64,000 nucleotides of DNA from Prostheceraeus crozeri. Its lineage: Eukaryota > Platyhelminthes > Polycladida > Euryleptidae. Below are positions 1-64,000 of the stretch, piece after piece; position 1 is the first letter of the stretch, and each line of letters starts with the position of its first letter. The translations under genes and the position numbers were made by a program. The stretch is from positions 310,001-374,000 of the forward strand of contig CAJQUW010005321.1 of the NCBI GenBank assembly GCA_907163375.1, read 5' to 3'. A model generated the notes under the pieces. It did no database searches. It saw nothing but the letters and a program-made list of their open reading frames with translations, and was not told where the DNA came from.

Positions 1-31
1 TGATGTATTCCGAGTTATAAAGTAAGATCAT

Positions 32-1525
32 TATAGGTTTTCCCGCTCATCCGTTGATCTATGTTTTTCTAGCGCGCAATAGTGCAGTCAACCGTTGATC
101 TATTGTTCGCGCTGGTAATCGCGATCCAGATGAAATGAATTCATTGTCCATTTAGTCAGTCGAATGTGAAATAAGACAATCAAGTGTTGATACTCGCAAA
201 TATCTTCTTGTCAAGAGGAAACATGCCGTCAAGAATTTCTGAAGTAGACAAGCAACGCCTTTACAATGCATGGCTTCAGGGCGAGGACTACGTAGGGCTG
301 GCGCAACAGTTAAACATTAAGAGAACTACTGCTTGGGCAATTATTAATCGCGCTAATAAGCGCGATGGCGTGTTAACCCTCCCAAGAGGCGGCAGACGCC
401 ATTTAAAGATAGATAATGAAATTGGAAATGTACTGGAGAATGATAGAAGAACATCGTTCCTTTACTTTACAACAAATGCAGAGCGAGTTACAAGTTAGAC
501 TGCCACACAAACCAACACTTTCATTGACCTCTATTGCACGATGTCTCTCAGGACGACTAATTGTCTTAAAGAAGTTGGAGGATTCATCAGCAGAGAGGAA
601 TTCAGAAAGCACCTAAGACAGACGACACGAATATGCCAGTTGGATGTTGCAAGAAGGTGTGGGACAGGAATTGATGTTCATTGATGAGAGTGGAATTAAT
701 CTATGTATTCGGAGAACCAGGGGTAGAGATAGGGTTGGACAGCGAGCCGTGCGAGTCGTTGGGGGTCAGTGAGGGAGAAACTTCACTGTAGCATTCGCTG
801 TAAGCAATCGAAGAGGACTCATTCATCATGAAATCTTTGAAGGTGGAATGACGTGTGCCAGATTCCATACATTCATTCAGAACACGTCTGCTCTACTTCA
901 GGAGTCCACAACGTACATTTTCGATAATGCTTCCTGTCACTCACGAGCTCATCTTTCCGCTGATGAAGGAGGTCCGCAGATTCCTGCAAATCATTTCAGA
1001 CGGTTTTTGCCACTGTATTCCCCATTTCTGAATATTGTAGAAATGACATTCAGTGCCTTCAAAGCCTGTTTAAAACGGCAACTGGAAGAAGTTCGCGCAC
1101 AGCTTTTGCAAGAGATGTGGTGTAGAAATGCGTCAGGACAGGCACAGATTATCATATTCCAAATAGCTCGAAACATGTCTACATATCTCTCACAGCTGCT
1201 ATAAAAGTTAAAATGGTTTTCGCGGGTTTTAACCAGTCTATCAAAATGCTTAATTGACCGAATCCCTTAAATTAAGCAATGCAAAATCTGTGCTAAATTT
1301 GAAAAATCACTATGCTTCAATAAGTTGATAATTGATATTTCAATATCACAATTGATTGACCCTGTTCTACACTACTCTATCATACATCATCACTTGACTG
1401 CCCAATTTCACACATTTTTGATGGACAGTGTCCACTGGTTAATGTATGAAAGACTTTTGTCACATTTGACTGCACTATTACGCGTTGGAAAAGCATAGAT
1501 CAACGGATGAGCGGGAAAACCTATA
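32..1525 (+). mobile_element. Tc1/mariner-type DNA transposon, degenerate
   Basis: The segment is bounded by inverted repeats of about 60 bp, 32-91 and 1466-1525. The outer 32 bases read TATAGGTTTTCCCGC onward and match their reverse complement with no mismatch; inner parts have a few mismatches. The ends carry TA, the target duplicated by Tc1/mariner elements. The interior holds remnants of a DDE transposase in one orientation (223-1204). The size of about 1.5 kb is normal for the superfamily. Well-kept ends with a broken gene suggest a relic that could only move with help from a relative. Confidence 0.85.
223..1204 (+). pseudogene. Tc1/mariner (IS630-like DDE) transposase, broken
   Basis: It begins with MPSRISEVDKQRLYNAW and a helix-turn-helix region (AQQLNIKRTTAWAIINRA), the DNA-binding part of a Tc1/mariner-like transposase. 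The frame is lost near 415, where the homologous reading continues in another frame to a stop at 614-616. The catalytic part then reads FIDESGIN near 670 (first Asp), IFDNASCHS near 920 (second Asp) and SPFLNIVEMTF near 1020 (terminal Glu). An in-frame TGA lies near 768. With one or more frameshifts plus stops it cannot make a full transposase. The order of fragments and their fit inside the inverted repeats make the assignment firm. Confidence 0.85.
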
Positions 1526-2679
1526 TTAGTAGTGTACCTAACTTTAAATTCGACCTAGTTCCTTGCTGAACTTATACAACAGTAGAGCATTTCGTACAAG
1601 AGTCATTTCGTCTTCGCTGATTTTGAAGAACAGTTCCAAAGAACTCGGATCGCTCAAACTGCCTCTGTCCGCCCGTTCGTCGACATTTATGGTTGTAGTT
1701 GCGGTTGGTGTTCCTTGTTGGGAGCACTACAGTTCTTAGCGCTGGTTAAAATTTTCTTTATCTTTATTCGTCTGTGTTGCCGAGAGTAAGAGAGAAATCT
1801 TACAACCTATTCCTGTTCTAATTGAAGAAAGTTATCTTCCACCGGCTGCATGAGTGTTGTAAAGAATAACGAAAGTATGTACTTGTAAAAGTAATTTAAT
1901 CAAAATTCTTCTCCTATTGTCTATGATCGAGGTTGAATTGATGATAGAACAATATAATTAATTAAAAATCACTAAGTCAGTGTGATTCTATATGATGACA
2001 TCGATCCAGCCAAATCGCGAATCGCTTTTAGATATCAAACAGTTCGATTCGATTATCCAATTCGGACATGAAGTTCTGAATATTCGGATAATCTGACTAT
2101 TTAGATAAAATGACAGAACGATGGTGATTAACATTGTTAAGCACAGGATTTTTAATGGGATACTAAATGCTGTACAATCTAAAAGCGCATTTACCTTCTC
2201 TACCAAAAATTTGACAAGCACATAACTATAATGATATGCCGTCAAGCCAAGTGAACGGAAAATAACTGAGCGAACTGACCTTTTTCTTGAATTGATTCAT
2301 TGAACGATGAACTGAACGGCTGAGCGCAAAATTGAAATGAACGGCGAACTGAGCGAACTAAAAAATGGACACGTTTGAATACACTGGTTATCACTCACAT
2401 TGCTAATCAATTTTTTCCATACGCTTGTCAAAGTGCAGATAATTGCATACTTGATTGAATATCAAATTTGATAGAAACCGATAAAAATCAGCTTCGCTGT
2501 TCTTCATCGGGAACTGCCGACGGACCTACTGCACCTATGCTGCATGGAAATCGAGAAATCGATTGATGTCTAACTTTCCAAGTTGACCTGCTTCCAACCT
2601 TAACTAGCAGGCTACAGAAGTAGTAAGGAAGTGACAAACACCAGATAGCGCAAGATGGCCGCCATCGCTGACGTCCCCC
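1526..2679. other. No gene recognised; degenerate spacer
   Basis: Between the mariner-type element and the Polinton I see only short chance open frames. 2250-2365 is a stretch of imperfect short repeats around tgaacgg/gaactga. No conserved protein, RNA gene or splice-bounded exon stood out. Confidence 0.4.
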
Positions 2680-3420
2680 CCCCTCCCCCTCCCCTCCCCC
2701 TCCCCCTCCCGCTCCCACCCTCTGGAACGGCAGAGTGTCGTAGTCGGCCGCCGTGGTGCTTCGGGTCTGAGTCCCCCCCCCTCTGGAACGACAGAGGTTG
2801 TGGTCTGTCGTGGTGTGCCGGCCAGGTGGGTTTACGTTCACAACATGTTCGCTGACTCCCCCCCCCTCGAAAACGACAGAGTGTGAGACTCGGGTGAGTT
2901 GGTCCGACCGCCTGATTGACGTGGCCGACCGCCTAGGTTGACGCGGGCGACCGTCTAGGTTGACGTGGGCGACCGTCTAGGTTGACGTGGGCGACCGTCT
3001 AGGTTGGCGTGGTGGAATGGTGAAACGGACTTTAGATTCGGATTCAGCGTAAAATTCTGCATCGGTAGGGTGAGTTTCAAGGCAATCGGCGAGAAAAAAT
3101 TTTTCTTCAAAATTTTAACAGAGTTAGAATTTGGGACTTTTTGGTGTGTAGCGCCCAAACGAAGCATCGGATGAGAAAACGGAGGCCAGATTCGGATTCA
3201 GCGTGAAATTCTGCATCGGTATGGTGAGTTTCAAGTCAATCGGAGAGAAAATTTTCGCTGACGTCCCCCCCCCTCTGGACAGCTTGCTTCGATTTTGGCT
3301 TCCAGTGGATGGATTTTGTCGTGCGATAGCTCGTTTGAAAGCTAAGAGTGAGACAAATTCACTGAAAGAATCGGCTTGTTCCTATCTGTCTTCGTTTAGA
3401 TGTGAGACGCCATTTAAGAT
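2680..3420 (+). repeat. Left terminal inverted repeat of the Polinton
   Basis: It pairs in inverse orientation with 24420-25110. Shared blocks include the segment near 2705-2850 (cggcagagtgtcg, ggccgccgtggtgcttcggg) and 3190-3400 (gaaattctgcatcggtatgg, then ttcgattttggcttccag). The repeat is modular: a node of GACGT or GACTC followed by a C-run of 7-9 and CTCTGGA occurs several times, and a block containing attcagcgtgaaattct recurs near 3040, 3200, 3525 and 3685. The outermost C-tract is expanded here relative to the right end. Confidence 0.85.
2910..3015 (+). repeat. 22-bp tandem repeat inside the left inverted repeat
   Basis: About five head-to-tail copies of a 22-bp unit, gaccgtctaggttgacgtggg. 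The last copies are nearly identical and the first two diverged. The right inverted repeat has only one degenerate equivalent near 24915, so the array is a local expansion after or during insertion. Confidence 0.8.
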
Positions 3421-4030
3421 TTTGGGACATTGGTGAAAAACGACAGAGTTAGAATTTGGGACGTTTTGGGTTGTAGCTTCAAAACGAAGCATCGGATGGG
3501 AAAACGGATTTCAGATTTGGAATCAGCGTGAAATTCTTTATCTGTATGGTGAGTTTCAAGTCAATCGGAGAGAAAAAATTTTCAACATTTTTCGAAAAAA
3601 TGACAGAGTTAGAATTTTTGCGATGGCTGCCTACTGTACAGCCAAAACGAAGCATCGGATGGGAAAACGGAGGCCAGATTCGGATTCAGCGTCAAATTCT
3701 ACATGGAAATGGTATATTTCCAGCTGAATCTGAGAGAAAGAAAAATTTTCGCTGACTCCATCCCCCCTCTGAACAGCTTGCTTCGATTTTGGCTTCCAGT
3801 GGACGGATTTTGTCGTGCCATAGCTCGTTTGAAAGCTAAGAGTGAGACAAATTCAGTGAAAGAATCGGCTTGTTCCTATCTGTCTTCGTTTAGATGTGAG
3901 ACGCCATTTAAGATTTTGGGACATTGGCGAAAAACGACAGAGTTAGAATTTGGGACGTTTTGGGCTGTAGCACCAAAACGAAGGCTCGGATGGGTAAACG
4001 GAGGCCAGATTTGGAATCAGCTTGATGTTA
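3421..4030 (+). repeat. Internal sub-repeats next to the left terminal repeat
   Basis: 3480-3760 and 3770-3960 repeat blocks already present in the left terminal repeat, in the same orientation. Examples are the blocks with gcttcgattttggcttccag at 3295 and 3780, and acgaagcatcggat at 3160, 3487 and 3647. The apparent short open frames here follow this repetition and are not supported as genes. Confidence 0.7.
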
Positions 4031-4034
4031 TTGT

Positions 4035-4083
4035 CCAATGAGGATCATCATCCAATGAGAATCAAGCATTTCTTTATAAATAG
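4035..4083 (+). promoter_or_regulatory. Promoter of the left-most Polinton gene: CCAAT, CCAAT, TATA
   Basis: CCAATGA at 4035 and again at 4052 (17 bp apart), then TATAAATAG at 4075-4083, 23 bp after the second box. The start codon lies at 4187, about 105 bases after the TATA box. The same order and spacing occurs upstream of PolB on the other strand, which supports function. Confidence 0.7.
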
Positions 4084-4186
4084 CGAGCCTTCCACAGTGA
4101 GAATCATTCCATCGTTGAATCACACGAGTGACGGACGCACATTTTCTCTCTCTCTCTCTAGTTCCCTGTTCTATTATCCAACTAAA

Positions 4187-4962
4187 ATGGTAAGTCGCTA
4201 CTTCCCTCCCTCTCCTCCCTTGAACGTAAACTTAATACAATCTTTTTTCATTTTCAGGCATCTACTCCATCTGCTGCACTAGTAGGACAAAATGGCGGTC
4301 AAACGTTACAAGGTTCGCTACGGTCAGATCATCTACAACTGAGGCCAGTGGAAGAAACATCCAAGGTACATAATCCTACACCGCTACAGCGTAAATTTAA
4401 ACAAGCCTTGCGTTATGATGATCATAGCGTAGTACTCCAAACGGGAATGCTCCCTTCCACGGATGTCAAGATAATGCACAATCAGTATGGGGACTACATA
4501 CTGATCCCCGTGAGTCCGTACATTCGCCACCAACTTGATATTATTGAGGAGTACGTGACATTAAATATGGACATTCCTACTCCTCTTGCTCAAGAGTGGA
4601 AGGCGAGAGATGACAAGGATACTCCCTATAGAAAGATTTGGGATGGTAATCACATTTGCCTACCGGTATCACATTGGTGTACTTACTATAAGAAGGATGG
4701 AGATCATTCAATACCCATCAGATGTGATGAGCTCGGAGAAGGTACTTGGGATATCCTTTTCAAAGTGAATGGGCTATATTATGGTCGACACAAGGATAAT
4801 AAAATAGCCTCTCTCTCCATGCATATGGAATCCATCCTATATATTCCAAAACCACCCAACGTGGACGACATAATTGATCAAATCCTTAACAGCAGTGGTA
4901 CGAAGCGCAAGTCGGAGAAGAATGCTACATCAAAACGCAAATCAAAGAAGGAGAATTACTAG
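4187..4962 (+). CDS. Conserved Polinton protein of unknown function, spliced after its start codon
   Basis: The open frame runs from 4258 to 4962, and its only ATG consistent with the upstream promoter is 4187-4189. That ATG is followed at once by GTAAGT (4190) and by a pyrimidine-rich TTTTCAG ending at 4257, so a 68-base intron joins ATG to GCATCTACT in frame, giving 235 aa. GTG at 4348 is not needed as a start. The middle reads YRKIWDGNHICLPVSHWC, then LGEGTWDILFKVNGLYYG and SLSMHMESILYIP. I recognise this pattern (W-G, WC, LG-G-Y, a GPHK-like turn, SL-hydrophobic strand) from other metazoan Polintons, where its role is unknown to me. The C-terminus is basic (KRKSEKNATSKRKSKK), possibly for nuclear targeting or nucleic-acid binding. 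It is the first gene after the left repeat. Confidence 0.7.
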
Positions 4963-4996
4963 TCCTTTCCTAACTCTACCCTATGACAATTCGCTT

Positions 4997-5122
4997 ATGT
5001 GCTTTGAGTGTCGTAGACGTGGTCTTATTAGATACATTTTACTTCTTCGTTGCCATCATATCATTTGTGTATTTTGTCGTGAAAAGCATCGATGTAATTC
5101 TTCATTTTGTAATATGTTATAG
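4997..5122 (+). CDS. Small RING-like zinc protein (41 aa)
   Basis: Starting at ATG 4997 the frame gives C-F-E-C, then C-H-H-I-I-C-V-F-C, then C-N-S-S-F-C. This cysteine/histidine spacing resembles a truncated RING or related zinc-binding knuckle. The frame is open further upstream through the tail of the preceding gene, but that part overlaps real coding sequence. A second, longer RING-like protein is encoded at 6199. The small size makes it uncertain; it could also be an exon of a spliced product. No poly(A) signal lies directly after it. Confidence 0.4.
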   Translation: MCFECRRRGLIRYILLLRCHHIICVFCREKHRCNSSFCNML

Positions 5123-5156
5123 AACGTTTCCTTAGATGTGTAAATTTCCGTTTTAG

Positions 5157-5705
5157 GCTTCTATCATCATTTTTATGGATTGTGAGGGTGAACCTGTACA
5201 GGAGCTCAGTGCTATTGCTATGAACAATTGGACATATCAGATTGTTAGTGTCTATCATCAACATGCCAACTGCGATCCCAATGTTGATCAATGGGCGAGA
5301 AAACACATTCATGGACTTAATCTGAAATATTTGCAAGACTATGGCTTTTCTTGTGAAAGTGCTCTTCTTATTGACTTTAAACGATGGTTAGCTGCTTTCA
5401 ATGTTATACGCATCTTTTGTAATAATCCTGGTAAGGAGAGGAAAGTATTTCCCAATCTAATCATTGATGATATTTTGCTCCCGCCTTGGGATAGTAGAGT
5501 GAATCAACATTATCATGAAGTCACGAAACGTTTTAAGGATTTGTGTGTTCCTATTTTGTCTGTTCGTTGTAGTAGCTACGTTCATAACCAATGCTTCTTT
5601 CCTCCTTACCTCAACACTGCCAAAGTCCTGTATGGTTATCATTGCTCGCTGTATGATAGTTATCAGCTGTATCTATTTTATCTCTTTCAAACCATTGATT
5701 TATAA
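5157..5705 (+). CDS. DEDD/DnaQ-like exonuclease candidate
   Basis: The protein has an N-terminal hydrophobic strand IIIFMDCEGEPVQELSAI, matching the first motif (D-x-E) of DEDD exonucleases, followed by HIHGLN and FKRWL. I recognise this pattern from Polinton/adintovirus genomes. An unspliced start at ATG 5175 would leave only MDCEG and remove the strand that carries the catalytic Asp. The frame is open exactly from 5157, and the bases just before are TTTTAG, a splice acceptor whose TAG is also an in-frame stop. The product therefore probably gets its ATG by splicing, plausibly from the one-codon exon at 4187 (same phase, same Ala-Ser start). The 5175 start gives 176 aa. AATAAA lies downstream near 5729. 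Later DEDD residues are not certain. Confidence 0.55.
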   Translation, partial: ASIIIFMDCEGEPVQELSAIAMNNWTYQIVSVYHQHANCDPNVDQWARKHIHGLNLKYLQDYGFSCESALLIDFKRWLAAFNVIRIFCNNPGKERKVFPNLIIDDILLPPWDSRVNQHYHEVTKRFKDLCVPILSVRCSSYVHNQCFFPPYLNTAKVLYGYHCSLYDSYQLYLFYLFQTIDL

Positions 5706-5792
5706 TGCATGCTTGTTACCGTTATTCAATAAATGTTACTATGAGAAGAGTTGTTGTTTTCATGCAATGGATGGGTTAGATAAAGGGCGATC

Positions 5793-6202
5793 ATGTCTTT
5801 CTCAAACGACTGCGGAACATTACGTTTTCATAGGCAAAGTTTAAAAGGAGCTGTTCAAGATTATGTGATAAAATTTCATAAAGATGAGACCGACATCGAA
5901 GCAGTGGTCGATGATGCTAGCACTCTATTTCTAGAATTAATGAATACATTCTCTGATAGCATTATCATGGCGCGATTAGTTGCGAAAATTAAGTTTAGTC
6001 ATTTTGGAAAGGAAGAGGTGGAAAGTCGCTCTTTCCATTTTGCTTCTTATTCAATGGAAGTGGTAGATCACCCCAAGAATTTTTTAAAAGACATATGATA
6101 AAAATTGCTGAACGTCTTAACGCATTTAACCATCATGGTAGCAGTCTAGTGATTGAAGCGATTTCAGATATTCACATTCAACTTTCCATAAAGAAAAATT
6201 GA
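5793..6202 (+). CDS. Conserved Polinton small protein split by a -1 frame change
   Basis: The first frame (5793-6098, 101 aa) contains QDYVIKFHKDETDIEAVV and LFLELMNTFSDSI. This family is widespread in Polintons and typically runs about 130-150 aa. The homologous C-terminal part (IKIAERLNAF, IEAISDIHIQLSIK) lies in the -1 frame, 6095-6202. The end of frame one holds T-TTT-TTA at 6080-6086, in the register required for -1 ribosomal slippage; slippage there would give about 136 aa. Alternatively the ATGA overlap at 6095-6098 could allow reinitiation, or the homopolymer run marks a mutation or sequencing error. Its function is unknown to me. Confidence 0.6.
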
Positions 6203-6528
6203 AAATGCAGTGGTACTTGATTGTAGCACAACTGGTTTTCGAGCTATGTCTGCTCACTCTCGAAGTATATTCCTTCTGTACATGCGTCTATTATTTAGAA
6301 AAGGCTAGCAAATTCATATCTTCAAAAAGACTTGCTATAGACATCAGTAACGGTGAAACTATGTGTTGCGATGTATGTAAGCGAAAGGATGGAAATGAAA
6401 AGCGCATCTTCAAGAGATGTAAGCATGCTTTTTGTCAACGCTGTTTCATACGTAATTGCATTCAACTTTGCCAATGTAACCACTGTGATATTGCTCATTT
6501 CGAGTGTCACTTATGTCGCAATAGTTAG
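6199..6528 (+). CDS. Membrane-anchored RING-like protein (109 aa)
   Basis: Residues about 5-30 are strongly hydrophobic (LIVAQLVFELCLLTLEVY), consistent with a signal anchor or membrane segment. The second half has C-D-V-C, then C-K-H-A-F-C-Q-R-C, C-Q-C-N-H-C and C-H-L-C, a RING-type cross-brace pattern with an extra cysteine cluster. RING proteins usually act as ubiquitin ligases; here that is inference. It begins just after the split small protein (its ATG overlaps that stop region) and precedes the basic virion-type protein at 6580. A start two codons later is equally possible. Confidence 0.6.
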   Translation: MKMQWYLIVAQLVFELCLLTLEVYSFCTCVYYLEKASKFISSKRLAIDISNGETMCCDVCKRKDGNEKRIFKRCKHAFCQRCFIRNCIQLCQCNHCDIAHFECHLCRNS

Positions 6529-6579
6529 TACCTATGCAAATGTGGTAAAGATAGGTTTTAGCAAAGACTAACACGGAAA

Positions 6580-6936
6580 ATGGCGAAACGTAAAATGACG
6601 AAACGTAAAAGTCAAAAGTTTTCTTCAGCCATTCAAGCTCTCCGACGAATGAAAGCAAATCAGCGATACAATGCTATACGACATGCTAACGATAAATTCA
6701 TTTGTGAAATTATTTCTCATGTGAGGAAGTTGAGGACGAAGAAATTAGCGCCAAAACAACGAAAGTTACTTAAGCGATATGCTACGAAATTGCGTTTCAT
6801 CTCCAATCCTAAAGTCACCCTTCAAAGAAAGAGGAAAACTCTAACACAAAAGGGCGGTTTCCTTTCAGCAATACTTCCAATGATAGCTCCTGCCGTGGGC
6901 AACCTATTGGGTAATATCTTTGGCTCTAAGCGTTAA
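6580..6936 (+). CDS. Basic minor virion protein candidate with hydrophobic tail (118 aa)
   Basis: The N-terminal 90 residues are very rich in Lys and Arg (MAKRKMTKRKSQK; KLAPKQRKLLKRY). The last 27 are hydrophobic and glycine-containing (FLSAILPMIAPAVGNLLG), separated by QKGG at residues 90-93. Polintons and adintoviruses commonly carry such a basic protein with a terminal amphipathic segment, likened to adenovirus core or membrane-lytic minor proteins. Placing it in the virion is inference. QKGG resembles the GG-type sites cut by adenain-family proteases, and this element encodes one. It is followed by the packaging ATPase. Confidence 0.65.
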   Translation: MAKRKMTKRKSQKFSSAIQALRRMKANQRYNAIRHANDKFICEIISHVRKLRTKKLAPKQRKLLKRYATKLRFISNPKVTLQRKRKTLTQKGGFLSAILPMIAPAVGNLLGNIFGSKR

Positions 6937-6967
6937 TTATGCAAATGTTGAATCTCAAAGTAATAAA

Positions 6968-7585
6968 ATGGATTTCAGACTTCAATGTGATAAAGTTCTG
7001 ACTGTATCAGGTCCATCTCATGCAGGTAAAACTGTTTTCACGCTGAATTTATTGGATAAAAGAAGGGAGTTGTTTAAGGAACCTATCAATCGAGTGATTT
7101 GGTGTTATGGTATTTATCAACCGTCGCTGTTTCAGGAATTGCAAAGTCGCAACTTTATTCGACATGAAGGAATTATTCCAGTGGATAAACTTCAGTCTAA
7201 TGATGTTGTTGTATTGGATGATTTATTAAAAGAAAGTAAGAATTCAAAAGATGTTACAGATATGTTCACTCGCGCAGCACACCATAAAAGGTGCTTTATC
7301 ATCTATATCACACAAAATTTGTTTCCTGATGGAAAAGAAGCTCGTACACGAAACCTGAATACACACTATTATGCTATTTTCAAGAATCCGCGAGATAAAA
7401 GTCAATTTGAAATTTTAGCGCGACAAGTTGCACCCAGAGGATCAAAAGCCTTAATTGAAATTTTTCAAGCAGCTACTGAAAAACCATACGGTTACTTATT
7501 CATTGACTTTACGCAAGAGTGTCCGGAAGAATTTAGATTTCGAAGTGATATTTTGAAAACTCCCATGATTATCTACAAACTATGA
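6968..7585 (+). CDS. A32/FtsK-like genome-packaging ATPase
   Basis: The 205-aa protein has Walker A GPSHAGKT at residues 15-22 and Walker B VVVLDD at 80-85, then a conserved HHKRCFIIYITQNLF region typical of the A32-like packaging ATPases of Polintons, adintoviruses and virophages. These enzymes drive DNA into preformed capsids. ATG 6968 (MDFRLQ) is chosen because family members start just before the first strand; the open frame upstream lacks an ATG. The stop overlaps the next start as ATGA (7582-7585), so the next gene is translationally or transcriptionally tightly linked. Confidence 0.92.
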   Translation: MDFRLQCDKVLTVSGPSHAGKTVFTLNLLDKRRELFKEPINRVIWCYGIYQPSLFQELQSRNFIRHEGIIPVDKLQSNDVVVLDDLLKESKNSKDVTDMFTRAAHHKRCFIIYITQNLFPDGKEARTRNLNTHYYAIFKNPRDKSQFEILARQVAPRGSKALIEIFQAATEKPYGYLFIDFTQECPEEFRFRSDILKTPMIIYKL

Positions 7586-8274
7586 GTTCTTATTCTCGCA
7601 TGATTGTTATTCCTCAGGATGAATATGTACAATTGACTGCCATGCAGCAAGTAAAGCAACCTCTTGCAAATCAAATGTATAGGAAAGAAATAGATTATCA
7701 GCAAAATGTTCACATCAAAGATCCACATCGTGCTGTATTATTACAATCGGAAACTGTTGAGCAATTGAAAAACTTGAAGAATAAGATGCGTGACTCTGTA
7801 TCGACTGCTACACCTTTAGCATCTCGCGCACATGCCATATCTCTTTTCAACAGTATTGAACCCCATCTCAATGTAAATGATAGAGGAGAAATCATTACAG
7901 ATGAAAATAAAGTGATTGATGCTTCACGTTATGAAGACTTGATTCAGTATGCGACACGTAGAAAGCGCCGTCAGGGCTATGTTCCACCTGGTTGGTCATA
8001 CTTTCTTAAACTATTGAAAAAGCATAATGTGCCAAAATTTGCTTTAAATAATGAGACATTGAAAGAACTTGATTCAACAGTGGCTACTACTCCAATGCTT
8101 CAGGCGATGAAAATGCCAACAAATTGGTTTAAGACGTCACCTGCTACATCCCCTCCCACACTCACTAAGCAAACAAGAGGAAGAACTCGACGTAGATCTA
8201 CATCGCCACTAAAACTGGTAAAAGGAAAACGTAAAACAGCTCCTCCTAGGAAATACATGTTCTCAGACTATTAA
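7582..8274 (+). CDS. Conserved Polinton protein next to the ATPase (230 aa)
   Basis: It begins MSSYSRMIVIPQDEYVQL and contains a polar helical middle, then YATRRKRRQGYVPPGWSYF, and a basic C-terminal tail (RGRTRRRS, KGKRKTAPPRK). A protein with a hydrophobic 'VIP-x-EY' start, central charged region and a VPPGW-type segment commonly follows the ATPase in metazoan Polintons; I know no established function. The basic tail suggests DNA or RNA contact. Start overlaps the ATPase stop by ATGA; the next ATG comes one base after its stop. Confidence 0.7.
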   Translation: MSSYSRMIVIPQDEYVQLTAMQQVKQPLANQMYRKEIDYQQNVHIKDPHRAVLLQSETVEQLKNLKNKMRDSVSTATPLASRAHAISLFNSIEPHLNVNDRGEIITDENKVIDASRYEDLIQYATRRKRRQGYVPPGWSYFLKLLKKHNVPKFALNNETLKELDSTVATTPMLQAMKMPTNWFKTSPATSPPTLTKQTRGRTRRRSTSPLKLVKGKRKTAPPRKYMFSDY

Positions 8275-8275
8275 T

Positions 8276-8491
8276 ATGAAGCAGATGTGTTGCTTGCCAT
8301 GTAATGAGCCGCCAGAGGTGAATGTCGTTGTCACTTGCACTTGCTGCGCCAGCTCTCATAATGAAACCCCTAAGCAATGTGAACACGATCGCAAAACCGC
8401 TAAAGCTAAATGCTGCAGTTGTTGTAAATGTAGAAAGGCAAGAAAACAAAAAGATGAGAAGGAGGAAAAAGAGTCAGCCGTCATCGACTGA
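8276..8491 (+). CDS. Cysteine-rich small protein overlapping the integrase start (71 aa)
   Basis: It has 12 cysteines clustered as CC-x2-C, C-T-C-C and CCSCCKC, then a Lys/Glu-rich tail. The ATG lies one base after the preceding stop, matching the tight packing of neighbours. The end overlaps the likely integrase start (8454) by 38 bases in another frame. The pattern could bind zinc, but I do not recognise a family. The Cys richness could partly be a side effect of the overlapping frame. Confidence 0.4.
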   Translation: MKQMCCLPCNEPPEVNVVVTCTCCASSHNETPKQCEHDRKTAKAKCCSCCKCRKARKQKDEKEEKESAVID

Positions 8492-9542
8492 ACGTTTGAA
8501 GTCAATCTATTATGATGTAAAACATCCGGCAGGATTTGCATCTATCAAGAAATTATCAAAAGCGAGTGGTCTTCCACAATCACAAGTGAAACGATGGTTA
8601 AAGGGTCAGGCTACCTATACACTCCACAAACAAGCGAAAAAGAAGTACCGCACCCGCCATTATATTGTTCATGACATCGATGAACAGTGGCAAGCAGATT
8701 TGTGTGATGTTGCCTCCATTTCAAAACATAACTCGGGCAATAATTTTATTTTAACCGTCATTGATATTTTCTCGCGTTATGCGTGGGCTCAACCTTTAAA
8801 AACTAAAGAAGGGAAAGGAGTAGCAAAAGCATTCCAAACAATTTTTCGAGAAGGTCGCATTCCAAAAAGAATTCAGAGTGATCAAGGAAAAGAGTTTGAA
8901 AATCAGCATGTGACAAGATTATTTGAGAGGCATGACATTGAGTTGTTTAGTGTAAAGAGCGCTTATAAAGCTGCACTCGTTGAACGTTTTAATCGCACAT
9001 TAAAAAATCGCTTGTGGCGACATTTTACTGCCAACTTGACACAAAATTGGACAAAGGTTCTACAAGATACACTCCATGCCTACAATCACTCTATCCATCG
9101 TTCTATTGGACTCAGACCAGTAGATGTAAATGCTGACAATGTAGATAAAGTGCGCGAATCATTCCAACGTAAACGCACTCATGTGAAAAGTGATGTGAAA
9201 ATTGGTGATAAAGTTCGTATCTCAAAAGTGAAAAGTGTTTTTGCTAAAGGGTACCTCCCGAATTGGACAGAGGAGGTATTTACAGTATCAAGGATTAATC
9301 AAAAAGACTCTCCGACCACCTACAAGTTGAAAGATTACGATAATGAAGAAATTGAGGGTAGCTTTTACCGCGATGAGATTGAGGTAGTCACTGAAAGTGA
9401 AACATATTTGGTAGAGAAAATCATTCGATGTAAAAAACGGCAAGGTGAAGAATGGTGTCTTGTTAAATGGACTGGTTATCCTTCAAGTATGAACTCTTGG
9501 ATGCGTCGTGCCGACATCTTTCATCTAAGTGATCGACAGTGA
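8454..9542 (+). CDS. Retroviral-type integrase with C-terminal chromodomain
   Basis: From ATG 8454 the protein is 362 aa. An N-terminal helical region (LPQSQVKRWLKGQ) leads to the rve catalytic core with QADLCD (first Asp), IQSDQGKEF (second Asp) and ALVERFNR (Glu, 33 residues after the second Asp). This is followed by a basic C-terminal domain and a chromodomain (YLVEKIIRCKKRQG, LVKWTGYP, NSWMRR). It would insert the element DNA, and the chromodomain may steer it to methylated histone tails. The frame is open up to an ATG at 8322, but that extension lies over the Cys-rich gene and lacks family features. The integrase is the defining Polinton gene and appears intact. Confidence 0.93.
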   Translation: MRRRKKSQPSSTERLKSIYYDVKHPAGFASIKKLSKASGLPQSQVKRWLKGQATYTLHKQAKKKYRTRHYIVHDIDEQWQADLCDVASISKHNSGNNFILTVIDIFSRYAWAQPLKTKEGKGVAKAFQTIFREGRIPKRIQSDQGKEFENQHVTRLFERHDIELFSVKSAYKAALVERFNRTLKNRLWRHFTANLTQNWTKVLQDTLHAYNHSIHRSIGLRPVDVNADNVDKVRESFQRKRTHVKSDVKIGDKVRISKVKSVFAKGYLPNWTEEVFTVSRINQKDSPTTYKLKDYDNEEIEGSFYRDEIEVVTESETYLVEKIIRCKKRQGEEWCLVKWTGYPSSMNSWMRRADIFHLSDRQ

Positions 9543-9583
9543 TTCATGCAAAGTTGTAACTAACAATGTTTAGGGTTTGAGCT

Positions 9584-10039
9584 ATGAATCCAACTGCCTC
9601 ATTTTATTCACGACCCTCCTATGTAAGTGGTGGAGGACAAATTTACATCGGTGCTCGCCGCCAACGTGGAGGTAGCATACTTGGTGCACTGAAATCTGTT
9701 GTAGCACCTCTCATATCCAATGTCGGTAGATCTTTAAAACGAAATGTTTTAAGTAATGCCGTTGGCTTTGCTGGTGATGTTGCTAGTGATCTTTCCAGAG
9801 GTAGAAGTTTTAAGAGCAGTTTGTTGAATCGTGGGAAGGAACGCGGTTTAAAAACATTGAAGCAGACCATTGCTGGTGTTACTCAAGGAAAGAAATCACC
9901 TAAACGAATGAAAAAAGGAAGGAGGAAACATCGCGGAGCTGGTAAGGTGCGATCTTCAGTCAAAAGGCATTCACGCAAACGTCGCAGAGGCTCTAATCAT
10001 TCATCAGGCGCTAAACGACGACGCTGCTATAACTTCTAA
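9584..10039 (+). CDS. Basic minor virion protein candidate (151 aa)
   Basis: It has an N-terminal part with QRGG at residues 27-30, followed by an amphipathic hydrophobic stretch (SILGALKSVVAPLISNVG), then a strongly basic C-terminal half rich in Lys, Arg and Gly ending KRRRCYNF. It resembles the adenovirus pVI/core-type minor proteins inferred in Polintons and adintoviruses. It sits directly upstream of the capsid gene with two bases between stop and ATG. The QRGG-S motif parallels QKGG-F in the 6580 protein, suggesting a shared processing site for the element's protease. The virion role is inference. Confidence 0.65.
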   Translation: MNPTASFYSRPSYVSGGGQIYIGARRQRGGSILGALKSVVAPLISNVGRSLKRNVLSNAVGFAGDVASDLSRGRSFKSSLLNRGKERGLKTLKQTIAGVTQGKKSPKRMKKGRRKHRGAGKVRSSVKRHSRKRRRGSNHSSGAKRRRCYNF

Positions 10040-10041
10040 TC

Positions 10042-11319
10042 ATGGAGTGTAAAACTTCCGGTTTTTGTTTGTTCGATCAACAAGCCATACAGACAGATAT
10101 TCTTAGTTCAAGTATTGTAGATTATCATCCTCGAACAGCTGAGAATGCTGGCCCCATTGAATTTGTTATTCCTGGTGGTAGTGATGACTACATAGATTTG
10201 AGTTATGCGATGCTTGATTTGAGGTTTAGAATTCAGCAAGCAGATGGAACTGCTATTGACGATGCACATAAAGTTGGACTGAACAATTTACCATTGACTA
10301 CATTACTTCGTGATGTTTCTCTAACGATTGGAGAGCAGCAGGTGGAAGGTGGTCAAAGCGATTATCCCTATAAATCATATTTCAATCATGTATCACAGTT
10401 TCATCCAGCAGCACAAAAAAGTCATATGGAAGCCATGGGATGGTACAGAGATGAAGCAGGAAAATTTGATGTTGAAACAAACAGTGGCTTTGTAAAGCGA
10501 TCTGCTATGATTAAAGATAGTAGAGTATGTCAGCTATATGGTCCGCTGAATTTAGACTTCTTTAGACAGTCAAAGTTTTTACTCTGTAATACCAGCATGC
10601 GACTCAAGCTGACATTGAATAAGCCTGAATTTGCGCTGAATGCATTTGCTAAAGTTGACAATTTTAGAATTCATGTGGAAGATATTGCACTTTACATTCG
10701 TCGAGTAGTACCGAATCCAAGTGTCATTAGAGGACATGCTGAAGGTCTTAACCGCCAAAATGCCATTTACCCCGTTCAGCATACAAAGCTTCTCACCTTT
10801 ACAATTCCGAAAGATCAAAAGAGTTTCATGAAAGATGGCCTCTTTCCATCGGAAGCACCGAAGCTCCTCATGGTGGCAATGGTTGAAAATGATGCATTTA
10901 ATGGTAATATAAAGAAGAATCCTTTCAATTTTAAACACAATCAGTTAAGTGAAATTGCTTTACGTGTAAATGGTGTGAGTCATCCTGGTCCACCCTACAA
11001 ACCAGATTTTGCTGCGGATCAATTTATGCGCAGTTATGTTGATTTTATGGATGTCTTTGGCTTTTACAATACGGATGATACCAACGGACTGACTATGAAA
11101 GAGTTTAAGAGTGGATATACTATTTATGCATTTGATTTGACTGCTGACAGCGATATTAGTGCACCCTATCGTCAAGCGAACGTGCCTCATAATATTCGTT
11201 TGGATTTGACGTTCAAAAGAACACTACCTGAGACGATCAATGTATTAATTTATGCAGTCTTCGATTCAAATATTGAAATTACAAAGTATCGTGACGTGAT
11301 TCTTCAGTATAATCGTTAA
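10042..11319 (+). CDS. Capsid protein of the F54H12.2-like family
   Basis: 425 aa. The start (CLFDQQAIQTDI), then GPIEFVIPGGSDDYIDLSYA, LLRDVSLTIGEQQVEGG, YPYKSYFNHV and the middle AMGWYRDEAG match the family annotated in nematodes as F54H12.2-like and interpreted as a jelly-roll capsid protein of Polintons/adintoviruses. I infer a hexon-like major capsid role but cannot distinguish major from minor capsid by eye. It lies between the basic minor protein and the maturation protease, as in other elements. Its stop TAA shares its last A with the protease ATG (TAATG at 11317-11321). Confidence 0.85.
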   Translation: MECKTSGFCLFDQQAIQTDILSSSIVDYHPRTAENAGPIEFVIPGGSDDYIDLSYAMLDLRFRIQQADGTAIDDAHKVGLNNLPLTTLLRDVSLTIGEQQVEGGQSDYPYKSYFNHVSQFHPAAQKSHMEAMGWYRDEAGKFDVETNSGFVKRSAMIKDSRVCQLYGPLNLDFFRQSKFLLCNTSMRLKLTLNKPEFALNAFAKVDNFRIHVEDIALYIRRVVPNPSVIRGHAEGLNRQNAIYPVQHTKLLTFTIPKDQKSFMKDGLFPSEAPKLLMVAMVENDAFNGNIKKNPFNFKHNQLSEIALRVNGVSHPGPPYKPDFAADQFMRSYVDFMDVFGFYNTDDTNGLTMKEFKSGYTIYAFDLTADSDISAPYRQANVPHNIRLDLTFKRTLPETINVLIYAVFDSNIEITKYRDVILQYNR

Positions 11320-11780
11320 TGAGTTGGTTGACTGCTGACGATATTAAGACTAAAGTGCAGCGTAATGCAGACGAAGCGACGTTGAAAGCTTTCGATAATG
11401 TCTATTCACTCGATACCTTACCACCTGCAGTAAATCACTATCCCATCTTTATTGTGCTAAACACTCATTCTCAGAATTTAGGCGGTGAGCATTGGAAAGC
11501 GATCTTTATTGGAGAAGACCGACGTGGTGAACTATTTGACTCTCTTGCTCAACCTCCAAATATACCAACACAGCAGTGGTTGAGAAAACATACGCGTCAA
11601 TATCAGCGAAATGAACGCATACTACAACATCCACTTTCATCAACGTGTGGTGCTTTTGTACTGTACTTCATCTTAAAACGTTTACATGTATCTCGATTTG
11701 CATCTATTATTCAAAACTTTTCATGTAATCCATCCTCTAATGAAAAAATGATTTGTAAGTTCTATCATGATTTGAAATAA
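11319..11780 (+). CDS. Adenain-like cysteine protease (capsid maturation)
   Basis: 153 aa. The catalytic layout of the adenovirus protease family is visible: His58 in GEHWKAIF, an acidic residue (Asp74) in ELFDSL, Gln103 in ILQHP and Cys110 in STCGAFVLYF. Such proteases (C5/ULP1-like fold) cut virion precursors during maturation. The spacing is close to that of adenain, but the protein is shorter than adenovirus examples (about 200 aa). It overlaps the capsid stop by one base. Its stop codon forms part of AATAAA (11776-11781), so this is the last gene of the rightward block. Confidence 0.92.
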   Translation: MSWLTADDIKTKVQRNADEATLKAFDNVYSLDTLPPAVNHYPIFIVLNTHSQNLGGEHWKAIFIGEDRRGELFDSLAQPPNIPTQQWLRKHTRQYQRNERILQHPLSSTCGAFVLYFILKRLHVSRFASIIQNFSCNPSSNEKMICKFYHDLK

Positions 11781-11812
11781 AAACATCATGTTGGAAAAAA
11801 TTGTTTTTTATT
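11776..11812. terminator. Convergent poly(A) signals fused to both stop codons
   Basis: On the plus strand AATAAA at 11776-11781 contains the protease stop TAA (11778-11780). On the minus strand AATAAA at 11812-11807 contains the stop TAA (11810-11808) of the TBP-like gene. The two converging genes are separated by only 27 bases, so the 3' ends share almost no untranslated sequence. Confidence 0.7.
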
Positions 11813-12353
11813 TTACAATCCGCTGGGTACGTACATACTCAATGAGATAGTCTAGGATCACATTTGCTTGTACATGAGATTTTAGTCCAGTAATGATCAC
11901 TTTACTATTATGAAAGATTGCCACATGTACAGGTAACCAACAACTAATGAGAGCTGCAGGAAAAAGTTCGGGTTCATAACACAAATTGTAACTGCTGGTA
12001 CGAATCTTCAAAAATGATACACTTTCACTCAATTGAGTAGAGATCACCATATTGTCCACAGTCAGATTCGACATCACACACCTCTCCCTCTTCCATATCC
12101 GACGTAGTAGTCTTTGTAGCTCTAAGCGCATTGACTGCGCCGATGAATGAGAAAGGGCGCCGAGAATCTGTACAGTTCCATTTGGGAAGAGTTGAAGATT
12201 CCGTGAATTGTTCATCTTCACCACTAACATTTGAGGACGGCCCGGGTAATACTTGCTGTTTGGAAGCTGTTGGTGTAATGTTGTGAGATCGATTTTGGTG
12301 TAGAGTCTGAAGCGACGGAGAATGTTGACGATGGTGTAGCGATGGCGCTTCAT
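11808..12353 (-). CDS. TATA-binding-protein-like protein (181 aa)
   Basis: The two-repeat TBP core is recognisable. Repeat 1 (about 6-86) has KIDLTTL, YYPGR, LQLFPNGTVQILGA; repeat 2 (about 92-178) has MSNLTVDN, CYEPELFPAAL, VAIFHNSKVIITG. These line up with the KLDL, YNP, IFSSGK-TGA and YEPELFPGLI, IFVSGK-LTGA segments of eukaryotic TBP. The length equals the TBP core, with no N-terminal extension. Three of the four Phe positions that bend DNA appear kept; the first one in repeat 1 seems replaced. ATG 12353 is chosen because upstream frame has no TBP similarity and overlaps the preceding gene. It may direct transcription from the element's own TATA boxes. Confidence 0.72.
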   Translation of the reverse strand: MKRHRYTIVNILRRFRLYTKIDLTTLHQQLPNSKYYPGRPQMLVVKMNNSRNLQLFPNGTVQILGALSHSSAQSMRLELQRLLRRIWKRERCVMSNLTVDNMVISTQLSESVSFLKIRTSSYNLCYEPELFPAALISCWLPVHVAIFHNSKVIITGLKSHVQANVILDYLIEYVRTQRIVK

Positions 12354-12675
12354 GATGAAAGAATGAGTAAATTGAGCGATGCACCTTCCTTTTATACTTC
12401 TCCCAACTACCTTGATGAAATGTGAAGTTAGTATGAAGTTGGGAATGATAGAGTTGAATTCGCCGATTGTTGACGCGCAGCCAGATGCGATTTCCAATAC
12501 GTGAATGTCTTTTCATATAGAAGTATTTCAAGTCCTTCATGATTTGATGTAGAGATTGAAAATGACGATAAGATAAAACAAACTCTCTTCTCACATTTCC
12601 AGTTGAATCTTTGAAATAGACGTTTCGATCATGATCCGTTTCAATACGTTGTAGGGAATCTAATTTCCAACTCAT
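12025..12675 (-). CDS. PC4-like candidate with C-terminal part overlapping the TBP-like gene
   Basis: 216 aa from MSWKLDSLQRIE. Residues 1-110 are clearly related to the next protein upstream (12698-13054). Each has two units with strands, then a helix: REFVLSYRHFQSLHQIM and RIWLRV-RIQLYH followed by WEKYKRKVHRSI. Strand-turn-strand then 'hxLs-x-hxxL' recalls the ssDNA-binding PC4/Sub1 fold, which is an inference. After residue 110 the frame stays open for about 105 more codons, most of them inside the TBP-like gene in another frame; that part is polar and acidic (DMEEGEVCDVESD). The paralogue stops right after the shared domain, so the long tail may be a genuine dual-coding region or read-through noise. 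Confidence 0.5.
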   Translation of the reverse strand: MSWKLDSLQRIETDHDRNVYFKDSTGNVRREFVLSYRHFQSLHQIMKDLKYFYMKRHSRIGNRIWLRVNNRRIQLYHSQLHTNFTFHQGSWEKYKRKVHRSIYSFFHHEAPSLHHRQHSPSLQTLHQNRSHNITPTASKQQVLPGPSSNVSGEDEQFTESSTLPKWNCTDSRRPFSFIGAVNALRATKTTTSDMEEGEVCDVESDCGQYGDLYSIE

Positions 12676-12697
12676 GATGTGTGGTAGTCATGTCTGA

Positions 12698-13054
12698 TTA
12701 AGATTTGCATAGTAGGGCGATGAACTCACGACGAATAAATGTCATGATGGAGCGATGTATGTATCTTCTATACTTCTCCCAATTGTATTTGCGAAATGAG
12801 AAACAGTTTGCGGAATGAGAATGGTAGATTTGAATTTCATTTCTGTAATGTTGAAGCCAAACTTGATCACCCAAGGAGATGAATCTTAATGTTTCAAAAT
12901 ATTCCAAATCCCTCATGATATCATTGAGGTTGACAAATTGTCGCCATGTTAATGTAATTCCTCTTGATGTATGACCATGAGAATTTTTGAAATGTACGTT
13001 TCCATCACGATCAACTCTGATATATTGTAGAGAGTCCAAAATCCAAGTCTTCAT
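12698..13054 (-). CDS. PC4-like candidate, paralogue of the neighbouring gene (118 aa)
   Basis: Starting at the second in-frame Met (MKTWILDSLQYIRVD), which aligns with MSWKLDSLQRIETD of the next gene. It shares DRDGNVHFKN, RGITLTWRQFVNLNDIM, SLGDQVWLQ, NEIQIYHSH and NWEKYRRYIHRSIM. The two proteins are a tandem duplication. GITLTWRQF is reminiscent of the 'G-I-S-L-x-x-Q-W' strand-helix of PC4 coactivators, so ssDNA binding or transcription support is possible. It is divergently arranged with the 13090 gene, only 35 bases apart, so they must share a compact promoter. Confidence 0.55.
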   Translation of the reverse strand: MKTWILDSLQYIRVDRDGNVHFKNSHGHTSRGITLTWRQFVNLNDIMRDLEYFETLRFISLGDQVWLQHYRNEIQIYHSHSANCFSFRKYNWEKYRRYIHRSIMTFIRREFIALLCKS

Positions 13055-13089
13055 GATGTTATGCAAAGTCGCAGATCAGCAATATAAAA

Positions 13090-14487
13090 ATGTCGTTTTA
13101 TCATATTTTGCTTAGCAATGCGGCTACAAAGAGATTTGCTAGTAATCGAGCTGCACTCTTTTCTACTCCCATTGATCATGCACAACAGCTAAATGGAAAT
13201 TGGGAAGTGGGTGTCACTCAACTTGTTTATAGCAACTGTGTCTATACTTTTGATCATGAGGTGATGACTATTAATATGAGACGTACAGCTGCTTATCAAT
13301 GTGAAAAGGGGTGCCGAGTATACATTCCACAGTGGCCAAAGAAAGATCTCTTATCATGTAAAAAGTTTATATATGATTTCTTGAATAAAGCGAGTAAACA
13401 TATTGTCCAATTTACTCCGCACAATGATGATTATACCTATGTACATCATGTAGTTGAGAAAGATTGGATTGTTGGTTTAAGTCCAAGTTTAAGAAATGAT
13501 TTAGGCTACCTCGCTAGCGCCTTAACAAGCTATGATAATTTTAACGTTAATTACCACATAAGTGGTCATAAACAGTTAATATATCGAGAGGAAGCTTATT
13601 ATGTAGATCTTATTCCAAGAAATGAGAAGACGTTGGTGAAGAAGATTGTGGTTAAGCCAAGGAAGACAAACATGACTCCTGAAACATTATTGAAGAAATT
13701 TAATTATCTCCTTCGAGTTGATGGCAAACAAGTGGCAACATTGACTTATATTAAATCATCTAATCATATTGCAATAAGCAAATTAAATGATGATGATCTA
13801 GTATTAGTTTGTTCAAAAGATTTTCATCAGTTCTTGCGACATCGTTCTGCAGCTGTTCATGGAAAATCTGATATGCAACATTTACCATGTGAAAGGTCAA
13901 ATCAATTTGATACAGAATGGTCCGTATCTTTATACAGAAAGTGTGTAGAGTCTTTAGGTGGTATCTTACATGAAACAAGAGTGTTGATGCCTCGCATTAT
14001 TACTTCGGTTAAATTGGTTGTAGATTATTTAAATGAAGTGATTAATGACCAACATATTTCATTTTCTGAAAAAGAAGGTACTTTGTCTCTCACTATAAGT
14101 GGAAAAGGTATTGAACTAATTATGGATAAAACTCTAATGGACATTTTGGGTTTTGATCAAAATATCTTTAAAAGTGGTACTGTAACCAAAGCTAGCGCAG
14201 ACATGTCGCTATCGCGTCGTATTAACTATTTTCAGATATATTCCAATATTGGTGAAGATGTACGTGTGGGAGATGTTGAAGCTCCATTGCTAGCAATGAT
14301 ACCATACCAGCCAAAAAGCTGCAGTATTTTATCTGAGCATACTTTCAAGAAAGTGCATTATACAAAGCTGAAATCAAACTACATCCCACAAATTGATATT
14401 GCCATTTATGACGATGCTGGTGCGTTGATTCCTTTTCATAAAGATGCTGTAACAAGTATCACACTCCATTTCCGAATGAAGAGTTAA
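13090..14487 (+). CDS. Polinton structural-type protein, WEVGV family, copy 1 (465 aa)
   Basis: It begins with FYHILLSNAATKRF and has NGNWEVGVTQLVY near residue 37-50, and ends IDIAIYDDAGALIPF then VTSITLHFRMKS. This start/end signature ('LPSNAS...L-x-G-x-WEVGL' and '...LHFR') is common in Polintons of aquatic invertebrates and is found near capsid genes. I think it is a virion-associated protein (penton or fibre-like) but cannot prove it. The next gene is a related copy. ATG 13090 follows a short AT-rich promoter shared with the divergent gene (caatataaaa). Confidence 0.6.
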   Translation: MSFYHILLSNAATKRFASNRAALFSTPIDHAQQLNGNWEVGVTQLVYSNCVYTFDHEVMTINMRRTAAYQCEKGCRVYIPQWPKKDLLSCKKFIYDFLNKASKHIVQFTPHNDDYTYVHHVVEKDWIVGLSPSLRNDLGYLASALTSYDNFNVNYHISGHKQLIYREEAYYVDLIPRNEKTLVKKIVVKPRKTNMTPETLLKKFNYLLRVDGKQVATLTYIKSSNHIAISKLNDDDLVLVCSKDFHQFLRHRSAAVHGKSDMQHLPCERSNQFDTEWSVSLYRKCVESLGGILHETRVLMPRIITSVKLVVDYLNEVINDQHISFSEKEGTLSLTISGKGIELIMDKTLMDILGFDQNIFKSGTVTKASADMSLSRRINYFQIYSNIGEDVRVGDVEAPLLAMIPYQPKSCSILSEHTFKKVHYTKLKSNYIPQIDIAIYDDAGALIPFHKDAVTSITLHFRMKS

Positions 14488-14526
14488 TGCAAACGTATGC
14501 TAATATATTTTTCCAATGTGAATAAT

Positions 14527-16047
14527 ATGGAAAGTGAAAATAAGGACTCGTTTCTAATCTACTTGCCCAGTAATGCTTCTATGAATAAATTTCCCAAAAA
14601 TAAACCATCAGACTATCGAGTAGAATTAAATCGGCCACTGCATTTAGAAGGTGAATGGGAGGTTGGCGTTTCTAGTATTTGCTATGATAGCAATATTCAG
14701 AATGTGAATGATTTGGAAGAAATGATATTGACTCCTCGCACCCATGATGGAATAACGATGAATAATGCATTTCAGTTCCCATACAATTTAACATCAGATG
14801 GAAAGTGGAACTATGAATGGATTCAGATAAAATCAGATTCTTATGAGCCATTTGGGAATGAGAAAATTATTAAGGCATTCAACAGTGGTAATACTTCCAT
14901 CATGAAGAATAAAAATCAGAAAGCTTATGAGTTTACTATCTATCATTGGAGTGGGAGACAGTTCCTCCGCTTTCATTCTTTTACTAAAGGTCTTACGCTG
15001 AGGTTGGATAATGAATTCTATCCACATCTTGGTTTTGGTCATGGACTACATCTAACATCAATTGCTACTGCAAATGTTAAAAAAGTTTATTCAAATCGAA
15101 TCAACAAATTTCATTATAGATTTAAAATATTTGATGAAGATGTTGTAGAATGCGAAGAACGCATCATTTTGAAAAAGCGTGGTGTTCAACCTTTATCACT
15201 TATTGAGTTAGTAAAACGATGGAATGAGACTGTGGGTAAGAAGTATGGAGAGAAAATTATGGCGAACAAAAATAAGTTGGTTATTCAGAAATATAATGAC
15301 AAACTTACAGTTTATTTCTCTCCAACCTTGCGTCATTTTGTAAGACATTATACACCTATTATTGGAAGCGGTGTGGTGTATGCTTCTCATGAATATCACA
15401 CTAAAGCTGATTCAGTTAATGATGAATGGTGGGTGGACATCTATGGCGATCGCATCAAGAAAATTTACCAGTCTTATGAAGAATCTAAAGTTGCTATCAA
15501 TATAATGCCGCGTCTATATCATACAGTTGAAAGCTTCATTCATGTAGTAAATCCTTATATACAACAGAAGTTGAAGCATGTGATGAAAAGTAAATATGAT
15601 GTAAAGACACACCACATTTCGTTTTCAATTGAAAATCAACGCGTTGTTCTGAGACTGGGTGATGACATTCAATGTCAATTGAGTAAAAATTTGAAAAAAC
15701 TCTTTGGTTTTTCAATGCTACAAACAGTGTTTGCTGCTGCGCATACGATTGGTATAGAAACACCAATGACACTTGATAAACATGAACAGCACCTTTACAT
15801 TCAAAGTGATTTGATTCTACCTATTTCTGTTGGTGAGAAAAAAGAATACATTTTACGTGATTTCATTCATGATAAAGACGCTTCATATGGAATAGTCGAG
15901 AAGATGTTTGAATCTATTTTCTATCATCCCGTCGTCAAACAAACTATACCCTCTATTGCTATCAAAATTACCAATGGTTTACAAGAGTGCATCCACGTGA
16001 AAGATACTAAATCCCTCATAACGTTAGTGTTTCGGAAAACAAAGTGA
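14527..16047 (+). CDS. Polinton structural-type protein, WEVGV family, copy 2 (506 aa)
   Basis: From MESENKDSFLIYLPSNASMN. It has PLHLEGEWEVGVSSICY near residue 40-55 and the same closing pattern (SIAIKITNG, then LITLVFRK). It is a diverged tandem duplicate of the 13090 gene, with 39 bases between stop and this ATG. An ATG ten codons upstream (14497) is possible, but the family's start motif sits right after the chosen Met. Both copies are long and intact, which suggests both are used, perhaps as a heteromeric spike or vertex component. AATAAA at 16142-16147 would end the transcript. Confidence 0.6.
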   Translation: MESENKDSFLIYLPSNASMNKFPKNKPSDYRVELNRPLHLEGEWEVGVSSICYDSNIQNVNDLEEMILTPRTHDGITMNNAFQFPYNLTSDGKWNYEWIQIKSDSYEPFGNEKIIKAFNSGNTSIMKNKNQKAYEFTIYHWSGRQFLRFHSFTKGLTLRLDNEFYPHLGFGHGLHLTSIATANVKKVYSNRINKFHYRFKIFDEDVVECEERIILKKRGVQPLSLIELVKRWNETVGKKYGEKIMANKNKLVIQKYNDKLTVYFSPTLRHFVRHYTPIIGSGVVYASHEYHTKADSVNDEWWVDIYGDRIKKIYQSYEESKVAINIMPRLYHTVESFIHVVNPYIQQKLKHVMKSKYDVKTHHISFSIENQRVVLRLGDDIQCQLSKNLKKLFGFSMLQTVFAAAHTIGIETPMTLDKHEQHLYIQSDLILPISVGEKKEYILRDFIHDKDASYGIVEKMFESIFYHPVVKQTIPSIAIKITNGLQECIHVKDTKSLITLVFRKTK

Positions 16048-16352
16048 AGTCTTTATACAACATTTATTGAAATATGTACATGAATGTGAAGCAATAGACT
16101 TTATACAACATCCACTGAAAATATATACATGAGCGCACTTCAATAAACATTGCTATATACAAAAAGTCTTTTTACTTCGTGAAGGGTGGAAATATACAGG
16201 CATAGGAAAAATGTCTTTCAGTGGAAAAGTCATCACATGGGGAATGTACAGATGTGGACACATATTCACAAGGAAAAAACAATCTCATGCGATACATAAA
16301 ACAACAATGTTTATCTACAGAAATCAACATCAAAATACTAAGTTAAGGATGA
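16048..16352. other. Convergent 3' region with a short direct duplication
   Basis: Between the end of the second WEVGV gene and the PolB stop. Two imperfect copies of about 45 bp start at ctttatacaacat (16051 and 16100). AATAAA lies at 16142 on the plus strand. No gene is seen. Confidence 0.5.
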
Positions 16353-19300
16353 TTATGCTAAGACGTCTCCTGAATGTGGTAGTGTGAGTTTAATTCTTTT
16401 GGGTGGTGGTATGTTTGTGTCAGGATGTCCATGTGGAAGAGATATGTTGTGTTCTAGCCAGCACCTCTTATCCTCCCATGCTGAAAGCGCCCGTTTCCTA
16501 AAAGTATGAGTTTTGATCTCATGCGACTTAGATTTTAAGATTGTCATATTGACAAACGTTATATTTTTATTTCTATAGGCTTTCCTGAAATTCTTATGTT
16601 TCATGTTAGAGACCAATGATCTTGATATGCCTTTAGCACGCTTAATACTATCGTCGCTATCCTTTAATTTCATACTGTACATTTTTGGACGGAGGAGAAT
16701 CATTTCATCTATTTCCTTCCCTGCTGTCTCATCCTTAAAGCAGCCAAGTTTTGCCTTATTTTTGATGGAGTAGAGTGGGTGATCAGTAGGATAATTTGAT
16801 GTATCAAAATATCTTTCTAAAGATTTTCCTACTTCATTGAAATTTAAATCTTTTTGAGTGGTAATACCTAAGAAGAAACTATCTGTATCACCACCCAACA
16901 AACGAACCCCTTTTACGAGAGGACATGGTTTTAGTATTTTATAAAAGAGTTGGTACATTTCAAGCTTAGAGTAATCTAGTACAGCTTGACCAATATAGAT
17001 GGGCTTGCACAACTCAACTTCAGATTTTATCATTTTAACACCTACAAGGTCCTCATCGATAATGTCTCTATCGATGAATAGAGGTGATGAGACCAATTTC
17101 TTAAATTTTGTAACATCATTGACTAGTTTATAGTTTACACGTTTTCTAACATCCTCCATCGTCTTACCAAATAGACTGTTGTTCTTATACTTATAAAAAT
17201 CTTTTTCAAAATTATTTTGGGCTAGTGCACGTTTCTGGCTGTTACTATCTATGTAGGGTTTTAGGAAGGCTTTCTGTCTAAATTTAATAATGCGGTGAAC
17301 TCTTTTTAAAATCATGCCCATTTCTAAATAAAATTTTAAGATGCTAAAGTGGACTAGATAGTTTTCTTTATCATATTGAGTGAGCAAAAGTTTGCGGCAA
17401 GGCTTATACTTGGGTTGTCCACATGATTCTAAATCTTTATGAAATTGTTTCATAAAGTCGGAAAACATATCTTTACTCACTTCACCTGATTCGGGTGCGA
17501 GTGGAAAATCTACGGTTTTATGTTTAATATTATTTGGATAGATTAGATCTATCTCAAAATAATATCCCCAATCACCTTCATCTGGAATTGCTAGTATGTT
17601 AGAAGGGTTGGAGAGATGCTGAATTTCACTATCATCTAACCAGCTAAACTCAGAGTGAGGGAGTGGTTTGGATAATGAACTACCATACAAATTATTTTGG
17701 TCATAATACTTAAGATGGATATGATCATTACCTACTGTTTCAGATTTTAACCTATGTTTATTTACAAATGTGAGACCACCGCGAATTCCTCGCTCAAATA
17801 AATTATACATCTCTGGATCTTGTAAGAGATGAATGGTCTCACCAGTCATTTTAAAAGCAGACTTAAATGACATGGCTGGTAGACTGACAAAGTGGACGGG
17901 ATCTAACTTATCTTCTTCTAATGCCACTCGTCGAAACTCCTGAAATACATCAGCCAGCAAAAATACATCTAACTTAAGGTAGGCAATCATATATTCACCA
18001 AATGTATGGCAGTCAAATTTTATCCATGCATCTTGTGCATGATCATAATCTTCGGTCTTACATTCTGCACCGCTCAAATCATTTTTAAATTTATCTATGG
18101 GCGGAAGAGAAGTCTCGCCGAGTTTACTAATTGCATCAAAATATGCATATGGAAAGACTCCTTTCCGTGTGATGACTTCATCGGTTAGATTTGGATATTG
18201 TTTCTTAAGATTTTGTGTTAGTGGAAGAGACTTCAGATTTTGTACGAGAGAGGCCAGTGATGCAGTCATAAATTGGTAGGAATCTAAAAATTTTATATCA
18301 AAATAGACCGTCTTATTTTCTTTAGTTTTATCGACAGGCACTTTTGCTGTCATGGCCATAAACTTCTCTCTCGTTTGTGCTATTACATCAAGCTTCCACT
18401 CTTTCATTTGACCTAAACCTCCTTTTATTATCATATGGCTATCGTAGCCCTTGAAATTATGGAAAATGACGGGTAATGTACGCCGTTTCATCCTCAGCGA
18501 AAAATTGCATTTTGAACAGAGTGCGTTTCTAAATTTACCAGTGATGTGATCATGGTCGCGCACTTTCTTAATCTTATCATCGTCAAATGTTTTCCTACAT
18601 TTGGGGCAAACGTTGCAACTATCAAATTTTACTTGATCATCTGCTGTCATATGCAATGATCTGCGATAGAGTTCACCATCATACTTTTGCTGAAATTTTA
18701 CAGCCTGTTTGAGGAATTGTAGGAATTGGTAAATACAATCCTCACCTTGCCAGACGCGCATTTTATTTTTTCTATTTTGGAAATGGTCATGCCATACTTC
18801 ATAGCAGGAAATGGCTGCTGGTCGATGGATGTTATCATCGATATAACATTCGATGTCAGCATAGATGACACGAAGAGGACTTAGTTCATCGCCATTCTCT
18901 CTATATGAAAACTCCTTATCTTTGGGCATGCGTTCCATTTGCAGTTTACCTCGCTTACACCACTCATAATGAGTTTCAAATTTGTTTTTACTCCTAAAGT
19001 TCCGAATGCATCTGTCACAGTAATAAATCTCTGATGAGGTAGAATTTCTTAAGTGGTGGTATAAGCGAGAAATTTTGGGAATGCCGCAGTAGTGCCATTC
19101 CTCACTATCATCCTGTCTTACTAATAAAAGGTTGACAACGTGGTCATAACAACTCGAACGCGAGTTGTAGCGGACACCCTTCAATCCCTTTTCCCAAACA
19201 TGGAGAACTATTTTGATGTTGTTCAATTTTTCAAATTTTTCTATATCTTTAATTTTCATATCTTCACTATTGCAGTCATCAAACTTTAATTCATTCTCCC

Positions 19301-20360
19301 ACTGTTGATACTTACTCTTACGGTATCGGCTATTCTGTACATCATTATAGTGGAGAATGGAGAGGACGGCATACTTAAAACATTGCGATTCGCAATCTAC
19401 AGAAATGACTGCTGCTTTATTTCTTAAATTTTTCGGAAGTTTAAAGGAGCCTCGTCCAGAGTAGTTTTCTAATAAAGTGATTTTAAATAAGGCGGACTCA
19501 ATACCATCAAAAACGAGACCGCTATCGCGCTCGTTAAATTTATCTATGTTTAATTTTAATCCTTGGATATGAAAATTTATCCAAGACTCATAGTCTACAA
19601 CTTCGGTTGCAGGAGAGGAGGGTATGTGAAACTCCAACCTCTCTACTATTTGACCAGTGTGGTGGTCGATTTTTACATATTTTATTTTAAGATAGATGAG
19701 CGCCTTCATCCTAAAATTGTCTAAATTGTTGAAGAGCGCTTCTATCAATGATGAATTTTGATGAAACCATTCCTCAAAGTTAGCAATGGTTTCTGAGGAG
19801 TCCATCTGGTAGTTCCTCACTAAATTATTTATGGACACTTCAGTGAGTCGGATAGAGGAGGTGCTGTTAGTATAACTATCGTCACTGTGTGTATGTTGAA
19901 GTCTGTGCGAAGATAGTTCAAAACGTGTCTCGAAAGACTGAGCGCACAAGTCGCAAGAAAAGGAGACGACGTTAACAGAATCATCCCCACCTTCGGAGTT
20001 TGATGCCGGCTTAGGTCGACAAACACCTCGCTTGATGTGTCGGGTGAGATCCCGCTTCCTCGTGAAGATGTGTCCACAGTCAGCACATTCCCGATCGTTG
20101 CATTCCCGCGACAATGTTGACATGGAGTCGCTGTTGTTATCCGACTCGCTCGAGATGAGACTGGTATCACCTGAAAGAGAAATCATTCTATCATCTCTGT
20201 TCAAGTCTCAGTGTATTGTTACAACCTACCTTGACTCAATAACTCTAAACTTTCCTCGAGAAGGGAGGGTGTTGGTGATGAAGTTGATGCCTGAAATTGA
20301 GGAAGATGCTATTAGCCACACGTTTGAGGGAGATGAGAGGGGAAATTTCAAACTTACCAT
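16353..20360 (-). CDS. Protein-primed family B DNA polymerase with N-terminal zinc fingers, three exons
   Basis: The coding parts are 20360-20358 (ATG alone), 20290-20230 and 20170-16353, giving 1293 aa. Intron 1 is ATG then GTAAGT to TTTCAG (67 bases); intron 2 runs GTAGGT to TTTCAG (59 bases). Both keep the frame and join sensible residues. Approximate domains: C2H2-type fingers at 49-71 and 92-115; a region with CFKYAVLSIL that could be OTU-like (270-390); another finger at 405-426; the exonuclease motifs DIE (460), HNFKGYD (592) and YLKLD (752); an HNH/endonuclease-VII-like segment (CPKC, DHDHITGK) at 542-576. Polymerase motifs are DQNNLYGSS (845), KNNSLFGK (1017), GDTDS (1115) and KMY (1184). 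All catalytic motifs are present. It replicates the element from protein-primed ends. An unspliced Met at 20204 would lie inside intron 2. Confidence 0.92.
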
Positions 20361-20404
20361 TTCAACGAAATCAAGTTTAAGGTTGATACTTCAGTCAAAT
20401 AATA

Positions 20405-20500
20405 CGTCTCAAATTTGGAATTCACTAGAGAGCAGTTCACTTGTACGCCTCAAATACAGAATTCGCTAGACAACAGTTCACTTATGCGTCTCAAAGACAG
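20405..20500 (-). repeat. 41-bp tandem repeat in the PolB leader
   Basis: About 2.3 copies with a period of exactly 41 bp (unit starts at 20405, 20446 and 20487). The core is gtctcaaat, gaattc, ctag, cagttcactt. It lies between the TATA box and the PolB start codon, so it is transcribed leader; it could be a binding or structural element. Confidence 0.7.
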
Positions 20501-20525
20501 AGTGAAATGATACGGATGTCACTTT

Positions 20526-20574
20526 GCATATATACTTTCATATTCATCATTCATTGGCTGTTCATTCTGATTGG
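20526..20574 (-). promoter_or_regulatory. PolB promoter: CCAAT, CCAAT, TATA (may be bidirectional)
   Basis: Read on the minus strand: CCAATCA at 20574, CCAATGA at 20557 (17 bp apart), then TATATAT from about 20533, roughly 22 bp further. The spacing duplicates the promoter at 4035-4083. The TATA sequence is nearly palindromic, and the plus-strand gene at 20632 starts about 100 bp away, so the region may serve both directions. Confidence 0.65.
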
Positions 20575-20631
20575 TTGCTTGTTGATACTTAAGAATTAGA
20601 AAACATTTCAAAGTCATTATTCACAGTCAAC

Positions 20632-21069
20632 ATGACAAGTCCTCCAACAACACCAAATACCGCATTGGAGTTCTCCTCTCCATGCACATCAGCAAAGGTG
20701 CTCGTTACACCAAATGCACCAAGAAAGGCGAAGGTGGAGAAGGTGTACCGACTGGACAATATACGAAAGTTATCATTATCGGAGGACGATGAAGAGGAGT
20801 TGCCCGACCTAACAGGCATACGGTGGAAATATTTACAATATGATGCCGAAGGGGTGATGGAGATGACCAGCAAGTCGCACTTGCATCAAATATGGGAGTG
20901 GTACACCCCTAACTCCCAACCGCGAACCGTGGCGGAGTGGGCGTACATTGACAAAGTGAGGGACGCTGCAGAAGAACGTTTAAAGCAGCTCAACTGTTTT
21001 TGTGATCTATGTGAAGTCAGACTCTGGGACGATATTGACGATGAAGACCTTTTGAAATACATGCCATAA
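20632..21069 (+). CDS. Acidic accessory protein, unknown (145 aa)
   Basis: It begins MTSPPTTPNTALEFSSPC, has an acidic stretch (LSEDDEEELPDL), a central ordered segment (GIRWKYLQYDAEGVMEM, HQIWEWYTP) and ends with a Cys-containing motif (CFCDLCEVRLWDDIDDEDLL). I do not recognise a family. The stop TAA (21067-21069) is part of AATAAA (21068-21073). Transcribed away from PolB across a shared compact promoter region, it may be an early or regulatory gene by position only. Intronless. Confidence 0.55.
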   Translation: MTSPPTTPNTALEFSSPCTSAKVLVTPNAPRKAKVEKVYRLDNIRKLSLSEDDEEELPDLTGIRWKYLQYDAEGVMEMTSKSHLHQIWEWYTPNSQPRTVAEWAYIDKVRDAAEERLKQLNCFCDLCEVRLWDDIDDEDLLKYMP

Positions 21070-21271
21070 TAAATGTTTATTTCGTATTATCTTTGCTTTC
21101 ATACTGACTTACTTGAATGGGGCTTTAGTGAATAATTTAACCATGTATACTTTTTCATTTGGAAATAGTAGCACGCTTAGTTTAACTTGCAAATCTTATA
21201 ACATTTCATATGGGTGATAATGGTAGTTGAAATAGTGTTAAATAAAATTTAGATAGCTTACACTTCTGATA

Positions 21272-21386
21272 CAGGGATAGCAATCGACTGCGATCCATGT
21301 GTAAAGAGCTTGTTAGACTACGGAAGAGAGAAGTGTGTTATGTTGCGTGTGGCGCGTGAGTGTCCTCCCTTTCATTCCATTCATCA
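21272..21386. repeat. 115-bp direct repeat, copy 1
   Basis: Nearly identical to 22165-22280 (about two differences plus a one-base length change), starting cagggatagcaatcgactgc. On the minus strand each copy lies downstream of a histone-type stem-loop: this copy follows the 21819 gene. It may be part of a duplicated gene cassette. No coding potential recognised. Confidence 0.85.
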
Positions 21387-21769
21387 ATTCATCTCATTGA
21401 TAGAGACAGGTAGAACTCATGGCTCTCATAACGTATGCAATGGAAAGTTTTAGGCAACCTTCGACAGTTGGCTAAATGTCGCCCTGGCGCGAATGCATAC
21501 TACGTTGAGACAGAGGCAATCACTTGCAAACATGACGCAGAGAGGTTTAACAAGATTGACCATTGCCGAATGTCCCTTGCGGTATACATAGCTACGGGTT
21601 TCACCGCCGCCCTTTACAGGAACGCCCGTCGAAAGGAAGTATTACACCGAACTTCATTTGCAACGTTCAAGTTGACTGATAGCAGATTCAACTTAATGAT
21701 AGTATTCGCCAGTCCGAAGACTGCCCAGGGCAAACCGCGTGGAGGTTCTATCATGTCTTGCCCCATGGT

Positions 21770-21785
21770 GGCCCTTAAGAGAGCC
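21770..21785 (-). terminator. Histone-type 3' stem-loop of the 84-aa gene
   Basis: On the minus strand GGCTCTCTTAAGGGCC, followed directly by ACCA. It fits the replication-dependent histone 3' consensus GGYYYTHHTHARRRCC, with a 6-bp stem (one G-U pair) and 4-base loop. It starts 33 bases after the stop of the 21819-22073 gene. I see no AATAAA in the next 150 bases. Confidence 0.7.
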
Positions 21786-21818
21786 GGTGGTTCGTTCTCG
21801 GGGTGTGAATTAAGTTGA

Positions 21819-22073
21819 CTATTGGCTGGAGTAGTCAAGGGGTATGACGGTTAGGTTCTCATAGACCCTATACCGCCTAAGCCGTGCTGGTGCATCTGGC
21901 ACCTTTCGGATGCGAGTGGTATTCGGAGTCCACACCTCATCCCTCCAAATGATCTTCCTAATCTTCCCCTTCTTCTCATCCTCTTCATCCCACTCGTCGA
22001 GGATGACGAACTCGGGAATGGCGTTGTCTTCATCGATGAAGACGGGAATGCTGTTGGCAGATGTGGCTTCCAT
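21819..22073 (-). CDS. Small acidic protein with TATA promoter and histone-type 3' end (84 aa)
   Basis: It starts MEATSANSIPVFIDEDNAIP, is acidic in the middle (LDEWDEEDEKKGK), then turns basic (RIRKVPDAPARLRRYRVYE). No family recognised; it is not a histone. TATATAAG lies at 22121-22114, about 41 bases before the ATG, and a perfect histone-type stem-loop lies 33 bases after the stop. Short, intronless, TATA-driven and stem-loop-ended is the architecture of replication-dependent histone genes. Together with gene 22401-23539 and the 115-bp repeats it looks like part of a duplicated unit. Confidence 0.6.
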   Translation of the reverse strand: MEATSANSIPVFIDEDNAIPEFVILDEWDEEDEKKGKIRKIIWRDEVWTPNTTRIRKVPDAPARLRRYRVYENLTVIPLDYSSQ

Positions 22074-22113
22074 CGTGACTTGAAATTGAATGAGAAGCGC
22101 TACAATCTTCTGG

Positions 22114-22121
22114 CTTATATA
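22114..22121 (-). promoter_or_regulatory. TATA box of the 84-aa gene
   Basis: TATATAAG on the minus strand, 41 bases upstream of the ATG at 22073, so transcription should start about ten bases before the start codon. The best TATA match in the right arm. Confidence 0.65.
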
Positions 22122-22164
22122 GGGTTTTCAACAATGAATTGCTCAACAGCGAATCAGAATGCTT

Positions 22165-22280
22165 CAGGGATAGCAATCGACTGCGATCCATGTGTAAAGA
22201 GCTTGTTAGACTACGGAAGAGAGAAGTGTGTTATGTTGCGTGTGGCGCGTGAGTGTCCTCCCATTTCATTCCATTCATCA
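22165..22280. repeat. 115-bp direct repeat, copy 2
   Basis: Second copy of 21272-21386. It lies between the stem-loop of the coiled-coil gene and the TATA box of the 84-aa gene. Confidence 0.85.
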
Positions 22281-22355
22281 TTTTTCTTCCCCTCTGCATT
22301 CCATATCCGAGGATATGTGGCGGGCTTGGGACCGCTTTAGCTGCATTAGAAGGTT

Positions 22356-22371
22356 GGCCCTTAAAAGAGCC
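22356..22371 (-). terminator. Histone-type 3' stem-loop of the coiled-coil gene
   Basis: On the minus strand GGCTCTTTTAAGGGCC, an exact match to the histone 3' consensus with UUUA loop, followed by AACC. It starts 29 bases after the stop predicted from the spliced transcript (22403-22401), the same distance class as the other stem-loop. Confidence 0.7.
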
Positions 22372-22400
22372 CATGGGTCGTTCTCCGTCCACCGACACTA

Positions 22401-23539
22401 CTACTGCAAACACTCTGAAAGAAAAATAATAGGAGATTAGATGAGCTACAAAAATGATTATGTTGAATAGACTTACTGGGAACCTTCTTTCTGACTTTTC
22501 TGACGACGAAGTCATCAAGATCTCCATTGATGTTCATCGTCATGTGGAGGCAGCGAACTCCATCCCCCTCATAACACAACTGTGTCTCATTTAAGTCGCT
22601 GGAGATTGTAGGGGCATCGCATACGTTATTCTCAAAGAGGGGAAGATGAACTTCATATACTCTCCTTTTTCGACACTTCAAACGCTCATGCAGTCGCTCC
22701 ACTTCACCCGTCAACCTCTTATTAATAACCTTCACCTCCTCCGTCTCCTTCACCACGCTTCGCATCCGCTCTATCTCTTCATCCTTCCTCGACACACTCG
22801 CCTGCAAACTCTCCACCAAACCTGCCTTCCTCATCAACTCGCTCCTTTCCGCCATCCATTCCTTCTTTCTCAAGCTCTCCAACTCTTCCCTCGTTGCCCT
22901 ATACCCCTCAACCTTCACCTTCAGCTCTTCATTCTCCTTCAAAACTTTTCTATTATTACTTTCCAAAGCCATCACACGATCCTTCATTCTCACAAATACC
23001 TCCGTATCATACGCCTCTTGCTGCCGTGGCGATGACGCTGCCATCGGCTTAGCCACTTCCTCCCCCTCCCACTCTTCCTTCAAATCCGCTATGTCCCCAA
23101 ACAAATCTTCCATCACCGCATCCAAATCAACATCATCCTTCTTCTTCATTTTCGCTCTCAACTCAACTTCCTCATTCGAACTCCCATCACTCGAAATCAC
23201 ATCACTCGCATTCCTCACCACTTTCTCCCCAATCACGTCCTGAATCGTTGCCACCGCCTTTCTCACCTCTTCCCTTTCCAACAACTCTCCCTCAAACCAT
23301 GCCTTGAACCCCTTCTCTCCGATGTTCCCACTCTCACACTGCAAATGCGCCTTCATAAATTCCTTCTCATCCCCCATCACACATTTCCGACAAGACACAC
23401 ACAACCTCAACATCACTTTCCTCTCATGGCCCATCGTCCCCTCTTTTTCTTTTAAATGCTTCTTAAGTTCGCTACCTCTGGCAATCTTGCCACAACTGCA
23501 CTTGCCAACTAACATCTTTGCGTTATTCGGTTTTGTCAT
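22401..23539 (-). CDS. Zinc-motif and coiled-coil accessory protein, spliced near the stop (358 aa)
   Basis: Exon 1 is 23539-22477. A donor CCCA/GTAAGTCTATT at 22476 and acceptor TTTTTCTTTCAG ending at 22415 define a 62-base intron; exon 2 adds four codons and TAG (22403-22401). The N-terminus has CSCGKIARGSELKKHL and LCVSCRKCVMG then HLQC, likely zinc-binding. Residues about 180-295 are a long coiled coil (RVMALESNNRKVLKENEEL, LQASVSRKDEEIERMRS). A hydrophilic tail follows. I do not recognise a family. If unspliced the frame would run on with a low-complexity hydrophobic end. A TATA-like CCTATAAAC lies about 45 bases before the ATG. Confidence 0.6.
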
Positions 23540-23579
23540 GATAATTCTGTAAAGATAGAGTAAAATTTGATAGCAAGTG

Positions 23580-23590
23580 TTTATAGGATA
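23580..23590 (-). promoter_or_regulatory. TATA-like box of the coiled-coil gene
   Basis: TCCTATAAACA on the minus strand about 45 bases upstream of the ATG at 23539, matching the TATA-to-ATG distance of the 84-aa gene. Confidence 0.45.
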
Positions 23591-23599
23591 CTACTTGCT

Positions 23600-24419
23600 G
23601 ATATGCATTGAAAGACTAAGTCACCAAACATTTGATAGCAAGTCAGCAACCGTTTGGGTGTTAAGCTCTTGAATCCGTTACAGGCATTACTCAGAGGGGA
23701 TCTTATCCCAGCTCCAAGGCCTCGACCCACAAATCCAACCTCGATCGGACAGAGCGTGCGTCATATCACTGTGTTGGTATCCGGGCCCCAGTTTTGACAT
23801 GAAAACCGGTGGAGTTATTTACAAGAGGAAACGACCCAAGTCACAGAGACTCATAAACGACTGCTTTTTATTCAAAAACTTTAATTATTATCATTAAATA
23901 TGAATTTAAATTTTTCAGTATTTTAGTACTACTCATAAAACGTTTATAAGTAGTCTGTCACCTTCAGCATAGCAAACGCTGTCGAATGTTTTTTGAATCA
24001 AGTCTAAAGGACTTGTAGAAGCAAAGTTATAGCCGTTTGAAGATTTCGGCCTACTATCATCAAATGGTCAGTCATGCTATACTGACTAACCTATAAGTCT
24101 GACACCTTAGCTGATATCAGCAATGTAAAGTCAGAAGTCCGATATCGGACCTCAAGAGAAACGACTTACCTGTAGTCAGTTTCTCAACTTAGTGAAATTC
24201 CTCTCCCGATCCCGTTCTTATATACCCTGTGAATATGCAATCGATAAGAGGGGGGGGACGTCAGTGAAATTTCAAAATTTGATGAAAAATGTTTTGGTGA
24301 CGGTCCCAGGTCGAAATTCCACACTTTGGAAAATTTTCAAAATTTTACCCATACAAAGTCACTCTGACACTTAGGATTTTTTCAGGTGAGCGAGCTCCGA
24401 CCTAAAATCTTGTAACCGC
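23600..24419. other. Polinton right-end spacer, no gene seen
   Basis: Between the last accessory gene and the right inverted repeat. AT-rich in 23860-24060; a G-run with GACGTCAG at 24248-24266 repeats the TIR motif. Only short chance frames. Confidence 0.4.
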
Positions 24420-25110
24420 TCTAACTTTTGAACGAAGACAGATAGGAACAAGCCGATTCTTTCACTGAATTTGTCTCACTCTTAGCTTTCAAACGAGCTA
24501 TCGCACGACAAAATCCGTCCACTGGAAGCCAAAATCGAAGCAAGCTGTCCAGAGGGGGGGGGACGTCAGCCGAAAATTTTTTCTCTCCGATTGACTTGAA
24601 ACTCACCATAGCGATGCAGAATTTCACGCTGAATCCGAATCTGACCTCCGTTTTCTCATCCGATGCTTCGTTTTGACGCTACACACCAAAACGTCCCAAA
24701 TTCTAACTCTGTCGTTTTTCGAAAAATGTTGAAAATTTTTTCTCACCGATTGCCTTGAAACTCACCATACCGATGCAGAATTTCACGCTGAATACGAATC
24801 CGACCTCCGTTTTCTCATCCGACCACTCCTTCCACTCGAAACAACCCATTTTACAACCCAACATTCAGCAGATTGCACGAAAAACATCACACACTATAGC
24901 CTCAAGACTAATCCTGGCGGTCGCCCAAGTCCACCACGACCGACACTCTATCGTTCCAGAGGGGGGGACGTCAGCGAACAGTTTGTGAACCCACCTGGTC
25001 GGTACACCACGACAGACTACAACCTCTGTCGTTCCAGAGGGGGGGGACTCAGACCCGAAGCACCACGGCGGCCGACCACGACACTCTGCCGTTCCAGAGG
25101 GGGGGCGCCG
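24420..25110 (-). repeat. Right terminal inverted repeat of the Polinton
   Basis: It is the reverse complement of the left repeat with insertions and deletions. 24425-24560 matches the inner block of the left repeat near 3270-3405, and 25000-25110 matches the outer block near 2705-2850. A segment at 24830-24930 is not found in the left repeat. The last recognisable matching bases are the G-run near 25100-25107, so the element end is placed there only approximately. Confidence 0.85.
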
Positions 25111-27085
25111 GTCGAGTGTTCGCCGTTTTCTTACTACTCTCCCCCAAGGTTTTTACGTCTAACATCTGCAAAAATGAAAGAATCATCGCCAAAACGCTTC
25201 AGGTTGACGTACTTTAGCATATTTTCTACCCATACAAAAGTTTATGCACATCAGACAAGTACATTAGTTTTTGCACTGTAGACAATAATGTGAAGTGTAG
25301 CGATGTCAACAGTTGCTGCTGCTTGATCTGACTTCGTTTGTTCGACGCATTTTTGTTACTACTGTGTGTGCATTGTTCTCTTTCCCTCTTCCGTCTCTAC
25401 CATTGCATGGATTTCCAGTTCAAGACATTGGCCGTAGTCTGATTGGTTGTTCAATTAATTGGTAATTAGCAACAATACAAATTGATAAACTTACCAAACC
25501 TTTCATGTTGACTTCATGGAGTAGGGATTATGCTACACAACTCCCTCTACATTCACGTAGAAGACATAAGAATCAAAAATAAAAATTTCCCGATATATAG
25601 CTTATTGGGCATTCGAGCGCATTATGGCTAATGCCCAGTAGACTTTACTCTGCAGGAGAGACTTTGGTGCAGAGAAAAACGTAAAGGTAGTCTTGTAAGA
25701 AAACGAATCGCACTGTCTCCAAATTCTCCGTAGACGGACATGGCGAGTGGCACACGCCCATCCGATTTTAGAGAGTTGACATTCAATTTGCGTTGTTCGG
25801 CTGCTGCAACACATGATCCCGCGGTGGCACTCGCATTGAGTATATTGGATGTATACGGATACACCACCGTAGGATCAAGTGCTGCAGGGCGTCCTAAGTC
25901 CCACACCGAGAAAAGAGTGTCGGCAGGACGGCTTGCACTTTCTTCATTGGCTCCCTTCTCAACTTATGGTCGAAGAGATGCTTGATGGCAAACATCGGCA
26001 AGATCATCTCCCAGGCGTGATCGATCATGTCGAAATGCAATGTCTGGACCTCGTCGGCAAGTCAGTGGGTGATCCCACCAATGTTATCCCAAGATACATT
26101 TGGGCAAATCCTGTTACACAGGATCAGTGTTCACATATAATCCTAGCCACCATCTCACCAACACAGACATTTCGTTTGCTTGAAGATTTAAACGAAGTCG
26201 GGGAAGGGTATAATTCTTGAAGCCAACTCGATGCATGTGGAGCTGATATGGACAACAGTCTTGCTTGATCGGTAATTAAAGAGCTATCGAAGAGGAACTG
26301 CACTTATTTGAAATCTTCCTGCACGACTGCCACACCTTTTTTTAAAGTAAGTGGTCATAGTCCGGCAGCCAGAACGAGTTTCTGCAGGGAACAAGGTCGA
26401 AAGTGAGACTTTCACAGAATGATGTACACCCTATCATGCCAGCTACGAATCGGCACGTCTGCCGAGTTCTAGTGAGTTCCTCTTCTTGTCAGACATTGAT
26501 CAAAGAAAAACGCATGTAAATCCAATCCCTAGTAACACGCTTCTGACGGCCCCACGCTGGCTCAGGAATGGGTCATATGGGTTGTCGTGGGCACCACTTT
26601 TTTCAGGATTGGCAAGGTGAGGGCACCACTTGAGGTGACCCATACCCAATAAAACCCTCACCGTACCGGCGACTGACGGCATCTCTAAATATTTGCCCCA
26701 TAAGCCACAATTACTTCATCACAATTATTAATATTCAGTCATCGTAATTGCAGCTTGATAAAATTGCAAGAACTTTCTTCGGAAGTTCATCAATTCAAAT
26801 ATCTGTGATTAAGCGCTTTTGCAGTTATAGATGAACGTTCCTTCTATGAAAGGAACACCTTCATAAGTGCCCGTTTGTAATGAATATGTTTTACTTCCAA
26901 CGTATTTGCGAGAATCAATAAATCATTTGTTTGCAATTCATGAAGATTTCAATGTAAATTCATTCAATTTTATGAAATGCACCATCAGAATCTTTGTAAG
27001 TAAGAATTTGATAGTCATGCAATAGATTTCTCATTAACTTAAGCAAATGACACGCATCAAAAATTCAATAACATCGGTTGGCCTA
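25111..27085. other. Host spacer without recognisable gene
   Basis: Several short overlapping frames at 25602-26220 are open on both strands, but none shows a family motif or splice context I trust. 26346-26515 is one copy of a dispersed repeat (see 38660-38812). Confidence 0.35.
26346..26515 (-). repeat. Dispersed repeat copy, inverse of 38660-38812
   Basis: Contains gtccggcagccagaacgag, then gtttctgcagggaac and tttcacagaatgatgtaca, which recur as the reverse complement at 38660-38812 with moderate divergence. Non-coding transposon family by distribution. Confidence 0.7.
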
Positions 27086-28241
27086 TTAACGGTTGTCCTG
27101 CCCTAAAAAATTTTGCTTCACCTGCTCAGCAGGGTCTCCCGGACAATCATTACTCTAATGAATTATTGTCACTTTTTGATGCAAACTAATCGACTCAATT
27201 TAATAAAGTCATAACTTTCAAAGCACACAATTGCTTAGAAACATTATTTTGATAACTGAAAATGATCCATCACATATTCAAAGTGCAGTTTAAAACTCCC
27301 GTTTAGGTCTGCCATCTGCAAGTTATTAGAAAGAATGATGTACAATTTAGCATATCCATATCAGCACTGTAATGGGAAAAATTGAGTTTGATGATGACAA
27401 TTAAATCGCGTTCTATGAATGCAGCAAAACTTTTGTACCGAGAGCATAATTACATGACAAATCCATAGATTCAAAATATGTTCATATGTTTGCATTAGCG
27501 TGTGCACCTCATCATGCTACCGTACCTGTACTCTGCTTCTAGAATATAATCACAATATGCATTCCTTTTCTTTCGGAAACGTACACACAATTCCTGATGG
27601 TGACATCTCCACTAAACATTTTCCTCTGATCGGATCTTCTTCCTCACAGGCAGGTGTCAGAATGAGCACCTACATCATATGATACAAGCATCTGCAGGTA
27701 GACCTAACACAAGGATGGAATCTTCATATTGCATCTTCTGTCTAAAAGCACACCAATTCGGCCAATTTTGTGGTCTAACGTTGGCCATGTCATCTTCGAA
27801 ATCAATCGCTTCAATATAGCGGGTAATTCGTCACGCCGGCTGTCTCATCTTGGCCTACTCCTCACAAGTGACGTTCATCTGAGAACAGTTTCGCTAGAAG
27901 AAACGTCAATATAGTGCAGTTTCATTCATCAGACCAACAGCTGATCATCATGCAGTGCTAGCAAAACTCACACATCAATAAATATTCTAAGGGAGCGCTG
28001 ATTGTAGAGAGAACTTGACGGATTCCGTAACAGGGTCCAGGCAGGTGAAACACTTTTAGGTCGTGGCATTGAAACAAATAATAATTAGCGGTTCAAACTC
28101 TACATGTGGCTTCACTGTGCAATCATGAAAAGTCACGGAAGAGCTTTGGGATAGGCTATATTCATTAGCCTATCTACATTTCTACAGCTGATTGAATATT
28201 GAAAAATCCTGAAAAAACTTGCAAGGCAGGACAGCCGTTAA
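27086..28241. mobile_element. TTAA-flanked non-autonomous element (piggyBac-like)
   Basis: Left end TTAACGGTTGTCCTGCCCT at 27086 and right end, as reverse complement, TTAACGGCTGTCCTGCCTT ending at 28241. The near-identical 15-bp ends and TTAA on both sides fit the piggyBac target preference. The 1.1-kb interior has no transposase. Assignment rests on the ends only. Confidence 0.55.
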
Positions 28242-28618
28242 AGAATTGGGACTTGAGATGTTGGAACGATCTGGAGGTGCACGACGAGGTATTTTTAGTG
28301 TCGTGTTCAATCAGGACGGATAACCATAAAAAACACTGGGAACTGCATTGTTTTTCAAAAGACGTTTTCGTCTGAAACTGACTTTCTCACCTTTCCTTCT
28401 CGAGATACCAAGTTATCTTCATAATCTCTGTAAGCGAAGTGAGCACTACATACGAATGAGACGTTTTTAACGGGAATGAATTTCTTTCTCTATATTTTAC
28501 TCAGTCAAATTTTGAGAAGATCGGGATTACTACGCAGAAACAAATGAAATGATAATGTTGAAATTTTCATCGCTCGATTTTAGCAGCGAGGAACACAACA
28601 TGACACATATCCTCTGAA

Positions 28619-29140
28619 TAACATCAGTCAAAAACAAAATTATAAGTTAAATTATTTACTTCAAATACGAAGACTCCTACAAGTTGTCAAAACATGTCAA
28701 TCAAGAATTTAGTACTTCAATGATAAAAGAAAGATGTGGGCATCAAGTTTTGATCTCTTCAAATATCGATTCAACCTGTTGCATGCCTAAGGTACCGCAC
28801 ATTTGTTAATTTAGCAATTGAACACAATATCGCATGATGTAATTCAAGCAAAACATTTTAATTTACTGGTATTTCATGCTTTGCTGCTGACTAACTCCAA
28901 TTTCTTGCCCAAGTATTTTCAGCGGCCGTCGATGTAAACAAAAAATCGCGGCTTCAGTGCAAATAACGGTGAATGAATGAAAGCGGGAAGTCTTTCCCTA
29001 ATCTAGTTCTGTGTTTGTCGTACGCTGTGGTCATTTCTCTCCTTCTCGTGGAATTATTCCGAATAATGGAGGTTATTCTAACCACAGAATTAGATTCTGT
29101 GATTCTAACCTATAATTTTAGACGCAAACCACATATTACA
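28619..29140 (+). repeat. Left arm of a 522-bp near-identical inverted duplication
   Basis: It is the reverse complement of 30139-30660; both arms measure 522 bp and differ by only a few bases. The arm contains cggccgtcgatgtaaac and an open frame with a hydrophobic stretch (YAVVISLLLVELF) that is preserved in both arms, but I do not claim it as a gene. Confidence 0.9.
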
Positions 29141-29883
29141 AAAATTGTTCCTAGCGTTTTTCCTTTTAGTCTCGCAATTTAATTTCCGCGTTGTCTGATG
29201 TATGCCTATCAGATTCTTTGAAGTATATAGTAAGGCAACATGAATGATGTTTACTTCTGTTCACTTCGTCATGTTTAAATTTCGTGTTTATATGTTTAAC
29301 TGCTGTGCAGATCACACAAGCCGTTTAATAAATAATTTCACAAAAAAGTCGAACCATTTTCATGTGTATTTTTTTTTGTTGAATTTACTTTCTTAAGTGG
29401 TCAGTTGTGGCGAGCAGGTTTTCCGAAAGATAATTGAGAGTTTCTTTGATGCAGGATTTTAGCATGAAGACGACCGAATTTTTCCATGAGAACTGACAAA
29501 CAGTGTGAGCTATCATTCAGCTTCATCATGATGCTAAGATTTGTTGAATGTACAAAAAGATACAGTGCTAATAACATTTACCGAAAAAAAGTCATGTCTT
29601 CTACTAGATTTGTTATTACTCGTTCTGTCACGGATGTTTAGATAGCAGTATTTCAAAAAATTCACATGCTTTCCGCATCATATTTTGCCACAGTTATGCC
29701 TTATCTAGTAAGAATTTACTCCGGACTTCCTGCAGGGAATGTTGTGAAACATAACATTCTTATTGCTGTGGCTTTTAGTTAAGCAATTTAATTTCCGCGG
29801 GATCTGATGTATGCCTAATAGATTCTTTGAAGCAATTATTTAAGCAGTAGGCTTTTAGTTAAGCAATTTAATTTCCGCGTAAT

Positions 29884-29913
29884 ATGTAAGTAAGTAAGTA
29901 AGTAAGTAAGTAA
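29884..29913 (+). repeat. (TAAG)n microsatellite
   Basis: Seven tandem copies of TAAG/AAGT within the spacer of the inverted duplication. Confidence 0.9.
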
Positions 29914-30138
29914 ATGTATATTTTCAGAAGACATTGGGAATCATAATGTACACAATACTTCACGATAAAATTTCTGTACATGAACGTACAAGAGCAACAA
30001 CAGCAGAAATGAACTAACAGGAAGCACAGCCATTAGAATTTAATCTTTATCGTTAATCCAGAATCGATTATAGAAATGACATTTTAAGAAAGTAATTCTA
30101 TCATGTATTAGAATTGTTAGAAATAGCAACTGTACATA

Positions 30139-30660
30139 TGTAATATGTGGTTTGCGTCTAAAATTATAGGTTAGAATCACAGAATCTAATTCTGTGGTTA
30201 GAATAACCTCCATTATTCGGAATAATTCCACGAGAAGGAGAGAAATGACCACAGCGTACGACAACCACAGAACTAGATTAGGGAAAGACTTCCCGCTTTC
30301 AATCATTCACCGTTATTTGCACTGAAGCCGCGATTTTTTGTTTACATCGACGGCCGCTGAAAATACTTGGGCAAGAAATTGGAGTTAGTCAGCAGCAAAG
30401 CATGAAATACCAGTAAATTAAAATGTTTTGCTTGAATTACATCATGCGATATTGTGTTCAATTGCTAAATTAACAAATGTGCGGTACCTTAGGCATGCAA
30501 CAGGTTGAATCGATATTTGAAGAGATCAAAACTTGATGCCCACATCTTTCTTTTATCATTGAAGTACTAAATTCTTGATTGACATGTTTTGACAACTTGT
30601 AGGAGTCTTCGTATTTGAAGTAAATAATTTAACTTATAATTTTGTTTTTGACTGATGTTA
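30139..30660 (-). repeat. Right arm of the 522-bp inverted duplication
   Basis: Mirror of 28619-29140, separated by 998 bp. Just outside and inside the arms there are three direct copies of a segment starting tttccgcg and continuing ctgatgtatgcct (29180, 29793, 30661), which may mark the ends of the duplicated unit. Confidence 0.9.
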
Positions 30661-30719
30661 TTTCCGCGGGATCTGATGTATGCCTATTAGATTCTTTGAA
30701 GCAATTATTTAAGCAGTCT

Positions 30720-33115
30720 GAATTATATTTACCTTTGTTCACTTCGTCATATTCAAATGGCATGTATATATGTTTAAACGTTATGTAGATCATACATTCA
30801 CTTTATGTTGCACACTGATGTCAATATGCGAACTTCACAAGACGATCAATGACCTACAACCTTTGGATGTAACTTAATCCTTTAATTGTAATGTTCTAGA
30901 AACTCAATTAAGACTGGTTGAGAGGCGCAAAGTCTCAAATTTCAGCGCCAACTTTTAGGCTACCCTCTATAGCCTAGGTCTAGAGATTCCGTCTTATCGG
31001 CATTGAGGTGCAGTTCTACACGTAGAAGAAGCGAAGAAAAAAATTGTTGCGATATGATGCTTTCCCCATCATATTTTGTCACAGTGGTGGAAGAGAGTGA
31101 GATCGGCTGACACCAACCTTTTCTGGACTGGTGATAGGAAAAGCAGAGGGTTCCTTAAAACGCAGAGTGAAAGAGAACCGAAATGCCGCCCACCGGTCAA
31201 TCATATTCTCGCTAAGTAGCTCTCAAAGTGTGGAATCCGCTTTTCTAGTAAAATATTAAGTGGCCGAATATCTCTCTTCTAAAAGGTATCAAAATGCCCC
31301 CATTCTTTAGTTTAGGAGTTTGGGAAATTGTTGTTGAAATTTAAAGTTGATATTCTTGATTTATCATTAAAAGTAGGTCTAATCGCCATCCGCTGTGTTG
31401 AGAAAATTCGCTGAAATGCTAAGTCTACTCAACAAAAGTTGTCTCCTATCAGTATTATTAGGTCGAATGACGAAATTCTATATTAGTGTAAAAGTTTCGC
31501 CATTTTATGGATAGCTAGGCTCTACCTTGATTCTCGAAATTATAGTTTAGTCGAAGTTATAGTCATTTTGTCGACATTTAAATAACTTTTTAATTGCAAA
31601 TCTCGAATTTACCTGGGCATGGCTGCGACTTTAAATAGGGAGTTGTGTCGATGTTGACATATGTGAACTAGGGATTCTGATGATTCCTGATATTGGATGA
31701 AATACCAGCTATTCAGGTCTGTTCTATTTTTCAACTGAATTTGGAACTCAATCTTTAATCATTCTATTTACATTGTGCATATTTTCATTTTCGTGGCTTG
31801 CTTCAAGACATCCCATTTACGTATACATTTTTTCTGACACAATGTTCTGCCACTGTGTGATGAACATGCGCTATTACTTCATCGCAGTTACTTGTGCATA
31901 TTTTTAAGGATTGATCCATATTGCCGACATTAAACACAGTAAATCTCGGCTCAAAACAAAATTATTTCAGGTTCTCCAAATTCTCAAACTCCGTGGACGA
32001 CAGTGGATAAATCATCGCGGTTGGTCATAACATCAACTCATCACTGATTTGGCCAAGTGTTCAAAATGCTGTTTCACGACGCGATTTTGTTGACTGATTT
32101 TGTTGTGGAATTACTATTGAATCTCTCATTTCGACTTGAAACCCTTTCGGGCTTTGAGAGAGGTGAGCATGAAATAAGTAAGTAGTACTAGATTTCGTTA
32201 CACTGGTATATATAATAACTGAAATGAAATTTTGTGGATATGAAATAATAGCTTGAATTTGAAGAAATCGACTTCGAGCAGTCCGAGAATTTGAAACTAG
32301 TAACTTGTCATGGTGTCTATTATTGCGGTAAATCAAGAGTGTCCAGATTCATCAAAATAAAAAGCATTTCCATTCTTTATTTAGATTATATTGCTGTCGG
32401 CTTCCAGACGCACATTGATTTTAATCAATCTACTCATTCATTAATTCCTTTACTCTTGTGAAATTTACTATTGAATGTACGATACACAGTTATCACTTGC
32501 TTGATTTTAAAATCTTCATACAGATATGCCTAATTGTATACTTGCCAGCTGGAAAATCAAAAGTAGGCCTACTTATTCTGGTTATCTTACATCCAACTTT
32601 CCCTGTATTGACCTCGCAGATATGGAATTTCTGCAATGAAATCTCTCATTAATAGAACTGTAAATACGGAGGGGCCGGCCTATAAGACATAGAAATTTTC
32701 TTCGACCATTCATTGAAAATGCATGGAATTAGCAACTACTATATAATATGTCGTTGAATCGAAATCGCGGTCTAGGCGATCCTAGGCATCTTGGGAGATG
32801 TAGCAAAAGTAGACTACCCGTGTTCTATTTCATTTCAACTGCCCAGGGCTCTTCCATAAGAATCATTTTTCAATTTGCTTTACAAAGCTTGTGCTAATCA
32901 GTGTCAATGACATCTGCTAGAACATTGGTTTTACACTCTAAAATTGCACAATGATAAAGATTCTTAACTATAATGCTTATTAAATTGAACAGCTTTGCCG
33001 TTTCCATAAAATATGACCAGTGCGGGAGCTTAATAGACACGTAAATATTCTAATTAACGTTAACAAGGAAATATTCGGTCGCTGAAACTATCTAATTAAG
33101 CCTAATTTATTCTAG
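30720..33115. other. Host spacer without recognisable gene
   Basis: AT-rich, with no long frame, repeat array or RNA gene that I can support. Confidence 0.35.
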
Positions 33116-33282
33116 GCCGTCGTCTCTCCGTATCGGTGGAAGGAATGAATCTGAATTGGTGAAAAGAATATTCGACACGCTGTTATCGCACAACGTACAG
33201 TTGCAGTGCAACTTAGATGGGAGGAGCGGATCCAAAGGATTTAAGTTTGGGTTGAAAGGCCCATTCTTACAGCTAGTTTTCG
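33116..33282 (+). CDS. Candidate internal host exon (DUF4806-like)
   Basis: It is preceded by a branch-point-like and pyrimidine-rich acceptor (cctaatttattctag) and followed by a strong donor (TTTTCG/GTAAGTTA). One frame is open across all 167 bases. It reads IGGRNESELVKRIF, then NVQLQCNLDGRSGSKGF and PFLQLVF. The order 'IGG, helix, N-x-L-x-GR-x-G-K' resembles the DUF4806 domain of invertebrate proteins; this is a by-eye assignment. The phase at the 3' end fits the exon at 33809. Confidence 0.45.
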
Positions 33283-33808
33283 GTAAGTTAAGATGTCAAG
33301 ACTAAAAAACAATCCCTGAATTAATGTCTGCTTTGTTGCATGTTAACATGATTAGATGCACATTGCTAGTGGTTATTTGATTTCAGAAATCTTCAGTTAT
33401 AATGTTTTGTGATGTTCCATCCCAGAATTTTAATTTTCGTTTATCTAGTTCATTCAGTTTTCGCTAAATTGTATTCGGTGTTGCGTATTTTTAATACGTA
33501 TTTCATTATTGTTTGATAATTGAAAAAGACTGTGGAAGCATTATTGGAAAATTACCGTCATTTATTTGATTAGCATTTAGCAATTTTAATTGTGCAAATA
33601 ATTTTAATTGTGCAAATAATTAGCAGTTACTTGCATAATATTTTCAATAAGTTTGTAGCTAGAGTAGAAATGACTGTATATGTATAAATAGTAAACAAAG
33701 CATGATTATTGTACCGGTCTACGAAATTTATCAGCTTCTCAAAAAGCAGTTTCACTCGGTCAAAAGAAATTAATATACCGGGTAAAATGAATTGAAGTAA
33801 TATTTCAG

Positions 33809-33912
33809 CCAAATTCATTGAAGCCGTCAAAGCATATTTGCAAGAAATCCCTGTCACAAAAAGGTTTTGTTGCACCGGAATTGAGCCTCCCTTTCGAGGT
33901 ACTGTCCCGCAA
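33809..33912 (+). CDS. Candidate next exon of the same host gene
   Basis: The acceptor is aatatttcag at 33799-33808. With the one leftover base of exon 33116-33282 it continues in frame as AKFIEAVKAYLQEIPVTKRF and reaches a donor-like CGCAA/GTATGT at 33913. The helical EAVKAYLQE piece would suit the end of a DUF4806-like domain. Supported only by phase and splice signals. Confidence 0.3.
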
Positions 33913-34047
33913 GTATGTTTCTTCTGTCCCAGTAATGATGCCAGCTGGTCCAGTAATGGATGCAATCTCCCACATCTTAAGATACATAAATTCGTCTAGT
34001 CTAAACGTGGAATTTCTTTGAAAATGAGGGTCTTTCAGTATTCAATT

Positions 34048-34216
34048 GTTGGAGGGACCCCATTATCATGATGGTAGACCTAATAGCAAGAAAGTAATTT
34101 GTATTTAGACGGGCGCTTTTCCATGAGGCGTGATTATGGTGGTCGATGACCATCTGAAAGCGCTCGTCTGAATAAAAATTGCTTTTTTACTATCAGGCTC
34201 ATGGGGTCACTCCAAC
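34048..34216. mobile_element. Foldback MITE (169 bp)
   Basis: Ends GTTGGAGGGACCCC and GGGGTCACTCCAAC are inverted. The arms continue through gacgggcgctttt against gaaagcgctcgtct. No coding capacity. Confidence 0.75.
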
Positions 34217-35859
34217 AACTAAACGTGGAAGTAGCAATCACATTGAAATTCTATCTGTGTATACAGTGCTTTCATTCTTTACATATGCGCAATAGTTTAC
34301 CTGCATAAATTTACACGGCCTGCGTAAAAAATGCAAATTTGCCGCGTATTACCACTGAGAGGCAGTTTTTTTTAGATATATTGTACAATGCTTTAATCGC
34401 GTTGTTCTTATAGCAATAGGTACTGTAGGAGAGGTTGTGAGTATACAATAATGTATTTGTTTCTTTTATACAATTGGTTTCAAATTTGCCATTTTTATGA
34501 GAATTATCATATCTAGAAAATTAATTGAGTTATTTATCGGTTCTTTTTTATGGTAAGATGAAGTAATGAATCAACAGCATTAAACCGTTCTAAAAAAGTG
34601 TGGGTTTCGGTTGCAGACCGAAAAGACAGTTAAAATGTCATCAATGTACTTTATGTAAAAAACCGACATTGCTTCCTATAATGTCTAATGTGAATTCAAC
34701 TACAGGAGGTTCAATGGAGGATCCCATGCTCATTCTTTCTTTTTGCGGGTAGTTTTCGTAGTGAAACAGGTCTATTATTATCTGCTTCGATAAACAAACA
34801 CGTGAAAGGTCGACTCCCTTCTAAAATCGTTTCATATTGATATCCCGACAAAGGCAATTTAAAGTACTCATTTATTGAAAATTTTGTTTATGAAAATACG
34901 GTATTCATATAGCGCACAATACAAAAGTTTCAAGGTGCTCAATGTACGCTCTCCTTACTGACTTCCCCGTTTTTCGTCCTTGTCCACGCTGAACGGGGGT
35001 CAGTTTGCGCAGTCCATACACAAAATTGTTCAACCATTCTACATGAAGTCATTTCTTCATTCGCATTGTTTCATGAATAATTGTAACAAATCACAACCAC
35101 CTTTCTTGCATTGATTTTTCTTTCCATTAAGTCCTGTATATATTGCATCATTGTTATTGATCGTTGTCACGGTCACTGATGATGGCATCTTGTCTACTTA
35201 AACGTGTCTGCGAGTACATTATCTCCGATGAATTTTAATCAACTGGGATCGTCATATCCACCGGATGTTGTAAACTTTTATTTTGAAATATGAAAACGAC
35301 ACCATTTCAGTGACATAGCAGCTATGTGGGAAAATGGTGCCATTTCCGTTACAGATTCTGTGAAGAAACAGCAGTTTCCAACGATAACTTCCAAGAATTT
35401 TGAGATCTCCAGCAAGTATCTGCGTGGCACAAGGGACCGCAAAGGTGGGCGGCGACAACGAGAGTTTAGATGAAGGAGGCGGAGGCCCAAGCTCAGTTAA
35501 GTCACAGTGATTTATCTGACTCGGACTAAGTGGATTCGGACTATTGAGTGGTCTTCTCTGACTTTCACTTTCATAGATGCGCTACGCGCGACAGTAGCTT
35601 TTTTTTATAGTTTCATTGATCACATCGCCTGATGAACCGTTGAATTTCAAGTTTTATTCAACTTATTTTTATGAAAATGTTTATTGAGGCTATGAAGCTT
35701 TAAAGCTTTATAGCTTTAAAGCTTTAAAGCTTTATAATTATGACAAATTTTATCGGAGATTAGTTCTTTATGCTTCCTGTTTAGATTATCTTCCGGGTAT
35801 TATCACCTCTGTACCCATGACTCAGAAAATGAAGAAATTCATCTTCATCAATCATTTTC
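34217..35859. other. Host spacer without recognisable gene
   Basis: Includes a run of the self-complementary unit aagctttaaagcttta at 35695-35735. No gene supported. Confidence 0.35.
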
Positions 35860-36350
35860 TTTTTAGTTGAAATTAATGAATTTTGAAGTCTTTCTGTGCA
35901 CAAAAATTAATAAACTATGTCAAGATATACTTCGCCGATCTGACTTTATCAATTGAAATAGAAAGAAATCATATGAAAAAATTCAGGAAATCAAATGCCA
36001 AATCATTCGAAATCTCTACAAAATTACAAACTGTCAATATCGATATCTAACAAATATACACATATACCACAGCTCATTGATTGTCGTAGTTCTGTCAGTA
36101 CAACAACAATCAATGAACTTTGGTATATGTGTATATTTGGTAGATGTCGACATTGACATTGATGGTTTGTAATTTTGTACAGAGATTTCAAATGCTAATC
36201 AATTTCCAAAATTTTTACTTAGAACTTTTTTCTATCTCAATTGATGAGACCAGATCGACGAAATATATTTTGACATAATTTATTGACTTTTGTGCGCAGA
36301 AAGACTGAAGATTAATAATATTTCATTGATTTCAACTAAAAGGAAAATGA
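35860..36350. mobile_element. Older foldback element (about 490 bp)
   Basis: The two halves are inverted copies meeting near 36095. For example caaatatacacatatacca (36050) mirrors tggtatatgtgtatattt (36121), and ctttctgtgcacaaaa (35892) mirrors ttttgtgcgcagaaag (36290). The arms are visibly diverged, so older than the 37.8-kb hairpin. Confidence 0.75.
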
Positions 36351-37640
36351 TATCATCTAATCTTTCTTTACCAGATCAATAAAAATTACCAAGAATTACT
36401 AATATTATTATTATTATCTGCCTTTCAGATTTTTCCAGGTTGCTTGATAATCATGATTCGTATCCAGATTAATTATCTTTCCTGTAATTGCAGGTGAGAC
36501 ATATTCGTGAATTTACTATCATTACCGCGTAGCTGTTATTCGTCTGCAATCTTAAACTGCAGCTTCTGTAAAAAAATCACGTCAATTTCATTTTGTCTTG
36601 TAATGAGTGGGAAATGTATTACTTAAAGCTGTTGCTTAGACATTGCTTAAATGGCATTGATAATATGCTCGAACTTAATTTCAATTTCATATCAAGCCTC
36701 TAGCTCATTCAAAATTCAACGGTTCATCCGTAATTTTTTTACTTACTACCACGCTTCAGTATTCTTTACCGGACAGTAATTCTAAGATATGTAAAAATGA
36801 AATTTTTTAGATAGATGGCTTTTAGTACATGACGCCACTTCGAGAGGAGAATGAATACTCTTCACAACATTCGTGCTATTGTAAAGGTTTTTTTATTCAA
36901 GTCTAATCAATCCTTTTCTGTTAGACATCATACGATATAGTTAGATGCAGTATTTAATGGAAATATTGAATAGCTCTCTTCTAACTACTTAATAACAAAT
37001 AAAAATAATAACTGTAGCTGAGCAAGACTGTAGTAGCTAAACATTTAAATGCTCACTAGTTGTCCGTCATATCCTATAGAAATGAATCGATGTTTTTGGG
37101 TATAGTTAGTTAGTTCTTATTAGCATTTTGAAATTTTCTGAGTGCTAGAGGTTGGATTTTCAGATGGAGGATTGCCTTTGAAGAGCTAATTGATCCTTTT
37201 CTCTGCAAAAGCCTCCGAGTTTCTCCGATGCAGCACTGATGGCAGTGTCAATTTATTTATGCTAATGCAAGAAAGGATGGCCAACTGCAGTCATGCTCAT
37301 AGCTTTCATTTTTAAGTGATTATGTTGGTTGTTGGAAAACTGGGTCATCAGATATTTCTAATAAGTGCTGTATATACGTATAAATAATTTATTCTAGAAT
37401 CTCTGTGTTTGATATCTAAATAACAGCGTGTTCGTTTTGACAAGTCGCATATTGTAATTCTGTGTCAGATTTTAATACTTGTGTGATTATGCGATTGTTT
37501 CAGTCCCCTTTTTATGATGAGAACATACACATTTGAACTTCAGAATTGTATTTTATCTCACAAACAGCACAGCTATCCGCTTCGTAAGTTTAACCGATTA
37601 AATCAGGAAGGGAGTTTTGAATTGCAGTCAGCTTGATTAT
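36351..37640. other. Host spacer without recognisable gene
   Basis: AT-rich, only short chance frames. Confidence 0.35.
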
Positions 37641-37997
37641 CCCATGAAGTGCGACACGGGTGCGTCAATCTTGCGATTTTCTTTTCTGCAGTACCGCATT
37701 AATTAGTTCCATTCCCGATTACCGGTATCTATCTTGGCCACAACAACAATGCCGTGACACTATAGTTATGGCGATACATATAATAGCTGCGCTACTGATG
37801 TACACATCCGTTTCTCTGGCTCAAAATATGGCGGGGGATGTGTATGTACATCAGTAGCGCAGCTATTATATGTATCGCCATAACTAGTGTCACGGCATTG
37901 TTGTTGTGGCCCAGATAGATAATCGGGAATGGAACTAATGCGGTACTGCAGAAAGAAAATCGCAAGATTGACGCACCCGAGTCGGCACTTCATGGGT
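37641..37997. mobile_element. Long hairpin MITE (about 357 bp)
   Basis: Arms of about 160-170 bp are almost perfect inverted copies (cccatgaagtgc at the left end, gcacttcatggg at the right), with a loop of about 25 bases around ctggctcaaaatatgg. Young by arm identity. No coding capacity; short frames read the two arms. Confidence 0.85.
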
Positions 37998-38274
37998 AGC
38001 ACCTCATTTCGGCGTCGGCTCGGTGTGGAGCCGCTGCGTGCACGTTAAATGCATGAGCGCTGACGATGGGTATTTTGTGGCAACATTGGGCAATTTTTTG
38101 CTGGGCCAACGTCGTTTACACGCCGGTGCATATGGGCTTACGTGGGATTAACTAGTCTAAAACGGCCATTTCCTGATGTTCGCCGGCACCTGCTACCATT
38201 CGGGTAGCCCACGAGGCCATTGGGCAAAACGGTATCTTCCCATGTTGGGGCCGACTGGGCTGTGCTACTTGGGA

Positions 38275-38645
38275 TGGGACGCAGATTGCAGTTTTTGGCT
38301 AAAATGAAATTTCGTATGTCTTCTCTGATTAAACAAAAACTACTAAGCCCAGTCATAATTTTTGGCATGATGTCTTCAGGTCATTTCCTTTCATTTTCAT
38401 GCATCCGTCTATATAGCTAAACGCATTTAGATTTGGCGCCTCTTCATGTCGGAACATTTTGAGCTACTTTATCCACATTCTCATACATTGCCGATTAGAT
38501 GCATGATAAAAGCACATGCACATCACAGGAAATGACCTGAAGACATTCCATGCCAAAAATTATGACTCTAGGCTTCGTACTTTTCGTTTAATCAGAGAAA
38601 ACATACACAATATCATTATACCCAAAAACTGTAAATTGCGTCCCA
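38275..38645. repeat. Imperfect inverted repeat
   Basis: 38275-38395 (gggacgcagattgcagtt, aatttttggcatgatgtc) is mirrored by 38520-38645 (gacattccatgccaaaaatt, aactgtaaattgcgtccc). Probably an old foldback transposon. Confidence 0.65.
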
Positions 38646-38659
38646 TTAGATTAACGTGG

Positions 38660-38812
38660 TTTTCTTTGATCTTGTCTGACAAGAAGAGGAACTCACTAGA
38701 ACTCGGCGGACGTGCCGATTCTTAGTAGGCATAGGGTGTACATCATTCTGTGAAAGTCCCACTTTTGGCCTCGTTCCCTGCAGAAACTCGTTCTGGCTGC
38801 CGGACTACCAGT
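38660..38812 (+). repeat. Dispersed repeat copy, inverse of 26346-26515
   Basis: Shares cttgtctgacaagaagagg, gaactcggcggacgtgcc, then gtacatcattctgtgaaag and cgttctggctgccggac with the reverse complement of 26346-26515. Confidence 0.7.
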
Positions 38813-39906
38813 TTTTTTTCGAAATTTCAGTACAAGGGACGTGACCTGCATGGCCATGACCACTTCACGAGTTGTCGGGAAATGACTTTGAATTGACTTC
38901 TAACTGCTTTCTGTTCAGACGATGAGGTCGGGAGAAGTCAGATCAAGCTGCAGACATCGCTGCACTTCAAGTTATCTCCCCTAATTCAGAAAGTACCTGT
39001 CCGATTTGCAGAAATTTTGGCATGTGGGTATAAAATATCCTCATTCGGATTTCTTCGGATTTTAGACAAATTTGAAAACATGGGGTTGGGGGACAACCCA
39101 TAAGTACCGTAGTTTGAATTTGGTAAGAAAAATTTTGACAGGTTATGCAACAAGTCATCCAAAAATACAGTTGTAGCTAAGATAAATGAAAGTACATTAA
39201 TTAGCCATTTCACCTATCCAATGAACATATTTTTCACATAAGCTACAGTATTCCATTCAACATCTTTGATGACAAAATCACTTATGCAGAAATCAAAACT
39301 AGATGTACATCCATCAGTGTATATTTACATGTACATATTTACAAGTTAACAAAAGGCTTATAGAATTGATGATTAAAACGTTTCCATCATTTTGGGAAGG
39401 GAACAAAGAATTAAGTTAAATCTACCGTTTGCTGTTTAGAATATCTGTTCTTACGAATGGCGCACGCATCGTAGTCAGTCAAATGCAGCAATTTTCTGAT
39501 TGCATCTTCACCATCAAAACCAACGAGGATATGCATTACATGAAAACGACACCCTATAACTTGATGAGTCTTATGAAATGTGCTCAATTTAAAGAGCATA
39601 TTGTTGACTGCAAATCGAGCAGTAAATCGGTACTTCACCGATCGATTTTTTGGTACGATGGTACAATTACGTTAATTAGCATATCATAGCAATAAATTGA
39701 GTTGTAGAGAATCAAAAAAGAACATCAGAAAATCATGTAAGTACATGGGATTGATCCCCTTAGTTGCTAAAATCAGCAGTCAGACATATTCATTATCTTC
39801 GAAAGTGTAATGCTCGGAGGATGATAAAGATGAAAGATGAATCAGTACGTGTATATGACTGACGATACAGATGATTGCACATATATTCAAATACCTGTTT
39901 CTACCC

Positions 39907-41722
39907 TTATTTCCCTTTCATGTCCATGTGAAGCTCTAATAAGGTCGATGCGAGATGCTCCAGATCTGGACAACAAAAAGCAGAGCAATGAATTAATTCA
40001 TCCACTTGTCCCCTTATTCTCGTAGCTGCCAATTCTGATAGACGCGCTCTATCCTGTTCCGATCTCTTATCAGCGTATTTGTTTGAGCTAGCAGGTCTTG
40101 CAAGGGCTTCGATCTTGCTCATCAAGCCATTTCCTGAAATACCCGGTACTTCTAATACATCCGAGTCGAGCTCTTCTTTCGTCTCCATGTCCACATCATC
40201 TCCTTCTAGCCTAATTCTCAGCAGTCCATCCTCAGTATTAGAGCTCAATGCGAAAAGCACGGCATCCGCTGTGATGACACTGCAACAGACTGAAAAATCC
40301 ATTTCTATTGACCGCATAACATTTCCATTATCGATGTTGAGGACAACACACAATCGTTTGCGTGTCATCGCAGCCATCCAACGAGGATTCACCCCAACAG
40401 TTGGCAATGCGATCGAAGTTGTGTCCATAGACAAAAGAGTTTCTTCTTTCTCTCCCTCTACAAACTTCCACACAGCCCCTACGCTAGATTTTCCTATCAC
40501 AGTATCCCCAGCCAATGTCCATTCCACTTCTTCCAAACAACCACTATCAACCGTCCCTTTCCATACTGATTTAGGTTGTACTGGACGACTCGATTTCCAG
40601 TTGAACACGATCATCTGCAGGCCACCGACCACTGCTAGTTGTACGTCTCGCGGTCTGAAACGTAGGGATATTGGACAAGCTGTTCCAACTGACCATTCCG
40701 CCAGCTGTTCCCAATGTCCTTCAATTTCTCCAAATAATGATACATTTCCGTCTTTCAGTCCAACTGCCAAATCACAACTAGACGGGGAAAAGTGAATATC
40801 TGTACACTCACCCAGATGGCTGACATTAGAGCATTGTATTAATGACCAATCAGTGGCATGGGACTCGAGACTTCTTCTCCACCATTTTAGACGATGGACA
40901 CTGCGCTTGCTATCGCCCAAAACGAGCGTCTCCCACGTAGCCATGGTGTCTCCAGTGGCGTTCATGGCCAGACAAGTGATCTCAGTGGCACAAGATGAGA
41001 CAGGATGCCTCCAGATATCACTTTTATCTGGAGCTAGTGCCACATAATTCTCACTGGTAACGTCAAGTTCATTCTTACCGCCAATTCCCTTTTCTATCCA
41101 TTGCAGATGACCAGGACGAGATCCTATGACTACCGTATTAACTCGAGGATCCCAAATAATGCTAGGTGAATGAAACGGACATCCCTTTCTGCTTGCTAAA
41201 GTAGGAATACCCCTCAACAACCGTCCTTGTACTTCTTGAGTCAATTCTAAACCAGTGCCGGGTCGCAAGAGAAGAAGAACACGATTGGTAAGTACTAGGA
41301 ACACACAGTCTGAAGCAAGAGCACCGACAGAATGAACAGGTGAACACAGACGAGGAAGAAGTTTACGACGCGTCGAAGAAGCTCCACCGTCAGTAAGATC
41401 CCACTGCACAAGAACGGCCTCGTGACCGCCACTGAAGAGAAATGTTCCTGATGTAGAATAGCTCAGACACTTAATGGCCAAAGCGTGCCAGTGCAAACGA
41501 CGTTGTGCAGCTCCTTTGTCGAGATAACTGCCATCACGCCGTCGTTTACGAGAATGGTCCTTCTTGTTGGGGTTATCATTTTCTTGTTTAGAAGGCTCAG
41601 AGTAGCGCCAAATGCATATTTCACCCGTTGAAAGTCCAGCGGCTACCTCTCTTTGGGATGGATGGAGAGCGACAGTTGTAATTGAGGTTTTGCGCACTAG
41701 GTTAGTCCCATCTATCGCCACA
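39907..41722 (-). CDS. WDR75: WDR75 homologue (U3 snoRNP / SSU processome), terminal coding exon
   Basis: About 605 residues in one frame. An acceptor TTTCGTTACAG ends at 41723, so the Met at 41736 is intronic and the N-terminal part lies in upstream exons not identified here. WD-repeat segments are clear: TTVALHPSQREVAAGLSTGEICIW, RLHWHALAIKCLSY, FLFSGGHEAVLVQWDL and LLPRLCSPVHSV correspond to the conserved mid-region of animal WDR75/Utp17. A less conserved C-terminus follows with an acidic stretch (GDDVDMETKEELDSD). WDR75 sits in the t-UTP/UTPA part of the nucleolar small-subunit processome, needed for pre-rRNA transcription and processing. A 1.8-kb exon holding most of the gene is unusual but plausible. 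Confidence 0.85.
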
Positions 41723-41779
41723 CTGTAACGAAACAAATGGAAAAATTTGAAATGGACCTAGCTCACAAATAATGATATA

Positions 41780-42904
41780 TCATGAATAACGGACCACGTG
41801 TATTATGTCTATTTAAAGGTGCAATTCGGCCAAATTCATTTGTTGCTTTAATTCACACATCAATGCTAGCCGCATCCCTGATCCCCGCTCGCTACATGAT
41901 TTCATATATTTCATTAATGTTGAAGCACAGGAGCGTAGAAAAGTTTCGTGATGACGTCATCGCGGAAACGCTCTCAATTGAGAGAGATTGGCGGAACTCT
42001 GACAGGAAGTTTGATTTACCTGCCTCGAGCACGTAGCGCTTCCTGACCCTCACACAAAGCAGAAATGACAGATCGTGCTATATTACACGTCGAAATTAAG
42101 AGAAGAATCTCATTCATTAAAAGTGATGATAAGTCTTCGGATTTGACAGATATAAGTACATAGGAGCTTAGTTATACAGGCAATCAAGCAAGTACTTTTC
42201 ATGTACATGTACATGTCATAAGTCAAAGTAATGCAAATAGGAAATGAGATTGAAATTGTGATTGTCAAATTGATGACAGTTTATTAAGCTACATAATTAT
42301 ACATGTATGCACTCTCTGATAATGTGTAAAACCTTATATTGCTTTTTCAACACCTAGAATTTCCACTTGATACCAAAGACCTTGATGAGCATGATTTAGT
42401 AGGAAAGCACCAGGACTCCAGTCTAGACCAATCGCTCCAGTAATTCTCATGCGATGATGAAAATCATCCCAGCAGCCATTATAATAGAATATAATGCTTA
42501 CTAATTTAAATGATTAATTGAAGGATGAGGACTGATGGCGTTCTCCAATCCGCAAGTGTACAAATGCAATGCTACTGCAACCAATGGATTAATCAGTTCT
42601 TAAAAGAACTCAATCGAGCTTTCTCGTGGCAACGAATTAAAATTGATCAGCTTTGGTCCAATATTTGGTAAAAATGGAAATCTTAAGACTTGTAACACTG
42701 CTCTTTCTTACTGTTAATATACTAATACCATAGATTCCAAACACTGCCGCATCCACGTTCAAAACAGACGTCCAATATACTGTACCGACTACAGATGCAG
42801 GTAGTGGAAATAGAATAGGACAATGGTCACCATAGGTTAAGGAAATTAAAAATGGATATTATAAAACAATAGGAGACCGATAGATAAAAATTGGAAAAGT
42901 AGGA
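41780..42904. other. Upstream region of WDR75, exons not resolved
   Basis: A donor-like GAGGCAG/GTAAAT occurs on the minus strand near 42022, but the open segment before it has no WD-repeat similarity, so I do not call it an exon. From about 42770 the sequence belongs to the large inverted repeat described below. Confidence 0.3.
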
Positions 42905-43306
42905 GGTAAAACTAGGGCCCTGCGAGTACTCGACTCAACTCGACATTTCATTGTACCGTTCAAGTACTCGAACGATTCGACGAATACTTGAACGATGATG
43001 AGTAATCGAGTTGGCGATCATGCGTAAAAATATACCGTGTTTGCATAGCTTTCTTATTTCGATTACAACGAATTTCTTTAATGACTTACTACTTTAGCGT
43101 TTTTATTCAGCATTATGTTTTGGTCACAGCCTGGTCACGGCAATATTGTAAGGTTGCAATGAAATGTTCTCTAAATTTTTTTGGAAACGTATATTTCATT
43201 GTAAAACGTTTAAGTAGAAACAAAGTCATGCAAAATTATGTCGAAGTCACAGATACAAAATTGGTGTATACAAATAAAAAAAGGGAAGCAAGTTCACAAG
43301 AGTGGG

Positions 43307-45607
43307 CTACGTTCTCATGCCCGTCACCGAGTTCACCATTCGCGATGACAGATGGTGGATCTCATGATTATTTGGACAGTCTTTGTATGCACGATGTCCT
43401 CGCAAACACATCTCCATCGATCGAATTAATGAGAAGCTGATCCTTGTTCGCAGCAGTGTCACTTCATGCGAATAGTTCGTGTTTCGCTTCAATGATAACA
43501 AGTGAGCAACACGTTTGATAGCTGCTCGAGCAGCTGGCCCACATCCCCCTGATGAGCAGAACACCATCGGGATAAAGCTCGCATGCTCCACTTCGCGAGC
43601 TCGCTCACCATATTGTCTCCTCTTCTCATTCTCATGGTGGGCATATGACTTCCTCGGTTCCATTTTATTGCTGCGACCGAACGGGGAGAACACTCTAATA
43701 TCTAGGTATGTTCGATGATACCGATCCCCGTAAAGGCCTGATGCGCAAATGTCTAATCTGGCTTCATCGCCGGTGATCGCTGTTCTATAATCGAAGAGCT
43801 CGTTGTCGAGTGGTTTCAAGGGCAGGCTCAACCGCAACGTCATGTGTCACTTCCCGAAGCATGGTAGCGAAAAGATCTCGAAGGCTATTGTGCCTGAGGT
43901 TAATGAAACCTCCAACATGGCAGGACAGTGCATGTTCGACGTTGAACCCTGATCCACACACGCACTTCGATGGGAGTCGGATTGGTTGCCATCCGTATCG
44001 GAGGCATAAGGCATCCCGAAATGAGGTTTTGTCGAGGGAGAATCCATACCTTTCGATCGGAAGAGAAAGCAACCAAGAAGACGCTCCGGTTTCACTGGCA
44101 AGAGCTCTTAGATATTTCTGATGCTCAGACAACTGGGAGTGGAGTTCTTTGGCTCGGATAACTGACCCTTTCCTTTTTTCGATTCGTATTAGTGTTTTCA
44201 CTCGCATTTGTTCTTCGTATGCTTGAGTTGGGTTGTCATGGCTGAGAGGCGCACACAATCTGATTGATTCATTGAAATGTTCGGAGCAATTTCGTAAATC
44301 AGTGATCGCCAGTCCACCATCTCTTACAGGTAAACTCAATAAAGCCCGCTCAAGATCTCCAGGTGCTTGTCTCCCTGTTATTGCTGGAATCAATGTGCTC
44401 GATATCTTGCCCTCCAAATGGCTGAGTATCCAAGCGTTGGGCGTTGTGCGCATGATGTAGTTCAATTTCGGCAATATGCCTCTAATCAGACAGCTGTAGG
44501 ATGGGTGAGGAGCAGATGCTGCAAATTTGGAGAGATTAGTCAATAATTTGTCAAATTTCTGCATCTTTCGCCTGAGAAAATCATCACATGAGGTCTTTGA
44601 GCCAATTGTGGATCCAAGTATTGTGTGCCCATCTGTGTCTTGAAATACAGTCTGCGCTGCTGTGACATGATCATATTTGACAACGAGATGACATTTGATG
44701 GCATTTGGAAAATATCCATATCCAGGCCCCAACTCATTCAGATGATTCCAAAACGCTCTTAGTTCCGAAAGTCGCCCAACTACAGATAAATCATCTGCAT
44801 ACCACTTCTGAAGCAATCCACTATTCATTTCTTGAAGCTTCTTTATCAATGGCAACACCCCTATTCCGTACATGGCCATTGCGAGTGGATCTCCTTGCGT
44901 TGTTCCTTCAAGTGACCATAATGTTCTGTTGCCTGCGAAAAGTTGACAGGGCTCTGATAAGAATTCTTCAAAGCAGTAGTGAGAGATGGACAAATGGTTG
45001 AGATATTTTTCAGTGCTATCTGTCGGTTCAATGAATTAAATGCATTTGAGGCGTCAATCAATAGAATAGCCTCACTATTTTCAGATTGAAACTCCTCTCG
45101 GAGAACATGGATAGCATGTTCAATTCCGGCGATCTGACCGCAGCATAGCTGCATATTTCCGGCCACTGATAGAATGTCAGATCTCACACATGCCAGTATG
45201 GCGCGACCAATTATTCTCCTGGGGACTTCACCTATTCCAATAGGTCTCACTCCTGGATCTTTGTCCAGCGGAACAAGTCGACAAGCATTGTAAGCAGTGA
45301 GTGTGTCTGCATCTACACATTGGCTTGCAATACGTCTTGCAACAGAAGCGAAAGCATTGCGCATGTCTGAGGAATGGCGTCCGAAAGAGGTTAATATTCT
45401 TCTCCACTCTTCTGCGTCTAGTCCAGAGGGCCCACTGGCACCCTTTGTGTGCATTGCTGCTGAAAAGATGCTTTCTGAATCAATCGAATCGAAAATAACT
45501 TGGTGAAACATTGGTGCTCCGGGCCAGCTGTCACAAATCAGGTCAGAGTTTATCGGTCCAGGATGCGGATGCTTTTCATTCAATAACTGCTCTCTAAATT
45601 CAGTCAC
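43307..45607 (-). pseudogene. Reverse transcriptase of a non-LTR-type retroelement, frameshifted
   Basis: Three overlapping frames read as one protein on the minus strand. 45607-44861 has KGASGPSGLDAEEW, VRPIGIGEVPRRIIGRAI and LLIDASNAFNSLNR (palm, first Asp). 44993-43785 has EGTTQGDPLAMAMY, LLQKWYADDLSVVG (YADD) and ends with a Cys/His cluster (CVCGSGFNVEHALSCHVGG). 43843-43307 has ARLDI, YLDIRVFSPF, HENEKRRQYGER and EVEHASFIPMVF, possibly a PD-(D/E)XK restriction-like endonuclease. This domain chain is common in retroelements of aquatic invertebrates. At least two frame changes break it. I am not sure of the clade. Confidence 0.7.
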
Positions 45608-46674
45608 ATTTAACGACGGCCAATCACATCAAGCCGATTGGTTATTCCTATCTCAATCTCTCTCCGTTGTGCACCGTGTGTCACGACGAAATCGATCGAG
45701 TGAGTGAGTGAATTCCTCTCATTTTATCTCCACGGTGATGAATTTCAGAGCCACTTAGACAGGCCAGACCAATGCAGGATTTTCTCCACGGCTAGCCTGA
45801 GTTCCCGTATTGTCAGGCGAAGCTGCTCAATTTGTGAATCCCAATGTTATGTACTTAATTTCTGTACCTTCTTATTTTTCACTGGACCACATGACTAATT
45901 GACTAAGCCTCAGGAAGAACCACTTCGCCACTGACATACTTCTTCGACTTCATAACCATTCAACATAACATACATCTTCGAATTCATATATCTGTTAGTC
46001 AATAGCTTCGCCGTCGGTCCTTGAATTCAACTCTCACTGAAAATCATAGTAGGTCACATCATAATGCTGTCATAGTACTGTACTATAATAAATTTCTCGA
46101 AGTCAAACGAATTGTCATTTCAACTTTTTAAGGGATAAGTTTGGTGACCTAGTGAATGTGATCCGTCTTATCCAATGTATATAAAACTAATTGAAAAACG
46201 ACAAACTGTTTCGCAGATTTCGTGCGGAAAAGGGTCTTAATTCGTCCATTCCCCTTTTCCTCTGATTTTTGTATGCCACCTCTCTTACATGCTTTCTTAG
46301 GCGGACATCCATCAGTAGGACCCCTTCATATTAAAAGAAACGTACCCAATATCAAGAATCACTTAGTATTATACTCGGAAGGCCTCAGACACATGAGTGT
46401 CGCATGTAGATATCGCTTTTGCAGATAAGGTATAACATTATCCGGTTCATTTGTCTGTAGAAATTCCCGTAGCGGAGTCATTGCCTTAGCACGCTGTTAT
46501 CTAAAGTGATTCATCAGTCATCTCATCTGTTACTATTCGAATCAATAGATTTTCCTGGTGGCTCAGGGTTCAACCCTCAAACCTGGGGAAGAAGACACAA
46601 TAAACGAGGAGTAGGAGTAAGGTGACGTAGACGTTGTTACATAGCCCATGCGCTCTACTAGTAATCCTTGCCAG

Positions 46675-46802
46675 GTATTCAGAATAGAGGCACACTTTCT
46701 TGATAATCTTTAATAATGTTTAATATCTATAGGTATTCATCCAGGTATTCAGAATAGAGACACACTTTCTTAATAATCTTTAATAATGTTTAATATCTAT
46801 GA
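46675..46802. repeat. Tandem duplication of about 66 bp
   Basis: aggtattcagaatagag through taatatctat occurs twice in succession (46675 and 46742) with two differences, at the right end of the hAT-type element. Confidence 0.8.
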
Positions 46803-47559
46803 AAATTTTGCCCGACTCGACTCGAGATTGACAAAAGCCCGACTCGCAGGGCCCTAGGTAAAACATGGAAATACGATGACACTACTACACCGATTACAAG
46901 TGAACTAATGCCACAGTGTATTTGACACTTTACATGGTGGATAATGGTAATAGTGGATAAGTGGAAAGTGGATAATGGAGGTAAACAATAGAACTACAAT
47001 GATACTCTACTACACCGAAAGCAATGAAACTATACACACTATCCCTAAGACTACACATGGAAAATACTATTTCTTCACTTGAACTTTTTATCGCCAGTTT
47101 TTAATCCGCCTACAATACTTCATGGAATCCAACATTTCTTTATTTGAAATACAATACATCGACCACTACTTCAGCTACCGATTAAGGGATATAAAAATAA
47201 ATCATAATACTGCAGTCCGTCAGTCATCAGCAGGTACTCGTCTAATTGTGTTTCTACCTCTATAATTGAGATAAGACCGCTTCATTAACAGACGATTTCC
47301 AGGGCGTTCCAGGCTCATACACAACCTTGATTTAAGGTGCATTAGATATATTGAAGCATAAGGCGATGGCTTCGAAAATAAAAAGGATAGTTCTCAAATG
47401 CAGTCTTGACTTGAATCCAAAATGCTGTTTGATGACGACAGCTTGTGAACGAAGAAATGATGGCTGAGATAAAAGTGTGTTTTGAAATATTTTCTAATTT
47501 TATTTTGTGTTTCATTGTTTTTTTTTAATTAATGCTAAGGTTGATGCCAACTTCAACAA

Positions 47560-49070
47560 CTTACGAAGAAATGGAGAATGCAAATCAACCCAAGTAAAAC
47601 TGAGTACATTCTTTTCTCAAATTGGACCAAAGAGGCGAAATGGGAGGGAAATATTTACCTCAACAACACAAGAATAAAGAAAAATGACTCCCCGAAATTT
47701 CTCGGAATTACATACGACTGGAATCTGTCATTCAACAATCATGTCAAATATTTTAAAAGGAATATACAAAAGAGATTGAGAGCTCCGCAAGCAGTGTCAC
47801 ATTACAAATGGGATAGGCATAATGAAGACATTCAAAGTCTTTACATTGGATTAATCAGGACAGTCATTGAGTATGGCGCGGCTGGCTGGCTCCCCTGTAT
47901 CAGTAAGAGCAACATAGAATCTCCTGAATGTGAGCAAAACAAAGCTGCTACACTCATCTCTGGTTGTTACAAAAGTACTCCTACTGAAAAAACTCCTCCG
48001 TGAAGCAGAGCTCGTCTCCATTTCTGTAAGAAGCAATATGTTGGCGTCTATTGCAAACGAAAAGTATACGAGAGACCCCAAGAATCCAAATAATCAAATT
48101 TTCAACAAAGGAAACGACGGAAGAACAAAATAGGAGAAAGTAGGCAGAAGCTGGAGGGAAGTGGCAAAGCAGATCGAAAAAGTCGAAGACCTTGGAATCA
48201 CCAAGCACGATCAACTAGTTAAACATCACACTATCCCGCCGTGGAACAGTATAACCACCCATGCAACACTTCTAACTGGCTGCAGCAAGAAATAAGATAC
48301 AGATACTCTGAGAAAGAAAGCTGAAGAAACAATTGATACAAGACTGAAGGACATGGACGTTCAGATCTGGACTGACGGATCAGTGATGGAAAATCAGAAA
48401 CGAGGTGGCAGCGGTGCAGTAATCATATGGAATGAAGGGGACTACTCGACAGTCCTTGCACCTGCAGGTAGATGGTGTAGCAGATACAATGCTGAATTGG
48501 TTGCATTGAGGATCGGCCATGAGAAAGCCATGAAAGACCAGCAATGGGACAACTGTAGAAACGTTGCTATCTGTCTTGATAATAAAGGTGTGATTGAAAA
48601 AGATACGAAGTGGGCACCTGGACGTCAGAACATCAAACGAAGACCAAGCTTGGAACATCCTACAGAAAACAGCAAACAAATACGTTCTCATTCAATGGGT
48701 CCCCAGTCGTGTCGGTGTGCATCGGAATGAGATCGCAGACACGACTGCAAAGGATGCCACTAATTTAGACCAGAAAGAGATTCCTATCAATATCGACACA
48801 GTGAAATCCAAACTACGAGCAAGCCTTGCCAACGAATGGAAGAAGAATAACTGCCATTGGAAGTACAACCATCAAGAAGAAGTCAGTTTGAGTAGATCAG
48901 AACGCACCGAACTTGCAAGATACAGGACATTCTCTTCTTCTCAAGAAGTATCGCCATGGTATCGGTCTAGCAGAGGAGGCAATCTGCGATGAATGTGGCG
49001 AAGAGGAAGAAAGCCTGGAGCACAACCTCATCAGGTGCTCAAGATGAGATGTGCAGCGTTATACTAATTT
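47560..49070 (+). pseudogene. LINE remnant: RT C-terminal part and RNase H domain
   Basis: 47578-48003 reads MQINPSKTEYILFSNWTK, then SPKFLGITYDWNLSFNNHV and YIGLIRTVIEYGAAGW, the thumb region of LINE reverse transcriptases. 48353-48600 has WTDGSVMENQ, GGSGAVIIWNE, YNAELVALRIGHEKAM (RNase H with Asp, Glu). A further frame reads VLIQWVPSRVGVHRNEIADTTAK, the RNase H end. A Cys/His end (EEESLEHNLIRCS-like) follows near 49010. Frames change at least twice. The RNase H places it in an I/R1/Jockey-type LINE; it is 5'-truncated. Confidence 0.75.
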
Positions 49071-49249
49071 TCACGCCATCCACCCGGACCCCGCCCAAAT
49101 TTCCACCACCCAGTTGATGAGTTATATATTTGAGGACAATCGGTCGTCTCTAGCGACTGACGTCAATGTGTTTTCACACCGAACGGGCCAAAACAACAGC
49201 AACAACAATCACAAGTGTACTCAGATGCAATAGATTATTTTTTCAAGTT

Positions 49250-50175
49250 GAATGTCTGTTTGACTATTTAATACATCCATATCTTGATCTGTAGGCCTAA
49301 TTTACTACCTACATAATCATAGAAAGTTAATTATACTGACAATAATACGATGATCATAATTTCATAGGTTGCTGTAAGAGGAATGAACTTGAAGTCATTG
49401 ACTTTTTTGCCACCATTCAGCAACATGATGAAAAAAATGATATCAAGATTTTCGATTGTAATCCAAGAATTCTCGAGTGCAGGGAATCCCTGGAACATTT
49501 CCATTCATACATGTAGCTATGATGTAATTATGCGCTGTGATGTGGTTTGAAAGTCAAATGGGTGTGGCAATGAGGAGTAAAGAAAGAAATTAGCAAAAGG
49601 GAAGTTGTCTCTGGTTATAGGACTTAATGAACATGTGAAATTCCGTTACCATGTAGCACCAATTATGTTTTTTATTGCTACTAATGGAATAATTTTCACA
49701 ACTCGGACAATATTTGGAAATAGCATTGTCTACTAACCCTAAAACGACACAGCATTTACCGTGTATTTTCATAATGGAACACCATGTCATGAGACATGTG
49801 CTATATACCTGTAAAAGTAATGTCAACTTTTTGAAATTCCGTTACTGAGCAGTTTTATGGATATAGAAGAGATTTCTCAAAAATTCTTTTCTGTGTCATC
49901 GAAGAGCCTACACACACGACACATTTCAAAAGGAAAATAGATCTTGACTGAGTAGCAGTCTTGTTAACAGTGAAAATTCTGTTACCGATTGGCCAGCCCC
50001 ATTAGATAACACCGTATTATGCGAACTTAACTGTATATATCTAGTATGAATACAAGGATTCAATTTAAAGCTATCATACATAAGTTTAGGAGCCTCCTGC
50101 TCCATGAACGAGACATAATAATGGATAATTAGAGCCCACCTTTAGCTAACCATATAGCTACGTACCTGTGTACCT
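49250..50175. other. Spacer without recognisable gene
   Basis: AT-rich, no supported frames or structures. Confidence 0.35.
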
Positions 50176-50269
50176 ATGTCAGTGCTATGTGTCAACCTGT
50201 GTTTCATCCTAAAACAGGAATCATCAACAGGCTCAGTTCGCAACTCTCAACATCAACACATGCTCTATA

Positions 50270-50720
50270 TTTCGACTATGCACATATATTTCCATCGTCG
50301 ACTATATATACTAAGAAAAGTGAAGCGATACACTGATAAACGCAATCTTCTATTGATTTATAATGCGCTAATTCGCTCTGATGGAGTATGCCTGCCAGGT
50401 TTTTGTGTCTCTACCGAAAAAACTCAGTATGAAACTTGAAAGAATTCAAAAGCGTGCTTCTAAATGATCGATCTTCAGCAAACCGAAGTTGACAGATACT
50501 CATCACTTATAGAAAGACGTGAGCAAATCAGCAAGAAGCTTTTTACGAGGCTGGCATTATGCACCAGACATTTTGTATACAAATATGTCACCAAACGCCT
50601 CCGTTATTCTAGACATTTTGATGTTCGAATCTGCTACTACAAAAAGCTGAAGCAATCTTTCTTCGATTATGTCACCACCCTCATGAATTTTGATATTTCG
50701 AAAGGCACCTTCTGAAGATT
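50270..50720 (+). pseudogene. Small LINE RT C-terminal fragment
   Basis: RRLYILRKVKRYTDKRNLL, LLIYNALIRSDGVCL, then KLERIQKRASK in a second frame, MIDLQQTEVDRYSSL and TRLALCTRHFV match the thumb-to-C-terminal segment of CR1/Jockey-like LINEs. At least one frameshift. No catalytic part is present. Confidence 0.55.
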
Positions 50721-52323
50721 TTGTGCCTTCGTGTATAATAAGCCTACTTGTGCAACTTGTGAATGTCGTGATTTGACCATATCATCTGACTTCATCTTTT
50801 AGCCACATGTCATCGATTTTATTATGAACAAATTTGGATTCATTTCAAGCTTCCTTATATATGTAATTGCGATTACCATTTCTTAGAAATATATACACTA
50901 TTATCATTATTATTATTTAATAAAGAGCCATACTCAGAGTAAATTTTAAATACACAATCAGGACATTAAATAACATTTCCAGCTCCTCCAACTGAGCATT
51001 ATTCTCTTTTCACAGCATTCACAATGGCGTGATCAAGTTACGAGTATACAGCGAAAATTTTTTGAGATGAAGTGCTTACCTTGATTTAAAATCCTTCTTT
51101 ACAAGGCTGTATATTTCTATTGTCAGGAGACCAGTAATGATAGCAATTTGCTGACCCTGTAAAACATAACAAATTTTATGCAAGCATAGCGAAGTCAATG
51201 AACAATTTTGGATTCATTTCAATTAGACAATATTAGTTAATTTCCGCTATCTTGATAAGAACACTACCGTATTTTCCAATATCCATATAGAACACGCCCA
51301 AAGCATAATGAGCATTCCAGATTTTGCATAAGACACATTCAATAAATAATTCAGGCACATGGAACAGACTTCTCAGGCCGAAATGCAATTTTTTTTATTC
51401 TTCTCACGAAAAAGTTAGCTGTTTTTGGTTTTCTCTGGAAATCTGAGCTGTTTTTGGTTTTCTCTGGAGATCTGAATTGGTAAGACCAATCAAAATAAGA
51501 TTTAATTTGTTTGGACGTCAGTATCAAAGTTATATCGAAAGATGTAGGCATAATATCATGCATATAGCGATTCATGAATAATACTGGAAAGAAATGGAAT
51601 AAGATCAAAAAGGAAAGTAAGTTCATCAACTACATCATAAATTAGAATACTGTCCCACATCGAAATTCTAAATTTACCCACAGGTAAATCTACTTAATAC
51701 ATCACACCATCCTCACAACGGATGTGTACGAACACAATCAATTCTTTATTGCACTAAAAAGAATTTCTTTATTTCTGAGGGCGATGGTTTCAATCTCCCA
51801 TTGGGGGGGGGGGGTACAAAAAAACTTGTGTACAGGGGGATTGCATGTTTATGGGAATCGAGAATGAAGAGGATTTGTTTACTTGTGGGAATCGAAAGAA
51901 GGCAAAGATCGATGTTCAGGATTTGTTTGCATGTGCGCATCGCAAAAAGCATGCTGTATTTATAGATGGGATGAATTTAATGATAGGATGAGTTTACATA
52001 TGGGAAACGCAACATTTGCATGATGTGTGACATATCATTACCTATTGAGCACTTCGCTAGCCACAATGTGTGGGATACCGCTCGTCTGGGTTTGAGTGCT
52101 TAGGTTAGGGGTCGAAGCACAACTACATGAATACCTGCTGATGACTGACGGACTGCAGTATTACATTTTATATCCCTTAATCGGTAGCTAAAATAGTGGT
52201 CGAAGCATTGTATTCCAAATCACGTCATTGTGGATGAGGACAGGTGAACAAATATTGAATTCCCTAAAGTATTATAGGCGCATTAAGAAATCTGCGATAA
52301 ATTGATTCAAGTGAAGAAATAGT

Positions 52324-53164
52324 GTCTAGAGAACATCTTCCAGAACATTGATTGGCAAGACGGAATCAGCATTAATGGCGAACGTTTGTCGAACCTTCGT
52401 TTTGCGGACGATATCGTCCTGCTAGCAACGTCTGTGAACGCTCTCGAGAGAATGCTACAAGACCTGACAACGGAAAGCAGACGGCACGGTCTAATAATGA
52501 ACAAAAAGAAAGCAAAAGTAATGTTCGGAGCGGGATGTCAACAGCAGCAAATAAGAATAGATAATGAAGTTATCAATGAGTGCGAAGAGTATAACTATTT
52601 GGGACAGAAATTTTCCCTAAATAAGAAAAACCAGGTCGATGAAATTAGATGGAAAATCGTGTGCGGTTGGAAAGCTTTCGGCAAGTAATCGGATGCATTA
52701 AAGTGTAGAGCTCCAAGAAAATTGAAGAAGAGACTCTTCGAAGCTTGTGTGATGCCCTGCATGACATACGCCGCTGAAACACGGACACTAAATAAAAGGA
52801 CGGAGGAAAAGATAGTAGCAAGATGGCAAGAAGCATGGAAAACAGATGGGAAGACAGAAACCCAAACTCATGGGTAAGACAGCAGACGGGCCTAACAGAC
52901 TTACTCATAACCATCACGAAGGTGAGATGGAAGTGGGCTGGACATATATCCAGAATTAAGGACAATATGTGGACTTATAAAATCACTAATTGGTGCCCTA
53001 TTGAATGGAAAGGATGCAAAGGAAGACCACCCACGAGATAGAGAGAAGACCTAGACGACTTCTGGATCGATGTCGACTGGGGAAGGAGGGCAGAAGACAG
53101 GAGAAATTGGAGGATCCATGGCGAGGCCTATCTTCAGAAAAGGAGAAGAAACGGATGATGAAGA
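52324..53164 (+). mobile_element. 5'-truncated RTE-type LINE with 12-bp target duplication
   Basis: It is flanked by TGAAGAAATAGT on both sides (52312-52323 and 53165-53176). The inside reads LRFADDIVLLATSVNALERM (RT palm, FADD), EEYNYLGQKFS, later TYAAETRTLNKRTEEK, ITKVRWKWAGHISRI and KGRPPTR, the usual C-terminal order of RTE-like elements. The 3' end closes with a gatgatgaag run, typical of that group. Frames are broken. It inserted into the right arm of the large inverted repeat; the left arm lacks it. Confidence 0.75.
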
Positions 53165-53539
53165 TGAAGAAATAGTATTTTCCATGTGCAGTCTGAAGTA
53201 TATTGTGTAGCACTAGTTCGTTTGTATTCGGTGTAGTAGTATCATTGTAGTTCTATTGTTTACCTACATTTCATTATCCACTTTACTGTTCCAATTTCCA
53301 TTTGTTCACTATTGCCATTATCCACCATGTGTAGTCTTAGTTAGTGTGTAGCATTAGTTCAAATGTAATCGGTGTTGTGGCATCATTGAATGTCTATTGC
53401 CTACATCCACTTTTCCATTTTTATTCACCGGTTTCCTTTTGTTATACAATATCCAGTTTTAATTTCCTGACCTATTGGTGACCATTGATCTTTCCTATTT
53501 ACACTACCAGCATCTGTAGTTGGTACAGTGTATAGTATA

Positions 53540-54890
53540 GATACACTGTATAGATGCAGTGTGTAGTAGTCGCATCACCGATATCTATATACTCGAGCAC
53601 AGTCTCGAAATCAGGATTTTAGACTGGAGCTAGAGTATGCTTTTTCAGGACAGCTTGTATAATTTTGGAAGTTTGCTTTTCCATTCCCCCTCAATTTCTT
53701 CAAAACGTGCAATTAAGAAGATTGTCAACTTCTTTATCGAACCTCACTGAGGATTCCTGGAATTGCTCCGTCAGCCTTCAAAATTTCTGTCCTCATACTT
53801 CATCCTTATGACAATAACTGTATTCTCTGATGTCTTTCGAAGGTAAGGAATTTTTGGGTTGTTCAATTGAGTAGTCGCAACCTCTTGCACTGACTACAAT
53901 TGCTTCTTTCATTTGCTGAATTTCGCATCCGCGGATAGGAAAAACTGCCAAATAACATTTGAAAGAGCAATTTGCAAAACAATTTCGAAGAACTTGAAAG
54001 AGTTCCGATTTAAAATTTTAGATTAAAGATTGAAGGTTTGCACGTCGGTGAAGTTATATTAAATTTGCACCGAATTTTCGGATGACTGACCACCCTCCAT
54101 CTTATATTAATAGTGCTTCTTATTACCTGTCTCACGGAAATCTTACGGTTTTCACATGGGTCTATAAATAAATGAATTTTAAAAAATTATCTGAGAATCA
54201 AAATTCTGAAAATTCATTAATTCTTCAAATGCGCGAAGAATGACTTTACAGATAAGCGTAGGTTAAAACTTGAGATCATCAATGATGGGAATTATCAAAT
54301 TAGATTTATGTCTTATTCAAAAACGATTCTATATGCCCTAATTCCGCTACATTCTCGCATTTACAGGGCAACCTATTCATGGAGGGATGTTTCTATGCAA
54401 CATCACTAACGAAATCAACATAATATAACAAAGGAAAATGTGACGTGGGTGGCATCAAGTACCTATGCTGATTATGGTATATACACATTCAAATCAAGAG
54501 ATTTAGGCATGTATAGTAAAGCGCAAAGCAATTAGGAATAACGCACTTTTAGCGCGCATGAATAAAAAAATTTTAATATGTCTGTTTCATAAGGAATCTC
54601 TAGTTGGAAGATGTGCCTTTTCATTATAGATTTGGTGGGGGCCATGTCTTGCGTGTTTGTAAATACAATTTTTTTGTCCTTTTCTCTACAATCCGATAGA
54701 TTCTCTCTAGTCCGAAATGTTCTTTGTAAGATCAAAGAGCAGGGTGGCATGTGGTATAAACACCCCCTATTTAAACACTCTGTTGAAACGGGAGTGGAAC
54801 CACAATTAAAACCCACCAGTTTAAACAGGTCACGTGTTTTAATATCGCAGAATTTTGCCCAGATACTGGCGAATGGCGATACGTCTGAGA
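53540..54890. other. Spacer without recognisable gene
   Basis: Short frames only. Confidence 0.35.
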
Positions 54891-54919
54891 CACATTCGTC
54901 ACACGAAAGGACGAAGCAA

Positions 54920-55165
54920 GACAATAATAATAATAATACAGCAGTAAGCCAATTTTTTTCTGATACAATGCCAAAAATTGCAAACTGTCATTCATCGAAT
55001 GCGGCTGTTGAGCGCAAATTCAGTTCGGTGACACTGAGCCAAACCGTACTAAGAAATGGACTGAAGAAGTTGCTTCGAGACAGCGCTGACATTACTTCCA
55101 CGACTCATGATGAAAATGAAGATTTTAGATTTTTTCATGATGTCATTTGCAAGTGTGTTATTTAG
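54920..55165 (+). pseudogene. Possible hAT transposase C-terminal relic
   Basis: After a short AAT microsatellite the frame reads CHSSNAAVERKFSSVTLSQT, then VLRNGLKKLL. 'N-A-x-V-E-R-x-F-S' followed by 'RN-x-L' is the pattern of the hAT dimerisation domain. Nothing before it resembles a catalytic core, so at best a fragment. Confidence 0.3.
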
Positions 55166-56335
55166 TGGGTGAAAATATGATTTGATTTAAGAGTTGATAC
55201 CAGTACTTCTTGTGCTAACAAGCAATGATTATCTTCCTTATGGATCAAATTACCACTCGATTATCTCTTCGATTAAGTGCAATTGTCAGAAAAAAACTAT
55301 TGCTTTCCAACAAATTGATGAAATAGCATGGTCTAAGAAAAAGTAATAAAACACTGCCCACGTTTCATCCAACAGACACATTCAAGGGACTCGGGTGTAG
55401 CATGTGTTTCTTTGTCTTTTTACTTTTTCTTAAACCGAGTTATTTCGCCAATAAAATTCTGGGAGAGCAATTGAAGCAATCTGACAACAACATCAAAAAA
55501 CTTCCCGTATGCTGTAATTATCATAATTGTATATAATATATGCAATTCATACAAATTTTATAAAATATTAGCATTTTATGTAATACACGTAATATATTAC
55601 AAATAGTACGACAATAATAAAGTATGATTATCATAATGTCACACTAATTGAATTGTGTGCACAAGGATAAATTTTGAATTATTTTAATGGATGTTGGAAT
55701 GTACATTTATGTGAAATCCGGATCATATTGAATATTGGCACTTGCACTTTCAACTTTATTACGGTGTCTATAACTGCTGTCATGAAATTTTTATTCCACA
55801 TGTGATGATTTCGCAACTACATTGTAAATAAATATCGCAATATTTCCATGGAAAATCAAATTCATTCGTGACAACTTGAGAGAGCCTTAACTGACGAGGA
55901 TTGATACAAAATGCATTTTTGAAAAACAATCTCGGCTTTGATCATTGGTTTATGGAAGTACATTAAATAATCATATAAATATAAGTTTAGTTTACCGGAT
56001 TTCTGAGGTCGCTTCACTTTGTACTAGGATTAAACCAGGGTCTAAACATGTTAAAACAGGATGAAACCTGGTCAAACCTTCATCCGGGTTAGCAGATGCC
56101 ACCCTGTCAGAGAGACAATTGTCGTCAAAAGCAACGCTCTTTAAGGAATATTATTGTCACAAAATATTGTTCAAGACCCAGCTTATGTTTGGAATGGGAG
56201 TGGATTTGGTGAGATGCTGATAATTTTTGGTACCCATATCACATTCTTTGTACATAGCATTTATCATTTTTTGTCACCATGGTCAAAAAGCTCTATGAAT
56301 TCTTGCATGTCTGGCAAGAAATTCATACTCTTGGG

Positions 56336-58538
56336 CAGAGGCGTCGCTAAGGAAACATCATTGCGGGGGGGGTGTTTGCTAAATTTTACCTGATTTACAA
56401 CTAAGAGCCAAAATTTGCCTGATTATTGCACACACGCATACTCACACACATTCCAACATGTTTCATGTTTATATCCTACAGAAGAGGTACCTGCAGTGTT
56501 GGATTTGAGGGGAGGGAAAGTGGGGAAGTTCCCCTGCACTGCCTCATCTCATCCACGGCACTGGAGATGCACTTCCTTCCCTGAGGGGGAAGAATATTTC
56601 CAGTAGATAGGCTTTACATTGCCTCAACCAGATTGATTGAGCATCAGTTCATTATTTTAGTGAATATGAGCAACATTGACAGGCGCAGGCCTAGATTCAT
56701 CACGATTCTTCATAAGCTAAATTGTCTTATCATCAAAAATTGACCTTTGTTAATAAATAAAACAAAAAAATTCGAGAAGCAGAAAGTGCTGAATGAAATA
56801 ATTAGAAGGTAGCGAAACCATCACAAAAAGAGTGGAATCCAGAATGCTATCTTGATTCTTTCAGGGTCTTGATGACAACACACACAGTATTTTATTCATA
56901 TTAATGTAATAGAACTCTTCACAATCAATAAAATCAAGTTTGGGAACATTGTTTAACTTTCACTCTGTGAATATTGACAGAAGCCGAATTTTGTGAATTC
57001 ATTATAGGTCTAATTACAATAAATTACAGAATGATCATCTGCGGAATGTTTGTGTGGATCTTCACATGCGAGACCTACTATGAATTTCTGATGCACAAGG
57101 GTATCCACGCACCTTATTTGAAGCATTATTTAACCAAATGCGGGTGGCACAAATGCATGCATTGGAGAGTCCCTTTCAAGGATAATATGGGCCTATCTCC
57201 TACTTTTTCCATTTATGGTTCAACTGTTTTCAAAATAATTCGCGGGCTCGTTCTTAGTGCGAGGATGATAGTGGTGCTATATGAATCAATGTCCTCTTTC
57301 TTTTGATCACCCTTTTTCCGGCTTTGGTTGCAGCGTTGACCCAAAAACTTCCCCCTACTGCTATCATGCTCAAATCCAACACTAGGTACCTACCTAATCA
57401 TCTAATCGGTCGGAAATGACGCCTATAAATGAAAAATAATTTAATTGGTGGTTATTTAAGTGGCCAATGAAATGCGATGACGTTAAGTTAATTTGTGCGC
57501 AATTGGATCCCGTAGTATCGACTGTTAAGGAAATTTTCGACGGTGTTTGCATCGAGAAAGTTAACACGTCTGTTGACAATAAACTTCTACGCACAGAGAA
57601 GACGGTGTGCCTTATTCATACCGTGCGCTTTCCGCGGTGCGCGTGTGAATGATCGGTATGAGGAAGGTTTGATGAAATCCACCGTAACGATGACGTCATC
57701 TCCTCAAGGGACAACGCAATAGCCAGAGCTTACGTGGTGAGATCAAGAATGATTTAGACTCGACCAGAAGGAATAATGCTACGACTTAGATATTTCACAC
57801 TGGATGACTAATGAGTATATAGGCAACAAATATCGTATTGATAACTTTCATTGATATTTTTTTCTTTAGTATTTTTATCGATTTTAAATATTTAGTATTT
57901 TTCAGCATTTTAGTTGATATCCAGTGTGAAATATCTAAGTCGTAGCATTATTCCTTCTGGTCGAGTCTAAATCATTTTTGATCTCACCATGTATATCAAT
58001 CAACGGTTAAATATACACTACCCAGCTAGGCAGAATGAGTTGCAGGCGTTTCAGCGTTAGGTGATTCAGTGCCAATATTCACTGGCCACATTATAGGTAA
58101 GGTACTGGAATTACATTTCAATTCCACTTAGATATTTTAAATTTAGCAGAGCTAACTCACATCGCCTTATGTTCCAATTTTTAAGAAAATGCGAGGCGAC
58201 TGTTCCTCCGGCTCGCATATACAGTCATCCCCGGTGCAAGTCGTTTTCAGAGCGCTATGTTTGACCGCTTTCGCGTTACAAATCAATATCATCAACGGCA
58301 ACTAACCATATACTTTCTGGTGTCTAGAAAGGGTGTGAATTTCCCGACATTACGATGTGTTTTTGTGACAAGACGTGTTTTTGTGGCTAAGAACAACGTC
58401 AGTGAATATTGGAGCTGAATCGCCGGCAAACCGGCGGTTTGCCTGAAATTTCTCATTTTACCTGAATCTTTTTATTAATTTCATATTGGGGGGGGGGTGT
58501 TACGGTCCCCCACACCCCCCCCGGTCGCGACGCCTCTG
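56336..58538. mobile_element. Second hAT-type element with 8-bp target duplication
   Basis: Ends CAGAGGCGTCGC and GCGACGCCTCTG are inverted. Both sides carry CTCTTGGG (56328-56335 and 58539-58546). G-runs lie just inside each end (56370, 58485). The 2.2-kb interior has no recognisable transposase and contains a younger hairpin (57738-57990). A non-autonomous hAT element by ends, CAG start and 8-bp duplication. Confidence 0.8.
57738..57990. mobile_element. Hairpin MITE nested in the hAT-type element
   Basis: Inverted arms of about 75 bp (gatttagactcgaccagaag, aatatttcacactggat-type blocks) are almost perfect mirror copies at 57738-57812 and 57915-57990, with a 100-base AT-rich loop. Confidence 0.85.
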
Positions 58539-58679
58539 CTCTTGGGTCACCATTCTCGTTTGGATCGGGTTTGAAAAGTATTGTGTGTCTACTTGATCTA
58601 TTCAATTTGATAGTTAAAGATAAAATAGCACCTGCTGATTGGCAATTGAGAATATGGGTTCCAATTTAGAAAATCAAAG

Positions 58680-58850
58680 ATGACCCTATGGCGTCATATA
58701 GAGCAATGAAACTACTACCTTGTAACCTCGACTATGCAATGGAGATTTTCGAAAGTGTGTTAGAAAAGACGATCCGTGATGCCGTTGAGACAAGTGAAAC
58801 ACAATTCGGCATTATTCCTGGTAAAGACATCACACGCAATTTTCCATGTT
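58680..58850 (+). pseudogene. RTE-type RT fragment
   Basis: YRAMKLLPCNLDYAMEIFES, then VLEKTIRDAV and ETQFGIIPGKDITRNF match the block 'NYR-x-I-x-LL...E+R-I-R...QFGF-x-PG' of RTE-like reverse transcriptases. Only this block remains. Confidence 0.6.
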
Positions 58851-59029
58851 TGACTTGGCAGCTGCAAGAGCTTTCAAAGAGATCTTATCAAGATACAGGG
58901 CTGCCACTCTTATCAAAAATAAAAACCGGAAAGTCAAATCGGAATGCCCCCCTAGATTACGAAGTCGTGGGCCCCCTCAAAGTAAGAAACTTACGATTAT
59001 TCGATATCACACAACCCGGTAAGTTTTGA

Positions 59030-62000
59030 AAGCATTCAAGCAGAAGTTGGGTCTATTCTAATAAAGATGCTTCTGAATCCTCACAGCTAGCAAGTAAATG
59101 TTTTATATTATTAATGATGCTTATTCAATCATCAGTTTCATCAAGGTGCACTAGAACACGTGACTCGAACAGCTGCTATTTTCAGGAGAACAGTTTTCGA
59201 AGGTTAGACAGTGTCTACCCTCCCCCAATGCAAAATCAGCATGATGTTATTGAACGATTGAAGATTTCAGCTCGATATAAAGACTGCATATTATCGAATA
59301 ATCTACAAGTAGGCCTATGGACGATTTTACTTCACTGTTTCAAAGACAACTTTCTTCATTTCGCTCAAAAATTTTACATTCAAATTTATAATGCACTATT
59401 CTCGTGCAGCTTTGGCATTTTCTATTAATCGTGCCATGACGTCACACGGTGGAAGATCCCGTCTTTTTCGTGAAGAATTTTCATGAAACCACTAGGAAAT
59501 TACTGTTCAAATGTCCGACGTTTGGAAGACTGCTTCAGCAGAGCGGTCTGGTCCCACCAAATATCTTCATACAAAATTCATGGTCAGCGCGGTTTTCATG
59601 CTTGGGCAAGCCATCATTCTTTCGAGAAACCGAGAATGTGTGGTAAAATCTTCCTTTCTGAGCTGCATCAAATATACCGAATGTCATAAAGGATAGGAAT
59701 ATCTTCATGCAGGATGGAATGCCAGCGGACTACTACAGACCCATCGTTAATTATTTAAATAGCAATTCTCCTAAATCCAGGAATGAGAACGCGGTGTCAC
59801 AAAAAATCCGAAAGATATCTTCTAGGGGGGTCCAAACGTTACCTTTTCTGGGGCACATTTTCAGTTTTAATATGATTGCAAGTAATCCAAGATTCAACTT
59901 TAAATAGTTATGAATCTTTATGCGCCTACACATTATATACCATATGGTGAGACTAAAAATACATTGATTATTAATGCATTAAGGCCATGGATAATGATTA
60001 ATTAGAGCTCAACCATTTTGAGGCAAAGTACCGCAGACAAAACCTCTAGCCTTTTATGAATGTAAGTAGTAGAGTTTTGATGCTTTCAAAGCGCCACTGG
60101 CGAAACCTCCAGGCTTTTGGGATAAACCTCTGACTGTTCAAGTATCTAATATTTAGCTAGATGAATAGAATGAATGTTTAATATATCCCTCTTTTAAAAT
60201 TTCAAAATTAGGGTACTTTGAAAAATTCCCACTTTCACTAAGATCAAAAACATTCCCGGTAAACTCTTGTTTTATTTTGAACAACGAATGAAGCGAATTA
60301 TGAGAGAGTCTATAAAGTATCAAATCAATTCACTTTTCTTCTTCACAGTCATAGCGAATGAAATGTACTTTTCAATTTGCTCCAGCGCAATCCTCGTGTA
60401 CCCCCGATCCACATTGAGTGCATTGTATCCAGTCAACCTGAAGTAGGTCATCACTATACTCCCTATCACAGAACTGACAGAAGTTACTTGCGTCACTTAA
60501 TTGATGTTTGAGGCTGTGTATCCATTACAACAGGTTGAGTTGGATTGGAGATATTTCGAGATTTTGCTTTCTTCATAGGCCTATTTTTCTTTACCTTCGC
60601 TTCTAGGAGTGGATTATTTTGCTTCTCTGATTGTTGAACTTCGGAAACATAGTTGGAGGTAGTCGAGACACCGGATATCTTTGGTCTGTCAGCTGCAATT
60701 CATCCTTGTCGCTCACACGATGAGGTTTATTAAGCTGGAGAGACATAACGCTTAGAGTGTCCCATATTACCCGCCATACATATCTTATTATAAAAGCTAT
60801 AGAAATATTTGATAAAATTCTTAAATTGAAAAAGTGAAGTATTGTAAGCATAGCACAAGACCCCAGTTTCCATATCCAATACATTTAAATTCATGAGAAA
60901 ACTTGACTGCTGATGTAATAATAACTTTATTGAAATCTAAATTTTACATCAACCCTATTTTTGACCTACAAATATTCGTATATCACCTGTGTTTTAATCA
61001 CACAAGCGTAAGTATGCAGCCGATTTCGCTTAAATTTTATGTGTTTGCAGCTAATGATCACATCAATCAATAACCACCTTCATTATTCTAAAATATCTGC
61101 AGGAACTATCTTTTTTCGAAGATATTCGTTAAGTGTCCCATATCACCCGATGTCCCATATTATCGCACCTACCCTAGAACTTTGATACTTTCAAAGCCCT
61201 GCAGACGAAACCTCCACTAGTAGAACTAGTAGAATTTTGATGTATTTAATGCTCCGCAGGCGAAACCTCCTGGAATGTATAAAGCACTTTCTTGACATTA
61301 CATTATCAAACAGGAATTCGGCCTACAACTTTTCTAAGCTCCATGTTATTTCAAAATGTCATGATGAGGGAAGTTTTTGTGAATCAGAATCTCTTGGCGT
61401 TTATAGTGAGTTTCACACTGAATGAGTTATAATATAGACTCAGTAGAACAAATGGAATTGTTGCCATAGAATCGACTTGGCCAATCACCATGAAATTGTA
61501 CATGGGGCCTATAAGGGAATCTGTATACTTTCTCCTTACAATCCATTTGATTTGAATTGGAGGGGTAGTTTCAGAATTAGAGAGAATTTTTGAATGTGCC
61601 GGTATGCAGAATTTCTACACGAAACGCAAAATCAACACGAAAAGAAATCCTTATCACTTCTGCAGTTGTTTGCGAGATTTCAATTTTCGCTGGAGTCTTC
61701 GCTTAAACTTAGCCGCTTTTGCAACAAGTGATCGTACAAAATATTCTTTCGTCACTCTCTTGTGTTCCCGAAACTTTATAGTAGATTTCTCTTTATATTT
61801 TTCTGGCACGCTTCTTGAAAGGCACTTTTTTGGAGAGCATCAAAGCGATCAGAACTCAATTCATAATAGACTCCATAATTGCGTATTACAACTTTTTCGT
61901 CAAGGATTCCCACCTAAATGTACTTCTTATTTCAAAACCTTGATTAATTGCGTTTTGTCCAGCTTCTTAGGATTGACGAAAGGATCACCGACTTCCTTAT

Positions 62001-62040
62001 CGAAGAATCTTCTGCTCAAGAGTCAAGCGGATTTTTAGAA
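59030..62040. other. Host spacer, no gene supported
   Basis: Several overlapping short frames. A block with gcgaaacctcc recurs at 60100, 61210 and 61260. On the minus strand near 61960 a short open piece (DKEVGDPFVNPKKLDKTQL) looks protein-like but is isolated between stops. Confidence 0.35.
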
Positions 62041-62714
62041 AGCATCTGCTTTGAATTTGATCGCCCTTAAAAATTGCAGGGTCTTTAATGTCCCCTAACA
62101 ATCTGCACAGCTCCGTTCAAACTTTTAAAGAGCCCTACATAATCTAAAAAGGCCGCACATGCTCTTATCTTTAAGGGCGACGGTCTCAATTCTATAGGCC
62201 CCTTCCCATCAGTGTTGCGATTCTTGGCGTAGGGTAAAAAAAACGCGCAAGGTCGAAAAACACGCGCACATGTATTTCCTTACAAATAAGCCAAAATGGC
62301 AACTATGATCGCTAATATTTGATGAAACGAATTTTTACAAAGCTTAAATTTGCAGATCAGATAGTAAGAGCTTTGGTATTTTTCAGGACAAGTCAAATAC
62401 ACACGTGCCTTAAGTGGTAGATGCATACGAGCAGTGGGCCTATAGGCTATCCATTGAGTGAGATGTTAATGAACCTAAATGATCTTTGATAGGCTATACA
62501 TGTGGCTTATCTAGACACTGCATGTAATTTGAAATTTTGAAATCTTGATTTTGATATTTTAGAACCAAAGTTTTCTATTATCAAAAATTAAAAATAGAAG
62601 TCGAAAACTTAAAAAAACGCGCAAAATGGATAAAAATGGAAAAAACACGCTTACACGCGCAAATTGTCAAAAAAACGCGCGCGCGTGTAAACACGCGCGA
62701 ATCGCAACACTGCT

Positions 62715-63125
62715 TCCCATCTCAAAAAGCCCCACACGATCATGAAAGGTCCTGTTTACAATCTCAAAAGGCCCCCTCACGATCTAAAAGGGGCCCTTCG
62801 CATTCTCAAAAGGGCCCTCTCATGATCTTAAAGAGGCCCCTTCGCAGTTTCAAAAGGCCCCCTCACGATCTAAAAGGGCCCCCTTCGCATTCTCAAAAGG
62901 GCCCTCTCATTATCTTAAAGAGGCCCCTTCGCAGTTTCAAAAGGACCCCTTCACAATTACAAAAGGGCCCTCTCATTATCTTAAAGAGGCCCCTTCGCAG
63001 TTTCAAAAGGACCCCTTCACAATTACAAAAGGGCCCCCTCACTATCTTAAAGCGGACCCTTCACAATCTCAAAAGGGCCCCTTCACAATCTCAAAAAGGC
63101 CATTTCACAATCTTAAAGGGACTCT
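62715..63125 (+). repeat. GC-rich minisatellite
   Basis: An array of roughly 20-25-base units, of the form 'caaaagggccccttcacaatct', with higher-order repetition (the pair tctcattatcttaaagaggc then cttcgcagtttcaaaagg recurs). The open frame across it, reading SQKGPL-type repeats, follows from the unit and is not a gene. A stretch of acgcgc repeats precedes it (62640-62700). Confidence 0.85.
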
Positions 63126-63249
63126 TTTAATATCTAAAATATTTCAAGATCTAAATTATTTGTTCCTTGGTAAAACATCTTCTCACTACTTAGTTTATTC
63201 TAAAAAAACCGGAAATCCGATTAAAACCGGAAGAGTGGCAGCCCTGAAG

Positions 63250-63860
63250 ATATCTCTACATGGCCTGCATTGATCAGAAAAGCCCTTCGACAGGGTTCCG
63301 AGGTCAATAGATTTATGGGCTTTGAGATGCGAAGTAGTAGAAGGATGGTTGTTGAACGTTGCCAGCTAACTGGATTTTGCCACATCAGAGAAACGATGGA
63401 CGAAGGTAAATGTGCTGTCACTGCAGTGCAGGCTCGTATCCGAAGCGGTTGGAGTTGTTCAGAGAACTCTCACCCTTTCTGACAAACATGGGACTTAACT
63501 TACAAACATAGACCAAGATCTATGCATACGCCAGAAACATCATACTACGCGGCAGAGAAACGTGGGCCTTGACGAACGAATCCATGAGGCAACTTGAGGT
63601 CAACGACATGAGAATGGAGCGTTGCATGTGTGGTGTATCGTCAAGATCAGACTCTTATCAAGAAACATGAAGACTTCGGTTGCAGGAGCCTTTTCACGTT
63701 GCTGGAATATTATGATTGCTGTTGGACAATGCGAGTGCAATCCATAGACAACGATAGGCGAAGACGGTCGACCAAAGACGTCGTGAAGGAACAATGTCAA
63801 CAAAAATCTTCGACTTTTCGGGAACTAGCACGCGGCCATAAGAAGAAATAGTCGCACCCA
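63250..63860 (+). pseudogene. LINE (RTE-like) remnant
   Basis: It contains YMACIDQKA then FDRVPR-type sequence at 63255-63300 (palm region), later RSGWSCSENS, YARNIILRGRETWALTNES and MERCMC, the C-terminal pattern of RTE-like LINEs. Several frame changes and stops. Confidence 0.55.
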
Positions 63861-64000
63861 ATCAAGTTGGAGCAATGGAAGTGATTAAGCCAAGTTAGAG
63901 TGAGTTTGCTAGGATTCAAGTCCTGTTAGTGAGTGCAGATACATTTTAGGGATCATAAATACTCGAAAATTTCTTTTCATACATTTTATTTTTCAATCTT

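Follow-up and report, generated by a model that had tools for sequence, protein, structure and literature searches.

According to two sources, histone mRNAs are the only mRNAs that lack a poly(A) tail (PMC7026596, PMC6303110), and histone pre-mRNA is cut shortly after a stem-loop, 5 nt behind it in mouse and 4 nt in Drosophila, with ACCCA preceding the cut (PMC7026596). HDV-like and twister ribozymes in genomes have been linked to the processing of retroelement 5' ends; in R2 and other LINE retroelements, the role proposed for the HDV-like ribozyme is to process the retroelement RNA at its 5' end (PMC7761336). Type-P1 twister ribozymes have a conserved core with P1-P3 pairing. Twister cleavage falls between a U and an A, and RNA cut by small ribozymes ends in a 2',3'-cyclic phosphate (PMC5408937). 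In the open-licence literature no publication was found that links the histone stem-loop with Polintons, and its titles and abstract openings gave no report of ribozymes at the mRNA ends of Polinton/Maverick elements and no published precedent for a histone stem-loop combined with a self-cleaving ribozyme. Reporter constructs have been engineered in which a ribozyme frees a terminal histone stem-loop.

The locus described here lies in the 2.05 Gb assembly of the flatworm Prostheceraeus crozeri, in a stretch of 64,000 nt that was analyzed as a whole and is referred to as the window (Table 1). The element is Polinton-like. It shares with Polinton/Maverick elements an integrase with a chromodomain and inverted terminal repeats, and, by order, size and motif only, polymerase-, ATPase- and capsid-like ORFs. 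Its capsid-, ATPase- and protease-type ORFs have no Pfam match, and the names capsid, ATPase and polymerase rest on ORF order, size and visible motifs without a family match. A search with the gene 2 protein returned one metagenome protein, 92% identical, and viral contigs searched with the capsid-like protein and two cassette patterns gave no match.

Table 1. Positions of features in the window, and loci elsewhere in the genome that carry the 15-nt loop form or belong to the acidic-gene Polinton family
Feature	Position or loci	Strand	Description
Polinton inverted terminal repeats	arms at ~2.7-4.0 kb and 24.2-25.1 kb
Integrase of the Polinton	8322-9542		Pfam rve + Chromo
Large polymerase-like ORF	16353-20204		candidate protein-primed DNA polymerase B; DTDS motif visible; sole Pfam match Endonuclease_7
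Gene 2	22401..23539	-	Cys-containing coiled-coil protein by eye, 358 aa spliced; stop 22403-22401
Gene 2 predicted intron	22476-22415	-	62 nt, GTAAGT...TTTCAG
Histone-type stem-loop 2	22356..22371	-	GGCTCTTTTAAGGGCC; 29 nt after spliced gene 2 stop
Type-P1 twister ribozyme (predicted)	22286..22352	-	Rfam RF03160, 41.3 bits, E 6.6e-7; starts 3 nt after loop 2
106-nt repeat copy	22160..22265	-	between twister and gene 1 promoter; 97% identical to 21267-21372
Gene 1	21819..22073	-	84-aa protein, no Pfam match; TATATAA at 22121-22115
Histone-type stem-loop 1	21770..21785	-	GGCTCTCTTAAGGGCC; 33 nt after gene 1 stop
HDV-like ribozyme (predicted)	21696..21764	-	Rfam RF02682, 26.8 bits, E 0.039; starts 5 nt after loop 1
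Second 106-nt repeat copy	21267..21372	-	downstream of HDV cassette
ORF with WD40 repeats	39907-41736	-	outside the Polinton
Sub-threshold Rfam miRNA matches	36043-36147, 37774-37875, 57757-57967		36.0-kb match on both strands; probably palindromic repeats
15-nt loop form	L009-L038 (centre), L081:487-591, L155, L156, L157
Acidic-gene Polinton family	L001, L070, L071, L072, L078, L087, L097

The initial annotation had proposed that two accessory genes on the minus strand of this element end in stem-loops of the kind found in replication-dependent histone mRNAs. Both loops fit the histone consensus and are the only two matches of GGYYYTHHTHARRRCC in the window, and the estimate of about 0.05 expected matches agrees with 100 dinucleotide shuffles, which gave a mean of 0.05 and in no case two matches. 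The stop-to-loop distances also hold, that of gene 2 once its 62-nt intron is removed. AATAAA and ATTAAA are absent from the 500 nt after each loop, and neither protein, gene 2 being taken as its unspliced ORF, has a Pfam match at E≤0.001, as expected if neither is a histone. Of the two genes described as TATA-driven, only gene 1 can firmly be called so, with TATATAA 48 nt before its ATG; the one candidate at gene 2, roughly 45 nt upstream, is CCTATAAAC, which falls outside the TATA pattern used. The Rfam Histone3 model recognizes both window loops, at 18.6 and 15.3 bits, without reaching its gathering threshold of 34; these low scores and a U-G pair in the window loops count against the histone-type reading. 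The cut-off appears to be strict for this genome, because four loops of host H3 genes (25.0-31.1 bits) and two of a related Polinton, L086 (32.2 and 31.0 bits), fall below it too. The loop sequence is CTTA in window loop 1 and TTTA in window loop 2.

In their stem-loop consensus, the position of the loop soon after the stop codon, the short tail after the predicted cut, the lack of a nearby poly(A) signal and their resemblance to this host's H3 3' UTRs, the two genes are like replication-dependent histone genes. They differ in being non-histone genes on a mobile element, gene 2 having a predicted intron. That non-histone Polinton genes carry histone-type 3' ends is well supported at the sequence level by covariation, very many copies, the likeness to host H3 3' UTRs and a host SLBP. 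In gene 2 and the homologues inspected a predicted intron lies just before the cassette, and in L006, L080, L085 and L088 it follows the stop codon.

A candidate ribozyme follows each of the two loops. An Rfam scan of the window at gathering thresholds gave no match, and both candidates were detected by a permissive scan of 20.5-24 kb; their scores (Table 1) lie below the gathering thresholds of 67.2 bits for twister and 44 for RF02682, and a second HDV model, RF00094, scored 25.9 against 50. When the window is scanned permissively over its full length (E≤0.5), only the twister of the two is listed. As read directly, the HDV-like fold after loop 1 is complete, with P1 (GGGGCAA/UUGCCCU), P2 (AUGAUAG/CUAUCAU, the pseudoknot), P3 (ACC/GGU, with L3 UCCACGC), P1.1 (CC/GG) and P4 (CAGUC/GACUG). 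The segment GGCGAAU we take to be the J4/2 of HDV, and by the same comparison the C at 21708 within it is presumably the catalytic one. The twister has the conserved core with P1, P2 and P3 pairing, and minimum free energy folding of its region was not unusually stable (z -0.67).

The predicted cut of the HDV-like ribozyme (U21765/G21764) would leave the stem-loop with 5 nt, ACCAU, and that of the twister (U22348/A22347) the stem-loop with 8 nt, AACCUUCU, which exceeds the 4-5 nt of histone mRNAs. The HDV-like fold resembles the ribozymes of R2 and other LINEs in being a nested double pseudoknot on a mobile element, and differs from them in its setting, a DNA transposon whose protein genes it terminates, directly 3' of a histone loop. 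The second candidate resembles known type-P1 twisters in its core, its P1-P3 pairing and its U-A cut site; unlike them it stands behind a histone loop, in a place that it has in common with HDV on homologous genes. Directly after the HDV-like ribozyme, at 21694-21669, lies a hairpin AAGTTG...CAACTT that is also found after the second cassette of the diverged L086.

The loop pattern and an HDV core pattern were counted in the host genome. The loop pattern occurs 18,062 times (9,150 + 8,912) vs. 1,840 (916 + 924) for the reversed pattern used as control, and the HDV core 13,702 times (7,010 + 6,692) vs. none (0 + 0), all genome counts being inflated by near-identical copies. An HDV or twister cassette adjoins 89 of the first 100 loops listed, a sample in contig order that holds many near-copies (loci L081 and L084 are included in the evidence). 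Under the strict pattern HDV follows 77 of these 100 and twister 7; the 5 additions made by eye are an HDV with shorter P1 (1), twister variants (2) and the opposite strand of a GATA-loop HDV cassette (2). The remaining 11 comprise 7 loops at copies of an acidic-protein gene, 2 near-identical loops, one of them in L082, and 2 outside these groups. Conversely, a consensus loop stands at the expected offset in 76 of 88 HDV cores that were selected independently of the loop, namely those of 100 listed that fall within the range of the loop listing, the other 12 being left out. The 12 of these 88 without a consensus loop have an unbroken variant hairpin (7, four of them 15-nt), one or two broken pairs (4) or a lost loop (1, C28).

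A twister search of the host genome gave at least 38 matches at E≤0.001, the best listed at 57.1 bits. In all 30 twister loci cut out, a hairpin stands directly 5' of the ribozyme, mostly a 15-nt form, AGCCTTTAYGAGGCT, then ACCCAT; one pair is broken in L023, L024, L035 and L037. This second loop form (5-bp stem, mostly UUANG loop) precedes both HDV and twister, is the hairpin of many twister relatives and lies outside the histone consensus. Of 26 cassettes, 14 follow an ORF of at least 50 aa whose end lies 22-34 nt from the loop; the distance is 95-219 nt in 5, and in 7, including the spliced gene 2 of the window, the script found no such ORF; AATAAA is absent within 200 nt in 23 of the 26 and present in 3. 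Short proteins of two kinds, beginning MEATS... and MQTPN/METPN/MKTP..., are likewise encoded 5' of cassettes. The HDV cassette was also made into a covariance model and searched in 22 sources; the window copy is found by construction, and weak matches at host H3 loci and at the twister were rejected as cassettes, the fit covering only the loop.

The comparison with host histone genes was made for H3, at 30 loci (L039-L068). The loop is present in 4 of these, in each case as GGCCCTCTTAAGGGCC and with CTTA as in window loop 1, and is preceded by the motif GTGAACG in three genes and GTGAAAG in one; an Rfam scan of these four loci found no ribozyme. GTGAACG followed by the loop occurs 1,331 times in the host genome (648 + 683; likewise inflated by copies) vs. 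once (0 + 1) in the control. By script, which may fail in interrupted copies, 26 of the 30 H3 loci have no stem-loop. In several loop-less H3 loci the 3' UTR is kept as far as about GTGAACGC, with divergence beyond that point; they look like retrocopies of a histone mRNA truncated immediately 5' of the loop. The host has SLBP, judging from two partial matches to its RNA-binding domain, both on the same contig; one scores 52.7 bits, and the other, interrupted by a single in-frame TGA, 32.9 bits. A search for host U7 RNA identified no gene; its best match lay at E 4.92, under a threshold so loose that 12 of 14 control genomes also match.

Two further groups of loop-bearing loci were seen. Another Polinton family, recognized by eye, has a histone loop, mostly GGTCCTCTTAAGGGCC, after its acidic protein gene. 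No Rfam ribozyme was found in the two of its loci scanned (L072 and L078), and a hammerhead tried by eye after the loop does not fit the sequence; this family may use host processing or an unfamiliar ribozyme. The loci L082, L099 and L165 have GTGAACG and a loop GGTYCTTTTAAGGACC. In L082 the loop is beside an ORF that by eye resembles an LTR-element polymerase, and AATAAA follows about 40 nt later, so that loop and poly(A) signal occur together.

Both the loop and the ribozymes are, on the sequence evidence, under selection for structure. In 24 distinct HDV cassettes, 97.8% of the pair cells (loop, P1-P4, pseudoknot and P1.1) are paired vs. at most 50.1% when the pairing is slid, and in the loop stem alone 99.3%; 7 of the 24 have lost pairing at the outer P2 position. 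Five pairs are changed on both sides, two of them in the loop stem and the others in P1, P2 and P4, vs. 1.7 in shuffles (equalled by 1 of 500), and the covariation score was equalled by none of 500 shuffles, a test that is weakened by the relatedness of the cassettes. Further pair types were not above chance in these cassettes (11 vs. 10.6 in shuffles). The twister helices occur with three kinds of strand pairs in P1 (CTTC/GAAG, CTCT/AGAG, CCCA/TGGG), four in P2 (TGCA/TGCA, TGTG/CACA, TGTA/TACA, TGAG/CTCA) and four in P3 (GCGG/CCGC, TCGG/CCGA, GTGG/CCAC, ACGG/CCGT). Nine of the 17 twister helix sets, drawn from 47 cassettes, are fully paired, seven have one or two broken pairs and one (L026:820) was misparsed. 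Downstream of a third gene, in the diverged units L085 and L086, most positions differ between the stop codon and the motif and CCCGAGAACGAACCA is identical; several positions of the loop stem differ with no pair lost, in an alignment whose 3' ribozyme portion contains an artefactual gap.

The two classes of ribozyme have been exchanged on homologous genes. Gene 2 homologues are 24 to 95% identical, and a tree was made with 15 rows picked from the hits, L077 and shorter or repeated pieces being left out. Nine rows have a loop and a twister and six a loop and an HDV ribozyme, at the same place. The tree needs three class changes, at least two of them forced by well-supported branches, with four rows spanning less than half of the columns and long branches present, L085 among them. 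Within the window's own clade, twister is found in the window, L074, L075 and L029, and HDV in L086 and L079. That ribozymes of unrelated fold occupy a single site after the same kind of loop argues that the shared function is the cut.

One could suppose that the ribozymes are off-switches, cutting the mRNA 3' end to lower expression, and that the stem-loop is left over from a captured host histone 3' UTR. The cassettes do resemble host H3 3' UTRs, down to the GTGAACG-like motif and the CTTA loop, and a mammalian 3'-UTR hammerhead ribozyme is on record (PMC7761336). Yet a leftover loop should decay, and here the stem is almost completely paired, with two of its pairs changed on both sides, while 83 of the 88 loops at the listed HDV cores are unbroken. 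The predicted cut falls just outside the loop, where HDV replaces twister, and we consider the off-switch improbable.

Related loci contain tandem units, and the 106-nt repeat copy downstream of the HDV cassette is probably a remnant of a lost array unit. In such arrays, neighbouring ribozymes might free RNA monomers bearing a 5'-OH and a 2',3'-cyclic phosphate, and ligation of these ends would then give circles that code for protein, as happens with retrozymes. This is more improbable still: several units have their own TATA box and ATG, and the histone loop belongs to the ends of linear histone mRNAs, against which stand the tandem cassettes (e.g. every 474-519 nt on contig C8) and the service of small ribozymes to circular RNAs elsewhere (PMC7761336). 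Least credible is that the ribozymes are chance or decayed look-alikes and that host U7 snRNP processes the genes after the stem-loop, for despite Rfam scores under gathering and a related Polinton family that has the loop without a recognized ribozyme, the genome-wide association (89 of the first 100 loops listed) and the helix covariation in both HDV and twister speak against it.

The reading we prefer is that the mRNAs of the two minus-strand genes of the Polinton probably have histone-type 3' ends, generated through ribozyme self-cleavage and not by U7 snRNP. Its basis in the DNA is the stem-loops and ribozyme folds, their narrow spacing, conservation and covariation, and the exchange of ribozyme class; what we infer from these is cleavage in cells, binding of SLBP, an end without poly(A) and, if there is one, the connection with S phase. 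The host polymerase would transcribe the gene through the stem-loop and then the ribozyme, and the HDV-like or twister ribozyme would fold and cut the transcript 4-8 nt after the stem-loop, releasing a capped RNA with a histone-like end and no poly(A) tail. Because this tail-less RNA would end like a histone mRNA, host SLBP could bind and protect it and aid both its export and its translation. A U7-pairing element is probably not needed for gene 1 and gene 2, given that a ribozyme fold occupies the site of U7 snRNP action. The histone end is made by CPSF73 and U7, whereas the Polinton end is predicted to be made by a ribozyme and to carry a 2',3'-cyclic phosphate. Engineered stem-loop/ribozyme reporters follow the same design idea and are man-made; the Polinton would be a natural case. 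SLBP is under cell-cycle control in well-studied animals, which makes the earlier suggestion of expression tied to S phase plausible.

It is possible, and we propose it tentatively, that these genes represent a natural class of non-histone, non-polyadenylated mRNAs, in which interchangeable ribozymes replace the U7 snRNP step in Polintons and a 2',3'-cyclic phosphate blocks trimming and uridylation, allowing SLBP-driven translation without S-phase-limited processing and decay. The boldest part of this proposal is that the predicted cyclic phosphate may slow the trimming and uridylation with which histone mRNA decay starts. If these steps, by which histone mRNAs are destroyed as S phase ends, are blocked in this way, the element would keep SLBP-driven translation and escape both processing and decay that are limited to S phase. 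If true, there would be a second class of tail-less mRNAs besides histone mRNAs, and nature would be seen to form an mRNA 3' end by means of a ribozyme. Thousands of ribozyme copies in one animal genome would also have a concrete job, and SLBP function could be studied in a natural setting where it does not depend on U7 processing.
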